Shown piece after piece: positions 1-63,795 of a DNA stretch of 63,795 bases. Made by a program: the position numbers and the translations under genes. The stretch is taken from contig JAGWJY010000013.1 in NCBI GenBank assembly GCA_028865545.1, positions 1 to 63,795 on the forward strand, in the 5' to 3' direction. Positions within the stretch are counted from its first letter, which is position 1, and each line of letters begins with the position of its first letter. Source of the DNA: Alphaproteobacteria bacterium (lineage in GTDB: Bacteria; Pseudomonadota; Alphaproteobacteria; Micropepsales; Micropepsaceae). Below the pieces are notes generated by a model, which saw only the letters and a list, made by a program, of their open reading frames with translations, searched no databases and was not told where the DNA came from.

Positions 1-83
1 ATAAAGGAAAGATAAAAGAGGCGGGCCCGCCGCCCCAGAGGACGGCGCAAACAGCCGGCCGGCGGATAGTTTTCCACGTCCCG
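1..83. other. Upstream region of the MFS gene
   Basis: This is the window edge and holds no gene. A perfect 12-base palindrome (GGCGGGCCCGCC) lies near base 21, followed by a second GC-rich palindromic stretch (GCCGGCCGGC). They could be the stem of a terminator for a gene left of the window. No clear promoter for the MFS gene is visible. Confidence 0.3.
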
Positions 84-1340
84 ATGCGCTTCATTGGACC
101 CGAGAACAAAATTGATTCTTCGGATAGAGAGTTCGTGAAGGGGATCGCGCGCCGCCTCGGGATGAGCCAAGCCGCTTCAGGGCTGACCAGCGGCGTTTTC
201 ACACCGTTTTTTGGTGCCTGGCTCGCCTGGCGCGGACTTTCTTCGGGCCAGATCGCCATTGTGCTGTCGGCCGGCCTGCTGTTGCGCGTGCTGGTCGGGC
301 CGATCGTCGGCGTCATCGCCGACGCGCGCAACGATCGCCGCGCCGCGATGCTCTTGCTCTACTGGGTGATGCTGATCGGATACGGCATCCTCAGCCTCAC
401 CGCGCTGCCGATCTTCGTCATCCTGGCCGGTGTCATCACCACCGTGGCGATGGGCACCGCCGTACCGCTGCTGGAAAGCGTCAGCGTGCGGCTTTCCGAG
501 CGCTACGGATTCGATTACGGGCGCGTGCGCCTCTGGGCCTCCTCCGCCTTTGTGGTGGCGAACATCCTCTCCGGCGCCACCATCTCGCTTTACGGATTCT
601 GGACCGTAGCGCCGTGGCTCGCCGCAGGAGCGGGGTTGTGCGTTCTCTTCACCATCCGCCTTCCCGCCCCACCGGCCGACCGTCCGCCGGTCGATCTGTC
701 TGCCCGTCTCAAGGCGACCTCCGGCGAGGCACGCGAACTGCTGCGCTCCGGCGTGTTCCTACTTTTTCTAGCGGCGGCGAGTTTCGACCAAGGTAGCCAC
801 GCCTTTTATTACGGTTATGGCGGACTTCATTGGCGCGAACTCGGTTATTCCGGCCTGCTGATCGGCATCCTTTGGCCGATCGGCGTGTTCGCCGAGATCG
901 CGCTACTGTCGCAGGCGCTGCGCGTGTTGCGGGTGATGGGACCGACACGGCTGCTGTTATATGGCGGGCTGGGCTGCGTGGTACGCTGGACCATCCTGGC
1001 TTTCGATCCGCCTCTGCCTTTCGTCGTGTTCGCGCAGTTTTTGCACGGCGCGACCTTTGCACTGGCGCATCTGGGCGCCATGTTTTTCATCTTGCGCGCC
1101 GTGCCGCCGCGCTTGGCGGCCACGGCGCAGAGTCTTTACTTCGTCTGCTATTCGGGATTGGTGATGGGGATTGCCACCTTCGCCTCCGGCAGCATTTATG
1201 CCTCCTATGGCGGGCGCGCCTATCTGCTGATGTCGGCGATGGGTGCGGTGGCGATGGGCTTCGCGCTGCTGCTGGCGCGGCGATGGCACGGCGGGCGCAT
1301 CATCCACGGCGCAGACGAAGAACACCCGGATACGATCTAA
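84..1340 (+). CDS. MFS transporter (MFS_1-like / phenylpropionate-nucleoside permease type)
   Basis: A 418-residue integral membrane protein with about 12 hydrophobic segments. The first core helices contain a GVFTPFFGAWLAWRGLS stretch, like the HcaT/NupG-type MFS_1-like family in which an early Y/F-P-F-x-W motif precedes a 'GLS' turn. A loop rich in Asp/Arg (DARNDRRAA) follows the second helix, at the usual MFS signature position. The substrate cannot be inferred. The start at 84 is the longest option; the hydrophobic core begins about 25 residues later, so a shorter start is possible. Its stop overlaps the xerC stop by four bases in convergent orientation, so the two are not co-transcribed. 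Confidence 0.85.
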   Translation: MRFIGPENKIDSSDREFVKGIARRLGMSQAASGLTSGVFTPFFGAWLAWRGLSSGQIAIVLSAGLLLRVLVGPIVGVIADARNDRRAAMLLLYWVMLIGYGILSLTALPIFVILAGVITTVAMGTAVPLLESVSVRLSERYGFDYGRVRLWASSAFVVANILSGATISLYGFWTVAPWLAAGAGLCVLFTIRLPAPPADRPPVDLSARLKATSGEARELLRSGVFLLFLAAASFDQGSHAFYYGYGGLHWRELGYSGLLIGILWPIGVFAEIALLSQALRVLRVMGPTRLLLYGGLGCVVRWTILAFDPPLPFVVFAQFLHGATFALAHLGAMFFILRAVPPRLAATAQSLYFVCYSGLVMGIATFASGSIYASYGGRAYLLMSAMGAVAMGFALLLARRWHGGRIIHGADEEHPDTI

Positions 1341-2254
1341 GCGACTTTCCCGCGCGGATGGGCGCGCTGATAGACGTCCATCATCTTACGGACGTCGATT
1401 TCGGTGTAGGTCTGGGTCGTGGACAGCGAGGCATGGCCAAGCAGTTCCTGCACGGCGCGCAGATCGCCGCCATTGGCCAGAAGATGCGTGGCGAAGGAAT
1501 GACGCAAGGCATGCGGCGTGGCACGTTCGGAAAGTCCAAGCCGGCCGCGCAATCGTTGCATCAGAGCTTGCGCTTCGCGCGGGCTCATCGGTTTGCCGCG
1601 ACGGGAGAGGAACAACGCGCCGTCGCGTGCGCCGGTGAATGGGATCAGCGCTGCGTAATGCTCCACCGCCTCGCGCACGGCCGCAAGGAGCGGCACACTG
1701 CGCTCCTTGCGGCCCTTGCCGAGCACGTTGAGCGAGGAGCCTAGCGGCACATCGCCGCGCTTCAGACTCAAGCCTTCCGAAATGCGCAGGCCGGCGCCGT
1801 AAAGCAGTGTGAGCAGCGCCACATCGCGCGCCGCCAGCCATTCGATATCCTGCTCGCCCGCCTCTTCCAGCGTGCGCGCGGCATCGATCTCACTCAACGG
1901 CCGCGGCAAGGTGCGGGGGATGCGCGGCGTGCGCACGGCCCGCGGCGCGGCATTTTCCAGAATCCCTTCGCGTGTCAGATAGCGGAAAAAGCTGCGGACC
2001 GCCGCCAGCGCGCGCTGCACGCCGCGCGCACCCAGGCCTTCACTGCGACGCTTGGTGACGAAGGCACGGATATCGGCGGGCGAGAGCTTTGACAGCACGC
2101 GCTCATCCGGTGCACGACCGACATGCTCGGCGGCAAAGGAGAGAAAGCGCGCCAGATCGTCGCCATAGGCGCGCAAGGTATGCGGGCTGGCACGCCTTTC
2201 ATGGGCCAGCGCGGCCAGCCAATCTTGTTTCAGGCTTTCGGCAGATCGAGCCAT
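1337..2254 (-). CDS. xerC: Tyrosine recombinase XerC
   Basis: Site-specific recombinase that, with XerD, resolves chromosome dimers at dif during division. The 305-residue length is normal for XerC/D. An N-terminal SAM-like DNA-binding domain spans about residues 5-90. The catalytic domain carries the expected residues: Arg157 (GLRISE), Lys180 (GKGRKE), His248-x-x-Arg251 (HALRH), His274 (LGHASL) and nucleophile Tyr283. The gene overlaps the end of the upstream DUF484 gene by 25 bases, so the two are probably translationally coupled, an arrangement common in proteobacteria. XerC rather than XerD is inferred from the DUF484 partner. Confidence 0.93.
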   Translation of the reverse strand: MARSAESLKQDWLAALAHERRASPHTLRAYGDDLARFLSFAAEHVGRAPDERVLSKLSPADIRAFVTKRRSEGLGARGVQRALAAVRSFFRYLTREGILENAAPRAVRTPRIPRTLPRPLSEIDAARTLEEAGEQDIEWLAARDVALLTLLYGAGLRISEGLSLKRGDVPLGSSLNVLGKGRKERSVPLLAAVREAVEHYAALIPFTGARDGALFLSRRGKPMSPREAQALMQRLRGRLGLSERATPHALRHSFATHLLANGGDLRAVQELLGHASLSTTQTYTEIDVRKMMDVYQRAHPRGKVA

Positions 2255-2922
2255 GCGCGGATCGCCCGTTCCAGAGCGCGCGCGAAATAGCCGAGATCGG
2301 CTTCGGTCTGGCGCTCCTCGAACATGCCTTCGGCCAACGCCCCCAACACATAAAGTGTGGCTGCGCCGCCGATGTGCAGACGGAAGGCGGCCAAGCTCTT
2401 ATATGCGCCGCCACTACGGCCGAAAAGCATCTCGCCGCCACCCGAGAGGATGGCGCCCATGCCTTCGGGACCGACGACCGCCGCCACCGTCCCCGGTGTG
2501 ATCAGGCGCACGCCTTCGGTGCCCGTCGGCGCGATGCCGTCGCTGCTTTCGATGCAGAACACCGCCTTGTCGGCGCCAAAGGCGGAGGCCGCGTTGGTCG
2601 CGACCGCGATGGCATCGGCAAAATTCCTGGCGTCGAGCAGGTCGAGCACGAAGCGACGCACACCGTCGCTCAATCTGGCATTCCGGTCTTGGGAGCCCTT
2701 AAGGGCGTCGCGCTCGATTTTCAGCGCCTGATTCTCGGCCGCAAGCCGCTCGATGACGAAACGCTGCAGGTCGCGGACTTCTTCGCCCGCGAACCGCTCC
2801 GGCAGAAGCAGCGCCAGCAGCTCGCCGTCGGCGGCCAGGCGTGCCCGGTTCATCCGGATATAGGCCTTTACCGCTTCGGCGGCGGCTTCGGCCGGCAGCA
2901 GAGATTTTGCGCTTTCGCTCAT
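2230..2922 (-). CDS. DUF484 family protein
   Basis: A 230-residue soluble protein of the DUF484 family, which has a GAF-like fold and sits next to xerC in many proteobacteria; its biochemical role is not established. The N-terminal third is helical and ends in a likely coiled coil (about residues 45-75, rich in Leu, Glu and Arg). The remainder is the GAF-like region with a GxGAI-x-SGGGEMLFG stretch. The start has AAGG a few bases upstream. It is divergent from priA across about 60 bases and overlaps xerC, so it should share the xerC transcript. Confidence 0.85.
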   Translation of the reverse strand: MSESAKSLLPAEAAAEAVKAYIRMNRARLAADGELLALLLPERFAGEEVRDLQRFVIERLAAENQALKIERDALKGSQDRNARLSDGVRRFVLDLLDARNFADAIAVATNAASAFGADKAVFCIESSDGIAPTGTEGVRLITPGTVAAVVGPEGMGAILSGGGEMLFGRSGGAYKSLAAFRLHIGGAATLYVLGALAEGMFEERQTEADLGYFARALERAIRAWLDLPKA

Positions 2923-2981
2923 ACCTTGTCCGCGGCGCTAGTAGGATTGACCAAAGAGAATCGCAACTCCAAGTGTAACGC

Positions 2982-5177
2982 ATGAAGGACGCAGCGCTAA
3001 AGCCCACCGCCCCCCCGGCCGAGACTGTCGGCGTGCTCCTGCCTTTGCCGCTGGCGGGCGCCTATGACTACAAGCTGCCACACGGCATCCATGCCACGCG
3101 CGGGATGGTGGTGTGCGCCCCCCTGGGCTCGCGCGAAAGCCTGGGCGTGGTGTGGGGGAAGGCCGAAGGCGCCGTCGGCGACAACCGGCTGAAAGAGGCC
3201 GTCCCTCTCGAGGGACAGCCAGCCCTGCCCGCTGGCTTGTGCGATTTCGTCGACTGGGTGTCGCATTACACCCTGACGCCACCAGGCTTGGTGCTGGCCA
3301 TGGCGCTGCGCTCGCGCCAGGCTTTCGAGGCCGAAATCCCGCGCACCGCTTATGTGAAAGGCGAAGCTTTGCCAAAGCGGATGACGCCAACCCGCCAGCG
3401 CGTACTGGATATCGCGGCCGACGGATTGGCACGCTCCGTTCCGCAACTGGCAGAAGAATCCAACGCGACGCCGGCCGTGGTGCGCGGTTTGGTGGAAGCT
3501 GGCGCGCTGTTGGAGGTCGAGCTTCCGGAATTTCCTCCTTTCCAGGCACCTGATCCGGATTTCACCAAGACGACGCTCAACACCGAACAAGACCTTGCTG
3601 CCCACTTGCTGCGATCCGGCGTGGCGGGACACCGCTTCACCGTCAGCCTGCTCGACGGCGTGACCGGATCCGGCAAAACCGAGACCTATTTCGAAGCCGT
3701 TGCTGAAACATTGCGCCGCGACCGGCAGACCTTGATCCTGCTGCCCGAGATCGCGCTGACGGTGCAATTCCTCGACCGTTTCGCGGAACGCTTTGGCGCA
3801 CGCCCCACCGAATGGCATTCGGACCTGACACAGAAAGAACGGCGCCGGGCCTGGCGCGCGGTGATAAACGGCGAAGCGCGGGTGGTGGTGGGCGCACGTT
3901 CGGCACTGTTCCTGCCCTTCCAATCGCTCGGGCTGATCATCGTCGATGAAGAGCACGAGCAGGCCTACAAGCAGGAAGACGGCGCCATCTATCACGCCCG
4001 CGACATGGCGGTGGTGCGCGGCCGTATCGAGAACTGTCCGGTGGTGCTGGCCAGCGCCACGCCGTCGCTTGAGACTTATGTGAATGCCACAAGCGGACGC
4101 TACGCGCATCTGCGCCTGCACAGCCGTCATGGCGACGCGGTGATGCCGCAAGTACGCCTGATAGACATGCGCGAGGCGCGTGGCGAGCCTGGCACATTTC
4201 TCTCGCCGCCCTTGCGCGAGGCGCTGGCCGTGACGCTGGGCGCCGGCGAACAGGCAATGTTGTTTCTCAACCGGCGCGGTTACGCGCCGCTGACGTTGTG
4301 CGCCGCCTGCGGTCACAAAATGGTTTGCCGCCAATGCTCGGCCTGGCTGGTGGAGCATCGTTATCGCAAGCGGCTGGTCTGCCATCACTGCGGCTACGAA
4401 ACGGCGACGCCGCCGCAATGTCCGCAATGCGGTGAGCCCGGCACCCTGGCTGCCTGCGGGCCGGGTGTGGAGCGCGTGGCGGAGGAATTCAAACTCGCCT
4501 TCCCCGAAGCGCGCATGGCGATCGCCTCCTCCGACACGTTGCACGGCCCCTCGGAAACGCAAGCAGCGATCCGCGCGATGTCGAAGCGCGAGACCGATGT
4601 GCTGATCGGTACACAAATCGTGGCCAAGGGCCATCACTTCCCACAATTGACTTTGGTGGGCGTGGTCGATGCCGATCTCGGCGGTTCCGACGGCGATCTG
4701 CGGGCGCGCGAGCGGACTTTCCAATTGCTGCACCAAGTGTCTGGCCGCGCCGGCCGCGCCGAGAAGCCAGGCCTGGTGCTGATGCAGACGCGTAATCCCG
4801 AAGACGCTGTTATGAAAGCGCTGACGGCATCGGATCGCGACGCCTTCTATGAACAGGAACGCAAATACCGTGAAGTCACGCAAGCCCCGCCTTTCGGCCG
4901 GCTGGCGGCGATCATCCTCTCCGGCCATGATGGCGATGCGGTGCGCGCAGCCGGGCGCGAATTGGCGAAAGCGACACCGGCGGCCCGGGGCGTCAAGGTA
5001 TGGGGGCCGACGCCGGCGTTCTACTCCTTGCTGCGTGGCCAGACTCGTGAGCGCTTGCTGGTGCAAGCGGCCAAGACGGTGGATGTGCAGGCCTATCTGC
5101 GCAGCTGGCTCGCCAAGGTGGACATCGTCAAATCCGTGCGCTTGACTGTCGATGTCGATCCGGTGAGCTTTTTCTGA
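2982..5177 (+). CDS. priA: Primosomal replication protein N' (helicase PriA)
   Basis: A 3'-to-5' DNA helicase that restarts collapsed replication forks by loading the replicative helicase. The 731 residues are typical. Visible are an N-terminal 3'-OH-binding region, the Walker A motif GVTGSGKT (about 226-233), DEEH (about 322-325) and the TGSGKTE context of SF2 helicases. The zinc module has eight cysteines at about 440, 443, 449, 452, 467, 470, 480 and 483. Helicase motifs V/VI include IGTQIVAKGHHFP and QVSGRAGR. It ends in DVDPVSFF, the conserved PriA tail. The same 3' end recurs about 820 bases downstream (see the repeat entries). The next gene begins 14 bases after the stop. Confidence 0.97.
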   Translation: MKDAALKPTAPPAETVGVLLPLPLAGAYDYKLPHGIHATRGMVVCAPLGSRESLGVVWGKAEGAVGDNRLKEAVPLEGQPALPAGLCDFVDWVSHYTLTPPGLVLAMALRSRQAFEAEIPRTAYVKGEALPKRMTPTRQRVLDIAADGLARSVPQLAEESNATPAVVRGLVEAGALLEVELPEFPPFQAPDPDFTKTTLNTEQDLAAHLLRSGVAGHRFTVSLLDGVTGSGKTETYFEAVAETLRRDRQTLILLPEIALTVQFLDRFAERFGARPTEWHSDLTQKERRRAWRAVINGEARVVVGARSALFLPFQSLGLIIVDEEHEQAYKQEDGAIYHARDMAVVRGRIENCPVVLASATPSLETYVNATSGRYAHLRLHSRHGDAVMPQVRLIDMREARGEPGTFLSPPLREALAVTLGAGEQAMLFLNRRGYAPLTLCAACGHKMVCRQCSAWLVEHRYRKRLVCHHCGYETATPPQCPQCGEPGTLAACGPGVERVAEEFKLAFPEARMAIASSDTLHGPSETQAAIRAMSKRETDVLIGTQIVAKGHHFPQLTLVGVVDADLGGSDGDLRARERTFQLLHQVSGRAGRAEKPGLVLMQTRNPEDAVMKALTASDRDAFYEQERKYREVTQAPPFGRLAAIILSGHDGDAVRAAGRELAKATPAARGVKVWGPTPAFYSLLRGQTRERLLVQAAKTVDVQAYLRSWLAKVDIVKSVRLTVDVDPVSFF
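5151..5175 (+). repeat. priA 3'-end repeat, copy 1 (inside intact priA)
   Basis: The last 25 coding bases of priA match 5971-5995 at 23 positions. The two differences are both third-codon-position transitions (GAT/GAC and AGC/AGT). The copies are 820 bases apart and flank the DUF3298/4163 gene, as attachment-site duplications do when DNA integrates at the 3' end of a gene. Confidence 0.75.
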
Positions 5178-5191
5178 GCGCGGAGAAAAAG

Positions 5192-5893
5192 ATGGGACGT
5201 TTTGCAATCGTCGCCCTCGTGGCGCTAACGGGCGTGGCCTCGGCCGCGTCCGATTACAATAAGCACGAGACCTCGCCGCTTCTCGACACCCGCTTGCGCG
5301 TTCCCGCAGCGGCGATAGCGATTGCGCCGTTGCGGGCCGAAATTCTGGCGCGCTATGCCACCGACAAGAAGAATGCCGCGGCGGACGCCGATTCCCACAT
5401 GAGCATCCTCGACGAAACCTGGCGGGTGACCTTCGAGAGCGCGGCAGTCATCAGTCTTTCGGATGAAATCTTCGCCGACGAGGGCGGCGCTCATCCCAAC
5501 GGCGCCTTCGACACCATCGTATGGGATAAGCGCGCGGGCCACGCCGTACCGATCACCGCGTTCTTCGTACCGGAGAAATCGCGGGCGGCGTTGCAAGCGA
5601 TTGCGGCTGCCGTCCGCAAGAATTGGGCGGCGATCATGGCCAAGCGCATCGGCACCGGCCCCGGCGACGTGGACATGCAGCAGACCAACGAAACCATCAC
5701 CGGCGATGCGGCGCACCTGAGCCATTACGCGCTGACCTACGCCAAGGGTGAGAGCCACGCCAATGGCATGGTGTTCCTGTATGGCGCGGGCGAAGTGTGG
5801 CCGCATGTATTGGGCGACTTTCGCGTCGGTGTGCCCGCAAGCGTGTTCGTGGCGTATCTGAAGCCACAATGGCGCGCGACATTCGGGAAGTGA
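5192..5893 (+). CDS. Secreted DUF4163/DUF3298 domain protein (RsiV/PdaC-like)
   Basis: A 233-residue protein with a short signal peptide ending near ASA (about residue 18). The hallmark of the DUF3298/4163 pair is visible in the middle: an EGGAHPNG stretch near residue 100, where this fold binds ligand in RsiV-type proteins. DUF4163 would occupy about residues 35-95 and DUF3298 about 105-225. Members include anti-sigma factor RsiV and peptidoglycan-binding proteins. This one has no membrane anchor and no adjacent sigma factor, so a periplasmic glycan or lysozyme-binding role is only a guess. It lies between the intact priA end and a second priA-like tail, so it may have arrived by insertion. 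Confidence 0.8.
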   Translation: MGRFAIVALVALTGVASAASDYNKHETSPLLDTRLRVPAAAIAIAPLRAEILARYATDKKNAAADADSHMSILDETWRVTFESAAVISLSDEIFADEGGAHPNGAFDTIVWDKRAGHAVPITAFFVPEKSRAALQAIAAAVRKNWAAIMAKRIGTGPGDVDMQQTNETITGDAAHLSHYALTYAKGESHANGMVFLYGAGEVWPHVLGDFRVGVPASVFVAYLKPQWRATFGK

Positions 5894-5970
5894 CGCTATT
5901 TCTGCTCTGTCGGGACGCCAAAGCAGTGGGTGAAGCCGTCATCCTCGGTCGGGAAAAATTCCGTCCGGCC

Positions 5971-5997
5971 GATGTCGACCCGGTGAGTTTTTTCTAG
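5971..5997 (+). pseudogene. Remnant of a priA 3' end (DVDPVSFF tail, copy 2)
   Basis: These 27 bases encode DVDPVSFF and a stop, the same eight residues that end intact PriA. They match the real priA 3' end at 23 of the first 25 bases; the stop is TAG instead of TGA. The upstream sequence in the same frame (back to about 5880) is only faintly PriA-like and lacks helicase motifs, so it is not a functional gene. The synonymous differences suggest the copy was once coding or derives from a diverged priA allele. Confidence 0.6.
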
Positions 5998-6019
5998 CAG
6001 GGATGTTTCCGACGAGACC

Positions 6020-6349
6020 TCAAGGCGCGTTCGAGTCGGAAAATTCCATGCACTGCTTATACATCGTCGTCGCACGGTACTTTTGGGTCGCGAGATCGAA
6101 GCCGTTCCCGGCGGCGGTTTGCGCGGCGGATGCGGCCACCTCGCGGCACCACGCTTCGGACTTGGAGACCGCCGGCGCTGGTGTCGCGGCGTTGTCGGCC
6201 GTTGCGGTGGGTTGCGGCGCCAGCGTGTCCGGCGCACTCTGTTCAGGTTGCCCAAGCCCGACATAGTTCATCGTATGGTTCCAGTCAGCGTCGGTACAGC
6301 CGGAAAGCAGAAGTCCCGCGATGACAATCCCGACAATGCGCATCTTCAT
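6020..6349 (-). CDS. Small lipoprotein of unknown function
   Basis: A 109-residue protein with a classic lipoprotein signal: Lys/Arg at the N-terminus, a short hydrophobic stretch, then lipobox LLSGC with the lipidated Cys near residue 18. The mature part has a Pro/Ala/Thr-rich linker (about 38-62) and a C-terminal segment containing two cysteines (WCREVA and YKQCMEF), which could form a disulfide. No enzymatic motif is seen. It stands alone between the priA region and leuC. I do not recognise the family. Confidence 0.75.
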   Translation of the reverse strand: MKMRIVGIVIAGLLLSGCTDADWNHTMNYVGLGQPEQSAPDTLAPQPTATADNAATPAPAVSKSEAWCREVAASAAQTAAGNGFDLATQKYRATTMYKQCMEFSDSNAP

Positions 6350-6460
6350 ATAGCCACCACGCTCAAATTCCGCCGGACCCTAGCACGACTCGGCACCTTG
6401 ACGACCAGAACGACACCTTAAATTCTTGCGACAATTGGAACGCCGGGGGCACCAACGGCC

Positions 6461-7864
6461 TCAGGACTGGAACTCCCTTACGTCGGCTAGGTGCCCGGCA
6501 ATCGCGGCGGCGGCAGCCATGGCCGGTGACATCAGATGGGTGCGCCCGCCGCGCCCCTGGCGACCCTCGAAATTGCGGTTGGAGGTTGAGGCACAGCGCT
6601 CGCCCGGCGCCAGCTTGTCGGCATTCATCGCCAGACACATCGAGCAACCCGGTTCGCGCCATTCAAAGCCGGCAGCGAGGAAGATCTGGTCAAGACCTTC
6701 CTGTTCGGCCTGCTCCTTCACCAACCCGGAGCCCGGAACCACCATGGCGCCGACATGGGCGGCGACCTTCTTGCCTTTGGCGATGACGGCAGCGGCGCGA
6801 AGATCCTCGATGCGGCCGTTGGTGCAAGACCCGATGAAGACGCGGTCCACCTTTACCTCGGTCAGCTTCGTGCCAGGCTTCAGATCCATATAAGCGAGAG
6901 CGCGTTCGATACCGGCACGCTGGTTCTCATCGCGCACCGAAGCCGGATCGGGTACCACACCAGTCACCGGCAGCGCCTGTTCGGGCGAGGTGCCCCAGGT
7001 CACCATCGGCACGATGTCGCGCGCATCGAGCACGATCTCGGCGTCGAACACCGCGTCGTCATCGGATTTCAGCGTGCGCCAGTATTTGACCGCCGCTTCG
7101 AACGCGGCCGCCTTCGGGGCTCGCGGTTTGCCCGCGACATACGCAAAGGTGGTTTCGTCGGGCGCGATCAAACCCGCGCGCGCACCGCCTTCAATGGTCA
7201 TGTTGCACAGGGTCATGCGGCCTTCCATTGACAGGCCCGTAACGGCGTCGCCGGCATATTCGATCACATAGCCCGTGCCGCCCGCCGTGCCGATCCTGGC
7301 GATGACGGCCAGCGCAATGTCTTTCGCCGTGACACCGATCGGCAGCTTGCCGCTCACGGTCACGCGCATGTTCTTGGATTTCGGGATCAGCAAGGTTTGC
7401 GTCGCCAGCACATGCTCGACTTCGCTGGTGCCGATGCCGAAGGCCAGCGCCCCGAAGGCGCCATGCGTCGAGGTGTGAGAATCGCCGCAGACGATGGTGG
7501 CGCCCGGCAGAGTCCAACCTTGTTCCGGTCCCACGATATGCACGATGCCCTGGCGGATGTCGTCCATCGCCAGATATTCGATGCCGAACTCGCGCGCGTT
7601 CTTCTCCAACGTGGCAATCTGCTCGGCAGATTCCGGATCGGCGATGCCTTTGGCGCGGTCCTTGGTCGGCACATTGTGGTCAGCAACTGCAAGGGCGAGC
7701 TCGGGTCGGCGCGGTTTGCGCCCGGCATTGCGCAAGCCTTCGAAGGCCTGCGGGCTGGTCACCTCGTGCACCAGATGACGGTCGACATAGAGAACGCTGG
7801 ATTCCCCGGCGGCCTCGTGCACCAGATGCGCGTCCCAGATCTTGTCGTAGAGCGTCTTGCCCAT
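6461..7864 (-). CDS. leuC: 3-isopropylmalate dehydratase large subunit
   Basis: Catalyses isomerisation of 2- to 3-isopropylmalate in leucine synthesis together with LeuD; cytoplasmic, [4Fe-4S]-dependent. The 467 residues are the standard length. The cluster ligands are visible: Cys347 in GSCTNG, and Cys407 and Cys410 in EPGCSMC. The substrate-side motif [12 protein letters not shown] is near residue 127. The start is set at [10 protein letters not shown], with AGGA a few bases upstream; an in-frame start 33 bases earlier has no such support. leuD is not adjacent, so the two subunits are encoded apart here. Confidence 0.97.
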
Positions 7865-7930
7865 GGATTTCCTGCCTTTCCGGCGTGCTAACAACACCAG
7901 GAGGCGGCGCGGCGCAAGACCCTTAAGCCC

Positions 7931-8125
7931 CTAGTGATTGCTGGCCAAATAAGCCACCAAGCCGATGACCAGGAGGGCGGCGGCCTGGGCCACGATGCGG
8001 TAGCGCATCAGGACGTTGGACCAGCGCGAGGAGGTCTTGCCGCCGATCGCCATCACGACGATGCCGGCGAGTAGGACGATGGCGACAACCGCCAAGGCGA
8101 CGAGAATCAGGATTTTTCCGATCAT
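7931..8125 (-). CDS. HIG1-type twin-transmembrane small protein
   Basis: A 64-residue protein with two hydrophobic helices (about 5-27 and 45-60) separated by a short loop. The loop and second helix, SNVLMRYRIVAQ, match the HIG1 pattern of a basic residue pair followed by Gln. In alphaproteobacteria such proteins sit near energy-metabolism genes, and mitochondrial HIG1 relatives bind cytochrome c oxidase. A respiratory assembly role is an inference from the family. GGAAA precedes the ATG. It follows the stress protein gene on the same strand. Confidence 0.75.
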   Translation of the reverse strand: MIGKILILVALAVVAIVLLAGIVVMAIGGKTSSRWSNVLMRYRIVAQAAALLVIGLVAYLASNH

Positions 8126-8236
8126 GCGTTTCCTCGCGCAGGCCGGAGACTATCGGCGCGCAGGCCGGTCTCCGCAAGATGGCATTTCGCCCGGGCGGCG
8201 CTACAGGCATCCGCCCAAGAACATTATGTGCGCGGA

Positions 8237-8704
8237 TTATGCCAGGACGTCCACCGCTTCGTCGCTCAGATTGCCGGGAACGATGGTGACAGGGATGGCC
8301 TGTACCGTGCTGGCGAACAGACTTACCAGCGGACCGGGACCTTCCTTGGCAGTGCCCGACGCCAGAACCAGGATCGAGATGTCCTTGTCGCGGAGGATCA
8401 GGTCGAACAGGCAATCCGCCGTCTCGCCCTCTTCGATCAAAAGTTCCGGCACGATGCCGACAAGATCGGTCACCGTCTTGGCGGCCTCGTAGACGAGGTT
8501 CTCCGCATCCTGATGTGCCTCGTCCTTCATGATTTCTTCGACGCCCTTCCATTGCTGGAAGTCCGCCGGCTGCGCCACGCATAGGAGCGTGACACGCCCA
8601 CCGGTGTGCTGCGCCCGGCGGGCGGCGAAACGCAACGCCACTTTACACTCCGGCGTCTTGTCGACGACGACGAGGAATTTGCGCGGGACGGAGGAACCGC
8701 TCAT
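8237..8704 (-). CDS. Universal stress protein (UspA family)
   Basis: A 155-residue UspA-fold protein. The first strand KFLVVVDKTPE carries the early acidic residue typical of Usp domains, and the C-terminal STVQAIPVTIVP corresponds to the last strand. The full ATP-binding G-2x-G-9x-G(S/T) motif is not clean (VLASGTAKEGPGPLVS), so nucleotide binding is uncertain. The start at MSGSSVPRKF is chosen because the Usp fold begins there; an ATG 42 bases upstream is in frame. It lies 50 bases from the end of mutS on the same strand. Confidence 0.82.
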   Translation of the reverse strand: MSGSSVPRKFLVVVDKTPECKVALRFAARRAQHTGGRVTLLCVAQPADFQQWKGVEEIMKDEAHQDAENLVYEAAKTVTDLVGIVPELLIEEGETADCLFDLILRDKDISILVLASGTAKEGPGPLVSLFASTVQAIPVTIVPGNLSDEAVDVLA

Positions 8705-8753
8705 GGGCCGATGCTGACACCATCGCAAGCTCGGCGGCAAGACCATGCTGAGA

Positions 8754-11405
8754 TTAGGAGTCGGCCAAGCGACGCAAAGTGTAGAGCAATTCCAAAGCTT
8801 CTTTGGGCGTCAGCGCGTCCGGATCGACGGCGCGCAGGGCATCTTTGACCGTGTTCTTTGCCTCTGCCGTCTTCGCCTCCGTGCGGAACAGCGGCAGATC
8901 ATCGATGCGGGCGAGAGGCTTGTGGCCCTCACGCCCCTCCTCCAACGCTCGCAGCACTTCCTGCGCGCGCGCCACGACCGGCGCGGGAAGGCCTGCCAAC
9001 TTCGCCACATGGATACCATAGGAACGGTCGGCGACACCGGACACGACCTCATGCAGGAACACGATAGTGTCGTTCCACTCCCGCACCCGCATGGTAACGC
9101 AGGCGAGCGACGGCAGACGTTCGGCGAGCGCCGTCATTTCGTGATAATGCGTGGCAAACAGCGCGCGCGATTTGTTCTTCAGGTTAAGATGTTCGGCGGT
9201 GGCCCAGGCGATGGCGAGGCCGTCGAAGGTCGCTGTACCGCGACCGATCTCATCCAGGATCACCAGACTTCTATCGGTTGCCTGGTTGAGGATGGCGGCG
9301 GTTTCCACCATCTCGACCATGAAGGTGGAGCGGCCCGCCGCCAGATCGTCGCCGGCGCCGACGCGGCTGAACAAGCGGTCTACGACGCCGATATGGGCGC
9401 TGTCGGCCGGTACGAACGCGCCCATCTGCGCCAGAATGGCGATCAGCGCGTTCTGCCGCAGGAAGGTCGACTTGCCGGCCATATTCGGACCGGTCACCAG
9501 CCACAGCCGTTTGTCCGACGACAGATCGCAATCATTGGGCACGAAGGGGCCGGCGTGGATCGACTCCAATGCGGCTTCGACCACCGGATGGCGGCCGCGG
9601 ACAATAGCGAAGGCACGGCCATCGTCGATCTTCGGGCGCACATGCCGCTTGCCGACGGCAAGATCCGCGAGTGCGGAGGCGACATCGAGCACGGCCAGTG
9701 CATCCGCCATGCGCGCCAGCGACAGCGCAAGCGCCAGCGCCTCGTTCGCCATCTCGTCGAAGAGATCTTTTTCAATGGCCAAGGCCTGATCCCCGGCCTG
9801 CGAGATGCGGTTTGCCAAGGTCGACAACTCGTCCGTCGAAAAGCGCACCGAACCACCCATGGTCTGGCGATGGCGATAGCCACCACCGGTCATCAGTTTG
9901 TCGGCGTGCTGCGAGGCGACTTCGATAAAAAATCCAAGCACGCCGTTGTGCTTGATCTTGAGCGGGGCGCCGCTTTCTTCGCGGTAGCGCGTTTCCAGCG
10001 AGGCAATCACTCGGCGCGATTCGTCGCGCAGCGCGCGCACTTCGTCGAGTGGCGGATGCGCTCCGGCGCGTACGAAACCGCCGTCACGCGCGTAAAATGG
10101 CGGCTCATCGACCAGCAACTGTATGAGCCTGGCGTTCAGGGCCGAGACGTCGGCGGTGACTTGCACAAGCGCGCGAGCCGCATCGGCGGCCTCTCCGCGC
10201 TCCGTTTCGCCGGTCAATATCTCGCGCATGGCACGGGCACAGAGAATGCCATCGCGCAACGCGGCAAGATCGCGAGGGCCGGCGCGGCCCACCGACAAAC
10301 GCGCCAAGGCGCGCGCGATGTCTGGAGCGCGCCGCAACCTTTCGCGCAGTGCATCTCGGGTATCATTGTCATCGGCGAAGAACGCCACTGCGTCCTGTCG
10401 CGCTGCGAGCGCTTTCACGTCGGTCAGCGGTGCGGCCAGACGGGCGGCCAGCAATCGTGCGCCCGCCGCTGTCACGGTGCGGTCGATCACGGATAGGAAG
10501 CTCCCGCGCCGTTCGCCGGACAGCGTCTCGGTCAATTCAAGATTGCGCCGCGTTGCCGCATCGATCGCCATGAAGGCCTGCGGCGCTTCCCGGATCAGCG
10601 ATCGCAGAACGGGCAATTTTCCCTTCTGCGTCAGCTCGAGATAGGCGATGAGCGCGCCGGCAGCGGACAATTCGGCGCGCGAAAACGCCCCGAAGCCCGC
10701 AAGTTCTGCGACACCGTAATGTGTCTTGAGCGCCCGCTCACCCGCGCCGGAGTCGAATTTCACCGCAGGAAGCGCTGTCAGGGCGCCGCCCAAGGCCGCG
10801 ATGACCGGTGCAAAGGCGGCATCGTCGAGGAGACTGTCCGGCATCAACACCTCGCTCGGCGCCAGCCGCGCGATTTCGACGGCCAGATCGCCGGCGCCGA
10901 TAGTGGCGACGACGAAACTTCCCGTCGACATCTCGGCACTGGCCAGCGCGAATTCACCGCCCGCACGTCCCAGACTCACCAGCGTGTTGGCCCGCGACGG
11001 CTCCAGCAAGGAATCCTCGGTCAACGTTCCCGGCGTCACCAAGCGGACGACATCGCGCCGCACCACGGACTTGGACCCGCGCTTCCTGGCCTCGGCAGGG
11101 TCCTCCACCTGCTCGCAAATGGCGACCCGGAAACCCTTGCGGATCAGCCGCTCCAAGTACTGTTCGGCGGCGTGAACGGGCACGCCGCACATCGGAATAT
11201 CGTCGCCCAGATGCTTGCCCCGTTTGGTCAGCGCGATATCCAGCGCCTCCGCTGCCCTTGCGGCATCCTCGAAAAACAGTTCGTAGAAATCACCCATCCG
11301 GTAGAACAGGAGATAATCAGGGTGGGCGGCCTTGATCTCGAGGTACTGCGCCATCAAAGGCGTTGTGCCGTCGGCCGGCGGTATGGGGCTCTGCTGATCG
11401 TTCAT
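8754..11405 (-). CDS. mutS: DNA mismatch repair protein MutS
   Basis: Recognises base mismatches and small loops and starts repair with MutL. At 883 residues it is the usual MutS1 size. The mismatch-reading Phe-x-Glu motif is at residues 40-42 (GDFYELF). The connector, lever and clamp domains follow, and the ATPase Walker A, GPNMAGKS, is at about 639-646, then the Walker B region ([11 protein letters not shown]) and the FATHYHE segment. The C-terminus is a helix-turn-helix dimerisation region. The gene is divergent from maeB with about 100 bases between their starts. Confidence 0.97.
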
Positions 11406-11511
11406 GCGGCAAGCCTAGCAGAACGGCACGCATCCATGCGTTGCGTATGACGCAAGTGCAAAGCCCGTCTGACCTGATATTCTGTGGAAAAGCCCCTCTT
11501 TGGAAACGCTC

Positions 11512-13764
11512 ATGGACACACCCCGCCCTTCCTACACAGAAGAAGAAGCCCTTGCCTTTCACGCCAACGGCAAGCCCGGTAAGATTGAAATCTCCCCTAC
11601 CAAACCGATGGCGTCGCAACGCGACTTGAGCCTGGCCTATTCGCCGGGCGTTGCGGTGCCGGTGCGCGCCATCGCCGAGAACCCGGACCTGGTCTACGAT
11701 TATACCGCGAAGGGAAATTTCGTCGCCGTAATCTCCAACGGCACGGCGATCCTCGGTCTGGGCGATCTCGGAGCGCTGGCTTCCAAGCCAGTGATGGAGG
11801 GCAAAGCCGTCCTCTTCAAGCGTTTCGCCGACGTCGACGCCATCGATCTGGAAGTCGACACCACCGACATCGACGCCTTCGTCAATTGCGTGCGCTATCT
11901 GGCGCCATCCTTCGGCGGCATCAATTTGGAAGATATCAAGGCGCCGGATTGCTTCGTCATCGAAGAGCGGTTGCGCGAGTTGATGAACATTCCCGTCTTC
12001 CACGACGACCAGCACGGTACCGCGATCATTTCCACCGCCGGCATCATCAATGCGCTGCACCTGACGGGGCGCAAGATCGCCGACGTCAAGGTGGTGGTGA
12101 ACGGCGCCGGTGCGGCGGGGATCGCCTGTCTCGAGCTGTTGAAGTCCATGGGTCTGCCATCCGCCAATGCCATCCTTTGCGATTCCAAGGGCGTGGTCTA
12201 TCGCGGCCGCACCGTGGGTATGAACCAGTGGAAGAGCGCGCATGCGGTGGAGACCAGGGCGCGCAGCCTGGCCGATGCGATGGTTGACTGCGATGTCTTC
12301 CTTGGCCTGTCGGTCAAAGGTGCGCTGACGCAGGATATGGTCAAGACCATGGCAAAGGCACCGATTATCTTCGCCATGGCCAATCCCGACCCGGAGATCA
12401 CGCCGGAAGAAGCCAAGGCGGTGCGCCCCGAAGCGATCGTCGCGACCGGCCGCAGCGACTATCCCAACCAGGTGAACAACGTTCTCGGCTTTCCGTACAT
12501 CTTCCGCGGCGCGCTGGACGTCCGCGCCACGACGATCAACGAGGCGATGAAGATCGCCGCGGTTGAGGCAATCGCGGCGCTGGCTCGAGAAGACGTCCCT
12601 GACGAAGTGGCGGCGGCCTACCGCGGCTCGCGTCCGATGTATGGGCCGGACTATATAATTCCGGTGCCCTTTGATCCGCGCCTGATCACCCGCGTGTCGT
12701 CGGCCGTCGCCGAAGCAGCGATCAAATCCGGCGTGGCGCGGCGTGAAATCAAGGACATCGAACATTACCGCGCGCAATTGACGGCACGTCTGGACCCGTC
12801 CGCCATCCTGTTCCATCAGATCACCGCCGGCGTGCGCGCCAAGCCCAAGCGTGTTGTGTTCGCGGAAGGCGAAGAAGAATGCGTCATCCGCGCGGCGGCG
12901 GCGTTCCAGCATGCCGGACTCGGCAAAGCCCTGCTGGTGGGTCGCACCGAAGTGGTCAAGGCCGGGATTAAACGAGCTGGGCTCGAGGGCTTCGCCGATC
13001 TCGAAATTCGCGTGCCGCATTCCGCCGCCGATGCCACGTCTTATATCGACGCCCTCTACAAGCGGCTGCAACGCCGCGGCGGGCTTTATCGCGACTGCGT
13101 GCGCCTCGTCACCAACGACCGCAATGTCTACGCCGCTTCGATGCTGGCGGCGGGCGATGCCGATGCCATGGTCAGCGGCGTCACGCGCAACTACTCCACC
13201 GTCCTTAACGATGTGCGCAAGGTCCTCGACGTGCCGCCGGGGCAACGGCCAATCGGCGTGCTGGTGATCTTCGCCAAAGGGAAGGTGATTTTCGTGGCCG
13301 ACACCAGCGTGCACGAGATGCCGACCTCCGAACAACTGGCGGACATCGCCGTGCAGGCTGCACGTGTCACACGGCGTTTCGGCTACACGCCGCGTGTCGC
13401 CATGCTGGCCTCCTCCACCTTTGGTTTCCCGCGCAGCGAACGCAGCGAACGCGTCGTTGAGGCAGTGCATATACTCGACAAGCGCCAGGTCGATTTCGAG
13501 TATGACGGCGAAATGGCTGTCGACGTGGCGCTCGACCGCGAGAAGATGGCACTCTATCCGTTCTGCCGGCTGACCGACACCGCCAATGTGCTCATCATGC
13601 CGGCGGTGCATTCGGCCGCCATCTCCACAAAGCTGCTGCAGCAGATCGGCGGCGTTAGCATGATGGGGCCGTTCCTCGTGGGTCTCGAGAAATCCGTGCA
13701 GATCGTCTCGCTTGGTGCCAAGATGAGTGAAATCTACAACGCCGCCGTCATCGCGGCCCTGTGA
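11512..13764 (+). CDS. maeB: NADP-dependent malic enzyme with C-terminal phosphotransacetylase-like domain
   Basis: Oxidative decarboxylation of malate to pyruvate, supplying NADPH and linking the TCA cycle to pyruvate, presumably balancing the PEP carboxykinase also in this window. About 750 residues, the long MaeB form. The N-terminal malic enzyme part (about 1-425) includes SPGVAVPVRAI, the FHDDQHGTA signature and the Rossmann motif GAGAAG. The C-terminal part (about 430-745) resembles phosphate acetyltransferase, which in this family is regulatory and binds acetyl-CoA. The ATG at 11512 has GGAAA five bases upstream; a TTG at 11500 is the alternative. The M20 peptidase gene begins 7 bases after the stop. 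Confidence 0.95.
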   Translation: MDTPRPSYTEEEALAFHANGKPGKIEISPTKPMASQRDLSLAYSPGVAVPVRAIAENPDLVYDYTAKGNFVAVISNGTAILGLGDLGALASKPVMEGKAVLFKRFADVDAIDLEVDTTDIDAFVNCVRYLAPSFGGINLEDIKAPDCFVIEERLRELMNIPVFHDDQHGTAIISTAGIINALHLTGRKIADVKVVVNGAGAAGIACLELLKSMGLPSANAILCDSKGVVYRGRTVGMNQWKSAHAVETRARSLADAMVDCDVFLGLSVKGALTQDMVKTMAKAPIIFAMANPDPEITPEEAKAVRPEAIVATGRSDYPNQVNNVLGFPYIFRGALDVRATTINEAMKIAAVEAIAALAREDVPDEVAAAYRGSRPMYGPDYIIPVPFDPRLITRVSSAVAEAAIKSGVARREIKDIEHYRAQLTARLDPSAILFHQITAGVRAKPKRVVFAEGEEECVIRAAAAFQHAGLGKALLVGRTEVVKAGIKRAGLEGFADLEIRVPHSAADATSYIDALYKRLQRRGGLYRDCVRLVTNDRNVYAASMLAAGDADAMVSGVTRNYSTVLNDVRKVLDVPPGQRPIGVLVIFAKGKVIFVADTSVHEMPTSEQLADIAVQAARVTRRFGYTPRVAMLASSTFGFPRSERSERVVEAVHILDKRQVDFEYDGEMAVDVALDREKMALYPFCRLTDTANVLIMPAVHSAAISTKLLQQIGGVSMMGPFLVGLEKSVQIVSLGAKMSEIYNAAVIAAL

Positions 13765-13771
13765 CGGAAAA

Positions 13772-15184
13772 ATGGACAAACTGACGCGCTTCATGAACGG
13801 CATCTGGGATGGCGAGATTATCCCAACGCTGACCGACTACATCCGCATTCCCAACAAGTCGCCGATGTTCGATCCCGACTGGGAGAAGCACGGCCACATG
13901 GACAAGGTTGTAGCCCTGTTCGAGACCTGGGCGCGCGCCAAACTCGCCAAGCTTCCCGGCGCGACGCTGGAGGTGGTGCGTGTTGCCGGCCGCACGCCGC
14001 TGATCTTCATTGAGGTGCCGGGCAAGACCGCCGGCACGGTGCTACTCTACGGCCATCTCGACAAACAGCCGGAGATGAAGGGCTGGGCAGAAGGCATGGG
14101 ACCATGGACGCCCGTGCTCAAGGACAACAAGCTGTATGGCCGCGGTGGGGCCGACGATGGCTATGCCATGTTCGCCTCGATCGCCGCACTGCTGGCATTG
14201 GCCGAACAGAAGATCGACCACGCGCGTTGCGTTATCACGATCGAGGCCGGCGAAGAATCTGGTTCCCCCGACCTGCCCTTCTATATCGAGCACTTGGCGG
14301 AACGCATCGGCACACCAGATTTGATCGTCTGCCTGGATTCGGGCTGCGGCAATTACGACCAACTCTGGCTAACCACCAGCCTGCGCGGCATCGCGGCGGG
14401 GAAACTCTCTGTGCGCGTATTAACCGAAGGCGTGCATTCGGGCGACGCCAGCGGCATCGTGCCGTCGTCCTTCCGCATCCTGCGCGCATTGTTGTCGCGC
14501 ATCGAGGACGAAACCACTGGTGCGATGAAGCTTTCCGAATTTTTCGCGCCGGTGCCGGACGAACGCGTTGAACAGGCCAGAGCGGCGTCGCGAATCCTAG
14601 GCAACGATGTCTATACCAAACTGCCTTTCGCAGGCACCACCAAGCCGATGGCCATGACGCCGGTGGAGATGATCCTGAATCGCACCTGGAAGCCGCAGCT
14701 CGCAGTGATCGGCATGGAGGGTTATCCGTTGCCGGAGCACGCCGGCAACGTGCTATTGCCCTATTCGGTGGCCAAGCTGTCGCTGCGCACCCCGCCGACC
14801 TGTGATGCCGAGGCCGCTGTCGCCGCGCTCAAGAATGTCCTGGAAGACGATCCACCTTACGGGGCCGAGGTCAAATTCGAAGCGGAAGCCGGGCAGACCG
14901 GCTGGAACGCCCCAAGCCTGGCACCCTGGCTGGAGGCATCGCTGCGCAAGGCGTCCGAGAGCCATTTCGGCAAGCCAGTCGCCTATATGGGCGAGGGCGG
15001 GTCGATTCCCTTCATGGCCATGCTTGGTAAGAAATTCCCCAAGACCCAATTCGTGGTGACGGGGGTGCTAGGGCCTCATTCCAACGCCCATGGCCCAAAC
15101 GAATTCCTGCACATCCCGACGGCGAAAAAGGTGTCGGCCTGCATCGCGGAGGTCCTGACGGATCACGCAGCTGCGCACAGATAA
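13772..15184 (+). CDS. M20 family metallopeptidase (dipeptidase type)
   Basis: A 470-residue zinc peptidase of the M20 family, of the kind annotated as carnosinase-like dipeptidase. Di-zinc site elements are visible: YGHLDKQPE (His and Asp), GRGGADDGY (bridging Asp), EAGEESGS (catalytic Glu and metal Glu), and the later metal Asp in CLDSGCG. A lid dimerisation domain would occupy about residues 205-370. No signal peptide, so cytoplasmic. The start ATG is preceded by GGAAAA right after the maeB stop, so they are probably one transcript, with tspO starting 3 bases after its end. The specific substrate is unknown. Confidence 0.9.
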   Translation: MDKLTRFMNGIWDGEIIPTLTDYIRIPNKSPMFDPDWEKHGHMDKVVALFETWARAKLAKLPGATLEVVRVAGRTPLIFIEVPGKTAGTVLLYGHLDKQPEMKGWAEGMGPWTPVLKDNKLYGRGGADDGYAMFASIAALLALAEQKIDHARCVITIEAGEESGSPDLPFYIEHLAERIGTPDLIVCLDSGCGNYDQLWLTTSLRGIAAGKLSVRVLTEGVHSGDASGIVPSSFRILRALLSRIEDETTGAMKLSEFFAPVPDERVEQARAASRILGNDVYTKLPFAGTTKPMAMTPVEMILNRTWKPQLAVIGMEGYPLPEHAGNVLLPYSVAKLSLRTPPTCDAEAAVAALKNVLEDDPPYGAEVKFEAEAGQTGWNAPSLAPWLEASLRKASESHFGKPVAYMGEGGSIPFMAMLGKKFPKTQFVVTGVLGPHSNAHGPNEFLHIPTAKKVSACIAEVLTDHAAAHR

Positions 15185-15187
15185 CCC

Positions 15188-15658
15188 GTGAGCAGGAAAG
15201 CGTTTGAGCTTCTCATCCTTTTCGCGCTGCTTGCCGGGACGCTGGCGGTGGGGTTCGTCGCCAGTCAGGTTACTGTGCCGAACATTCCCGGCTGGTATGC
15301 CGGGTTGCACAAGCCCGGCTTCAATCCGCCGAACTGGCTGTTTGCCCCTGTCTGGACATCGCTTTACGTCCTGATGGCGGTGGCGGCTTGGCGTGTCTGG
15401 CGCAAAGCCGGACTCCGGCCGCTGGCGCTTTACGCCCTGCAGCTCGCGCTCAATGGGGCTTGGTCCTTCATCTTTTTCGGAGCACATACGATCGGCTTTG
15501 CGCTCATCGAGATCGTGCTGTTGCTGGCGGCGGTCTTGGCGACCTTGGGGGACTTCTGGGGGAAAGACCGGCTCGCCGGACTGTTTTTTGTGCCCTATGC
15601 CGGCTGGGTCCTTTTCGCCGGCGTGCTGAATGCCGCAATCTGGCGGCTGAATGGGTAA
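15188..15658 (+). CDS. tspO: TspO/MBR family tryptophan-rich sensory protein
   Basis: A 156-residue membrane protein with five hydrophobic helices, the standard TspO fold. Family hallmarks visible are WYAGLHKPGFNPPNW in loop 1 (the tetrapyrrole/sterol-binding side), LYVLMAVAAWRVW in helix 2, and LNGAWSFIFFG in helix 3. TspO proteins bind porphyrins; in Rhodobacter TspO down-regulates photopigment genes. Whether this organism is phototrophic is not shown here. The start is GTG, three bases after the M20 peptidase stop. Confidence 0.93.
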   Translation: MSRKAFELLILFALLAGTLAVGFVASQVTVPNIPGWYAGLHKPGFNPPNWLFAPVWTSLYVLMAVAAWRVWRKAGLRPLALYALQLALNGAWSFIFFGAHTIGFALIEIVLLLAAVLATLGDFWGKDRLAGLFFVPYAGWVLFAGVLNAAIWRLNG

Positions 15659-15727
15659 TGGGCCACCGATCTGGTTTCGTTCCAGAGGCTTAGGCCGACT
15701 TTCCGTTCAGCAACGACGCCGCACGGC

Positions 15728-15756
15728 CTTGCGAGTGCGCACCCCCCACCCTATAT
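15728..15756 (+). promoter_or_regulatory. Candidate RpoH (sigma-32) promoter of dnaK
   Basis: CTTGCG at 15728-15733 and CTATAT at 15751-15756, 17 bases apart, fit the alphaproteobacterial heat-shock promoter pattern (CTTG, 17-base spacer, C-rich sequence ending in CTATAT). This predicts a start near 15763 and a dnaK leader of about 110 bases. The housekeeping pattern is similar, so sigma-70 recognition is possible. Confidence 0.55.
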
Positions 15757-15874
15757 ACCCCTCAGGTGCGGTAAGGGCTTTTTGGCTCTTTGCCGCCATT
15801 TTATGCGTGGGGCGGGCATAACGGCGCTTTCTCGAAAGGCCTGAGACCCGCCGCCCAGAAGGAAGGAAATAGAC

Positions 15875-17806
<1,932 letters not shown>

Positions 17807-17822
17807 TTCGGTAGGCGGAATG

Positions 17823-17894
17823 CGGAGATCGGGAGTCGGGAATCGATGACGACGTTATGTTCATCAGATTTCGGACTTCCGATTTCTGATTTTT
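17823..17894 (+). terminator. Long hairpin plus T-run between dnaK and dnaJ
   Basis: Arms 17823-17844 and 17867-17888 pair at 21 of 22 positions as RNA (several G-U pairs, one G-G mismatch) around a 22-base loop. A TTTTT run follows at 17890-17894. This has the form of an intrinsic terminator or attenuator placed 20 bases before the dnaJ start, and would reduce dnaJ relative to dnaK. It could instead be an RNA-processing or stability element, or a mobile repeat remnant. Confidence 0.6.
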
Positions 17895-17912
17895 AGAGTC
17901 CTCGGGAAAATC

Positions 17913-19055
17913 ATGAGTAAGCGTTGCTATTACGACGTTCTGGGCTGCAAGAAGGGGGCGGCGCCGACCGAGATCAAGGCGGCCTACCGCAAGCTTGCCA
18001 TGGAGCTTCATCCCGACCGCAATCCCGGCGACCATACCGCCGAGGTCAAATTCAAAGAAATCAACGAAGCTTATGACATCCTGAAGGATGATCAACGCCG
18101 TGCCGCCTATGACCGTTTCGGCCACGCGGCGTTCGAACAAGGCATGGGCAATGGCCGCGGTGGCGGCGGGCATCCCTTCGATTTTGCCGCCTCTTTCACT
18201 GACGTGTTCGACGATCTGTTCGGCGAGTTCATGGGTGGCGGCAAGCAGCGGCGTCGGCAGAACCGCGGCGGCGATCTCAGATACAATCTTCAAATCTCCT
18301 TGGAACAGGCATTCCGCGGCTATCGCGCCGAGATCAAGGTGCCCTCCGCCGTCGCCTGCGAGGTTTGCGGCGGCTCTGGCGCTACCCCCGGCAGCCAAGC
18401 GGAGCAATGCTCGACTTGCGCCGGCCATGGCAAGGTGCGCGCCACGCAAGGCTTCTTCACCATCGAGCGAACCTGCCCACATTGCCAAGGGCGTGGCCGC
18501 GTCGTGCGCAATCCGTGCAAGCCCTGCGGCGGCAGCGGGCATGTACAAAAGGAGCGTACGCTTGCCGTCGACATCCCCGCCGGTGTCGAAGAAGGCACGC
18601 GCGTGCGTCTTTCGGGTGAAGGCCAAGCCGGATTCAACGGCGGACCGCCGGGTGATCTTTATGTCTTCGTCTCGGTCTCAGAGCACCAAATCTTTCAACG
18701 TGAAGGCCATGATCTCTATTGCCATGTGCCCGTGTCGTTTGTGACCGCGGCGCTCGGTGGTGCCATCGAAGTGCCGACGCTGGACGGCGGTCGCGCCAAG
18801 GTCGTGATTCCTGAAGGCAGCCAGTCCGGCCGTCAATTCCGGCTGCGCGGCAAGGGCATGCCGGTGCTGCGCGGCGGCGGCATGGCCGGTGATCTTTATA
18901 TCGAAGTCACCGCGGAGACGCCGGTCAAGTTGAGCAAACGGCAGAAGGAGTTGCTGCGCGAGTTCGAAAAGAGCAGTGAAGCCGGCACCCATCCGCATTC
19001 CGAAGGCTTCCTGGACAAGGTGAAAGAGTTCTGGAACGGCGGCGCCAAGGCGTGA
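17913..19055 (+). CDS. dnaJ: Chaperone DnaJ (Hsp40)
   Basis: J-protein co-chaperone that delivers clients to DnaK and stimulates its ATPase. At 380 residues it is full length. The J domain (about 1-70) contains the HPD motif in LHPDRNPG. A Gly/Phe-rich stretch follows. The zinc domain (about 145-210) has four CxxCxGxG-like repeats: [24 protein letters not shown] and CKPCGGSG. The C-terminal substrate-binding domains follow to the end. The downstream methyltransferase start overlaps the dnaJ stop (TGATG). Confidence 0.98.
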
Positions 19056-19606
19056 TGCCTTCAACCGTTCTCGACCATTTCCGCTTTCTCGGCCGGTTAG
19101 CCGTCAATCCATCGAGCGTGGGCGCCATTGCGCCATCGAGCGCCAGGCTGGCACGCGCCATGGCGGCCGAAGCCGACCCATCACACGACGGACCGGTGCT
19201 CGAATTGGGGCCCGGCACCGGCGTCGTCACCGCAGCGTTGATCGCCCGTGGCTTTGCACCGGAGCGGATCGTCACGATCGAATACGATCCGCATTTTGTT
19301 GCCGCCCTGCGCAGGCGCTTTCCGACGGTCGCTGTTGTGCAAGGCGATGCCTTCGAGTTAGCGCCCGCAGACGTGCCCTTTCGCGCGATCGTCTCCAGCC
19401 TGCCATTGCTGAATTTCCCCTTAGTACGGCGCGAAGCCTTAATCGAAAACGCGCTGTCTCGATTATCGCCAGGTGCGCCCTATATACAGTTTTCCTACGG
19501 CCTTACGCCGCCGGTCGCAGCGCCCAATGGTGCGTGTGTCAAGCTTGCCGCGCGTGTCTGGCGCAACTTGCCACCCGCAAGGGTGTGGGTTTATCGGCGG
19601 ACATGA
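19055..19606 (+). CDS. SAM-dependent phospholipid N-methyltransferase (PmtA-like)
   Basis: A 183-residue class I methyltransferase. The SAM-binding motif I is VLELGPGTGVVT near residue 48, and the acidic end of strand 2 is VTIEYDPHF. The N-terminal FRFLGRLAVNPSSVGAI and C-terminal LPPARVWVYRR segments match the PmtA type that methylates phosphatidylethanolamine toward phosphatidylcholine; these are often mislabelled rRNA adenine methylases. The start codon ATG overlaps the dnaJ stop, indicating translational coupling. It ends one base before the convergent pckA stop. Phospholipid specificity is inferred from pattern only. Confidence 0.8.
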   Translation: MPSTVLDHFRFLGRLAVNPSSVGAIAPSSARLARAMAAEADPSHDGPVLELGPGTGVVTAALIARGFAPERIVTIEYDPHFVAALRRRFPTVAVVQGDAFELAPADVPFRAIVSSLPLLNFPLVRREALIENALSRLSPGAPYIQFSYGLTPPVAAPNGACVKLAARVWRNLPPARVWVYRRT

Positions 19607-21226
19607 CTATGCCGCATTCGCGATGAAAGCCGCGTTCTTCAACACGCGCTCATCGACGAAGGGAAGATACATTTTGAAATTGTCGCGGAACATGCCGGCA
19701 AGTTTCTTGGCTTGTGCGTCATAAGCCGCCTTGTCGATCCAAGTGTCGCGCGGATTCAAGATCGCCCTGTCGACACCCACAACGTCGACCGGAATGCGGA
19801 AGCCGAATATCGGATCGAGGCGCCACTCCGACGACGCCAGCGAGCCATTCAGTGCCGCGGCCAAAAGCGCGCGCGTTACCTTGATCGGCATGCGCTTGCC
19901 GCCGGCACCCACCGGCCCGCCCGTCCATCCGGTGTTGACCAGCCAGCAATCGGCATCGTGCCGATCAATCAGGTCACGCAGTAGATTGCCGTAGACCGAA
20001 GGATGGCGCGGCATGAACGGCGCGCCGAAACACGTTGAAAAGGTCGGTTCTGGATCTTTGCCGAGCCCCTTTTCGGTTCCCGCGACCTTGGCGGTGAAGC
20101 CGGATAGGAAATGGTACATCGCCTGACTGGGCGACAGTTTCGCAATGGGTGGCAACACACCGAAGGCGTCTGCCGTCAGCATGATGACATTGCTGGGTTG
20201 CGGCGCTCGCCCGGTGTCGCTGGCATGCGGGATGAAATGGATGGGATAGGCGGCGCGGGTGTTTTCGGTGTGCCGCTCGTCGTCGAGGTCGAGGATACCC
20301 GTTTCGGGATCGCATACGACGTTCTCGAGCACGGTCCCGAAGCGCTGCGTGGTCGCGTAAATCTCCGGCTCGGCTTCCGGCGAAAGACGGATCACCTTGG
20401 CGTAACAGCCGCCTTCAAAATTGAAGATACCGTTCTCGCTCCAGCCATGTTCGTCGTCGCCGATCAGGGTGCGACTGGAATCGGCGGAGAGTGTCGTCTT
20501 GCCCGTACCCGAAAGCCCGAAGAAGATGGCACTCTTGCCGTCGTCGCCGACATTGGCGGAGCAATGCATCGGCAACACCTGCTTCAACGGCAGCAGAAAA
20601 TTCAGAATAGTAAAAACCGACTTTTTCATCTCGCCGGCGTAAGACGTACCGCCGATCAACACACGCCTGTTGGCGAAGTCGAGGGCGATGACCGTACTGC
20701 TCCTGGTGCCGTGGCGGGCAGGATCGGCCGCAAAGCCGGCAAGGTCGATAATCGTGAACTCCGGTATGAAACCGGAAAGTTCTTCACTTATCGGCCGGAT
20801 CAACAACTGATTCACAAACAGCGAATGCCAAGCATATTCGGTGATGACTCGCACCGGTAGGCGGTGACCAAGATCGGCGCCGGCATAAAGATCACGAGTG
20901 TACAGTTCGCGCCCCTCGGAATAAGCCATCATGTCTTCGAATAATGTCTGAGCGTCGCTCGGGCTAAGGGCTTTATTGTTGTCCCACCAGACGCTGTCCT
21001 CGGTCCCGGAATCCCGAACAATAAATTTGTCGCCCGGCGAGCGGCCCGTGTGCTGCCCCGTGAGAACCACCAGCGCACCGTCTTTGGCCAGACGGCCTTC
21101 GCCGCGTGCGATTGCGTGTTCGTACAGCGTGGACGGTGCGAGATTCCAATGCACCTTCCGGAGGTTGCCGAAGCCATGGGCTTCCAGGCCGAAGGCGCTC
21201 GCGTGCCTGCTGGTGTTGTGTGACAT
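19607..21226 (-). CDS. pckA: Phosphoenolpyruvate carboxykinase (ATP)
   Basis: Converts oxaloacetate and ATP to PEP, CO2 and ADP, the first step of gluconeogenesis. At 539 residues it is a normal ATP-type PckA. Visible are the oxaloacetate-binding Arg region ([14 protein letters not shown]), the kinase-1a/P-loop [11 protein letters not shown] near residue 235, the metal site (LIGDDEHGW) and the adenine loop region near the C-terminus. GAGGAGAAAC precedes the ATG. The gene is convergent with the methyltransferase and divergent from the MoeB-type gene. Two adjacent TTCGAA palindromes lie about 65 bases upstream of its start. Confidence 0.97.
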
Positions 21227-21286
21227 GTTTCTCCTCGGTCAATATCGTACGCCAGCGGAGCGACAGGAGAAGTGCGACGCTTTTGC

Positions 21287-21300
21287 TTCGAAAGTTCGAA
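21287..21300. promoter_or_regulatory. Paired TTCGAA palindromes upstream of pckA
   Basis: TTCGAA occurs at 21287-21292 and again at 21295-21300, separated by two bases. The pair sits in the 200-base divergent region between pckA and the MoeB-type gene, 60-75 bases from the pckA start. It could be an operator for carbon-source control of pckA; nothing else supports this. Confidence 0.25.
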
Positions 21301-21426
21301 AAAAGCGACCTCGAAGAATAAGCTTTTATTCCAATGCCCTAACTATGACAATTTCAGCGTCGCCAGTATGCTACCGGTAACGGCACTCAACAGCGGCCAT
21401 TGGTCGCAAAATTCTTGCGAAGGACG

Positions 21427-22206
21427 ATGAGCTTTTCCGACGAGGAACTAGAACGGTACGCACGTCACATCGTCTTGCGCGAGGTGGGAGGTGCGGGACA
21501 GGTGCGACTGAAGGCGGCGCGCGTGCTCGTAATCGGCGCCGGCGGATTGGGGAGCCCTGTAGTGCTCTACTTGTCGGCCGCGGGCGTCGGCACAATAGGC
21601 ATCGTTGATTTTGATTCTGTTAGTCTTTCCAATCTGCAACGACAAATCGCACACCGCACGGCCGATATCGGTCGGCCGAAGACCGCGTCTGCCACGGACG
21701 CGGCGCACGCCATAAATCCGCATGTGAGAATTGACGCGCATCAGCTTCGTTTGACGCCGGACAATGCATGCGAGCTCATCGGCCGCTACGACATAGTGGC
21801 GGACGGGTCGGACAATTTCGCCACCCGCTTTCTTGTCGCCGACGCGTGTTTCTTAGCCGGAAAGACGCTGGTCAGCGCGGCTGTAAGCGAGTTCTCCGGT
21901 CAGCTTTCTACGTTCAAGGGCCGCCCCTGCTACCGCTGTCTCTTCCCTGAACCGCCCCCGCCGGAAAGCGTGCCGTCTTGCAGCGAAACCGGCGTACTGG
22001 GCGCGGCCGCGGGTGTCATGGGGACACTGCAAGCGCTTGAAATCATCAAAGAAGCCGCTGGAACCGGAGAAAGCATGGCCGGCAGGCTGCTTATTTACGA
22101 GGCGTTAGACACTCGCTTCCGCAGCGTTATCCTGCGTCCCGACCCGGCCTGCAAATTGTGCGGGCCGAACCCCAGCATCCACGATCTTTCGCCGCACGCG
22201 CGGTAA
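21427..22206 (+). CDS. HesA/MoeB/ThiF family adenylyltransferase
   Basis: E1-like enzyme that adenylates the C-terminal glycine of a ubiquitin-like sulfur carrier (MoaD or ThiS). 259 residues. The ATP-binding motif GAGGLGSP is near residue 38, followed by the acidic IVDFDSVSLSNLQRQ. A structural zinc site is formed by CYRC (about 178-181) and CKLC (near the end). The VPSCSETGVLG segment matches the conserved Cys region of MoeB. The start ATG is preceded by GAAGGA. Choosing between MoeB and ThiF is not possible from context: neighbouring genes are not Moco or thiamine genes. Confidence 0.9.
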   Translation: MSFSDEELERYARHIVLREVGGAGQVRLKAARVLVIGAGGLGSPVVLYLSAAGVGTIGIVDFDSVSLSNLQRQIAHRTADIGRPKTASATDAAHAINPHVRIDAHQLRLTPDNACELIGRYDIVADGSDNFATRFLVADACFLAGKTLVSAAVSEFSGQLSTFKGRPCYRCLFPEPPPPESVPSCSETGVLGAAAGVMGTLQALEIIKEAAGTGESMAGRLLIYEALDTRFRSVILRPDPACKLCGPNPSIHDLSPHAR

Positions 22207-22285
22207 GTTTAACCGTGGATTAAACCCCTCTTTTGCATAATTGCATTCGGGTCGCATTCAAAGAAAGGCGGCTCCAGAGGGGCGT

Positions 22286-24022
22286 ATGGCGAAGGAAGTT
22301 CATTTTGAGATTTTCTCGCGCCGAGGCGCCAAGGGCGGCTGGAAGCTCGCCGAGGTCAGGTCAGACCGCGACGAGTCGGTCAAGCTTGCACAAAAATTGA
22401 TGGCCGAAGAGGGCGCGACCGGTGTCAAGGTCGTCAAGGAGACCTACGACAACGACTCCGGCGACTATCTTTCCTTGAAGATTTTCGAGGACGGTCACAA
22501 TCAGATGAAATCTACTCCGGCACAGGAAGACGTGCCGCACGCTCTTCCCTGCTTCAAGCCGGATGATCTGTATTCTTACCACGCCCGCCAGACCATCACC
22601 CGGTTGATTCCGGATTTCTTGGCGCGCAACAAAATCACTCTCACCGAGCTAAGCCATCGTGCCGACATGCTGGAAAAGCTGGAGGCAACTGGCACGCTTC
22701 TGCAGCACGCCATTCAGAAGGTTGCCGTGGCTCAAGCCGCGTCCACCACGACACCCGTGCAACAGATCATCAAGACGCTCAACGAGCTGACGACCAAGGC
22801 CTTCCACCGGGTCTACCGGGACCAGCGCAGAGGCTATTTTCCGGATGTGGAACTAGGAGGCTTTGGTGCGCTGGCCGCCAAGCTGGCCAACCAGTCGGAC
22901 GGCATCTATGTGCTCAACGGTGCCATTGCCCGCTATTTGTATAACACCAAGAGCTGGGATGAAAAGGTCGTCCGCCTTCTCGCCTTGATGGAAGAGGCGT
23001 CCGCGGACGAGCCGGGCGGCGCGCTTCTGTTGTCGGCCATCGATACGGTCATCGCCGAGATTCTGAACGGATCTGCGGCGCTCCACGAACTGCTGGGAGC
23101 CCGGGAAAATCTGGGCGCCGCATTGATGACGCTCGTACAGCTATTCCTTGGCAAAGAGACGGAATCGGAAGATGGCAAGCTGGGGCTGATTTCACTGACA
23201 AAGCGTTTTGCCAACGACAGCCTTCCAGAGGCACGTACCGCCATTGCCAAACGGATCACTGCGGAATTCAAGAGCGTCAAGCGGCTTTGCCCCGAGTCCC
23301 TGTTCGACGAATTCAAAACGTTGCGCCAGATTGCCAACCGGGTCGTACTCGGTGTTGGCAAGTATTTGAGCCACGAAGATCTGATCGCAGCTTTCACGCT
23401 CCGTTCCAAGCGGCTCATCAACCAAGTGACTTTGACGGAGCATCTAGCCGACGCGGCTTCGCCCGATGAAAAACTCGAGAGACTGCTGTTCATCGAAGAG
23501 AATATCATCGGCTCCGAGAACAAGCGCCAGCTTGCAACTTTCGTCACTCCGATTCTCACGGCAACGACCTTTGAAAGCCACTTCCAATCGCCGAACATGC
23601 CGGTACTGACGCGATTGCAGCGTTTGACCGCTTTGTGCTCACGCGTACGCCGTTCCGGTTTTCAGGAAAACCAGCGTAACGAGATCGCCGACTTGCTCGA
23701 CCGTATCGCGTGCGACGTCGAGGCGCGCAGCAAGCTCTTCGAGTCCATTGATGCCAAGCCCATCAGCCATGTTGAGAAAGCCAATATGGTGCTGCGCATG
23801 TTCACTGCGGAAACCTTTACCGAGTCGAAGTTGGCCACCAGGGCACGCGAACAGATCGTCGGCTATCTGGCGAGACCGGGATTCCTTACCGGCTATGTCG
23901 AACAAATCTCCAAGAACGGTGCGGAAAAGCTCGATGCCGGCACCGCCATGGCCGACCTGATGCAGACATTGTCGAAGATCGGCATCACGCAGGAAACCGG
24001 CCTGAAGTCGATCGCAGCCTAA
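22286..24022 (+). CDS. Large conserved-looking protein of unknown function
   Basis: A 578-residue soluble protein I cannot assign. The first 70 residues form a compact mixed alpha/beta module (EVHFEIFSRRG, then WKLAEVR, TGVKVVKETYD and YLSLKIFEDG). The rest looks almost entirely helical, with repeated amphipathic segments, no membrane helices and no catalytic motif. One region (about 95-140) carries LIPDFLARNKITLTEL, another a Cys-containing MPVLTRLQRLTALCSRVR. AGAGGG lies upstream of the chosen ATG. Its stop overlaps the convergent MarR-GNAT stop by four bases. A scaffold or signalling-adaptor role is a guess only. Confidence 0.75.
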   Translation: MAKEVHFEIFSRRGAKGGWKLAEVRSDRDESVKLAQKLMAEEGATGVKVVKETYDNDSGDYLSLKIFEDGHNQMKSTPAQEDVPHALPCFKPDDLYSYHARQTITRLIPDFLARNKITLTELSHRADMLEKLEATGTLLQHAIQKVAVAQAASTTTPVQQIIKTLNELTTKAFHRVYRDQRRGYFPDVELGGFGALAAKLANQSDGIYVLNGAIARYLYNTKSWDEKVVRLLALMEEASADEPGGALLLSAIDTVIAEILNGSAALHELLGARENLGAALMTLVQLFLGKETESEDGKLGLISLTKRFANDSLPEARTAIAKRITAEFKSVKRLCPESLFDEFKTLRQIANRVVLGVGKYLSHEDLIAAFTLRSKRLINQVTLTEHLADAASPDEKLERLLFIEENIIGSENKRQLATFVTPILTATTFESHFQSPNMPVLTRLQRLTALCSRVRRSGFQENQRNEIADLLDRIACDVEARSKLFESIDAKPISHVEKANMVLRMFTAETFTESKLATRAREQIVGYLARPGFLTGYVEQISKNGAEKLDAGTAMADLMQTLSKIGITQETGLKSIAA

Positions 24023-24978
24023 TCGGCGGCCGGTGTCGTGAGATCCAGCTCCCAGTTCTCACTGAGGACTTCCTTGCCGAAGTCGCTGTGGGTGTACGTG
24101 TCTACAAGTCGGAACCCGGTCGACTGATAAATTTTCCGCGCCGACTCAAGAACGGTATGCGTCCACAACTTCATCTTGCTGTAGCCCGCCTCGCGGGCAA
24201 AACCGATACACAATCCAACAAGCTGCCGTCCCAATCCTCGGCCCCGGGCGGAGGCCTCGACGTAGAGCAGCCGCAGCCGCGCCGTCTCATCGTCGTCTTT
24301 CGCCAAGAAGACGGCACCGAGGATTTCGCCGTCGCATTCGGCGATCCAGCAGCGCTCGCGCGTGGTATCCGCCGACTTCTCGAATGCCGCGACAATCTCC
24401 GCGATAACGCCTTCGATCCTCCAACCATATTCACGCGCGTAGAGGATTGCCTGGCGATGGACTATCCAACCGAGGTCACCCGGCCTTGGGTCACGGATCA
24501 CGATCGGCGCGGGCGCTAGCAGCTTGCCGCTCAGATGCCGTTCGAGCACGCGCGCGGCTTCGGCGATTTCATGCTGCGCGGTTTCGGACTTGTCCTGCAA
24601 CATGGCGGCGATTACGGCGTGCGATCGCAAATCGAGCGTCGAGAACGCTTTCTCGCCGGCCTTTGTAAGAGCGATCAATTGCGCGCGCGCATCTTCACTC
24701 GACAGTCGCTTGCCGATAAGCCCTTGCTTTTGAAAGCGCGCCAGGATGCGGCTGACATAACCCTGATCGAGATCGAGCGCCGCGCAAATCTCTCGTGCAG
24801 TCATGCCGGGCCGTTGGCCCAATTCGTAGAGAATGCGCGCTTCGGTCAGCGAATAAGGACTATCGAGATGGCCTTGCTGCAAAAGGCCGATCCGGCTGGT
24901 GTACAGCCGGTTGAAGCGCCGGATAGCTTCAACGCGGTCATGAAATTTATCTTTTATTTCAGTATCTTGATCATGCAC
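24019..24978 (-). CDS. Bifunctional MarR-type regulator / GNAT N-acetyltransferase
   Basis: A two-domain protein of about 319 residues. The N-terminal winged-helix MarR domain (about 1-140) contains LTEARILYELGQRPGMTAREI and a DNA-recognition helix DQGYVSRILARF. The C-terminal GNAT domain (about 155-315) has the acetyl-CoA motif ARGRGLGRQLV and a substrate-side STGFRLVDTYTHSDFG. Such fusions are widespread in proteobacteria; the acetylated substrate is unknown. The start is placed at GTG 24978 because the family fold begins right after it and a promoter and palindrome lie directly upstream; TTG at 24993 is the alternative. No ribosome site is visible, so the mRNA may be leaderless. Confidence 0.85.
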   Translation of the reverse strand: MHDQDTEIKDKFHDRVEAIRRFNRLYTSRIGLLQQGHLDSPYSLTEARILYELGQRPGMTAREICAALDLDQGYVSRILARFQKQGLIGKRLSSEDARAQLIALTKAGEKAFSTLDLRSHAVIAAMLQDKSETAQHEIAEAARVLERHLSGKLLAPAPIVIRDPRPGDLGWIVHRQAILYAREYGWRIEGVIAEIVAAFEKSADTTRERCWIAECDGEILGAVFLAKDDDETARLRLLYVEASARGRGLGRQLVGLCIGFAREAGYSKMKLWTHTVLESARKIYQSTGFRLVDTYTHSDFGKEVLSENWELDLTTPAAD

Positions 24979-24979
24979 A

Positions 24980-25014
24980 CTTGATATTGTCAAGCAATTG
25001 CATGACTATGTCAA
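24980..25014 (-). promoter_or_regulatory. Promoter and overlapping dyad of the MarR-GNAT gene
   Basis: On the minus strand, TTGACA (25014-25009) is followed after 17 bases by GACAAT (24991-24986, four of six against TATAAT). The perfect dyad CTTGA-N5-TCAAG at 24980-24994 covers the -10 box and lies directly before the GTG start. Position and symmetry suit autorepression by the encoded MarR domain. The predicted transcript would start at or within a few bases of the start codon. Confidence 0.5.
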
Positions 25015-25022
25015 GTATATTG

Positions 25023-27914
25023 TCAGTGCGCGGCGTCCCAGTTCTGTGCGGCACGCGCTTCCACCGTCAGATTGACACTGAGCGGGATCGCTGGCAGCGA
25101 CGCTTGTTCCATCACTGCCACAGCCACTGAACAAGTCTTCTCCACATCCGCGTCGAGCGTCTCGAACACCAGTTCATCGTGCACCTGCAGCAGCATCTTC
25201 GCTTTGAGCCTCGCGTTGGCCAAAGCCACCGGCATGCGGATCATGGCGCGCCGGATGATGTCGGCGGCGCTGCCCTGGATCGGCGCGTTGATGGCGGCAC
25301 GTTCGGCACCACCGCGCATCCCCTGAAGCTTCGAATTGATCTCGCGGATATGCACACGGCGGCCGAACAGCGTCTCGACATAACCATGCTCGCGCGCGAA
25401 CACCTTCGTGGTTTCCATGTAGTCGCGGATACCAGGGAAGCGCTGGAAATATTTCTTGATGTAATCGTCGGCTTCGCCTCGCGCGATACCAAGCTGGTTG
25501 GCGAGACCGAAACCGGAAATGCCGTAGACGATGCCGAAATTGATCGCCTTGGCGCGGCGCCTCACTTCGGCGGACATGCCTTTCACCGGCACACCGAAAA
25601 TTTCGGAGGCGGTCATGGCATGAATGTCGAGGCCTTCGGCAAAGGCTTTCTTCAGCGCCGGGATGTCGGCCATATGCGCCAAGATACGCAGCTCGATCTG
25701 GCTGTAGTCGGCGCTGATCAGCTTGGAACCCTTGGGCGCAATGAAGGCTTGGCGGATGCGCCGACCTTCTGCCGTGCGGATCGGAATGTTCTGCAGATTG
25801 GGATCGGTGGACGCTAAGCGACCGGTGGCAGCGGCGGCCATGGCAAAAGACGTGTGCACGCGTCCGGTTTGCGGATTGATATATGTCGGCAAGGCGTCCG
25901 TATAGGTACCGCGCAGCTTGGCAAGCGTGCGCCAGTCCAGGACCTTCTTGGGCAGGTCGTGGCCTTGTGCCGCGAGGTCTTCCAGCGCGTCGGCGTCCGT
26001 CGACCATGCGCCGGTTTTGGTCTTCCTGCCGCCGGGCAGCGAAAATTTTCCAAACAGGATATCGCCAAGCTGTTTGGGTGAGCCGACATTGAAGGATTCG
26101 CCGGCCAATTTGTGAATCTCACCTTCGAGCTTAGCCATATCCGTGGCAAAATCGTTGGAGAGTTTGCGCAGCAGATCGGGATCGATAGCGATACCTTCGC
26201 GCTCCATCTCCGCAAGTACCGGTGCCAGCGGCCGCTCCAACGTTTCGTAGACTGTGCGCTTGTGTTCCTCGGCAAGCCGCGGCTTGAGCAGCAGCCACAG
26301 CCGCAGTGTCACATCGGCGTCTTCGGCGGAATAGCGTGTGGCGTCGGCGATCGGCACGTGGTCAAAGGTGACCTTCTCCTTGCCCTTGCCGGCGACATCA
26401 CCGAACGAAATTGGTTTATGCTCGAGATATTTCTCCGACAACTCGTCCATGCCATGGCCATGCAGACCGGCATCCAGCACATAGGACATCAGCATTGTGT
26501 CGTCGAATGGCGCGACGCGAATGCCGCGCTGGCGGAAGATGAGATAGTCGTATTTCAGATTCTGGCCGATTTTCAGGACCGACTCGTTTTCCAGAAGCGG
26601 CTTTAAACGCTTGAGTAGATCACTTTCTTTCAGCTGTTTGATCTCTTTTGCGGCGTCGAACGACAGCCCGTCGCCGGTAACGTGCCCGCATGGTATGTAA
26701 CAGGCTTCGTTGGGCGCCACCGCCAGCGACACACCACACAATCCGGCCTGCATGGCATCCAGCGATGTTGTCTCGGTATCGACACAGACTGTTCCGATCT
26801 CGGATGCCCGCGCAATCCATTCATCGAGACGCGTTAGCGTCGTTACGGTTTCATAGGTTTCACGATCGATCGGCTTGACAATCGCGGCACGATTCGCAAC
26901 CACGCCGACGGCGCCGCCGCTCGGCGAAGGTGAAGCCTCTGACGTTGCCATGGTGCCGCCCGCGCTGCTCGCTTTCCGGCCCTCGACGGGCGCTGTGGCA
27001 ATGGCATCTGGAGCCTCGATCCCGTAATGCGCTGCGGCGCGCTTGGTGATGCTGGCGAACTCCATGGCCTTCAGAAAACCGAGCAATTGAGCGGGGTCTG
27101 GCTCGCGCACGCCGAATACATCGGGCATTTGCGTCAGCGTGGCGTGATCGTCGAGCAGCACCAGCTTCTGCGACATCCGTGCGTTGTCGATATTGGCCAG
27201 CAGCGTTTCGCGGCGCTTGGGCTGTTTGATCTCGCCGGCCCGCTTGAGCAGGGTTTCGAGATCGCCATAGGTGTTGATGAGTTCCGCGGCCGTTTTCACG
27301 CCGATGCCCGGCACGCCCGGCACGTTGTCGGTCGAATCGCCAGCTAACGCCTGCACCTCCACCACCTTCGACGGCGGTACGCCGAAGCGTTCCATAACCT
27401 CGGCCGAGCCAATCTTCTTGTTCTTCATGGTGTCGAGCAGCTCGACCTTGCCATCCACCACCAGCTGCATCAGGTCTTTGTCGGATGACACAATGGTGAC
27501 GCGCGCACCGGCTTCGCGCCCCAGTCGGGCATAGGTGGCGATCAGGTCATCGGCCTCGAAGCCCTTTTCTTCGACGCAGGCGACGCCAAAGGCGCGCGTA
27601 GCATCGCGCACCAAGGGAAACTGCGGGATCAGATCCTCGGGCGGATCAGGACGGTTCGCCTTGTAGTCGGGATAGATGTCATTGCGGAATGTCTTCTTGC
27701 CGGCGTCGAAGATCACCGCCAGATGGGTCGGCTTGTCGCCATCCTTCATGTCCTCCAGCAGCTTCCACAGCATGTTGCAGTAGCCGGAGACTGCGCCGGT
27801 CGGCAGGCCATCAGACTTGCGCGTCAGCGGCGGCAGGGCATGGTAAGCACGGAAGAGATAACCCGATCCGTCGATCAGATAGAGATGATCGCCCTTCTTC
27901 AGCGGGGCGCTCAA
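25023..27914 (-). CDS. polA: DNA polymerase I
   Basis: Okazaki-fragment processing and repair polymerase. 963 residues with all three domains: 5'-nuclease (about 1-290, YLIDGSGYLFRAYHALP at the start), 3'-5' exonuclease with intact acidic motifs (DTETT; LKYDYLIF; YSAEDAD), so proofreading should be active, and the polymerase with motif A (SADYSQIELRIL) and motif C (LLQVHDELVFE). About 60 residues rich in Ala, Ser and Gly separate the first two domains. The start is TTG at 27914; it overlaps the stop of the upstream zinc-finger gene (TTGA), with GAGG just upstream, indicating coupling. Confidence 0.97.
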   Translation of the reverse strand: MSAPLKKGDHLYLIDGSGYLFRAYHALPPLTRKSDGLPTGAVSGYCNMLWKLLEDMKDGDKPTHLAVIFDAGKKTFRNDIYPDYKANRPDPPEDLIPQFPLVRDATRAFGVACVEEKGFEADDLIATYARLGREAGARVTIVSSDKDLMQLVVDGKVELLDTMKNKKIGSAEVMERFGVPPSKVVEVQALAGDSTDNVPGVPGIGVKTAAELINTYGDLETLLKRAGEIKQPKRRETLLANIDNARMSQKLVLLDDHATLTQMPDVFGVREPDPAQLLGFLKAMEFASITKRAAAHYGIEAPDAIATAPVEGRKASSAGGTMATSEASPSPSGGAVGVVANRAAIVKPIDRETYETVTTLTRLDEWIARASEIGTVCVDTETTSLDAMQAGLCGVSLAVAPNEACYIPCGHVTGDGLSFDAAKEIKQLKESDLLKRLKPLLENESVLKIGQNLKYDYLIFRQRGIRVAPFDDTMLMSYVLDAGLHGHGMDELSEKYLEHKPISFGDVAGKGKEKVTFDHVPIADATRYSAEDADVTLRLWLLLKPRLAEEHKRTVYETLERPLAPVLAEMEREGIAIDPDLLRKLSNDFATDMAKLEGEIHKLAGESFNVGSPKQLGDILFGKFSLPGGRKTKTGAWSTDADALEDLAAQGHDLPKKVLDWRTLAKLRGTYTDALPTYINPQTGRVHTSFAMAAAATGRLASTDPNLQNIPIRTAEGRRIRQAFIAPKGSKLISADYSQIELRILAHMADIPALKKAFAEGLDIHAMTASEIFGVPVKGMSAEVRRRAKAINFGIVYGISGFGLANQLGIARGEADDYIKKYFQRFPGIRDYMETTKVFAREHGYVETLFGRRVHIREINSKLQGMRGGAERAAINAPIQGSAADIIRRAMIRMPVALANARLKAKMLLQVHDELVFETLDADVEKTCSVAVAVMEQASLPAIPLSVNLTVEARAAQNWDAAH

Positions 27915-28087
27915 TGCGCCTCAGCCCCCGCCTTCAGCACAAAGCGGCGGTCGCAATAGGGGCATTCCACAAAATCTTCGTCGCCCATCTCCAAATAGAC
28001 CTTGGGGTGGCCGAGCGCGCCGCCACCGCCGTCGCAGGCGACCCTGGTGGTTTCTACTTCGATGACTTCGGGCACTTCCACAGGCAT
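27911..28087 (-). CDS. Small zinc-finger protein (zf-CHCC / NDUFS6-like)
   Basis: A 58-residue protein with a CHCC zinc-binding pattern: a Cys near residue 18, then LGHPKVYL (His), and CPYC near residues 42-45 followed by DRRFVL. This is the zf-CHCC fold, related to the zinc-binding subunit of mitochondrial complex I. The bacterial family members are free-standing and of uncertain function. The start is placed at MPVEVPEV, where the family sequence begins. Its TGA overlaps the polA TTG start, so it may set polA translation level. Confidence 0.8.
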   Translation of the reverse strand: MPVEVPEVIEVETTRVACDGGGGALGHPKVYLEMGDEDFVECPYCDRRFVLKAGAEAH

Positions 28088-28181
28088 GGCGACACTCTCA
28101 TAGGAAAGACGGCGGATGATAACCAGCACGGGCGGCGCTGCAACCTTTGCCGCCGGCCATGCCGGAGGATAAGTTACCGGC

Positions 28182-28745
28182 ATGGTTCGACTGACCCGCA
28201 TCTACACCAAGACCGGCGACAAAGGCGAGACCTCGCTGGGCGACGGCGCCCGCGTACCCAAAAACGCCCTGCGGGTGGAGGCCTTCGGCACCGTGGACGA
28301 GGCCAATGCCGCCATCGGGTTGGCGCGGCTCTCGGCCAAGGGCAAGCTCGACCAGATGCTGGCGCGCATCCAGAACGACCTGTTCGATCTGGGCGCCGAT
28401 CTTTGCGTGCCCGAAACCACCAAAAGCACCCGGTCCCGGCTGCGGATCGTCGACGCCCAGGTGACGCGGCTGGAACACGAGATTGACGCCATGAACGCGG
28501 AGCTGAAGCCACTGACGTCCTTCGTCCTGCCGGGGGGAAGTCCGGCATCCGCCCATTTGCATCTGGCGCGCGCCGTGGTGCGACGCGCCGAACGGTTGAT
28601 GGTCGAACTGTCGCAGCAGGAGAAGGTCGGTGAGGCGGCGCTGCGTTACATCAATAGGCTCTCCGATCACCTGTTCGTCGTCAGCCGCTACGCCAATGGC
28701 AAAGGCGCGCGCGACGTCCTATGGAAGCCCGGCGCCAATCGCTGA
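28182..28745 (+). CDS. Cob(I)alamin adenosyltransferase, PduO type
   Basis: Transfers adenosyl from ATP to cob(I)alamin or corrinoid to make adenosylcobalamin. 187 residues, all-helical PduO/MMAB fold. The N-terminal ATP motif is IYTKTGDKGETSLGDG. Downstream are the characteristic FVLPGGSPASAHLHLARAVVRRAER segment, with the ATP-contacting Arg pair, and NRLSDHLFVVSRYAN. No other cobalamin genes are in the window, so it probably supplies cofactor for a B12-dependent mutase elsewhere. It diverges from the zinc-finger/polA pair by about 95 bases. Confidence 0.93.
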   Translation: MVRLTRIYTKTGDKGETSLGDGARVPKNALRVEAFGTVDEANAAIGLARLSAKGKLDQMLARIQNDLFDLGADLCVPETTKSTRSRLRIVDAQVTRLEHEIDAMNAELKPLTSFVLPGGSPASAHLHLARAVVRRAERLMVELSQQEKVGEAALRYINRLSDHLFVVSRYANGKGARDVLWKPGANR

Positions 28746-28757
28746 ACGAGGCGATCT

Positions 28758-29060
28758 TTAACCGGCGTCGTGCTTGCGTCCGAAGATAAAGGCGAGGATC
28801 ACGCCGAGCACGCCCGTCACCCCCCATCCAGGAAGCACCAGGGCCGATTTGATCCCCTGCGCCAAGAAGCCGGGCAAGGTATTGGCCGACCACACCATGA
28901 ATGCGTCGACACTGCCCTTGTCGAACAGCGCCCATACCGCACCCAGCGAGCGCACGGTGATCTCGCCGTGATGTTCGAGCGAGGACACGGCGTCCGCACC
29001 CAGCAGCATCAAGGCGATGACAACCAGAACGAGACTGACAAGACGCATGAACACGAACAT
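28758..29060 (-). CDS. Small two-helix membrane protein
   Basis: A 100-residue protein with hydrophobic helices at about 5-25 and 75-93, separated by about 50 polar residues containing EHHGEITVRSLGAVWALFDK. The C-terminus FGRKHDAG is basic, suggesting it lies in the cytoplasm. GGAG about 10 bases upstream supports the first ATG. It is convergent with the adenosyltransferase gene. The family is not recognised and no function is proposed. Confidence 0.65.
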   Translation of the reverse strand: MFVFMRLVSLVLVVIALMLLGADAVSSLEHHGEITVRSLGAVWALFDKGSVDAFMVWSANTLPGFLAQGIKSALVLPGWGVTGVLGVILAFIFGRKHDAG

Positions 29061-29242
29061 GACGTTCGTTCTCCCCCGCGCGGAATTTCCAGCCGAATTA
29101 CGTCAGAGGCTAACCAGCACCTTCCGGCATGACAAGGAAATATTAGCTTTCTATTAACCAACATTCACCGCGTACAGCAACGCTGTCGCATTTCTGTCGC
29201 GTAGAAGCCTCGCGATCTGACGGCAAGAGAAAACGGAAACCG
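29061..29242. other. Intergenic region between small membrane protein and cupin
   Basis: No gene seen. It contains an AT-richer stretch (about 29140-29165) suited to a promoter for the minus-strand membrane protein gene, and a short direct repeat CTGTCGC at about 29183 and 29194. Confidence 0.3.
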
Positions 29243-29704
29243 TTAGCGGTGTGGATACGGCATGCCGTTCTTATGCGCGTATTGCCCGGACTTTCTGTCG
29301 ATCTGCATGTCTATATCGGAATAGAGCACGAAGTCGTCTGTCGACCGTGCGCCGACTTCCAAACAGACCGCCGGCGCTTGCGACTTGTTGATCAAGTGAT
29401 GGCCGTTACCGTCGTTCTTGGGAAAGGCTGCACAATCGCCAGCCCGAAGGACTTCCTCGCCGGTGTCAGTGACCAGCGCAAGTTCTCCGGAAAGCACGTA
29501 GACGAATTCGTCTTCCGCCGAATGCCAGTGACGCTGGCTCGACCACGCGCCAGGCATCAGCGTGAGCAGGTTGACGCCGAATTGGGTCAGGCCGCCAGCG
29601 TCGCCAAGCGCCTTGCGAACGCGGTCGATACATTTCTCATGGAACGGCGCGGGATAGCCGGAACCTTTGCGCTCGGGCAGGGATTTCACCTCGATCTTGG
29701 GCAT
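29243..29704 (-). CDS. Cupin domain protein
   Basis: A 153-residue single-domain cupin. Motif 1 is visible as RHWHSAEDEFVYVLSGE (His, His and Glu metal ligands), and motif 2 as AAFPKNDGNGHHLIN, supplying the last His. This small stand-alone type is often annotated as a metal-dependent cupin of unknown substrate. The start MPKIEVKSL is preceded by GGAGG seven bases upstream. The pnp terminator lies directly upstream, so it has its own transcription. Confidence 0.85.
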   Translation of the reverse strand: MPKIEVKSLPERKGSGYPAPFHEKCIDRVRKALGDAGGLTQFGVNLLTLMPGAWSSQRHWHSAEDEFVYVLSGELALVTDTGEEVLRAGDCAAFPKNDGNGHHLINKSQAPAVCLEVGARSTDDFVLYSDIDMQIDRKSGQYAHKNGMPYPHR

Positions 29705-29733
29705 GGGCGATCCTCCGTGTCTGGGTACAGGGT

Positions 29734-29770
29734 AAAACAAAACCGCCCGCGAGACATCTCTCGCGGGCGG
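29734..29770 (-). terminator. Intrinsic terminator of the rpsO-pnp transcript
   Basis: A perfect 12-base-pair stem (29743-29754 with 29759-29770) closes a 4-base loop. On the minus strand it is followed by TTTTGTTTT. It lies 25 bases after the pnp stop and ends the long nusA-to-pnp transcription unit. Confidence 0.92.
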
Positions 29771-29794
29771 TCGATCTGAAAAAGATCGCGTTGC

Positions 29795-31936
29795 TTACTG
29801 AGTTGGCTGGCTTTCGCCGCCTTCGGCCTGTTGCTTTTTGCTCAGGTCTTCGCCAGTGACTTGGTCGACGACCTTCATGGAGAGGCGCACCTTGCCACGA
29901 TCGTCGAAGCCCAGGAGTTTCACCTTCACCGCTTGGCCTTCCTGCACGACGTCCGTGGTCTTTGCGACGCGTTTGGCCGCCAGTTCCGAGATGTGAACCA
30001 ATCCGTCCTTCGGCCCGAAGAAATTCACGAAGGCGCCGAAATCCATCACCTTGACGACCTTGCCGTCATAGATTTCGCCGATCTCCGGCTCGGCCACGAT
30101 CGATTTGATCCACTTCAGCGCCGCCTTGATCGACTCGCCGTCGGCGGAGGCGATCTTCACCGTGCCGTCGTCCTCGATGTTGATCTTGGCGCCCGTCTTC
30201 TCGACGATCTCGCGGATCACCTTGCCGCCCGAGCCGATTACTTCACGGATCTTGTCGGTCGGGATCTTGATGGTCTCGATGCGCGGCGCATGTTCGCCGA
30301 GCTCATTGCGGCTGTGGCTGATCGCCTTGTTCATCTCGCCGAGGATATGCAGACGGCCGCCCTTCGCCTGATCCAGCGCGACGCGCATGATCTCTTCGGT
30401 GATGCCGGCGATCTTGATGTCCATCTGCAGCGAGGTGACACCCATTTCGGTGCCCGCCACCTTGAAGTCCATGTCGCCGAGATGATCCTCGTCGCCCAGG
30501 ATGTCGGAGAGCACCGCATAACGGTCACCTTCCAGGATTAATCCCATAGCGATACCGGCGATCGGACGCGTAATCGGTACGCCCGCATCCATCAATGCCA
30601 GCGAGGTGCCGCACACCGTTGCCATCGAGGAGGAGCCGTTGGACTCCGTGATCTCAGACACGATACGCAGCGTATAAGGGAATTCTTCCTTCTTCGGCAG
30701 CATTGGGTGGACGGCGCGCCAAGCGAGTTTGCCGTGACCGATTTCGCGGCGACCGGGCCCCGACATGCGGCCCGTTTCGCCGACCGAATAGGGAGGGAAA
30801 TTGTAATGCAGCATGAAGTGCTGCTTGTAAGTGCCCTCCAGGCTGTCGACGAACTGTTCGTCTTCGCCGGTGCCAAGCGTGGCAACGACGAATGCCTGCG
30901 TTTCGCCGCGCGTGAACAGCGCCGAACCATGGGTCCGCGGCAGCACGCCGACTTCCGCTACGATCGGACGCACGGTGACCAGATCGCGACCGTCGATGCG
31001 CTTCTTGGTGTCGAGCACTGCGTTGCGCATGACATGGGCTTCGATGTCGTGCATCAGGTGGCCGAACTTGTTGTCCTCGAGCTTGCCCTCGCCGACGAAT
31101 TCCGCCGCGGCCTTCGCGCGGATTTCCTTGATACGATCGCCCCGCACGTGCTTTTCAGGGATCTGGAAGGCCACCGTGAGATCGGCGCCCACGAAAGATC
31201 TGATGCGGTCGAAGATTTCCTTGGTGTCGTCGACGGGAACGTCACGCGGCTCCTTCGCCGCCTTCTCCGCCAACCTGATGATGCCGTCGATCACAGCCTG
31301 CATCTGCTTGTGGCCGAACATCACCGCGCCGAGCATCTCGGATTCCGTAAGTTCCTGCGCTTCCGATTCCACCATCAGCACGGCGCTGGCCGTACCGGCG
31401 ACCACCAAATCAAGCTTGGAGCTCGGCATGGAATCGATTTCAGGGTTCAGCACATATTCGCCGTCGATGAAGCCGACGCGCGCCGCACCGATCGGACCCA
31501 TGAAGGGGATGCCCGAGATGGTCAGCGCCGCCGACGCGGCCACCAGGGCGACGATGTCAGGATCGTTCTCCATGTCATGGCTGAGCACGGTGACGATTAC
31601 CTGCGTCTCGTTGCGATAACCGTCGGCGAACAGCGGGCGGATGGGGCGGTCGATCAGGCGTGAGGTCAGCGTCTCACGTTCTGTGGGCCGGCCTTCACGT
31701 TTGAAATAGCCGCCTGGAATTTTGCCGGCGGCAAAGAATTTTTCCTGATAGTTGACGGTCAGAGGAAAGAAATCGATGCCTGGTTTGGGCGCGCGCGCGC
31801 CGACTGCGGTGGCCAGAACCACGGTCTCACCATAGGTGGCGAGGACGGCACCGTCTGCTTGACGGGCCACGCGGCCGGTTTCGAGCACGAGCTTGCGGCC
31901 GCCCCATTCGATTTCTTCACGTACGATCTTGAACAT
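29795..31936 (-). CDS. pnp: Polyribonucleotide nucleotidyltransferase (PNPase)
   Basis: Phosphorolytic 3'-to-5' exoribonuclease of the RNA degradosome. 713 residues. Two RNase PH domains flank a helical linker (first about 5-140, second about 310-540). A KH domain (about 555-615) carries the [15 protein letters not shown] loop, and an S1 domain (about 620-690) begins [20 protein letters not shown]. The start at MFKIVREEI is chosen because the first RNase PH strand begins there and GAAGGAAA lies upstream. Its leader folds into two hairpins, as in organisms where pnp is autoregulated. Confidence 0.97.
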
Positions 31937-31959
31937 TTTCGGATTCACTTTCCTTCGTT

Positions 31960-32004
31960 CCCGCAAGCCGGATTGCCGGCGGGGTTTCCTTGAGTCATCT
32001 CAAG
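31960..32004 (-). promoter_or_regulatory. Two hairpins in the pnp leader
   Basis: In the pnp 5' leader, 31989-32004 forms a perfect 6-bp stem with a 4-base loop. Bases 31967-31980 form a 5-bp GC stem extended by a bulged outer CCC/GGG pairing. In E. coli the pnp leader hairpin is cut by RNase III and then used by PNPase for autocontrol; the placement here is analogous, but the sequence is not shown to be homologous. Confidence 0.45.
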
Positions 32005-32075
32005 AATAGATGTGCACGCGCCCGCGGACCATCCGCAGACACGCGCGAATTGCGACAAGCGGTTGGAACGCGCTT

Positions 32076-32345
32076 TCAGCGCCGCAGTCCCAGCCTGCTG
32101 ATGAGCGCCTCGTAGCGCTTTTCGTCGGAGGCTTTGATGTAGTCGAGCAGACGCCGGCGCTGCGACACCATCTTGATGAGGCCGCGGCGCGAGTGATTGT
32201 CTTTGGCGTGCGTCTTGAAGTGCTCGGTCAGGTTGGTGATGCGCTCGGAGAGCACGGCCACCTGAACTTCGGGTGAGCCGGTATCGCCCGGCTTCGTGGC
32301 GTATTCACTGATTACTTCCAGCTTACGTTCGTTCGTTATCGACAT
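32076..32345 (-). CDS. rpsO: 30S ribosomal protein S15
   Basis: Primary 16S rRNA-binding protein of the central domain of the small subunit. 89 residues, exact family length. Conserved segments visible are [37 protein letters not shown] and the C-terminal [13 protein letters not shown]. It starts 7 bases after truB ends and precedes pnp, the usual gene order. Confidence 0.98.
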
Positions 32346-32351
32346 GTACGG

Positions 32352-33305
32352 TCATCCAGTTCCAAAGTTGAAAACACGAAACGGTCTCAACTCGCCGGCT
32401 TCGAAAGCAACCAGTGCAACCGGTTCGCCTTCGCCCGTCGAGCAGAAGACCGTGAGCCCCTGAAGATCGTCGCTGGAAGAAGCGAAATCCGCGATCCGGG
32501 CGAACTGCACCGCTCGGATCAGAATCGGATTGCCGCTGCGTAGGCGAACCGCATCCGGGCCCGTAACGGCCAGCGCCGGGATGCCGTCCAGCGCGGTCGA
32601 AATAGGCCTCAAGTGCTCAAAAGCGGCGGGACTATGCATAAAACCCTTCAGGGTTTCCAGCCCAATTGCGTCCTCGACCGAAAAGGCGCCCACCCGGGTG
32701 CGGCGCAGAGCCGAGACATGGCCCAGGCAACCCAGCGCCTGGCCGAGGTCGCGAACCCAGGCCCTGACGTAAGTCCCTTTGCTGCAACGTATTTCGAACT
32801 CGGCATGGTCCAAATCCGGTTGAGCCAAGAGGCTCGCCGATTTGATGAACACTGTTCGGGGTTCAAGGACTACCATCTCCCCTTCCCGCGCCAAGTCATA
32901 AGCCCGCTCGCCCTCGACCTTGATAGCCGAGTAGGAGGGGGGGATTTGCCGGATCGGCCCGACGAAGCGCGGCAGGGCCTGCTCGATCTCCGCCCGGGAC
33001 GGGCGATTGTCCGAGGTGCCGGTGATGGCACCTTCGGTGTCGTCGGAATCGCGCGCCTCTCCCCAATGCGCGGTGAAGCGGTAGGTCTTCTCCGCGTCCA
33101 TGGCGTATGGCACCGTCTTTGTCGCCTCGCCCAATGCCACAGCAAGCACGCCCGTCGCCATCGGGTCCAGGGTTCCGGCATGCCCCGCCTTCTGCGCATC
33201 AAACACACGTTTGACGATAGCGACCGCTTGCGTAGAGGTGACGCCTTGCGGCTTGTCCAAGATTACCCAGCCATGAACCGGCGAGCCCTTCTTCTTACGG
33301 CCCAT
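32352..33305 (-). CDS. truB: tRNA pseudouridine(55) synthase TruB
   Basis: Makes pseudouridine at position 55 of the tRNA T-loop. 317 residues. The catalytic Asp lies in the GHAGTLDPMATGVL motif near residue 42, followed by the YRFTAHWGEARDSDD segment. Residues 240-317 form the C-terminal extension. The start overlaps the rbfA end by 11 bases. The N-terminus has the usual GWVILDKPQGVTST. Confidence 0.97.
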   Translation of the reverse strand: MGRKKKGSPVHGWVILDKPQGVTSTQAVAIVKRVFDAQKAGHAGTLDPMATGVLAVALGEATKTVPYAMDAEKTYRFTAHWGEARDSDDTEGAITGTSDNRPSRAEIEQALPRFVGPIRQIPPSYSAIKVEGERAYDLAREGEMVVLEPRTVFIKSASLLAQPDLDHAEFEIRCSKGTYVRAWVRDLGQALGCLGHVSALRRTRVGAFSVEDAIGLETLKGFMHSPAAFEHLRPISTALDGIPALAVTGPDAVRLRSGNPILIRAVQFARIADFASSSDDLQGLTVFCSTGEGEPVALVAFEAGELRPFRVFNFGTG

Positions 33306-33711
33306 CTTCCTCGGTCTTCTTCAGGTCGCGCTGCACGCGCGAGGACTTCAGGATAGTCTCGATCTTCTCCGCCTCGGCGAACGATTTGTCTTCCACGAAA
33401 CGCAGCTCGGGCGTGAACTTGATCGCGATCATATGGCCCATCTGACCGCGCAGATAAGCTTTGTTGCGATTCAACGCCGCGATGATTTTGTCGGCGTTCT
33501 TGCCGCCGAGCGGTTCGCAGAAGACGGTGGCGTAGCGCATGTCGCCGGACGGCTGTACCTGCGTGATGGTGACCGACACGCCAACCAGGTCTGGATCGCG
33601 CACGTCGCCGCGCAACAGAACCTCGGACAAGGCGTGGCGCAGCAATTCGCCGACGCGCAATTGGCGTTGTGACGGGCCAAGATTCGAAGGACGGGGGCGG
33701 TTGCGGGGCAT
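33295..33711 (-). CDS. rbfA: Ribosome-binding factor A
   Basis: Cold-shock and 16S maturation factor acting on the 30S subunit. 138 residues from the chosen start MPRNRPRPSN. The KH-type fold is marked by RQLRVGELLRHALSEVL, DPDLVGVSVTITQVQPSGDMRYATVF and TPELRFVEDKSFAEAEKIE. Earlier in-frame ATGs at 33750 and 33732 would run through a hairpin and add residues unlike the family. The gene overlaps truB. Confidence 0.95.
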   Translation of the reverse strand: MPRNRPRPSNLGPSQRQLRVGELLRHALSEVLLRGDVRDPDLVGVSVTITQVQPSGDMRYATVFCEPLGGKNADKIIAALNRNKAYLRGQMGHMIAIKFTPELRFVEDKSFAEAEKIETILKSSRVQRDLKKTEEDGP

Positions 33712-33725
33712 TGGATTGTTCCATC

Positions 33726-33792
33726 CCCTCATGCGGCGAAGATTCGGCATGAGGGAAATTGCCGAGGCCCCATCCTCCGCTTCCGGAGGATG
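33726..33792 (-). repeat. Two perfect hairpins between infB and rbfA
   Basis: Within the 100-base gap after infB are two inverted repeats. Bases 33771-33779/33784-33792 form a 9-bp stem with a 4-base loop. Bases 33726-33734/33747-33755 form a 9-bp stem with a 12-base loop. Neither is followed by a T-run on the minus strand, so they look like processing, stability or translational-control structures rather than terminators. The second stem holds GAGGGG, about 15 bases before the rbfA start. Confidence 0.6.
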
Positions 33793-33810
33793 AAGAGCCG
33801 CGATGTGCGC

Positions 33811-36381
33811 CTAAAGCGCGCGCTGGATGGTTTCGACCTCGAAGGCTTCGATCACGTCGCCTTTCTGCATGTCCTGATAATTCGCGAAGGCCATGCCGCA
33901 TTCCTGGCCGATCTGCACTTCGCGTACTTCGTCTTTGAAGCGCTTCAAGGTGGACAGCTCGCCTTCGTGGATCACCACATGGTCGCGGATCAGACGCACC
34001 TTGGCACCGCGGCGCACCACGCCTTCGGTGACGCGGCAGCCGGCGACCTTGCCGACCTTGGAGATGGTGAACACTTCCAGGATTTCGGCATTGCCCAAGA
34101 ACTTCTCGCGCGTCTCCGGGGCCAGCATGCCCGATAGCGCCGCTTTCACGTCGTCTACGACATTGTAGATGATGTTGTAGTAGCGGATTTCTACACCGTC
34201 GCGCTTAGCGCGTTCGCGCGCCTGTTTGTCGGCACGGACATTGAAGCCGATAATCGCCGCGCCGGACGCGTGCGCCAGGATCACGTCGCTTTCGGTGATG
34301 CCGCCGACGCCCGACTGCAGCACCTGTGCGGCCACTTCATCGGTACCGAGCTTGGCCAACGCGCCCTGGATGGCTTCCGCCGAACCCTGCACGTCGGCCT
34401 TGATAACGAGGGGAAGCAGGCGCTTCTCGCCGGCGGCGCGCGTTTTCAACAGTTGGTCGAGCGTCAGGCGCGACGTGGTCGCCTGGCGCGCTTCGCGGCG
34501 CTTGCGGGCACGGTATTCGGTGACCTCGCGGGCGCGCGCGTCAGAATCCACGACTACGAATTCGTCGCCGGCTTCGGGTGCGCCTGACAGGCCGAGCACT
34601 TCCACCGGCGTCGCCGGCCCAGCGCTCTGCACCGTTTCGCCCCGATCATTCTGCAGCAGGCGGACACGACCCCATTCGGAACCCGCCACCACAATGTCGC
34701 CGACTTTCAGCGTACCGCGTTGAACCAGCGCGGTCGCCACGGGGCCACGGCCGCGGTCGAGCTTGGCTTCGATGATGGCGCCTTCGGCGCTGCGGTCGGG
34801 GTTGGCCTTGAGATCGAGCACTTCGGCCTGGAGCAGGATCATCTCCTCCAACTTGTCGAGATTGGTACCCTTCTTGGCGGAGACCTCGATGGCGATGGTT
34901 TCGCCACCCAGATCTTCCACCTGGATTTCGTGCTGCAGGAGTTCGGTCTTCACCCGCATCGGATCGGCGTCGCCTTTGTCGATCTTGTTAATCGCGACAA
35001 TGATCGGCACATGCGCCGCCTTGGCGTGGGCGATCGCTTCCACCGTCTGGGGCATAACGCCGTCATCGGCGGCCACAACCAACACGACGAGATCGGTCAC
35101 CTTGGCGCCGCGCGCGCGCATGGCCGTGAAGGCGGCGTGGCCCGGCGTGTCGAGGAAGGTGATCCGTTGGCCGCCGTGCAGCTGCACTTGGTAGGCGCCG
35201 ATATGCTGGGTGATGCCACCTGCTTCGCCTGCCACCACGTCGGTCTTGCGCAGCGCGTCGAGCAGCGAAGTCTTGCCGTGATCGACATGGCCCATGACCG
35301 TAACGACGGGCGGCCGTGCCTTCAGATTGGTGTCGTCGTCGGACGCACCTTTCAGGCCCTCCAGCACGTCGGATTCGGCGACACGCTTGACAGTGTGTCC
35401 GTACTCGGCGGCAACGAGTTCGGCTGTGTCGGCGTCGATCACGTCGTTCACCGTCGCCATCATGCCATTCTTCATAAGCACTTTGATGACGTCGACCGAG
35501 CGGCGCGCCATGCGATTGGCAAGCTCCGCCACCGTGATGGTTTCCGGAATAGTGACTTCGCGCGGACCAGCTGGACCAGCAGGCTGCGCCTGCGCGCCTT
35601 TGTTTACGCGCTGCAGATGACGGCGGTAGGAGGCGACCGACCGCATGCGTTCGTCGTCGCCGGATAGCGCCTTGGTGACGGTAAGCTTGCCGCGCCGGCG
35701 ATTGTCCTCGCCTTTCTTCGGTGCAGCCGGGGTTTTGGCAGGCGCCTTCGCGCCTTTCTTGCTGACAGTCTCTTCTTCTTCTTCGGCGATCAGACGGCCA
35801 CGGCGGGGTGCCTCGGCTGGCGCCTTGGCGGCGACGGTACCGGCGGGCTCATCCTTCTTTTCCAGACGGCGCGAGGCTTCTTCTTCCGCGTGTTTGCGCG
35901 CCAGCTCGTCGGCGGCCTTGCGGGCATCTTCTTCGGCTTTGCGCTTGGCGGCCGCGGCGCGCTCCGTCTTGAGCCGCGAATCCTCTTCTGCGCGCCGTTT
36001 AGCATCTTCTTCCGCGCGCTTGCGGGCTTCTTCCTCATGCACGCGGGCGTCGGCAAGCGCAGCACCGCGGCGGGCCTTCTCTTCATCCGTCAACTGACGC
36101 AGCACCACGCCGGGACGCGACGACGCTGAGCTCGAAGCAACGACAGGCTCGGCCGACGGAGCGGCTGGCACGGCTTTAGCCGGCGCGTCCTTGGGAGTGT
36201 GAACCTTGTCGGCGGGCTTGCCGGGCTCGAGGCGTGTACGCTTCTTCTCGACCACAACCGCTTTGGTCCTGCCATGGCTGAAGCTCTGCTTGACGGTCGA
36301 GGTTTCCGTCTTCTTCAGCGACAGCGTCTTGGACGGGGCGGAGCCCGGACGGCGCGTGGATGTGTCGTTTGTATCGCTCAT
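33811..36381 (-). CDS. infB: Translation initiation factor IF-2
   Basis: GTPase that brings initiator tRNA to the 30S subunit. 856 residues. The N-terminal 270 residues are low-complexity, Lys/Ala/Glu-rich with many [10 protein letters not shown]-type repeats forming a long charged helix. The IF2_N motif ([25 protein letters not shown]) follows. The GTPase domain begins [17 protein letters not shown] near residue 353 and contains DTPGHAAF and NKIDK. Domains II to IV follow to the end. It starts inside the ylxR stop (ATGA overlap). Confidence 0.98.
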
Positions 36382-37037
36382 ACGTCTCTTTCGTTGCGGG
36401 CAGGGCTCAAACCCAGCGTTCCCGCCGGTCGCGCGCGGAACCCCGCAAGCCTTGCTGAGTCAAAGATCAGCCGTTCCGCCAAAGGGCCGCGCTTGACGGC
36501 GGCATGTATCACATTCTCGCGCCCCAGCGCCAAGCTCAATTCGGCGCGCGAAAGACAATCTATTGTTTCAATACGCAAACCGCGCGACACGGCAGCCGCC
36601 GCGAGCTTTCGCCGCCCGTCTTCGGCCCCTTCGCTGGCTTCCACCAGCGCACGTGGAGGCACCTTCTCGCCGAGCCCGCGCAAGACATTATCGAAGCCGA
36701 GCACCAGAAGCGCTGCCCGGCGCGCAAGCCCCAGATCAGACTGCATATGCTGGACGAGCAGTTTTTCCACCAGGGCCACAAGATCGGGCGCCGTTTTGAC
36801 AGACGCTTTCGCCGCTTTGGCGAACGCGTTCTTGGCAACGGCCTGCGCAAGAACGGCGCACTCCGCCGTAACCCAGATGCCGCGGCCAGGAAGCTTGGCC
36901 GCTATGTCAGGAACCACGTTGCCCTCTGGCCCGATGACGAAGCGGACGAGCTTTTCTTCCGGACGTACCTCGCCCGTCACGATGCAACGCCGTTCGCGCA
37001 TCGTCATTTCGTCCTCTTTCGTCGCCAGTGCCGTCAC
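36378..37037 (-). CDS. YlxR/L7Ae fusion RNA-binding protein (DUF448)
   Basis: A 219-residue protein between nusA and infB. The N-terminal DUF448/YlxR domain (about 11-85) shows RRCIVTGE and [17 protein letters not shown]. The C-terminal half (about 95-200) resembles ribosomal protein L7Ae ([18 protein letters not shown]). Alphaproteobacteria often carry these two as one protein. A GTG at 37037 overlaps the nusA stop, with GGAGG upstream; an ATG at 37007 with GAGG upstream is equally possible. Its role in the nusA operon is presumably RNA binding. Confidence 0.88.
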
Positions 37038-38662
37038 GCGGCGCCTTCCTCCGTCGTTCCGTCAGTGTCGCCGGTTTCCTCGGCGGTTTCTTCTGCCGGC
37101 TCCTCGGGCAGTTCTTCAATCCAGCCCGCCTTGACGCGCGCTTTCATGATGATGACGTTTGCATCCTCGGCCGTCAGGTCGAAGTCCTCGAGCGCGCCCT
37201 TGATCCGCACGCGCTCCTTGTCCTTGCCGGTTTCGTAGTAGCCGATGAGGTCATCTGTGGCACAGCCTGCCAGATCTTCCAGGGTCTTTACCTCGGCTTC
37301 GCCCAGCGCCACAGCCATCGCCGGCGTGACGCCGTCCACCTCCAGCACCGAATCCTCCACGCCTAGCGCACGACGCTTGTCATCCATTTCCTTATTGCGG
37401 GCTTCAATGAACTCCAGGGCACGATTCTGCAGCTCTTCTGCGGTCTCGTCGTCGAAACCTTCCACAGATGCCAATTCGCTCAGTGGCACATAGGCCACGT
37501 CCTCGATCTCGGCGAAACCTTCGGAAGCCAGCAGCTGCGCGACCATCTCGTCAACGTCGAGAGATTCCATGAAGCACTTGGTGCGTTCGGCGAATTCCTT
37601 CTGCCGGCGTTCGGATTCCTCGGCTTCCGTCATGATGTCGATTTGCCAGCCTGTAAGCTGCGACGCCAAACGCACATTCTGGCCGCGCCGCCCGATGGCC
37701 AGCGACAGCTGCTCGTCGGGCACGACCACTTCGACACGATGGGTATCTTCATCGAGTACAACCTTCGACACTTCGGCTGGTGCCAGGGCGTTAACGATGA
37801 AGGTCGCTGCTTCCGGCGACCACGGAATGATGTCGATGCGTTCGCCCTGCAGCTCTTGCACCACGGCCTGTACACGCACGCCGCGCATACCGACGCAGGC
37901 ACCCACCGGATCAATCGAAGAATCCTTGGAGATCACGGCGATCTTGGCACGGGAGCCAGGATCGCGCGCCACGGCGCGGATCTCGATGATGCCGTCATAG
38001 ATTTCCGGCACTTCCTGCGCGAACAGGCGGACCATAAACTGCGGATGGGAGCGCGACAGGAATATCTGCGGTCCCCGAGCCTCACGGCGCACATCGTAAA
38101 TATAGGCGCGGATACGGTCGCCGGTGCGGAAATTCTCGCGCGGGATCATCTCGTCGCGGCGCACGACGCCTTCGGCGCGGCCCAGGTCGACGACGACGGA
38201 ACCGAATTCCGAGCGCTTGACGATGCCGTGGACGATCTCACCGATCCGGTCCTTGTATTCCTCGTACTGGCGCTCGCGCTCGGCGTCGCGCACCTTCTGC
38301 ACGATCACCTGTTTGGCGTTCTGCGCGTTGATGCGGTTGAAATCGACCGGCGGCAAGGTCTCGGCGATGATGTCGCCGACCTGTGCCGCGGGATTGCGGG
38401 CGCGGGCGTCTTCCAGCGAGATCTCGATCTTGTTGTTGTCGACCTGCTCGACGACATTCAGATAGCGCGAAACATGGGTTTCGCCGGTCTTGGGGTCGAT
38501 CTCGACCTTGATCTCGTTCTCGCTGCCGTAATGGGCTTTCGCGGCACGCTGCATCGCCTCTTCCATCGCGGCGAGCACGACGGCCTTGTCGATCGACTTG
38601 TCGCGGGCAACCGCATCGGCAATCTGCAGAAGTTCTGTTCTGTTTGCGGCAATCGCTGCCAT
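37034..38662 (-). CDS. nusA: Transcription termination/antitermination protein NusA
   Basis: RNA polymerase-binding factor controlling pausing, termination and rRNA antitermination. 542 residues. In order: N-terminal polymerase-binding domain (about 1-130), S1 domain (begins [21 protein letters not shown]), two KH domains ([53 protein letters not shown]) and two acidic C-terminal helix-hairpin-helix repeats (about 370-510). The tail is a run of Glu, Thr and Ala. It begins 13 bases after rimP. Confidence 0.97.
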
Positions 38663-38675
38663 GTCACTCTAGCTC

Positions 38676-39164
38676 CTATTGCGCCGTGTGTTTGCGCGAT
38701 TTCAAATCTTCTTCGATAAGTTTGTCCGTCAGCACCAGCTTGGCTTCCGCCACAGCACGGAACGGAAGTTTGAGACGCTGGCCTCCCGCCTCCACCACGA
38801 CGTCGTTGCCGTCCAGGCCCAAGAGCGTGCCGCGGAAGCGTTTGCGTCCGTCGATGGGCGCCACGGTTTCCAGTTTGGCCTCGTGCCCCGACCAGCGGAC
38901 AAAATCGGTGAGCCGCGTCAGCGGCCGGTCAATGCCTGGCGACGAGACTTCCAGCTCGTAGTCGCCCTCGATCGGATCGTCCTGCTCCAGGAATTCCGCA
39001 AGGGCGTGGCTGAGCGCGGCGCAGTCGTCCACGTTCATCGTGCCGTCCTCGCGTTCCGCCATCACCTGCAGGGTCTTGCGCTTGCCGCCCATCAGGCGAA
39101 GACGCACGAGCCTGTATCCCGCGGCCTCCACGACCGGGGCGAGAATCGGCTCGAGCTGCGACAT
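38676..39164 (-). CDS. rimP: Ribosome maturation factor RimP
   Basis: Assists 30S subunit assembly. 162 residues from the start MSQLEPILAPV. The N-terminal domain has AAGYRLVRLRLMGGKRKTL and the conserved NVDDCAALSHAL. The EVSSPGIDRPL motif marks the family, followed by the C-terminal Sm-like domain (about 85-160). It is the first gene of the nusA-infB-pnp unit and has a structured leader with three hairpins. Confidence 0.95.
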   Translation of the reverse strand: MSQLEPILAPVVEAAGYRLVRLRLMGGKRKTLQVMAEREDGTMNVDDCAALSHALAEFLEQDDPIEGDYELEVSSPGIDRPLTRLTDFVRWSGHEAKLETVAPIDGRKRFRGTLLGLDGNDVVVEAGGQRLKLPFRAVAEAKLVLTDKLIEEDLKSRKHTAQ

Positions 39165-39200
39165 TACAGTCAGAATGGCATGTTTCCTTACATTCCGGAT

Positions 39201-39281
39201 CGCCGAGACAAGCTCGGCGACAGGCAAAACCCTTTCCCCGCGGCGGTCTCCTTAGACCGCCACACAACAGCATTCTGTTGT
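39201..39281 (-). promoter_or_regulatory. Three consecutive hairpins in the rimP-nusA operon leader
   Basis: Three perfect inverted repeats stand in a row in the untranslated leader. They are 39264-39270/39275-39281 (7 bp, 4-base loop), 39242-39249/39254-39261 (8 bp, 4-base loop) and 39201-39207/39213-39219 (7 bp, 5-base loop). None has a following T-run on the minus strand. Together they fill most of the leader between the candidate promoter and rimP. Autogenous control by NusA or a ribosomal-assembly factor is possible but unproven. Confidence 0.6.
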
Positions 39282-39295
39282 CTGGGATGGGCGCT

Positions 39296-39324
39296 TATGT
39301 ACGCCGACAAAGGCAAAATGGCAA
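39296..39324 (-). promoter_or_regulatory. Candidate promoter of the rimP-nusA-infB-pnp operon
   Basis: On the minus strand, TTGCCA (39324-39319) and TACATA (39301-39296) are separated by 17 bases. The -35 matches the consensus at five of six positions; the -10 is weak. It lies 10 bases beyond the stop of the preceding small gene and directly before the hairpin leader. Confidence 0.4.
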
Positions 39325-39333
39325 GCGATGGCC

Positions 39334-39546
39334 CTAATTCTTGGGTTTTGCGATCACGTCTACTGTGACTTCGCTGGGCGCAGCCTTTTCCGGTTGCGGT
39401 TTGCTCTTGTCGAACATCGTGGCAAAGGGCGTATGCCAGAACATCATCCAGATCAGCGCCACAAAAAATACCAGCGCGACAAAAACAGTGCCGATGTCGC
39501 CCAGCGGGGGCATGCGGAATTTTTCTTTTTCGTCGTCCTCATCCAT
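39334..39546 (-). CDS. Small single-helix membrane protein
   Basis: A 70-residue protein with an acidic, charged N-terminus (MDEDDEKEKF), one hydrophobic helix (about 18-40, VFVALVFFVALIWMMFW) and a Lys/Pro/Val tail. It starts 2 bases after the trmB stop with AGGA immediately upstream, so it is coupled to trmB. Function unknown. Confidence 0.65.
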   Translation of the reverse strand: MDEDDEKEKFRMPPLGDIGTVFVALVFFVALIWMMFWHTPFATMFDKSKPQPEKAAPSEVTVDVIAKPKN

Positions 39547-39548
39547 TC

Positions 39549-40253
39549 CTACATATTACCCCTTCGCACAAAGGACAGGTAGGCCGGAGGGCCGTGCAGC
39601 GCCTTGGCCTCATAACGGGTCTGTGGCCAACCTTCGGGACGGATTTTCCAATCTACAGAACGGCTTGCCGTCCAGGCAAAGCCTGGATGCGCCACCCCTC
39701 GCTCCAAGGCCCAGTCGACATAGCCGGCGTCGTCACTGGCGATGCGCAGCTCGGCACCCGGTACCATGACCCGGGCCAGAATATCCAGCAGTCCCATCTG
39801 CACGAAACGGCGCTTATGATGGCGGGTCTTGGGCCAGGGATCGGGAAACAGGATGAAAACCCGACCGAGGCAGGCGTCTGGCAAAGCCTCAAGGATGTCA
39901 CGGGCATCGCCTTCGTGGATGCGGATGTTCGAGACCTCTGCGCCTTCGAGCTTCGACAGCAGCTTGGCCACGCCCGCTTCGTAAGGCTCGGCGCCGATCT
40001 GACCCACCCTGGGATAGGCGCGTGCCTGCTCAATCAGGTGCTCACCGCCGCCGAACCCCACTTCCAGCCAGACGTCGTCGACAGCGGTAGCAAAATAGGT
40101 CCGTGGATCGCGGCCCGGTTCAAGCGGCAGCGTAAGCTGCGGCAGCAGACTGCGCCGCAGCTCTTCCTTATGCGGAGAGAGTTTAGGCCCCTTGCGCCGT
40201 CCGTAAAGCAGACGGCGCCGACGGCCCGGATCAGAAGGCGCGCTTGAGACCAT
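39549..40253 (-). CDS. trmB: tRNA (guanine-N7-)-methyltransferase
   Basis: Methylates G46 in the tRNA variable loop using SAM. 234 residues from the start [10 protein letters not shown]. The SAM-binding motif is [12 protein letters not shown], followed by [14 protein letters not shown] and the substrate motif [18 protein letters not shown], diagnostic for TrmB. The start overlaps the end of metK by 23 bases, so SAM synthesis and a SAM user are translationally linked. Confidence 0.95.
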
Positions 40254-41421
40254 CAACGAGATCTGTCTTCTCCCAGGAGAAGCCGCCATCGGCATCAGGC
40301 TCGCGCCCGAAATGCCCATAGGCGGAGGTTCTCGCATAGATCGGCTTGTTCAGGCCCAGATGCTCGCGGATGCCGCGCGGCTTCAGGCTCATCAGCTCCG
40401 GCAGAATCTCTTCCAGCTTCGCTTCGTCAACCGTGCCCGTGCCGTGCAGATGGACATAGAGCGACAACGGATCGCTGACACCGATGGCGTAAGCGATCTG
40501 AATCGTGCAGCGATCGGCCAAGCCCGCCGCCACAACGTTCTTCGCCAGATAACGCGCTGCATAGGCCGCCGAGCGGTCAACCTTGGTCGGATCCTTGCCG
40601 GAGAAGGCGCCACCGCCATGGGGTGCAGCCCCACCGTACGTGTCGACGATGATTTTGCGGCCGGTCAGACCGCAGTCGCCGTCGGGTCCGCCGACCACAA
40701 AGGCGCCGGTCGGATTGATGTGCCAGATCGTCTTGTCGTTGATCCAGCCATCGGGCAATGCCTTGCGGATATACGGCTCGACCACGGCGCGCACGTCATG
40801 CGAGGTCATGTTTTCGTCCAGGTGCTGGGTCGAAAGCACGATTTGCGTCGCGTAGACGGGCTTGCCGTTCTCGTAATGCACGGTCACTTGGCTCTTGGCA
40901 TCGGGACCGAGCTTGGGCTCCTTGCCGGCTTTGCGAGCTTCGGCGAGGAGTTTCAGGATCTTATGGCTGTAATGGATGGGTGCCGGCATCAACGCGGGTG
41001 TCTCTCGGCAGGCATAGCCGAACATGATGCCCTGGTCGCCAGCACCTTCGTCTTTGTTGCCGGACGCATCGACGCCCTGCGCAATATGGGGCGACTGCGC
41101 GTGCAGCAGCACTTCCACATTGGCCCGCGCGTGATGAAATCCGTCCTGTTCGTAGCCGATGTCGCTTACGGCCCGGCGGGCGACGTCTTCGATCATATCG
41201 AAGGTGATGGCGCCGGGACCTCTGGTCTCACCCGCGATGATGATACGGTTGGTGGTCGCCAGCGTTTCGCAGGCCACGCGCAAATTCTTCGCATCGAAGC
41301 CGTTCTTGGGGCCTTCGCGGAAAAATAGATCGACAACCTCGTCCGAAATCCGATCACAGACCTTGTCCGGATGGCCTTCCGACACGCTTTCGCTGGTGAA
41401 GAGGTAGTTCAACCGCGCCAT
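40231..41421 (-). CDS. metK: S-adenosylmethionine synthetase
   Basis: Makes SAM from methionine and ATP. 396 residues from the start [12 protein letters not shown]. The ATP motif is [20 protein letters not shown], the hexapeptide-type signature [12 protein letters not shown], and the phosphate-binding loop [19 protein letters not shown]. An upstream in-frame ATG (41553) exists, but the intervening 44 codons do not resemble the family and contain regulatory-looking repeats. It lies about 130 bases after hslU. Confidence 0.97.
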
Positions 41422-41444
41422 GTCCCAAATCCTTTGCTGAGAGT

Positions 41445-41506
41445 TGGTGGACTCCTTGCAGGGAATGGTCCCGCGGTCAACCACCATATGCAGATTTTGA
41501 CATATG
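41445..41506 (-). promoter_or_regulatory. Structured leader and CATATG dyad upstream of metK
   Basis: CATATG occurs at 41485-41490 and 41501-41506, ten bases apart, forming an extended dyad. Downstream in the transcript, TGGTGG/CCACCA arms (41481-41486 with 41445-41450) can enclose a GGGA/TCCC hairpin (41461-41472). The position suits a SAM- or methionine-responsive control element, either a protein operator or an RNA switch. It does not match the SAM-II consensus as I know it. Confidence 0.35.
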
Positions 41507-41549
41507 TTTTGCGGGCGCGAAGTGCGCCGCACTAGACCTAGGATAAAAT

Positions 41550-42857
41550 TCATAGAATGAAGCGGGACAAATCCTGGTCCTTGGCGAGATCCTCAACGCG
41601 CGCGCGTACATAGATGGCGTCGATGACCAGTTTCTCGCCCTGCCGTTCTGTGGCTGAGAAGCTGATCTCGTCGAGCACGCGTTCCATTATGGTCTGCAAC
41701 CGGCGCGCGCCGATGTTCTCCACGCTGGCGTTCACCAGCGCCGCGATGTCGGCGATGGCGCCGATGCCGTCTTCAGTGAATGCGAGCTTCACACCCTCGG
41801 TATCGAGGAGGGCGACATACTGCTTGATCAGGCTCGCCTCGGGTTCGGTCAGGATGCGCTGGAAGTCGTCGCGGGTCAGCGCCTTGAGCTCCACCCGGAT
41901 GGGAAGGCGGCCCTGCAGCTCCGGCAGCAGGTCCGAGGGCTTGGCGGTGTGGAAGGCGCCCGAGGCGATGAACAGGATATGGTCGGTCTTCACCTGTCCG
42001 TGCTTGGTGGCCACCGTCGTCCCTTCGATCAGCGGCAGGAGGTCGCGCTGTACGCCTTCGCGGCTGACATCGCCGCCGCCACGCAGTTCGGAACGCGCGC
42101 AAATCTTGTCGATCTCGTCGAGGAAAACGATGCCATTGTTTTCCACGGCCGCGATGGCGTCGCGTAGGATTGCGTCCTGATCCAGCAACTTGTCGGCTTC
42201 CTCGGCGAGCAGCGGGGCATGGGCTTCGGCGACGGTCATGCGCCGCGTCTTGGCGCGCCCGCCGAACGCCTTGCCGAACATGTCGCCCAGATTGACCATG
42301 GAAATCTGCGCGCTGGGCATGCCGGGAATCTCAAAAGCGGGCATGCCGCCCGCATCCTTCATTTCAATTTCGATTTGCTTATCGTCGAGTTCGCCAGCGC
42401 GAAGGGATTTACGGAAGGATTCGCGCGTTGCACCGGATGAGCTGCCCACCAGTGCGTCGAGCACGCGATTCTCGGCGTTTGCTTCGGCTTGCGCCTCAAC
42501 GTCGCGCCGCTTGCGTTCGCGAACCTGGGCAATGGCCACTTCGACGAGGTCCCGTACGATCTGCTCGACATCACGCCCGACATAACCAACTTCGGTGAAT
42601 TTGGTCGCTTCCACCTTCAGGAACGGCGCTTGGGCAAGCTTGGCCAGTCTTCGTGAGATTTCCGTCTTGCCGACACCGGTCGGTCCGATCATCAGAATGT
42701 TCTTCGGCAAAACCTCCTCGCGCAGTTCGGCGGGAAGCTGCTGACGGCGCCAACGGTTGCGCAGTGCAATGGCGACCGCGCGTTTGGCTTCGTTCTGGCC
42801 GACGATGTGGCGGTCAAGCTCGGAAACGATTTCGCGGGGTGTGAAGGCAGAACTCAT
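41550..42857 (-). CDS. hslU: ATP-dependent protease ATPase subunit HslU (ClpY)
   Basis: AAA+ unfoldase that feeds substrates to HslV. 435 residues. The N-terminus [16 protein letters not shown] is typical. Walker A is [12 protein letters not shown] near residue 58, the pore loop [11 protein letters not shown] is about 87-97, Walker B is [11 protein letters not shown], and the C-terminal tail DLSRFIL docks into HslV. The I-domain spans about 110-235. The ATG overlaps the hslV stop (ATGA). Confidence 0.97.
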
Positions 42858-43399
42858 GTACGGGATAAACTCTCGATGACGACGTTTTCGTTGGTGTAGA
42901 TGCAGATGTCGGCGGCAATCTTCATCGCCCGCCGTGCGATGTCCTCGGCAGAAAGGTCAAAGGAGTACAACGCCCGTGCTGCGGCCAGCACATAAGGTCC
43001 CCCTGAACCGATGCCGATCAACCCATCTTCCGGCTCCACAACGTCGCCGGTACCCGACAGAATAAGCGACTCCTTGGCGTCGGCCACGGCCATCATGGCT
43101 TCCAGCCGGCGCAGATAGCGATCGGTGCGCCAGTCCTTGGCAAGCTCCACACAGGCACGCGCCAGATTGCCTGGATGCTGGTCGAGCTTGGCTTCCAGCC
43201 GTTCGAAAAGGGCAAAAGCATCGGCCGTGGCACCAGCAAAACCTGCAATTACGTCTCCTTTGCCGAGACGACGGACCTTGCGGGCATTCGACTTCATCAC
43301 GGTATTGCCCAGCGTCACTTGCCCATCGCCGGCCACGATAACGGACCCGTTCTTGCGGACGGAAAGAATAGTGGTGGAGCGCCATTTGGCTTCAGACAT
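42854..43399 (-). CDS. hslV: ATP-dependent protease proteolytic subunit HslV (ClpQ)
   Basis: Threonine-protease core of the HslUV complex. 181 residues from MSEAKWRS. A short propeptide precedes the catalytic Thr9 (TTILSVRK), which becomes the N-terminus after processing. GDGQVTLGN and [17 protein letters not shown] are further hallmarks. GAGGT precedes the ATG. It is the first gene of the hslVU pair, and its region diverges from the Ntn-hydrolase gene by only 45 bases. Confidence 0.96.
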
Positions 43400-43444
43400 G
43401 GTAACCTCAATATAGGAAGCGAAACACGGTCTGCAAAACGCCCG

Positions 43445-44464
43445 ATGCCGACCTTGGTCAAGATACCGTACGCAGATATCCGCGGATACACACCGTTGGA
43501 ATTGCTTTTTCTTCACCGGCGCAAAGCGCGTGTGCTGGTGGAGGCGGCCACCAGGACTTTCGGCGAGCCCTCGCGCGCGGCAAGCGCCCTGTTGGCGCCG
43601 TTTGCCGATCATGCCTCGCGGCGCTGGTTGGAGAAAGCTAGTAATCCATATTTGGCCGAAATTTCCGGCATCGCGGCAGCCCTTGGCATCCCAGGCGTCT
43701 ATGTGCTCAACCTCTGTTTTGAGTGGGGTTGCACAGGCGGCGTGTGGCATGGCGACGACGGACCGCTCTTGCGTCGCGTGTTGGACTGGCCGTTTCCACT
43801 ACTCGGCGAGAATATCGTCGTAGCCCATCAAAAAGGACCGGCCGGCGATTTCTTTAACGTGACTTGGCCTGGGTTGAGCGGCGTGCTGCAAGCCAGCGCG
43901 CCGGGACGGTTTGCCGCCGCGATCAATCAGGCGCCCATGCGTCGCCGCGGCGCTGGCCTTGTCGGTGACTGGGCGCTCGGCCGGATTGCCGTAAAGCGCA
44001 CGTTTGCGCTGCCGCCATCGCATCTGCTGCGGCACGTGTTCGAGACGGTGAAAGATTTCGCGACTGCAAAAGATATGCTGTGCCACGTTCCGGTGGCCGT
44101 GCCGGCCATATTCATCCTCTCCGGCATCCACAGTGCTGAAGGCTGCGTCATCGAGCGGACGGAAAATGCGTTTGCGGTGCGCGGAAGCAGAGATGGGCCC
44201 GTCTGTGCGACCAATCACTTCGAGTCGCACCTCAACCATGCAGGGCATGGCTGGCGGGCGCGACCGATCGACAGTCCCGGGCGCCTGGCGTCTGCCTACC
44301 GCCTCGGCTTGGCCGAGGATTTCTCCTGGTTCGTGCCGCCTATCGCCAATATTAACACTCGACTGGTTATGGTTGCGAGCGCCGCCAAGGGCATGTTGGC
44401 CGTCATGGGGACAACAGGCGAACGGCCGGTGACCGAGACCTTCGATCTACCAACGGGCGGCTGA
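43445..44464 (+). CDS. Acid-ceramidase/NAAA-like Ntn hydrolase (linear amide C-N hydrolase)
   Basis: A 339-residue protein resembling the acid ceramidase / N-acylethanolamine hydrolase group. Cys96 in FEWGCTGGV would be the nucleophile exposed by autocleavage, leaving residues 1-95 as the small subunit. Family-like elements follow in order: RRVLDWPF (Arg-x-x-Asp-aromatic), [25 protein letters not shown], and ATNHFESH (the conserved Asn). No signal peptide is seen, unlike the lysosomal homologues. The substrate would be a linear amide such as an N-acyl amino acid or lipid, which is an inference. It is divergent from hslV and followed by hisB. Confidence 0.7.
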
Positions 44465-44526
44465 AGGCTCGGCTTTCACCCAAAGCCGTCCCTTGCTATC
44501 AACGCACCATTGCTTCGGAGGCGCTC

Positions 44527-45126
44527 ATGCGCACAGCCACCGTCGAACGTAAGACGCGGGAGACAGAAATCGCCGTTTCGCTCGATCTGGACGGATCGGG
44601 TGATTGCGACATCGACACCGGTATCGGTTTTCTCGACCATATGCTGGAGAGCTTCGGTCGCCATTCAATGATCGACCTCAAGGTCCGTGCTCAGGGTGAT
44701 CTGCATGTCGACTACCATCACACCACTGAAGATACGGCGATCGTCATCGGTCAGGCGGTGAAAAAGGCCTTGGGCGATCTTGCCGGAATCACGCGTTTCG
44801 GCGCCGCGGTCATTCCCATGGACGAGGCGCTGACGCGCGTCGCCGTCGACGTTTCGAACCGTCCTTATCTGGTGTGGCGGGTGGAGATTCCAAAGCCGAA
44901 ACTGGGCGAGATGGATACAGAGCTGTTCAAGGAATGGTTCCAGGCCTTCGCGCAAAATGCCGGGATTTGCCTGCATATGGAGAATCTTTACGGCCAGAAC
45001 AGCCACCACATCGTCGAGACCTGCTTCAAAGGACTGGCTAGGGCGCTACGCCAAGCCATTACCCCGGACGACCGGCTCGAAGGCGATGTCGCCTCCACCA
45101 AGGGTGTGCTCGGCGAAAAAATCTGA
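44527..45126 (+). CDS. hisB: Imidazoleglycerol-phosphate dehydratase
   Basis: Manganese enzyme of histidine synthesis, dehydrating imidazoleglycerol phosphate to imidazoleacetol phosphate. 199 residues, the monofunctional form. Metal-binding motifs are [23 protein letters not shown] and the C-terminal [23 protein letters not shown] lies six bases before the ATG. The usual downstream partners hisH, hisA and hisF are absent here; the next gene is unrelated. Confidence 0.97.
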
Positions 45127-45148
45127 AATTCTGGATTTACGGAAGCGC

Positions 45149-45184
45149 GGTGACGCTGCGTCACCCATGGTGACACACGCGTCA
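45149..45184. promoter_or_regulatory. Paired TGAC-N5/6-GTCA dyads upstream of the diiron gene
   Basis: The first dyad, GGTGACG-CTG-CGTCACC, is perfect at 45149-45165 (core TGAC-N5-GTCA). The second, TGAC-N6-GTCA, is at 45171-45184. Their centres are about 20.5 bases apart, two helical turns, placing both on one face of the DNA, just upstream of a sigma-70-like promoter. This suits cooperative binding by a dimeric regulator acting on the diiron gene. Confidence 0.5.
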
Positions 45185-45190
45185 TTTTCG

Positions 45191-45218
45191 TTGACGAAAC
45201 GCAACCGCTTCTCATAAT
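45191..45218 (+). promoter_or_regulatory. Promoter of the diiron-protein gene
   Basis: TTGACG (45191-45196) and CATAAT (45213-45218), each five of six against consensus, are 16 bases apart. Transcription would begin near 45225, about 30 bases before the ATG. Confidence 0.6.
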
Positions 45219-45253
45219 TATTCAATCAAAAGACCGGAAGGGTGAGACGCGCC

Positions 45254-46369
45254 ATGGTCCAGATCACCAAAGATGATGCCTATGATGCCGTCAGACCGGA
45301 CGATTTCCCGGCCATGCTCGAGGTCGAGCGGTACGGGCGGCGCTCGACGGCGTTCGACAAGATCATCTCCGCCACCCACGACCATTTCTGGGATCCGCTG
45401 GACAAGAAGTACATCGACTTCGAGATGCCGTTCGACATCGAGAACGTGCAGATGCTGCCGGACGAGATGTTCCCCTTTCTGCAGACCAAGCTCAGCGAAA
45501 AGCTGACGCCGAAGCAGAAAATCCACTATGTCAGCCAAAGCGCGCGCTGGTCGCTGTCCTCGATCCTGCATGGCGAACAAGGTGCGCTGGCGCTGTCGGC
45601 GTCGCTTTGCCATGTGCTGAAGGATCCCGGGGCGCAGGAATACGCCGCCAATCAGACGCGCGAGGAAGCTCGCCACGTCACGGCATTTTCGGCCTTCATC
45701 AAAGCACGCTGGGGATCGCCTCTGCCGGTCGGTCCGATCCTGGGCGATTTGCTGAAGGAAATGGTGCTGGCGCCGGAGGTCTACAAGAAAATCGTCGGCA
45801 TGCAGATGCTGGTGGAAGGCTTGGCCATGGGTGCTTTCGCCACGTTGTACCAGAAGTCAGCCGATCCGCTGATGGTCAAGCTCTGTCAGTTGGTGATGAC
45901 CGATGAAGCCTTCCATCACAAGTTCGGCAAGATTTGGGCCGACCGTACGATTCCGAAGCTGACGCCCGAGGAGCACAACATCGTGGAGGACTGGGCGGCC
46001 CAGTGTTTCCAGACCTTGCTGTTCAATCTGATAAACCCCGACCAGATGAAACAAGTCTATAACGACATCGGCGTCGACTGGGAGGAAGCCCAGGCGGCGA
46101 TCGTGGAAGGTTTCGGCGACGATTACCGCCGTGAGCAGATGAAACAATCGGCCAACATTTTCCGGGTCTTGATCAAGACGTTGCTCAATGCCGGCATCAT
46201 CAGCGACCGCACGCGCGCTTACTATGCGATGTATGTCGACATGAACGAGCTGAAGCAGGAAGGCGACCGCATGGTGGGTGACGACATCGCCGAGGATGGT
46301 ATCCGTTACCTGCAGTCGATCAATTTCGGTGACGCCTCCAAGGGCAAGTCGCTGCTGGCCGCGGAATAG
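45254..46369 (+). CDS. Ferritin-like diiron carboxylate protein, function unknown
   Basis: A 371-residue soluble helical protein with the complete six-ligand diiron pattern of the ribonucleotide reductase R2 / ferritin-like fold: Glu108 (HGEQG), Glu138-x-x-His141 (EEARH), Glu188 (LVEGL) and Glu218-x-x-His221 (DEAFHH). The spacing suggests an oxygen-activating oxidase or oxygenase rather than an iron store. It lacks an obvious R2 radical-Tyr context, and no R1 gene is near. The start at 45254 is the ATG; a GTG at 45242 is in frame. It has its own promoter with paired dyads upstream and a terminator-like hairpin downstream. Confidence 0.8.
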   Translation: MVQITKDDAYDAVRPDDFPAMLEVERYGRRSTAFDKIISATHDHFWDPLDKKYIDFEMPFDIENVQMLPDEMFPFLQTKLSEKLTPKQKIHYVSQSARWSLSSILHGEQGALALSASLCHVLKDPGAQEYAANQTREEARHVTAFSAFIKARWGSPLPVGPILGDLLKEMVLAPEVYKKIVGMQMLVEGLAMGAFATLYQKSADPLMVKLCQLVMTDEAFHHKFGKIWADRTIPKLTPEEHNIVEDWAAQCFQTLLFNLINPDQMKQVYNDIGVDWEEAQAAIVEGFGDDYRREQMKQSANIFRVLIKTLLNAGIISDRTRAYYAMYVDMNELKQEGDRMVGDDIAEDGIRYLQSINFGDASKGKSLLAAE

Positions 46370-46389
46370 CCGGACGAAGCGAATTTTCC

Positions 46390-46424
46390 AGATGGGCGGT
46401 TCTTATGGGCTGCCCATTTGTTTT
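46390..46424 (+). terminator. Terminator-like hairpin after the diiron gene
   Basis: Arms 46390-46397 and 46412-46419 form eight pairs, one a G-U, around a 14-base loop. They are followed by GTTTTATG. The T-run is short, so termination may be partial. The mmcB start lies 12 bases later. Confidence 0.4.
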
Positions 46425-46435
46425 ATGCTCACGCC

Positions 46436-46864
46436 ATGTCCGTCACAGCTGCAGAAGTCGCGCGCGGCGTCAGCCGCCTTTTGATCCAGGAGGGCTTCAG
46501 CCCGATCCTGGAATTCACATTGGCCAACGGGCGCCGGCTGGACGTGGCGGCGCTCGGCTCCGACGGCACCATGCTGGGTGTCGAGGTCAAGGTTGCGCTA
46601 AATGATCTGAAGGGTGACCAGAAGTGGCCGGAATATCTGGAGTTCTGCGAACTTTTCTATTTCGCCATTCCGCCTGATTTCCCCGACGAGCATGTTCCGA
46701 CGACCACCGGCCTGATCGTCGCCGACCGTTTTGGCGGCGCCATCGTGCGTCCCTCGCCGCGCACCGTTCTACATGCCAGCAGGCGGAAGGCCGTGACGCT
46801 CAGTTTTGCCAAGGTCGCAGCCGAACGGTTGTCGAGCATTCTGGAGGTGACCGATGGTGTCTAA
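46436..46864 (+). CDS. mmcB: MmcB family DNA repair protein
   Basis: A 142-residue nuclease-fold protein of the MmcB family, named in Caulobacter for mitomycin C sensitivity. The PD-(D/E)xK-like core shows the acidic residue in GRRLDVAAL and the pair in GVEVKVAL, followed by DLKGDQKWPEYLEFCE. It is cytoplasmic. The start MSVTAAEV is chosen where the family begins. It overlaps yjbR by 11 bases, so the two are co-translated. Confidence 0.88.
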   Translation: MSVTAAEVARGVSRLLIQEGFSPILEFTLANGRRLDVAALGSDGTMLGVEVKVALNDLKGDQKWPEYLEFCELFYFAIPPDFPDEHVPTTTGLIVADRFGGAIVRPSPRTVLHASRRKAVTLSFAKVAAERLSSILEVTDGV

Positions 46865-47240
46865 AGCGCAATACGAAAAGATCTCCCTGTCGTTTGAGGG
46901 TGCGGAAAAGGGGATGTCCTATGGCAAGCCGTCCTTCCTACTTTTCAAGAAGTTCTTCACGCGGTTGCGCGACGAGGACGATTCTGTCGTCCTGATCGTG
47001 GGTTCGATCGACGAACGCGACATGCTGCTGGAAGTCGATCCCGCCGTCTTCCACATCACCAGCCACTACAAGGACTATCCCGCCGTGCTGGCGCGCCTCG
47101 CCAAGGCCGATACCAAGACGTTGCGCGGAATGCTGGAGCTGCATTGGCGCCGGATCGCGCCGAAGAGGTTGCAGAACAAACCTTCCTCCCCCGCAGGCAG
47201 TCACAAGCGGGGGAAGAAAACGAAACGCGCCGGACGTTAG
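46854..47240 (+). CDS. MmcQ/YjbR family DNA-binding protein
   Basis: A 128-residue protein of the MmcQ/YjbR family. Typical elements are an N-terminal helix, then GKPSFLLFKKFFTRL, SIDERDMLLEVDPAVFHITSHYKDYPAVLARL and LELHWRRIAPKRL. The tail is strongly basic (KRGKKTKRAGR), consistent with nucleic acid binding. The gene overlaps mmcB and ends four bases into the convergent regA. Confidence 0.88.
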   Translation: MVSKAQYEKISLSFEGAEKGMSYGKPSFLLFKKFFTRLRDEDDSVVLIVGSIDERDMLLEVDPAVFHITSHYKDYPAVLARLAKADTKTLRGMLELHWRRIAPKRLQNKPSSPAGSHKRGKKTKRAGR

Positions 47241-47776
47241 CGCGGGCTGCGCTTCGCCAAGATGCGCTGCAGCGTACGCCGGTGCATGTTGAGGCGGCGC
47301 GCCGTCTCGGACACGTTATGGCCGCAGAGCTCGTAGACGCGTTGAATGTGCTCCCAGCGTACGCGGTCGGCGGACATTGGATTTTCGGGCGGCTTTGGCT
47401 TGGAGCCCGGTGCAGCCATCAATGCCGCCATGATATCGTCAGCGTCAGCTGGCTTGGGCAGATAGTCGATAGCGCCATATTTTACGGCGGCAACTGCAGT
47501 CGCGATATTGCCAAAGCCCGTGAGAACTACGACGCGGCTGTCAGGGCGCACTCCATGCAGGGTTTCAAGCACATCGAGCCCGTTGCCGTCTTCCAGTTTG
47601 AGGTCAACTACGGCATAGGCCGGAGGTGCTTCCTTGGCGCGCGCTTTGCCGTCTGTCACGCCTTCGGCGATCGTCACCGCGAATCCGCGCGCTTCCATGG
47701 CGCGCGCCAGACGTTCGCGCAGAGGACGATCATCTTCTACAATCAGCAGCGTTTTGTCTTCTTGTTGCACATTCAT
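47237..47776 (-). CDS. regA: Redox response regulator RegA/ActR/PrrA
   Basis: Response regulator partnered with RegB, controlling respiration, carbon and nitrogen fixation and, in phototrophs, photosynthesis genes. 179 residues from MNVQQEDKTL. The receiver domain has Asp15/Asp16 and phospho-acceptor Asp58 (VDLKLEDGN), then VVLTGFG and the DYLPKPA lysine. The C-terminal Fis-type helix-turn-helix is NVSETARRLNMHRRTLQRIL, essentially the invariant RegA recognition helix. It lies 45 bases after regB on the same strand. Confidence 0.95.
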   Translation of the reverse strand: MNVQQEDKTLLIVEDDRPLRERLARAMEARGFAVTIAEGVTDGKARAKEAPPAYAVVDLKLEDGNGLDVLETLHGVRPDSRVVVLTGFGNIATAVAAVKYGAIDYLPKPADADDIMAALMAAPGSKPKPPENPMSADRVRWEHIQRVYELCGHNVSETARRLNMHRRTLQRILAKRSPR

Positions 47777-47821
47777 CGTTTTTGTCCTTGCGTTGCACAC
47801 ATAGGCCGGTCCTACCGGCCT

Positions 47822-49216
47822 TCAGTCCTCCGGGGTCCTGGAGGGTGAGGTTTCTCCGTCGATTTCTCCGCGCAACCACGACACGCTGACGCGCGCGCCA
47901 CCGCCCGCCGGGTTGATGGCCTTGACTGTTCCACCTGTCTGTTCCAGCAGCGTTTTGGCGATGAAAAATCCCAATCCCATGCCTTCGCGCTTGCCCATCG
48001 GTGCGGTCGGTGGGCCCAGTTCGGTGTCGCCGAGCGCGTGATCGCCGGGCCGGGATGTGATGTAAGGTTCGCCGATCCGCTCGATGATGTCGGGAGAAAA
48101 ACCGGGGCCGTCGTCTTCCACGGTTACGCGCAACGCCGTCGGACTCCAACTGGCTTCCACGCGCACGCGCGCGCGTGCGAAATCAGCCGCGTTCTCGATG
48201 ATGTTGCCCAAGCCGTGCAGCAGTTCGGGCGCGCGCCAGACCTGCGGTTGCGGCTCGTTACGGTTGGCCGGCGCGGCGGCAATGACGATTTCCAAGTCAT
48301 CGCCGCGATAGGTGTCGGCAATGTCGTCAAGCAAGGCGCACAATGGCAGGCGCGCGGTGGCGCCGAGCAATCCTTCTTCCGGCCTTGCCAGACGCATGAG
48401 GATCATACGGCAACGCTCGGCTTGCCCACGCAGCAGGCGTACATCCTCCGCTTCCGGAGATCCCGGAGGCATGACACGTTCGAGTTCGTGGGCCACCACG
48501 GCGATGGTGCCGAGAGGGCTGCCAAGTTCGTGCGCCGCCGCGGTGGCAAGTGCACCCAGCGCCGACATGCGTTGCTCACGGGCCAGCGCGAGCTGCGTCG
48601 CGGCAAGACCGGCCGACATGCGGGCGCCTTCGCTGGCGATCCGCCAGGCATAAACTGAGGTAAAGCCGATGCCGAGCACGAGCGAGGCCCACAAGCCGGC
48701 CTGATACAGCTGCGGCAAATCGAGACGGTCGGTGGGCGACCAAGGCAGCGGATCGTGCGCCACTGATATCACCGACGCGGCCGTCAGTGCGATCGCACCG
48801 AGGATCAGCGTGTTGCCGAGATTCAGCGTCGACGCCGCAATAACGACGGGTGCGATGAACATCAGCGCGAAGGGATTGGCGATGCCGCCCGTGAGGTAGA
48901 GCAGCGCAGCCAATTGCAGCACGTCATAGGCAAGATAAACCGTTGCTTCGCGGTTGGTGAGTCGATGACTCGGCGGATAGCGCAACGCCAGGATGATGTT
49001 GAGGCCGGCGCTGAACAGCACGCAGGCAAGGCATTGCGTCAGCGGCAGAGGATAGCCGAACCCAAAATAGACGACGAACAACGCCGTGGTCTGTCCGCCC
49101 GTCGCCATCCAACGCAGATTCGACAGAGTCCGCAGACGCACGCGCCCTCTGACCGCGGAGGCTCTGGCCACCGGCAAGACACGTGCGCGCTCAGTTTGGG
49201 CTTCTGCATTCGTCAT
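47822..49216 (-). CDS. regB: Redox-sensing histidine kinase RegB/ActS/PrrB
   Basis: Membrane sensor kinase reading the quinone pool. 464 residues with about six membrane helices (about 38-195). The quinone-binding motif GGIANPF lies near residue 110. The H-box is AAAHELGSPL with phospho-His near 229, and the conserved redox-active Cys is near 269 (ERCRMIL). ATPase boxes follow: NIIENAADFA, EDDGPGFSPD and GLGFFIAKTLLEQTGG. The ATG at 49216 has GGAG eight bases upstream. It is transcribed toward regA and divergent from senC by about 100 bases. Confidence 0.95.
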   Translation of the reverse strand: MTNAEAQTERARVLPVARASAVRGRVRLRTLSNLRWMATGGQTTALFVVYFGFGYPLPLTQCLACVLFSAGLNIILALRYPPSHRLTNREATVYLAYDVLQLAALLYLTGGIANPFALMFIAPVVIAASTLNLGNTLILGAIALTAASVISVAHDPLPWSPTDRLDLPQLYQAGLWASLVLGIGFTSVYAWRIASEGARMSAGLAATQLALAREQRMSALGALATAAAHELGSPLGTIAVVAHELERVMPPGSPEAEDVRLLRGQAERCRMILMRLARPEEGLLGATARLPLCALLDDIADTYRGDDLEIVIAAAPANRNEPQPQVWRAPELLHGLGNIIENAADFARARVRVEASWSPTALRVTVEDDGPGFSPDIIERIGEPYITSRPGDHALGDTELGPPTAPMGKREGMGLGFFIAKTLLEQTGGTVKAINPAGGGARVSVSWLRGEIDGETSPSRTPED

Positions 49217-49317
49217 CTGCACGGCTCCACCGGCGACATGTCACGTTTTTCTTTGCGTGCCTGCACCAGCAATACTATCAATCAAATCCCAAGCATGCAG
49301 CGGACTCACAATACGTA

Positions 49318-49911
49318 ATGATCCGTACGCCTCTTTCGTTTCTCCCCTATTTGCTGGCCGCCGTCATGGTTGCCGGGGGTTTTTTGTGGCATGAAGGCGA
49401 TATTGCGGCGGTCCGTATCCGGGCCCAAGGCGTGGCAGCCATCGGCGGCCCCTTTTCGCTGACCGACCAATACGGTGTTTCCCGCAATTCGGCCTATTTC
49501 CGCGGCCGCTTCATGTTGGTCTATTTCGGCTACACCTATTGCCCCGACATCTGTCCGACGACGCTGGCGGTTGTCGCGGATGCGCTTGGTAAATTGGGCA
49601 AATCGGCCGATCAGGTGGCGCCGATCTTTGTCACCCTCGACCCTGAGCGCGATACGCCGGGGGTGTTGAAGGCCTATTTAAAATCATTCGATCCGCGCTT
49701 TGTCGGACTGACGGGCAGTCCGAAAGCGATTGCGGAAGTGGCGCATGCTTATCGCGTCTATTACCGCGAGCATCCGTTGAAAGGTGGCGGTTATGCGCTG
49801 GATCACTCCAGCCAGATCTATCTGATGGGGCCGGACGGCAAATTCATCGCCGTTTTCGACGAAACACTGGGACCTGACGGACTCGCTGCCGCGCTCCGCA
49901 AATACCTTTAA
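49318..49911 (+). CDS. SCO/SenC/PrrC family copper protein
   Basis: A 197-residue membrane-anchored thioredoxin-fold protein that helps assemble the CuA site of cytochrome c oxidase and, in Rhodobacter, modulates RegB signalling. An N-terminal anchor (about 8-23) precedes the soluble domain. The copper ligands are visible: CPDIC (CxxxC) near residue 80 and the distal His in LDHSSQIYLMG. Its divergent placement beside regB is the classic cassette. Its stop overlaps the folD stop by four bases. Confidence 0.94.
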   Translation: MIRTPLSFLPYLLAAVMVAGGFLWHEGDIAAVRIRAQGVAAIGGPFSLTDQYGVSRNSAYFRGRFMLVYFGYTYCPDICPTTLAVVADALGKLGKSADQVAPIFVTLDPERDTPGVLKAYLKSFDPRFVGLTGSPKAIAEVAHAYRVYYREHPLKGGGYALDHSSQIYLMGPDGKFIAVFDETLGPDGLAAALRKYL

Positions 49912-50792
49912 ATCTTCGGAGCCGGCAAACCCAGCTGCGAAGCGGCCGCAATCAGTGTGTTGCGCATCAGGCAGATGATGGTCATGGCACCGACCCCACC
50001 CGGGACCGGCGTGATATGCCCGGCAGTTTTGAGGGCTTCGTCATAATCTACATCGCCGACCAGTTTCGTCTTTCCTCCGCCCGCATCCACCCGGTTGATG
50101 CCCACATCGATCACTGTGGCGCCGGGTTTCACCCAGTCGCCTTTCACAAACAACGGACGGCCGATGGCCGCCACCAGGATGTCGGCCCGGCGCGCCAGCG
50201 CAGGAAGATCACGGGTCTTCGAGTGCGCCATGGTGACGGTGGCGTTGGCAGCCAGTAGAAGCTGGGCAGCTGGCTTGCCGAACAGCAGCGAGCGGCCGAT
50301 TACCAACGCGTCCATGCCGACGATCTCCCCCAAGGTCTCCTTGAGCAGGATCATCACCCCCGCCGGCGTGCAAGACACCAGCTTGGCACGGCCGCTGAGC
50401 AATAATCCGGCATTGGTAGGGGTCAGCGCATCCACGTCCTTGGCTGGATCAAGGGTATCCAGCACCGCCTCTTCGCGGATCTGCTTGGGTAGCGGCAGTT
50501 GCACCAATATGCCGTGGACGGCTTTGTCGGCATTGAGCGCCCGGACCTCGGCCAGAACCTCGGCTTCGCTCGCCGTGCCTGGCAAATGCCGATGCACCGA
50601 CTTGAACCCGATCGCTTCCGCTGTCTTGTTCTTGTTGCGGACATAGACCTCGCTGGCTGGATCGTCCCCGACCAGTACCGTCGCCAGACCCGGCACCAGA
50701 CCATGTGCCGTCTTGTAGCGTGCGGTCTCCTCGGTCAGCCGCGCGCGCAACGCCACTGCGTGAAGTTTTCCGTCGATGATCGAGGCCGTCAC
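49908..50792 (-). CDS. folD: Bifunctional methylenetetrahydrofolate dehydrogenase/cyclohydrolase FolD
   Basis: Interconverts 5,10-methylene-, methenyl- and 10-formyl-tetrahydrofolate. 294 residues. Catalytic YVRNKNKTAEAIG (Tyr and Lys), QLPLPKQ, the NAD(P)-binding VIGRSLLFGKPAAQLL and the C-terminal TPVPGGVGAMTI signature are all present. The start is GTG overlapping the stop of the DUF167 gene (GTGA). Confidence 0.97.
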   Translation of the reverse strand: MTASIIDGKLHAVALRARLTEETARYKTAHGLVPGLATVLVGDDPASEVYVRNKNKTAEAIGFKSVHRHLPGTASEAEVLAEVRALNADKAVHGILVQLPLPKQIREEAVLDTLDPAKDVDALTPTNAGLLLSGRAKLVSCTPAGVMILLKETLGEIVGMDALVIGRSLLFGKPAAQLLLAANATVTMAHSKTRDLPALARRADILVAAIGRPLFVKGDWVKPGATVIDVGINRVDAGGGKTKLVGDVDYDEALKTAGHITPVPGGVGAMTIICLMRNTLIAAASQLGLPAPKI

Positions 50793-51106
50793 GGCGCATC
50801 TCCTAAAGCTTCAAGACGGGACGCCAAGGTGCCTGCTGGGCCCGCGATTTCAACCCGCTTCAACCGTGCCGTGCCGCCGGCTGAGATGCGGATCGCAGAT
50901 TTGGGTACCGACAGCACGTCGGCAAGAAGCTTGATCAGCGCCTTGTTGGCCTTGCCATCTTCGGGAACGGCACGCACGCGCGCCTTGAGGTAGGCCATGC
51001 CGTCGGCGCCGTTTATCCAACCCTCCACGACGTCGCGCCCGCCTTTTGGTGTCAAACGCAAGGCAAGGCTGACGCCGCCCCCGCCAAGACGCACGCGGGC
51101 CGCCAT
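50789..51106 (-). CDS. DUF167 (YggU) family protein
   Basis: A 105-residue protein. The family core VSLALRLTPKGGRDVVEGW, then LKARVRAVPEDGKANKALIKLLADVL and the SAGGTARLKRVEI segment are clear. The function of YggU-type proteins is unassigned. It lies between yggT and folD on the same strand with minimal gaps, a common alphaproteobacterial operon. Confidence 0.92.
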   Translation of the reverse strand: MAARVRLGGGGVSLALRLTPKGGRDVVEGWINGADGMAYLKARVRAVPEDGKANKALIKLLADVLSVPKSAIRISAGGTARLKRVEIAGPAGTLASRLEALGDAP

Positions 51107-51111
51107 TGGTG

Positions 51112-51405
51112 CTAAACCGCGAAGCGGAAAGCCACCCAGACGACCAGGCGCTGCAAGAACCAAATGCCGATCAAGACGAAAATCGGCGAAATGTCGATGC
51201 CGCTGAAAACCGGGATAACGCGGCGCACCTGGCGAAAGACCGGCTCGGTCAGCGCGTCGAGCACGCGGACGATGCTGCGAACGATATTGTTGTGCAGGTT
51301 GATGACATTGAAGGCGATGAGCCAGCTGGCCACCACGGCCGCAATCACCACCCACCAATAGAGCTGAAGCAGCAAAAGGATCAATTGCGAGATGGGATCG
51401 AGCAT
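51112..51405 (-). CDS. YggT family membrane protein
   Basis: A 97-residue protein with two YggT-type hydrophobic segments. Motifs are LLLLQLYWWVVIAAVVASWL near the start and the conserved LTEPVFRQVRRVIPVFSGIDISPIFVLI turn in the middle. YggT proteins are linked to osmotic or membrane stress in other bacteria. The start MLDPISQL is where the family begins. It is the first gene of the yggT-yggU-folD set and divergent from the tRNA-Ala promoter. Confidence 0.9.
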   Translation of the reverse strand: MLDPISQLILLLLQLYWWVVIAAVVASWLIAFNVINLHNNIVRSIVRVLDALTEPVFRQVRRVIPVFSGIDISPIFVLIGIWFLQRLVVWVAFRFAV

Positions 51406-51476
51406 CGGTATCGGGCGCTCCAGAAAGGACGGCCTGCGTTTTGCCAGCCTGGGCGGGTAACCGCAAGGTGCGGCGC

Positions 51477-51506
51477 TTGACAGCTTTGGGGGGCACTTCC
51501 TAGATA
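51477..51506 (+). promoter_or_regulatory. Promoter of tRNA-Ala
   Basis: TTGACA (51477-51482) is a perfect -35. TAGATA (51501-51506) follows after 18 bases. The predicted start near 51513 leaves a leader of about 50 bases before the mature tRNA. Confidence 0.65.
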
Positions 51507-51563
51507 CCGCCCCCATGCCCTGCTCCGCTCCGTTGGAGCCTTGCCGGGCGCCAAGCTTGGCTT

Positions 51564-51639
51564 GGGGCTGTAGCTCAGTTGGGAGAGCGCCTCGTTCGCA
51601 ATGAGGAGGCCAGCGGTTCGATTCCGCTCAGCTCCACCA
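51564..51639 (+). tRNA. tRNA-Ala (anticodon CGC)
   Basis: Full cloverleaf of 76 bases with encoded CCA. The acceptor stem GGGGCTG pairs with CAGCTCC (one G-U). The D-stem is GCTC/GAGC, the anticodon loop TTCGCAA reads GCG codons, and the T-stem AGCGG/CCGCT closes loop TTCGATT. Confidence 0.97.
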
Positions 51640-51724
51640 CCCTTTGCTGCTATGCAGCTTCGGGTGGCGCGGCATTTTTCCTGTGAAACGGCGAACGGTG
51701 TCGGCTGACGGTCGAAAGCCCCCT

Positions 51725-52927
51725 TCACTTCCCCACAACATATCTTACCCGCCAAAGGGTGTTTCCAGCGTCGTCCGCAATCAGCAGACTACCGTCTTTG
51801 GTGACGACAAGCCCTGCGGGCCGGCCCCAGACCTGGGGCGGCGAGGTATCGCCGTTCCGGAAGCCGGTGACGAAGTTTTCGTAACCATTCTCGGGCTTCC
51901 CGTCTTTGAACTTCACCGTCACAATCTTGTAGCCCGTCGGCTTGGCCGAATCCCAGGAACCATGCAACGCAATGAAGGCATCGCCCTTGTAGGATTCAGG
52001 GAACTGACTGCCTTCGTAGAACACCAAGCCGAGCGGCGCGGAGTGTGCTCGGAAAAGGACGTCCGGTACTTTCGCCTTGGCCACAAGATCAGGCCGTTTT
52101 TTGCCGAACACCGGATCTGGGTGAGGGCCGATATAGGCATAAGGCCAGCCGAAGAAATCGCCCTGACGGATTTGGGTGAAGTAATCCGGCGGTAATTCAT
52201 CGCCCAAGCCATCGCGTTCGTTGACGGTGACGTAGAGATCATTTGTACCAGGATAAAAAGCGATGCCTACCGGATTGCGGATGCCGCTGGCGAATGTCTG
52301 CAAATGACCGTCGGGCATCACTTTTTGCACGGTGGCGCGGGGATTGGGATCTTCAGCGACATTGCTCGCGCTGCCGATGGCGACATAAAGCGTGCCGTTC
52401 GGTCCGAAGGCGATGTCGCGCGTCCAATGATTGCCACGGCCGCCGAACGGATCCTTAGTCACCGCCGCGCGCGGTCCGGCGGTCAACCCGCCGTCCGCAT
52501 ACCCCACGCGCCAGACGGCGTTGAGATCGCCGACATATAGGGCTCCATCATGGAACGCCAAGCCGTGGGGCATGTTGAACCCAGTCGCGAAGGTCGAAAC
52601 CTGTTTGCCCCGCAGCAGCAACACCGAACCGGTGTGCGGCTCTGCCAGGAAGACGTCGCCGTTGGGCGCCAAAGCCATGAAGCGTGGCTCGTCGAGACCG
52701 GTGATATAGGGCTCGATCGTGAACCCTTTGGGGACTTCCGGAAGCGCGCCGGCCGGCCGCGGGATCACCGTGCTGTGGTTGTCGACACCCGGGGTCGCGT
52801 AAGGCTGCGGCATGTCCGCGGAAAGCACCTGAAAATGCTGGCCGGGATGGTCTGCGGCCGACGCTGCGGCACACAAAAGAGCCGCCGACGACAGCACTGC
52901 GAGACAAAGTCTGGCTTTTCCGTCCAT
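51725..52927 (-). CDS. PQQ-type sugar dehydrogenase family protein (periplasmic beta-propeller)
   Basis: A 400-residue secreted protein with a cleavable signal peptide (hydrophobic run then ASA near residue 24). It resembles the soluble glucose/sorbosone dehydrogenase (GSDH) six-bladed propeller: YITGLDEPRFMALAPNGDVFLAE, GNHWTRDIAFGPNGTLYVAIGS, and NPVGIAFYPGTNDLYVTVNERDGLGDELPPDYF. Homologues use PQQ and calcium to oxidise aldoses, but many members of this subgroup have unknown substrates. It is monocistronic, ending 85 bases from tRNA-Ala in convergent orientation. Confidence 0.87.
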   Translation of the reverse strand: MDGKARLCLAVLSSAALLCAAASAADHPGQHFQVLSADMPQPYATPGVDNHSTVIPRPAGALPEVPKGFTIEPYITGLDEPRFMALAPNGDVFLAEPHTGSVLLLRGKQVSTFATGFNMPHGLAFHDGALYVGDLNAVWRVGYADGGLTAGPRAAVTKDPFGGRGNHWTRDIAFGPNGTLYVAIGSASNVAEDPNPRATVQKVMPDGHLQTFASGIRNPVGIAFYPGTNDLYVTVNERDGLGDELPPDYFTQIRQGDFFGWPYAYIGPHPDPVFGKKRPDLVAKAKVPDVLFRAHSAPLGLVFYEGSQFPESYKGDAFIALHGSWDSAKPTGYKIVTVKFKDGKPENGYENFVTGFRNGDTSPPQVWGRPAGLVVTKDGSLLIADDAGNTLWRVRYVVGK

Positions 52928-53010
52928 GGGTTACCTTTCAATCCGTCCGCCGCTAACCTTCGCTTTACCATACCACGTTAAACCAACTGGGCTTCGCGAA
53001 AGCCAAAGTC

Positions 53011-53430
53011 ATGCGCCGTTCCGCAATACTTGCTTTTCTTGTCGCTTTTTCGTTCGCCCTGCCGGCCTACGCCGCCAGCGACAAGAAAGCGCCTGTGCAC
53101 AAGATCACGCAATCGCCGAGTTACGTCATGATCGATCCGATTTATACGACGATCATGGATGGCGACAAAATTGTGGGCATGCTGATGATCGGCATCGGCC
53201 TGGATATCCCCAATGCCAAGCTGCGCGCCGACGTCAACCAGGCGATGCCTGTGCTGCGCGATGTTTATGTCCGCAATCTGATGGAATTCACGGCGACATC
53301 GGTGAGACCCTGGCGACAGCCGGACGTGACCGCCATCGCCGACCGCCTGCAGCGCGTTACCGATCGCGTGTTGCGCCGCAAAGGCGCGCAGATTCTCCTC
53401 GCCCAGGTTGCGATGCGTCTCACGAAATAA
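53011..53430 (+). CDS. FliL-like periplasmic protein
   Basis: A 139-residue exported protein with a signal peptide ending at AYAAS (about residue 22). The mature part follows the FliL C-terminal pattern: a strand around YVMIDPIYTTI, then LMIGIGLDIPNAKLRADVNQAMPVLRDVYVRNL and a C-terminal helix-strand RRKGAQILLAQVAMRL. Real FliL is membrane-anchored near the flagellar stator; this copy is soluble and no flagellar genes are near. The assignment is by pattern only. Confidence 0.65.
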   Translation: MRRSAILAFLVAFSFALPAYAASDKKAPVHKITQSPSYVMIDPIYTTIMDGDKIVGMLMIGIGLDIPNAKLRADVNQAMPVLRDVYVRNLMEFTATSVRPWRQPDVTAIADRLQRVTDRVLRRKGAQILLAQVAMRLTK

Positions 53431-53456
53431 AAAGCGAGGCCCGGCTTCTCCGGACC
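53425..53456 (-). terminator. Terminator of the EF-hand gene
   Basis: On the minus strand, GGTCCGG/CCGGGCC (53450-53456 with 53438-53444, one G-U) closes a 5-base loop, followed after a few bases by TTTTTATTT. It lies 15 bases after the EF-hand gene stop and extends into the end of the convergent FliL-like gene. Confidence 0.65.
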
Positions 53457-53471
53457 CATGAAGACACCCTT

Positions 53472-54332
53472 TTAGGCGCTCGCGGTTGTCGTGGTCGTGG
53501 ATGCATTCTGGGCCAGCAAATCCAGAAGCGTCAGTATAGGCGACGTCGTGGTCGTGGCAGATGCGCTCTGTGCCTGTCCGGCGGATTCGAAAGCCTTGAT
53601 GGCCGAACTGAACTGGCTGGCCGAGATGCTTCCGCTGTTCTGCGAATCTAGAGCTGCAAAATCGGCACTGGCTTCGGACGCGGTGCCCCCAAGGCTTGTG
53701 ACGAAATTCGTGAACTCGGTGCTGTCCACCGTACCGTTGCCATTTGTATCCATTGCCTGGAGAAGCTGCGACGCCACATTGTCCGCCGAAGGCGGCCCGC
53801 CGTGATGGTGATGATGGCCATGCGGTCCGCTAGTGCCGCCGTTCTGCAGGTCGCTCGCCAATTGCGTCTGAGTGAGATTGCCCGAACTGTTCTGGTTGAG
53901 CGCGGAAAACAGCGCATCGGCCTGGGATTGTGTGCCGCCCTTGCTCTGTATGTATGACTCCATCTCGCTTTGGGAAATCGATCCGTCACCATCCGTGTCG
54001 ATGGCCGACATCAGATTGCTGAGGAGACCCGATGCAGGTGTCGTCGGTGACGAGGAACCTGCGGGGGATGCTGTGCTCGTCGCTGTCTGCGACGCGCTTG
54101 GATCGCTTTGCATCATCATCAACAGCCCCAGAATCTGGGCGCTCAGATCGCCTTTGCCGCTTCCCGTCAGCGAGGTGCTGTTCTGGGTTGCCGCGCTTGG
54201 AGATGTTGAAGAGGATGTACTGGAACTGGCTGGACTCGTCGCCGACGTGGCGCTGTCGAGCCGACTGAGCATGGACGCGAGAAGCTGGCTTGCATTGCCG
54301 GCTCCGCACGCCCCAATGCCGCCGATGGACAT
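53472..54332 (-). CDS. EF-hand calcium-binding protein with low-complexity linkers
   Basis: A 286-residue protein built from Ser/Thr/Ala-rich linkers and two EF-hand pairs. Loop 1 (DTDGDGSISQSE) and loop 3 (DTNGNGTVDSTE) keep canonical calcium ligands. Loops 2 (NQNSSGNLTQTQ) and 4 (DSQNSGSISASQ) lack the last acidic ligand and are probably weak. A His-rich stretch (HGHHHHHGGPP) separates the pairs. There is no N-terminal signal peptide; it begins SIGGIGACGAG. It resembles the XopAW-like EF-hand family seen in several proteobacteria, but no secretion system is nearby. GGTTACC precedes the ATG, so the start is uncertain; a longer start at 54410 exists. Confidence 0.75.
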   Translation of the reverse strand: MSIGGIGACGAGNASQLLASMLSRLDSATSATSPASSSTSSSTSPSAATQNSTSLTGSGKGDLSAQILGLLMMMQSDPSASQTATSTASPAGSSSPTTPASGLLSNLMSAIDTDGDGSISQSEMESYIQSKGGTQSQADALFSALNQNSSGNLTQTQLASDLQNGGTSGPHGHHHHHGGPPSADNVASQLLQAMDTNGNGTVDSTEFTNFVTSLGGTASEASADFAALDSQNSGSISASQFSSAIKAFESAGQAQSASATTTTSPILTLLDLLAQNASTTTTTASA

Positions 54333-54528
54333 GGGTAACCTCCAAATTGCCTTACGCGACGCTCCACAGACCAGTCTCAAAGCACGGCGCGTGCCTGTCG
54401 TGCGTTTCACACGCCGGGCGAAATCGGTGGTTAAGCAGAGGTTATTCCGGAAAATCTTGCGACAACTCGGGCATTCCTTGCCGCGACCGACGGATTTTCG
54501 GGCGGCAAAAGATGCTGTGGCGACGACA

Positions 54529-55317
54529 TCACATCGCCGAGATGCCGCCGTCGACTTTCAGCTCCGCGCCGGTGACGAATTTGGATTCGTCACTCGCGAG
54601 GTAGAGCACGGCATAGGCGATGTCGTCCGGCTCGCCTATCCGGCCCAGCGGAATCTGGCGTGCCAGCTTGGCGTAGGCTTCGTCCTTCCCGTGGCGTGCC
54701 ACCAACGGATCCAGAATCGGCGTCGCGATGAACACCGGATGCACCGAATTGGAGCGGATGTTATAGCCCTTCTTGGCGCAATGGAGCGCCACAGATTTCG
54801 ACAGATGGCGCACAGCCGCCTTGGCCGAGTTGTAGGCTGCCATGTTGTAGCCGGCGACGATCCCGGCAATCGACGAGATGTTGACGATAGAGCCGCCGAG
54901 GTTCGTGTCCTTGACGGTTTTCGCGATCAACGCGATGGCGTGCTTGCAGCCGAGGAACACGCCATCGAGATCAATGGCGTGCACCTGCCGCCATTCTCCC
55001 AGCGTGGTCTGCTCGAGATCCTTGGTCAGCCCGATGCCGGCGTTGTTGACCAGGACGTGAAGCCCGCCGAAGGCGCGCTCCGCATCGGCGAGCACCCGCT
55101 GCCAGTCTTCTTCGCTGGTCACATCATGTGTGAAAGCTACGGCTGTGCCCGGCCGCTCGGCGTTGATCGCGGCCGCCACCCCTTCTGCACCTTGCGCGTT
55201 GATGTCCGTCAGCACGACGCGCGCGCCTTCTTTCGCCAGCAGACGTGCCGCCGCTTCGCCCAGCCCCTGCGCAGCACCGGTAATCAACGCAATCTTTCCT
55301 GCAACGCGACCCATCAT
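54529..55317 (-). CDS. SDR family oxidoreductase (hydroxysteroid dehydrogenase-like)
   Basis: A classical short-chain dehydrogenase of 262 residues. The cofactor motif is ALITGAAQGLGEA (TGxxxGxG), then an Asp-ending second strand (VVLTDINAQG), suggesting NAD(H) preference. The NNAG segment is VLVNNAGIGLT. The catalytic Ser is in NISSIAGIVAGYN and Tyr-x-x-x-Lys in AAYNSAKAA. The C-terminal VTGAELKVDGGISAM is typical. It resembles cyclopentanol or 3-alpha-hydroxysteroid dehydrogenases; the substrate is not known. It starts 8 bases after the second SDR ends. Confidence 0.93.
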   Translation of the reverse strand: MMGRVAGKIALITGAAQGLGEAAARLLAKEGARVVLTDINAQGAEGVAAAINAERPGTAVAFTHDVTSEEDWQRVLADAERAFGGLHVLVNNAGIGLTKDLEQTTLGEWRQVHAIDLDGVFLGCKHAIALIAKTVKDTNLGGSIVNISSIAGIVAGYNMAAYNSAKAAVRHLSKSVALHCAKKGYNIRSNSVHPVFIATPILDPLVARHGKDEAYAKLARQIPLGRIGEPDDIAYAVLYLASDESKFVTGAELKVDGGISAM

Positions 55318-55324
55318 GGCGTCC

Positions 55325-56113
55325 TCATGCACTCTGGAGATAGTGCACAAGGCGCAGCACCACCGGCCGCGGCGAGAATGGCACCGACCACGCCATGAAG
55401 GTGTTCCTGAGACCCGTGACCTTTACCCGCCGGTTCGTCCTGAAGGCGCGATAGCCGAGTCTGGCGACTTTCGCCGCCGACATCTGCCCCATGCGCAACA
55501 ATCTAACCTTGTCTGTGCCGGCGCGCGTATGAAAATCACTTTCGGTTGCGCCGGGGCACAGGCACGAGACGTGGACGCCGGTACCGCGCGCTTCTTCCCA
55601 CAACGCCTCACTGAAGGAGAGAACGAAGGCCTTTGAAGCATAATAAATCGCCATGAAGGGACCTGGCTGGAAGGCGGCCGTAGACGCCACATTGAGCACG
55701 CCACCATGCCGTCTTTTCAACATACGCGGCCAATAGACGTGGGTCAGCTCGACCAGCGCCCGGATGTTGAGATCGATCATTCCGAGCTGTGATTTTGAAT
55801 CCGTGGCAGCAAAGGGACCGGCTTCGCCATAGCCCGCGTTGTTCACCAACACGTCGATAGGACGGTCACCAAGACGTGCGGCCAGCTCCGCACCTGCTCC
55901 GATGACCCCAAGATCACAGGGCATGACCGAAACCTGGGCGTGATATTGATTCGACATGCTGTCCGCGACGGCCTGCAGCTTGTCGCCCGACCGTGCCACG
56001 AGAACAAGATCGTAGCCGTCCTTCGCAAAGCAACGGGCAAGCTCAAGCCCTATCCCCCCGCTTGCTCCGGTGATCAGCGCGGTCTGGCCGGTGCCTTTTC
56101 GTTTGCGAGCCAT
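55325..56113 (-). CDS. SDR family NAD(P)-dependent oxidoreductase (DltE/YqjQ-like)
   Basis: A 262-residue classical SDR. The cofactor motif is ALITGASGGIGLELA, followed by the basic LVLVARSGDKLQ, which suggests NADP(H). VLVNNAGYGEAGPF, the catalytic Ser (NVASTAAFQPGPF) and Tyr-x-x-x-Lys (YYASKAFV) are intact. SCLCPGATESDF follows. This group is often called DltE-like short-chain dehydrogenase of unknown substrate. It is the first gene of the SDR pair. Confidence 0.92.
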   Translation of the reverse strand: MARKRKGTGQTALITGASGGIGLELARCFAKDGYDLVLVARSGDKLQAVADSMSNQYHAQVSVMPCDLGVIGAGAELAARLGDRPIDVLVNNAGYGEAGPFAATDSKSQLGMIDLNIRALVELTHVYWPRMLKRRHGGVLNVASTAAFQPGPFMAIYYASKAFVLSFSEALWEEARGTGVHVSCLCPGATESDFHTRAGTDKVRLLRMGQMSAAKVARLGYRAFRTNRRVKVTGLRNTFMAWSVPFSPRPVVLRLVHYLQSA

Positions 56114-56468
56114 GCGAGCCCCCCTGTTTCCACCGGAGCCTAGAGGTTCGCTTCACCCGCCCTCAAGCCTGCAACACCACCGAATTTCAAAGCTGACCAA
56201 ACGGATTCGCACCTTTTCCTGGGGGTTCCGTAATATCCGTTGGGGCGGTAGGTCCTGTGATGGGCAGCGACCGCCAGCCGATCTGCGGCGCCCCCTTTTC
56301 CGCCAGGGGTAGGGTCGTTGCGCCGTCGGCAAGCCATCTCGCCAAACCTGTTGCGATGCGTTTTTCTTGCCGGTCATAGTCAGGGTGACGCAAAGCTTCT
56401 TCCGCTTTGTCGCCCGACGCGTGATAAATTGACGGCGATAGGTGTGATCGCCCCGGATTGGGATAATT
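56114..56468. other. Intergenic region between SDR genes and the CHASE2 protein
   Basis: A 355-base stretch with no confidently assigned gene. A minus-strand frame from TTG 56393 to a stop at 56187 (68 codons, Pro/Gly-rich C-terminus) looks plausible in codon use but has no good ribosome site, so I do not call it. The region must hold the divergent promoters of the SDR pair and the CHASE2 gene; GGGA lies just upstream of the latter's ATG at 56469. Confidence 0.35.
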
Positions 56469-58703
56469 ATGACTTTTCGTAGCAGACCCGTTGCCGTTTG
56501 GGCGCTTCCGCTCGCCACGCTTGTCCTGGCGCTGTTCGTGCTCGGAGCCGATATTGGCGGGGCAGCAACATGGCTGCGCGGCATTTTGTTTGATCACTAC
56601 CAACAATCCCAGCCCCGTACCTATGAAGACACCCGCAGCCGAGGCGGCCATAGCGTACGCGTTTTGGACATCGACGCCGCCTCGATACAACGCTTCGGCC
56701 AGTGGCCATGGTCCTATGCAGCACTGGCGAAGCTCGTCGACGATATGAAGGCCCAAGGTGCCTCCATCGTCGTCTTCACCACGCCGTTCGAACGACCGGA
56801 TTCGGCATCACCAAAGAAGCTCCTGGCGCTGGTGCCGCCCGGACCCTCCTTTGACGCGGCCCGCATGGAACTCGAGCGCATGCCGTCGCCGGACGATGCG
56901 CTTGCCTCGGCATTTTCCGGCATCCAAGCGGTGACGGGCTTCACCCTGGGCGACGCCAGACCGGCACGCACCTTGACGCTGAAAGCCACGGTCGCCTGGA
57001 CGGGCAAGTCCTACCCCTTTGGCCAGACACGCGCCTTCGATCAGGCCTCTGCATCGCTGCCCGTCATCGAGGCGGCCAGTGCCGGGGTTGGTGCCGTCAA
57101 TCTGGATATCGATCCCGACGGTAAGGTACGGCGCATGCCCCTGGTCTTTCGGCTCCGCGACAAAGCCGTGCCGACGCTGGAGGCAGAAGTGCTGCGTCTG
57201 GTCGAAGGCAAAGATGCCCTAGTGCTAAAGAGCAACGACGGCAATGCTGGATTATTCGGGAGCGCGCCAGGCATCGCGTCCGTCGACACCGGCCACACAG
57301 ACCTCGCCATGACTCCCGGCGGCTCGCTATGGATCGCCTATTCAGGCATGCAGGCGGAGCGCGAGGTGTCTGCTTCGGCTCTGATCGATAAGACCCTTGC
57401 GCCCGGCAGCTTGAGCGGCGCCATCGTCTATGTCGGCTCTCCCGACGACTTGGTGGACACACCGCTGGGTCTGATGCCTGTGGCGGACGTCCATGCCGAG
57501 GCCGTTGAGAATCTCCTGCTTGGAACCGCGTTGCGCAGGCCAGCTTCCGCAGCAGAAGCGGAGCTTCTGTGCCTGGCGCTATTCGGTCTGGGTTGTGTCT
57601 TCATATTTGCCAGATTGGGCGTGCGCTGGGCCGGACTGTTCGTCGTCTGTACCATCGCAGGCGTGAGCTACGTCTCCTGGCAGCTCTATGCCGGCGAACA
57701 TGTGCTGTTCGACGCCCTGGGTCTGAACGTCGGGCTGGCGGCGGTCTGGCTGGCGGGCGCCAGTGCGCGTGGCCTGGAGATCGCAGTCCTGCGTTCCCGG
57801 CTGAAATTGGCATTCGCCGACGCCCTGTCGCCCCGTATGATCGACCAGATCGCGCGCAATCCCCAGCTCATGAAGCTCGAAGGTGAGACCCGCACGGTGA
57901 CCTACCTAGCCTGCGGCGTGCGCGGCTTTGCCGACCTTGCATCGTCGTTCCGGGGCGATCCCGCCGCCTTCACTCGCCTGATGCAACGCGTGCTCGAACC
58001 GTTGATGGAAGCGGCACTCAACCATGGGGGCACCATTGATAAACTGACCACTGAGGGCTTCACCGCCTTCTGGAACGCGCCGCTCGATGATCCCGAACAT
58101 GCCATCCACGCCTGCGAAGCGGCCACCGGCATGATGGAGGTCATCGCGCGGACGAATGAGGTGATCACCCATGAGCGTCGCATTGACGGCGTGGCTCTGT
58201 CGCCGGTGGAAATCGGCATCGGCATTTCCAGCGGTCCGGCGATCGCGGGCGGCTTCAAGGCACATGGCCGGACCGCTTATTCCGTGAACGGCGACTGCGC
58301 CGTCCTAGCCGCCCGCATTCAGCAGATTTCCGGCCAGTACGGCCCTGCCGTGATTGTTGCCGAGAACACACGTAAGGCCTCGGAGCGCGGCTTCGCCTTC
58401 CTGGAAGTCGACTATATTGCGGTCGGCGGCCATGATGAGCCGATCAAGCTCTACGCCATGTTGGGCAATCCCGTGATGCGCGCCAGCCCCAAATTCCGCG
58501 CGCTGGCAACGTTCCACGACCACATCTTTCAATCCCTGCGGGCCCAGCAATGGCAGAAGGCGCGCGAACTGATCGACCAATGCCGCAAGCTTTCAGGTGC
58601 CAGCCAAAAGCTCTACGACCTTCACCTCACGCGCATCGCCTATTTCGAGGACAATCCGCCAAGCGAGGATTGGGACGGCGCATTCAGGCCCATTCTGAAT
58701 TAG
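56469..58703 (+). CDS. CHASE2-domain protein with degenerate adenylate cyclase domain
   Basis: A 744-residue membrane sensor. An N-terminal helix (about 10-27), a periplasmic CHASE2 sensor (about 40-355), three membrane helices (about 365-432) and a class III cyclase homology domain (about 475-640) are visible. Catalytic positions differ from active cyclases. The first metal Asp is Gly483 (ACGVRGF), the second is Glu529 (LTTEGF), and the transition-state Asn is Val612 (NGDCAVLAAR). Lys525 and Arg616 remain. This predicts weak or absent cAMP synthesis. The C-terminus has a helical extension of about 70 residues. It is convergent with the beta-propeller gene. Confidence 0.88.
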   Translation: MTFRSRPVAVWALPLATLVLALFVLGADIGGAATWLRGILFDHYQQSQPRTYEDTRSRGGHSVRVLDIDAASIQRFGQWPWSYAALAKLVDDMKAQGASIVVFTTPFERPDSASPKKLLALVPPGPSFDAARMELERMPSPDDALASAFSGIQAVTGFTLGDARPARTLTLKATVAWTGKSYPFGQTRAFDQASASLPVIEAASAGVGAVNLDIDPDGKVRRMPLVFRLRDKAVPTLEAEVLRLVEGKDALVLKSNDGNAGLFGSAPGIASVDTGHTDLAMTPGGSLWIAYSGMQAEREVSASALIDKTLAPGSLSGAIVYVGSPDDLVDTPLGLMPVADVHAEAVENLLLGTALRRPASAAEAELLCLALFGLGCVFIFARLGVRWAGLFVVCTIAGVSYVSWQLYAGEHVLFDALGLNVGLAAVWLAGASARGLEIAVLRSRLKLAFADALSPRMIDQIARNPQLMKLEGETRTVTYLACGVRGFADLASSFRGDPAAFTRLMQRVLEPLMEAALNHGGTIDKLTTEGFTAFWNAPLDDPEHAIHACEAATGMMEVIARTNEVITHERRIDGVALSPVEIGIGISSGPAIAGGFKAHGRTAYSVNGDCAVLAARIQQISGQYGPAVIVAENTRKASERGFAFLEVDYIAVGGHDEPIKLYAMLGNPVMRASPKFRALATFHDHIFQSLRAQQWQKARELIDQCRKLSGASQKLYDLHLTRIAYFEDNPPSEDWDGAFRPILN

Positions 58704-58720
58704 CGCGGCGCACCTGCGTT

Positions 58721-59770
58721 CTAGCGCACCGGATCCAGGAACAGCAGCCGCGCCGTGCCGGGCTTGATGCTGAAGCGATGGCGATAGTCGGTTGCCGGCA
58801 CCTTCTGGTTCTCGGTGATATCCGCAGTCACGAGATAGATACGGCCGCTCTTCGGGTCGAGCGCCATTGTGCGCGCGCCAAACTCAGTAGGGATCGACGG
58901 CAGCGCCACGAAGCTGTCGGGCGATTTTTCGGCGACGACGGAAAGGGTTCCGTCGCGGTTCGAGCTGTAGGCCAGACCGCGTTCCGGATCGAACGCCGCC
59001 GCGTCCGTCCCCTCGCCGATCGGCAGAGACGCCAGCACTGCCCCGGTATCGGCGTTCATGACGACCATAACTTTATTCCCGCAGCTCGAGAACAGGCGAT
59101 GATGCACACGGTCTATGGCCAGCCCATGCGGGTGCAAGCACGTCGGCATCGGCCAATGGGCGTCGGCTGTGTTGGTTGCCGTGTCGATGCGCACGATCTC
59201 GTGCTTCTCCGCACCATCCACGTAGAACTTGCCGTTGTCGCCGGACACGCCGAATTCGAGGCCGCCGCCGCCGTCGATCGTGGCGACAACAGCGTCCGTT
59301 TTTGGATCGATCACGGTCAGCTTCGCCGAATCGCCGTCGATCACGAATATGTGACCACTTGATGGGTCGTAGGAGATCCCGTCTGCGTCCGGCTCGGCCT
59401 TGATTGTCTTGGTGACCTTGAGCGTTTTCAAATTGAACACGGTGGCCACGCCGGCCTTACCATCGTCGGTAAAGCCCTGACCGGTGGCATGCGAGATGCC
59501 GATCCCGTGGGTGCCGCCGGGCATGCCGACGATGTTGCCGATCAGTGCGCCGCTACGCCCGTTGACGACCGTAACGCGATCGCCATGCGCAACATATACT
59601 CGGCTGGTTTCTGGGTCGAACACGATGTAGTCCCAGCGATCCGGCACCCCCAGCGGGATGGTCCTGGTGATGTGATACGCTGGCGCGTCCGCGGCGGGGG
59701 CCGCGGATACGGAAACGGGTATGACCAATGCTACGGCAGCCAAGGCGACAAAAGAATAGGATCGCAACAT
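58721..59770 (-). CDS. YncE-like periplasmic beta-propeller protein
   Basis: A 349-residue secreted protein with a signal peptide ending near VSA. The mature part is a seven-bladed YVTN-type propeller: repeated blades such as VVNGRSGALIGNIVGMPGG, VTKTIKAEPDADGISYDP, SAKLTVIDPKTDAVVATIDGG and VMNADTGAVLASLPIGEG. It is encoded just after a TonB-dependent receptor on the same strand. E. coli yncE lies beside the TonB receptor gene yncD, so the association recurs. A role in metal or siderophore handling is an inference. Confidence 0.87.
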   Translation of the reverse strand: MLRSYSFVALAAVALVIPVSVSAAPAADAPAYHITRTIPLGVPDRWDYIVFDPETSRVYVAHGDRVTVVNGRSGALIGNIVGMPGGTHGIGISHATGQGFTDDGKAGVATVFNLKTLKVTKTIKAEPDADGISYDPSSGHIFVIDGDSAKLTVIDPKTDAVVATIDGGGGLEFGVSGDNGKFYVDGAEKHEIVRIDTATNTADAHWPMPTCLHPHGLAIDRVHHRLFSSCGNKVMVVMNADTGAVLASLPIGEGTDAAAFDPERGLAYSSNRDGTLSVVAEKSPDSFVALPSIPTEFGARTMALDPKSGRIYLVTADITENQKVPATDYRHRFSIKPGTARLLFLDPVR

Positions 59771-59924
59771 CGGGGCCTCCCGTTGGACTATGTTCTGATT
59801 TGCGGCGAGCCTAGCTGCGATTGCACGCCCGCCGACATTATAAATCTACAATCTGCAGTGTCAGCACGCCGGACAATGCCGCGCAAGTGACCGTCAATTC
59901 CCAAAATGCATGTATCGGCCAATA

Positions 59925-59958
59925 CCATCCGGAGACCGCCTTTGCGGCCCCCGGATGG
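59925..59958 (-). repeat. Hairpin between the TonB receptor and the beta-propeller gene
   Basis: A composite stem: an outer 8-bp arm (59925-59932 with 59951-59958) and an inner 4-bp CCGC/GCGG (59936-59939 with 59944-59947) separated by a 3-by-3 internal loop. There is no T-run on the minus strand. It starts 10 bases past the receptor stop and could protect the receptor mRNA or limit read-through into the propeller gene. Confidence 0.55.
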
Positions 59959-59968
59959 TCGACGCAGA

Positions 59969-62311
59969 TTAGAAATAGACACTGACGCTGGCATAGACGG
60001 CACGTGGCGCGCCGGCGTTGGCGTAAACATCTTCTCCCAAAGTCATGGCATTGGAGTTGGTCTGGGCATCCGAGTAGTAATGCGTGTTGAAGATGTTATC
60101 GACATGGAGCGCCAGACGTACGGCGTTGGCCGGACCGTCATTGATTGGCACGACTTTCACGATACCGAGATTGACGAGCAGGTAATCCGGAATATGGATA
60201 GGTTGTCCGGCATTGATGACCATCGGATCGATCGGCGTACCGGTGTTGTAGTCCAGAAGCTGCTGTCGACCGACGTAGTGCCCCTGCAGATCGATATGCC
60301 ATGCGTGCCAATCCCAGGTGAGGCCGGCGTTGAACAGGTAGTTCGGAACATTGGCAAGGGACTGTCCCTTGCTGCAGCTGCCGCCGATATCCGCGTAGCC
60401 TTGGCTGAGCGGGTTTGACTGCGACGTGCATATCGCTTCGTTGTAAGAAGCGTTGAGATAACCCTTCAAATTGCCGACCCCGACATCGCCGAAATCATCG
60501 GTCAGCTCCAGTTCGGCGCCTTGATAACGTTGACTACCACCGTTCAGCTGTTCGGTAGCGCCGTATCCACCCGGCACGGGCGCCGTATAGATGATGTGCG
60601 AGAAATTTTCGTGATAGACGTTAAAGGCTGCTTGCAGATCGTCCACTTTGTAGCGCGCACCAGCTTCGAAATCTTCGGCATATTCTGGTTTCACCGTCAC
60701 CGGCGGAACAGCACCACCGTAACCCAATTCGTTGTATAGCGCGGTGATGTCTGGGAATTTCACGTTCCTGCCGTATGACGCATAAAGTGTGAAATTGGTG
60801 AGCGCTTCGAAGCTCCCACCCAATGTCGGCGACAGGAAATGTTCGTCGGCATGAATGCTGCCGGGAGGGACGTAGAAGAAGCCCAGCGCGTCGTTATCTT
60901 CCGCAGCGGAGCCGATATATTTGACACCCGGTGTAACGTGAATGCGGTCATCCAGGAAATGGATGTCGTCTTGCACGTAGGCCGACCACATCTGACGCGT
61001 ATCGTGCTCGTCCCAAGCATCGTTGTAACCGACGGTCATCGGCATCTTGTAGGTACCGTACCAATATTCGCGTGAGTGCAGTTCCCCGACATTGAAATCA
61101 CCGCCGGCGGTGACCTTGTTGTACGGTAGGTCGGCCGTGAGCGTGGCGCGGTCGCCATAGACGGCACCGTTATAGCCGTAGAAATGATAATCCGTACCGA
61201 GCTTGCTCGAGGCGAACACGGTTCTTGGATCGTACAGCGACGGCGGACCATAGTTCGTCCAGAACGGATAGCCCGAGCCCTGGTCGTCCAAATAATACGG
61301 CCCGCTATAGGCAGGGTTCGAGAACGATTCGCGCTGATAATTGTTATCGCCGGCATAAGCGTCATCTTCGAACGTGATGAAGCTGGCGAGCTGTGATTTA
61401 ACGCCGATGATGCCCAGAAAATTCGTATCGGCATTGGCCGAGCGATAAGTGTCCGTCGGCCATTGATAACTCCAGCCGTTCTGTCTGATCAGATTGACCG
61501 GAATATATTGAGGCGCATTACCTTTGTTTCTGTTGTAGACGAAATAGCTGTAGACCTGTGTCTTACCAACATCATACTGCCCGGCATAATAGAGGTTGTC
61601 GTTCCAGTCCGGCGTGTTGTCGAGCCAACTTGAGCTGTAATCGCGTTCGACGGAGATGGTTTGCTTGAGGCCGTTCCAATCGCCCGTGTTGAATGTCGCG
61701 TGATAGTCGATGGTTCCAAAACTGCCGCCGTCGACGCCAACATCGCCACCCATCTCGTCGGTCGGCTGGCGCGGAAGATAATTGATTGTGCCACCCAGCG
61801 AGTTGTAGGTGTTGACGGCCGGGTTGTTCACGCCGCGATAGAGTTGGACGCCTTCGAGATCGCGGGTGATGAATAGCACGTTGTTCCGATTGTCGGCCTG
61901 GTAGGTGACGCCACTGTTGAAAACGTCGTTCAGAGGGACGCCGGCAATAGTCTCGCCGAATTCGCCGTCGGCAAACGAACGAAATTTGATGTTCGTCTCC
62001 ATGCCGTTCGCTCCGCCCGTGGTGGCATAGATGGACGGCTCTTTGTTCAGCAGCGTTTGAACCGTGGTCGTCGGGCCCGGCGATTCGTTCAGCAGAGTCT
62101 CCTGGCTGATCGTGCTTTCCGTGAAGGCCGCCTTCATAGGGACCTTGTCTGTCTGCAATTTGTTGCCGGTGACGATAATGGTTTCGACCGTGCCGGCTTT
62201 GTGTTGCTTAGCCGTCGATGTCGTAGCCGAATTGTCGGTTTGCGCGATGGCGCCGAACGAAAAAAGGAATGCCCCCACCATGGTGGTGGCCATTAGTGCA
62301 CCGTGTCTCAT
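59969..62311 (-). CDS. TonB-dependent outer membrane receptor
   Basis: A 780-residue receptor. The signal peptide ends AIAQ near residue 23, a TonB-box-like ETIIVTG follows near residue 43, and the plug domain extends to about residue 190. The beta-barrel fills the rest and ends in aromatic ASVSVYF, typical of outer membrane proteins. The plug contains the NNPAVNTYNSLGGTINYLPRQP segment of siderophore-type receptors. AGGGG precedes the ATG. The ligand is unknown; the linked YncE-like gene points to iron or another metal chelate. No Fur box was confidently seen. Confidence 0.93.
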   Translation of the reverse strand: MRHGALMATTMVGAFLFSFGAIAQTDNSATTSTAKQHKAGTVETIIVTGNKLQTDKVPMKAAFTESTISQETLLNESPGPTTTVQTLLNKEPSIYATTGGANGMETNIKFRSFADGEFGETIAGVPLNDVFNSGVTYQADNRNNVLFITRDLEGVQLYRGVNNPAVNTYNSLGGTINYLPRQPTDEMGGDVGVDGGSFGTIDYHATFNTGDWNGLKQTISVERDYSSSWLDNTPDWNDNLYYAGQYDVGKTQVYSYFVYNRNKGNAPQYIPVNLIRQNGWSYQWPTDTYRSANADTNFLGIIGVKSQLASFITFEDDAYAGDNNYQRESFSNPAYSGPYYLDDQGSGYPFWTNYGPPSLYDPRTVFASSKLGTDYHFYGYNGAVYGDRATLTADLPYNKVTAGGDFNVGELHSREYWYGTYKMPMTVGYNDAWDEHDTRQMWSAYVQDDIHFLDDRIHVTPGVKYIGSAAEDNDALGFFYVPPGSIHADEHFLSPTLGGSFEALTNFTLYASYGRNVKFPDITALYNELGYGGAVPPVTVKPEYAEDFEAGARYKVDDLQAAFNVYHENFSHIIYTAPVPGGYGATEQLNGGSQRYQGAELELTDDFGDVGVGNLKGYLNASYNEAICTSQSNPLSQGYADIGGSCSKGQSLANVPNYLFNAGLTWDWHAWHIDLQGHYVGRQQLLDYNTGTPIDPMVINAGQPIHIPDYLLVNLGIVKVVPINDGPANAVRLALHVDNIFNTHYYSDAQTNSNAMTLGEDVYANAGAPRAVYASVSVYF

Positions 62312-62610
62312 TACCCCTGCCTTTCAACATGAATGGCGCTCCCCCCATGCAGGAAGTAGTGAGAAGTGTTGACGGAAAAACAAAAGTTTTTTTTCAGTTC
62401 GACGAATGCCGCATTATAAATTTGTGAGCAAATCGACCGCCGCGATGTCTGTGGTGACTGGGCGCCGAATGTTTGAGCAAACCGCTGCCCAACTAGGCGA
62501 TTCAGACCGTGCAGGAATTGTGGTTCTAGGCGCACGCCCCTCCGGAAACTTGTCGTTGCAGCGGACCGCACCAGACACAAAAATTTCAAGAATGGGATAA
62601 GCTCTGGCTG
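62312..62610. other. Divergent intergenic region, TonB receptor / DUF2817
   Basis: A 299-base gap without a gene. On the minus strand a perfect TATAAT (62418-62413) lies about 100 bases before the receptor start, but no matching -35 is present, so an activator may be needed. An A/T-rich run around 62380-62395 sits between this box and the start codon. Confidence 0.4.
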
Positions 62611-63696
62611 ATGAACGCGAAGCCTGAAGGTCATTTCCCTGCCGATTATCGTTCGGCCCGCATTGCTTTCATCAAAGCGTGCACGGCGGCAAATCTTGGT
62701 AGCATTGCACGCGTACACCCGACGGCGAAGGCGCGCGACGGCAAACCGCTGTTCCTTGACACCGCAACCATCGGCCCGCGCGACGCCCAGTCGGCGTTGC
62801 TGCTGATTTCTGGGACTCATGGCGTCGAGGGCTACTTCGGGTCTGGCGTGCAGACCGGCTTGCTGCGCGAGGGGCTGGCGTCGCGCATGCCGAAGGCGGC
62901 GAAAGTTGTCCTGCTGCATGCGCTGAACCCGTATGGCTTTTCGTGGGACCGGCGTGTCGATGAGGAGAACGCCGACGTCAATCGTAACTTCGTCGACCAC
63001 ACGAATCCTCCTGCCAACGAAGCTTATGAGGCGCTTGCAGATGCGATCGCACCGAAGGACATCTCGGCCGAGGCATTGAAGATCGCCAACGCTAAGCTTC
63101 GCGCTTACTCACAGGCGCATGGTGCGTTTGCCCTGCAGGAGGCGATATCCAAGGGGCAATACGAATTTCCTGACGGACTTTACTTTGGCGGGCGTCGTCA
63201 GGGTTGGTCGGCCAGGATGCTGTACGATGTGTTCCGCGAAGAACTGGCACAAGTGAAGAAACTGATCGTGATCGATTTTCACACCGGCCTCGGAGCGCAC
63301 GGCGAAGGTGAGATGATCAGTGAAGATCTTCCGGGAAGTGCGCCTTACCGACGCGCCAAGCGGTTGTGGGGCGAGCGCGTCAAGTCGAGTGAGGCCGGCG
63401 AATCCGTTTCAGTTCCTTTGACCGGCACGATTGACAAAGCTTTTCCTGCATGGATGAGAGGTGGCGAGCTGACCTTTGCGGCGTTGGAAATGGGAACCGT
63501 CGCCACCCGAGAGGGTTTTCTGGCGCTTAGGAAGGACAACTGGCTGCATCGTGTCGCAGGCACGGCTCACTCTGCCGCCGATGCTATCCGCCGGGAGCTC
63601 CGCGCGGCTTTTTACCCCGACACTTTGGAGTGGAAGCGCAAGGCCTGGGCGGCCGCCCATGAGGTGGTTGGGGCGGCCCTGGAGGCGTTAGGCTAG
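62611..63696 (+). CDS. DUF2817 / M14-like metallopeptidase-type protein
   Basis: A 361-residue cytoplasmic protein of the DUF2817 group, related to M14 zinc carboxypeptidases. Zinc ligands can be read: His70 and Glu73 in SGTHGVEG (HxxE), and a later His in IVIDFHTGLG (about 222). The substrate-carboxylate Arg region is NADVNRNF near residue 137. The putative catalytic Glu may lie in LEMGTV near the end. No signal peptide is present. The natural substrate is unknown. It is divergent from the TonB receptor. Confidence 0.87.
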   Translation: MNAKPEGHFPADYRSARIAFIKACTAANLGSIARVHPTAKARDGKPLFLDTATIGPRDAQSALLLISGTHGVEGYFGSGVQTGLLREGLASRMPKAAKVVLLHALNPYGFSWDRRVDEENADVNRNFVDHTNPPANEAYEALADAIAPKDISAEALKIANAKLRAYSQAHGAFALQEAISKGQYEFPDGLYFGGRRQGWSARMLYDVFREELAQVKKLIVIDFHTGLGAHGEGEMISEDLPGSAPYRRAKRLWGERVKSSEAGESVSVPLTGTIDKAFPAWMRGGELTFAALEMGTVATREGFLALRKDNWLHRVAGTAHSAADAIRRELRAAFYPDTLEWKRKAWAAAHEVVGAALEALG

Positions 63697-63753
63697 GCAG
63701 TGGCCTGTTCGTTGCGGAACGGCAGGGCCTTGGTCTATAGGATCGGGTAGTCC

Positions 63754-63795
63754 GCACCCGTAGCTCAGCTGGATAGAGTGCTGCCCTCCGAAGGC
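63754..63795 (+). tRNA. tRNA-Arg (anticodon CCG), truncated by the window end
   Basis: The first 42 bases of a tRNA: acceptor 5' strand GCACCCG, D-arm GCTC/GAGT (one G-U), anticodon stem start CTGCC and loop CTCCGAA with anticodon CCG at 63788-63790. A TATAGG box at 63736-63741 upstream is a possible -10. The 3' half lies outside the window. Confidence 0.85.

Follow-up and report, generated by a model that had tools for sequence, protein, structure and literature searches.

The analyzed stretch of DNA (63,795 nucleotides, referred to as the window) corresponds to contig 52 of an assembly of 3.4 Mb in 101 contigs. It carries an intact priA gene on the forward strand (2982..5177, 731 aa, recognized as an open reading frame with the Pfam PriA domains, including PriA_C), a 233-aa PdaC/DUF3298-type gene (5192..5893, +; hereafter the cargo) that starts on the same strand 14 nt behind the priA stop codon and is probably cotranscribed with priA, 76 bp of further sequence (5894..5969) and, at 5970..5997 (+), a second copy of the last bases of priA. 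These are followed on the reverse strand by a lipoprotein-like gene (6020..6349), for which no Pfam or NCBIfam match was obtained, and by the leuC open reading frame (6461..7897), the conserved neighbour on the right-hand side. The repeat search of the window returned 24 of 26 identical bases between 5150-5175 and 5970-5995, at a spacing of 820 bases, with 23 of 25 matching between 5151-5175 and 5971-5995, which confirms the duplicated priA tail of the original prediction (23/25, 820 bases apart). Both coding differences are synonymous and either copy encodes DVDPVSFF followed by a stop, again as predicted; the stop codons differ besides, being TGA in the upstream tail (5175-5177) and TAG in the downstream one (5995-5997), and the two copies show four differences over the 27 nt of tail including the stop. 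The chance that such a similarity is accidental was checked as well: allowing up to 3 mismatches, the 25-mer was found two times in the window and in none of 100 shuffles, while the reversed tail pattern, used as a control, gave 0 matches in the home genome and 40 relatives. The cargo had been described as lying exactly between the tails; it does lie between them, but it is not flush with the second one, as the 76 bp intervene, and searches with 5894-5969 as DNA and as two peptides found no convincing homologue in the fetched loci.

All locus counts refer to L059-L117 (59 loci, 63-92% in the matched protein), with L118-L138 (49-57%) left out, and the genome searches covered a genus set of 69 genomes, home genome included. 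As the similarity search recovered loci of Rhizomicrobium electricum along with those of many metagenome bins, we speak of a Rhizomicrobium-like genus; L059, L060 and L082 were paired by inference with the genomes G073, G021 and G015, respectively. The nearest fetched priA relative is L059 (92% in the matched protein stretch, 85-86% in DNA over long shared stretches), and here, as had been suggested for an unoccupied site, priA has a single tail and no DUF3298-type gene behind it, but the same lipoprotein-like gene, with leuC farther on. L060 presents a second empty site, with the order priA, lipoprotein-like gene, leuC, and no cargo; the lipoprotein-like gene lies directly behind priA in both loci (tblastn 76% and 57%). 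As for the question of which tail is closer to the relatives, the last 27 bases of the L059 priA, TAG included, are identical to the downstream copy of the window (27/27 over 5971-5997), a match that is unique among the 59 loci, and the alignment across the junction starts to match L059 at 5970 and runs past the stop. The upstream copy (5151..5177, +) has four mismatches to L059 over its 27 sites and is identical to the tail of none of the 59 loci. Because of the 27/27 identity with L059, the downstream copy is, judged by the sequences, the native, displaced priA tail, and the upstream copy with its TGA most likely arrived together with the inserted gene. The alignments thus show a real insertion relative to L059 and L060, and the arrangement proposed by the original prediction, in which priA ends in a replacement tail and its original tail is displaced to the downstream side, is borne out by the two empty sites and by the L059 tail.

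The assignment of the cargo to a protein family is based on Pfam matches to PdaC (E 0.014) and DUF3298 (E 0.049), both below the curated cut-offs, and on its relatives, for which the PdaC match reaches 3e-6 in L074 (just under the cut-off) and 8.6e-8 in L071 (above it). A weak match to an NCBIfam esterase model (2e-7, 30.6 bits vs. a cut-off of 200) was left unused, and the structure model of the protein was poor (mean pLDDT 44.4). At E 0.001 the cargo protein was matched in 6 of the 69 genus genomes, the only strong matches besides the window being those in G068 and G067 (52-53%), where the gene adjoins priA directly (L074/L139 and L071/L140, respectively); across the class, the cargo alignment found matches in 10 of 289 genomes, of which 8 do not belong to the genus. 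No second tail matching the tail pattern at ≤ 2 mismatches was found in G068 and G067. The L071 contig stops within the cargo, and in its continuation (L142), which runs on to leuC, nothing came closer to the tail than 12 mismatches of 25. As the family is located behind priA in both L071 and L074, it has a history at the 3′ side of this gene, which makes a congener the likely donor. The donor itself was not found among the fetched loci, in which the nearest cargo relatives, the proteins of L071 and L074, are only 51 and 53% identical to that of the window.

Doubled tails are rare in the genus. The tail pattern (≤ 2 mismatches) was matched in 60 of the 69 genomes, and two neighbouring tails were seen only in the home genome (G000) and in G015; nine other second matches, all with 2 mismatches, were on other contigs or distant, and with six such matches in the control, stray hits of this quality are to be expected. 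The exact pattern was present in 14 of 385 genomes of the class, with G000 alone having two. As regards the junction, leuC follows priA in 50 of the 59 loci (the remaining nine have no leuC in the stretch covered), with a gap of ≤ 160 nt in 26 of these 50 and of 363 to 2013 nt in the other 24. The genes encountered between the two encode PIN/antitoxin-like pairs, glycosyltransferases, one ParA-like and one YHYH protein, and a protein with T5orf172 and homing-endonuclease-associated domains. Gaps of > 300 nt occur elsewhere too (leuC-mutS 38/38, with other genes there; DUF484-priA 7/27; mutS-maeB 0/30), and the priA|leuC junction is not the only variable one in this region. In L095 ('Rhizobiales bacterium dw_265'; 9151-9867, −) a protein with HNH_repeat (homing endonuclease associated) and T5orf172 (GIY-YIG-related)/MUG113 domains lies between priA and leuC, and in L062 (9158-10638) priA is followed by a ParA-like ATPase, which may have a helix-turn-helix at its N-terminus, and by a 142-aa protein with no Pfam match. 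L059 has a PIN-domain protein with an antitoxin-like partner (3373-4064) between the lipoprotein-like gene and leuC, which is absent from the window, and PIN proteins like this one are located behind priA in five other loci. Short palindrome-like repeats, with ends TGTCATTCCCG or TGTCATCCCCG and GGCATGACA or GGGATGACA, were also noticed between priA and leuC in several congeners, placed behind priA or the cargo in L087, L089, L081, L102, and L082.

The second doubled tail, that of G015 (L082), has the same anatomy with a different cargo: the gene for a 314-aa glycosyltransferase begins 5 nt behind priA, and a second priA end lies right behind its stop. This end scored 18.5 bits against a profile of the genus tails, vs. 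0.8 for the best background in a scan of 61 rows (L139 and L140 repeat L074 and L071); it has 2 mismatches to the genus-wide tail pattern, and it is the position and the profile score that carry the call. Eight of 25 sites are different between the two tails of G015, and the second is identical over its last 21 bases to the own tails of L089, L104, and L114. The retained tails of the window (about 28 bases) and of G015 (about 21) are similar in length. Members of the glycosyltransferase family are also present behind priA in L076, L085, and L087, where the profile scan of the 61 rows found no second tail, and in L083 (read after the priA stop), which ends inside the glycosyltransferase, before any second tail could show. 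Since L082, L083, L085, and L087 form one clade in the tree of priA codons 1-660, the cargo of G015 may be older than L082.

The original prediction had noted that no integrase was present, and indeed none turned up between priA and leuC in the window; the only ORF enclosed by the tails does not encode a recombinase. Ten proteins out of a list of 65 cargo ORFs from 34 loci (window included) were scanned with Pfam, and none of these proteins from between priA and leuC was an integrase. In the genus, 180 Phage_integrase matches were found in 20 of the 69 genomes, part of them listed; G015 has seven matches, only one of which is on the priA contig, and among the three listed of the four matches of G000 the sole one on the priA contig is likewise the XerC-like gene upstream of priA, as in G015. 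A pattern search of the home genome for a dif-like site gave two matches with 1 mismatch and one control match, and thus nothing usable. In the papers listed by a literature search on integrative elements priA occurs once at most, which does not prove that its use as an integration site is unreported. The small or decayed integrative element proposed as the agent is not supported, if still conceivable, with no integrase among the scanned proteins, double tails in only 2 of 60 genomes, and congeners that have the same cargo and no second tail.

The flanking genes gave signals of a different kind. Over priA codons 1-610 L059 is clearly the nearest relative of the window, while over codons 671-731 it is only the sixth, and in the last 61 codons the window stands apart from L059 and L060 together at 25 of 48 informative sites, compared with 137 of 447 before (p 0.0035). 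A suffix scan of the three-taxon sites placed the best breakpoint at codon 665 (permutation p 0.018, post hoc), which outlines a possible imported 3′ stretch of priA at 4974..5177 (+) with an uncertain left limit. In the tree of the last 71 priA codons the branch of the window measures 0.27, as against 0.10 for codons 1-660, and its grouping with L059 was not rejected (p-AU 0.567). In the last 118 codons of leuC the affinity to L059 is also lost (20/76 sites vs. 99/206, p 0.0011), and here the altered party may be L059 itself. The breakpoint tests in both genes were picked post hoc, with the data already seen, and no general loss of tree signal was found at the 3′ end genus-wide. Taken on these signals, recombination within the priA of the window is likely. 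Between 5970 and 6107, a stretch that covers the displaced tail and reaches into the end of the lipoprotein-like gene, 130 of 138 sites are identical in the window and L059; the most similar 100-nt segment scores 96, the 99% quantile of 9919 such segments being 95, and four other separate segments score 96 or 97 against L059. This high identity was not seen with L060, and most of the remaining lipoprotein-like gene is less similar to L059. No duplicated leuC tail was found in the 59 loci, where the second-best matches mostly overlap the own end of leuC.

On balance, we consider it probable that the 3′ end of a congener's priA and its next gene were added behind priA by recombination, with a scar left in place. 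The incoming DNA would have comprised the priA 3′ end of the donor together with a following PdaC/DUF3298-type gene, and the presence of such cargo directly behind priA in L071 and L074 makes a donor of this composition plausible. At the left joint, a homologous crossover in the last part of priA would have kept the gene whole while the tail and TGA of the donor were taken over; the right joint would have formed just upstream of the recipient's own last 28 priA bases, with short or no homology, and the native tail with its TAG and everything beyond it would have been retained as the scar. The empty sites, the 27/27 tail of L059, the cargo of L071 and L074, the case of G015, the loss of affinity in priA and leuC, and the failure to find an integrase at the junction are all most simply accounted for in this way, and less simply by a novel type of mobile element. 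Several observations count against it, however. The breakpoint tests are post hoc, the short priA tree leaves the grouping with L059 possible, the genus as a whole gives no general loss of tree signal at the 3′ end, and the change in leuC could be that of L059; moreover, no donor is among the loci, a duplicated leuC tail might be expected from recombination entering from the other side, and tails retained at such similar lengths are not what random junctions should produce.

The main rival, which we hold to be unlikely, reverses the direction of the event: the cargo would be resident, and L059-like DNA with an empty site, anchored in the lipoprotein-like gene, would have entered from the right and brought the tail along, the scar then being a failed removal of the cargo by incoming DNA that halted just behind it. 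The stretch 5970-6107 with its best segment above the 99% quantile fits such an entry, and a tail that is undecayed despite being unselected suits a recent arrival. The G015 tail points the same way, being seen in this genome only, although the cargo is common to its clade, and having 21 bases in common with the tails of L089, L104, and L114. The four other segments at 96 or 97 weaken the signal, though, leuC does not follow L059 farther to the right, and the excess of change at the 3′ end of the window's priA would be left unexplained. Improbable, in our view, is a site-specific insertion with the priA 3′ end as the attachment site and a recombinase that is encoded elsewhere or was since lost. 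A gene 3′ end with a replacement and a displaced tail, repeated in G015 with an unrelated cargo, is what it predicts, and unlinked Phage_integrase matches exist in both genomes (four in all in G000, seven in G015); yet the junction has no recombinase apart from the XerC-like backbone gene upstream, neighbouring doubled tails are limited to 2 of 60 genomes, and L071 and L074 have the same cargo but not the second tail. We attach a low probability also to the more specific idea that in this genus the conserved last 20-30 bases of priA are the attachment site for single recombinase-less genes that are inserted in trans like cassettes, so that each insertion would extend the priA transcript by one gene and the displaced tail would persist downstream; if true, the site would be served by a recombinase acting in trans.

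Two further alternatives concern the origin of the repeat itself. An assembly chimera of two strains is conceivable in a genome of 101 contigs, with most of the compared loci coming from metagenome bins; we think it very unlikely, as the two tails, with two differences in 25 sites (eight in G015), offer no long exact word for a misjoin, and the same anatomy recurs in a second genome. Direct repeats flanking an insert could also come from the duplication of one tail as a target site by a transposase-like event, followed by mutation. We give this hardly any credence, because the four differences from L059 are confined to the coding copy, the non-coding one being unchanged; in addition, no transposase is among the ORFs between the copies.

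Among known systems, Oliveira et al. 2017 (PMC5635113) describe hotspots of gene acquisition without mobile elements, with turnover through homologous recombination in the flanking core genes. The priA|leuC junction resembles these in having core genes on both sides, a changing cargo (as seen from the gaps and cargo types between the two genes), no visible integrase and hints of mosaic flanks; the recombination signals in priA and leuC are those of the window, with no genus-wide effect, and the short priA tree does not reject the grouping with L059. In contrast to such hotspots, a short piece of a core gene is duplicated here as a scar, and the junction is not uniquely variable. Homology-facilitated illegitimate recombination, in which according to PMC3240628 the gain of DNA usually, although not obligatorily, comes with a deletion of about the same size, would account for a homologous left joint combined with a non-homologous right one; micro-homology of 3-10 bp at the junction is a further mark of this process. 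The loss of affinity in priA would fit homologous recombination at one end, but the 71-codon tree does not reject the grouping of the window with L059. Unlike the usual outcome reported in that source, the native tail and the sequence behind it were kept relative to L059. Integrative elements and islands at gene 3′ ends (e.g., trmE or dusA; PMC8409611) share with the window the conserved gene end that is restored by the incoming tail and the displaced tail at the far end. They differ from the present case, in which no integrase was seen at the junction, the sole ORF between the tails is no recombinase, one gene only is carried and relatives with the same cargo are without a second tail.

A scar of this kind gives a direction to a gene acquisition that is otherwise hard to see, as it allows the native and the replaced end of a core gene to be told apart. 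In the Rhizomicrobium-like genus, the priA|leuC junction is thereby a small test case for the addition of genes between core genes without a visible mobile element.
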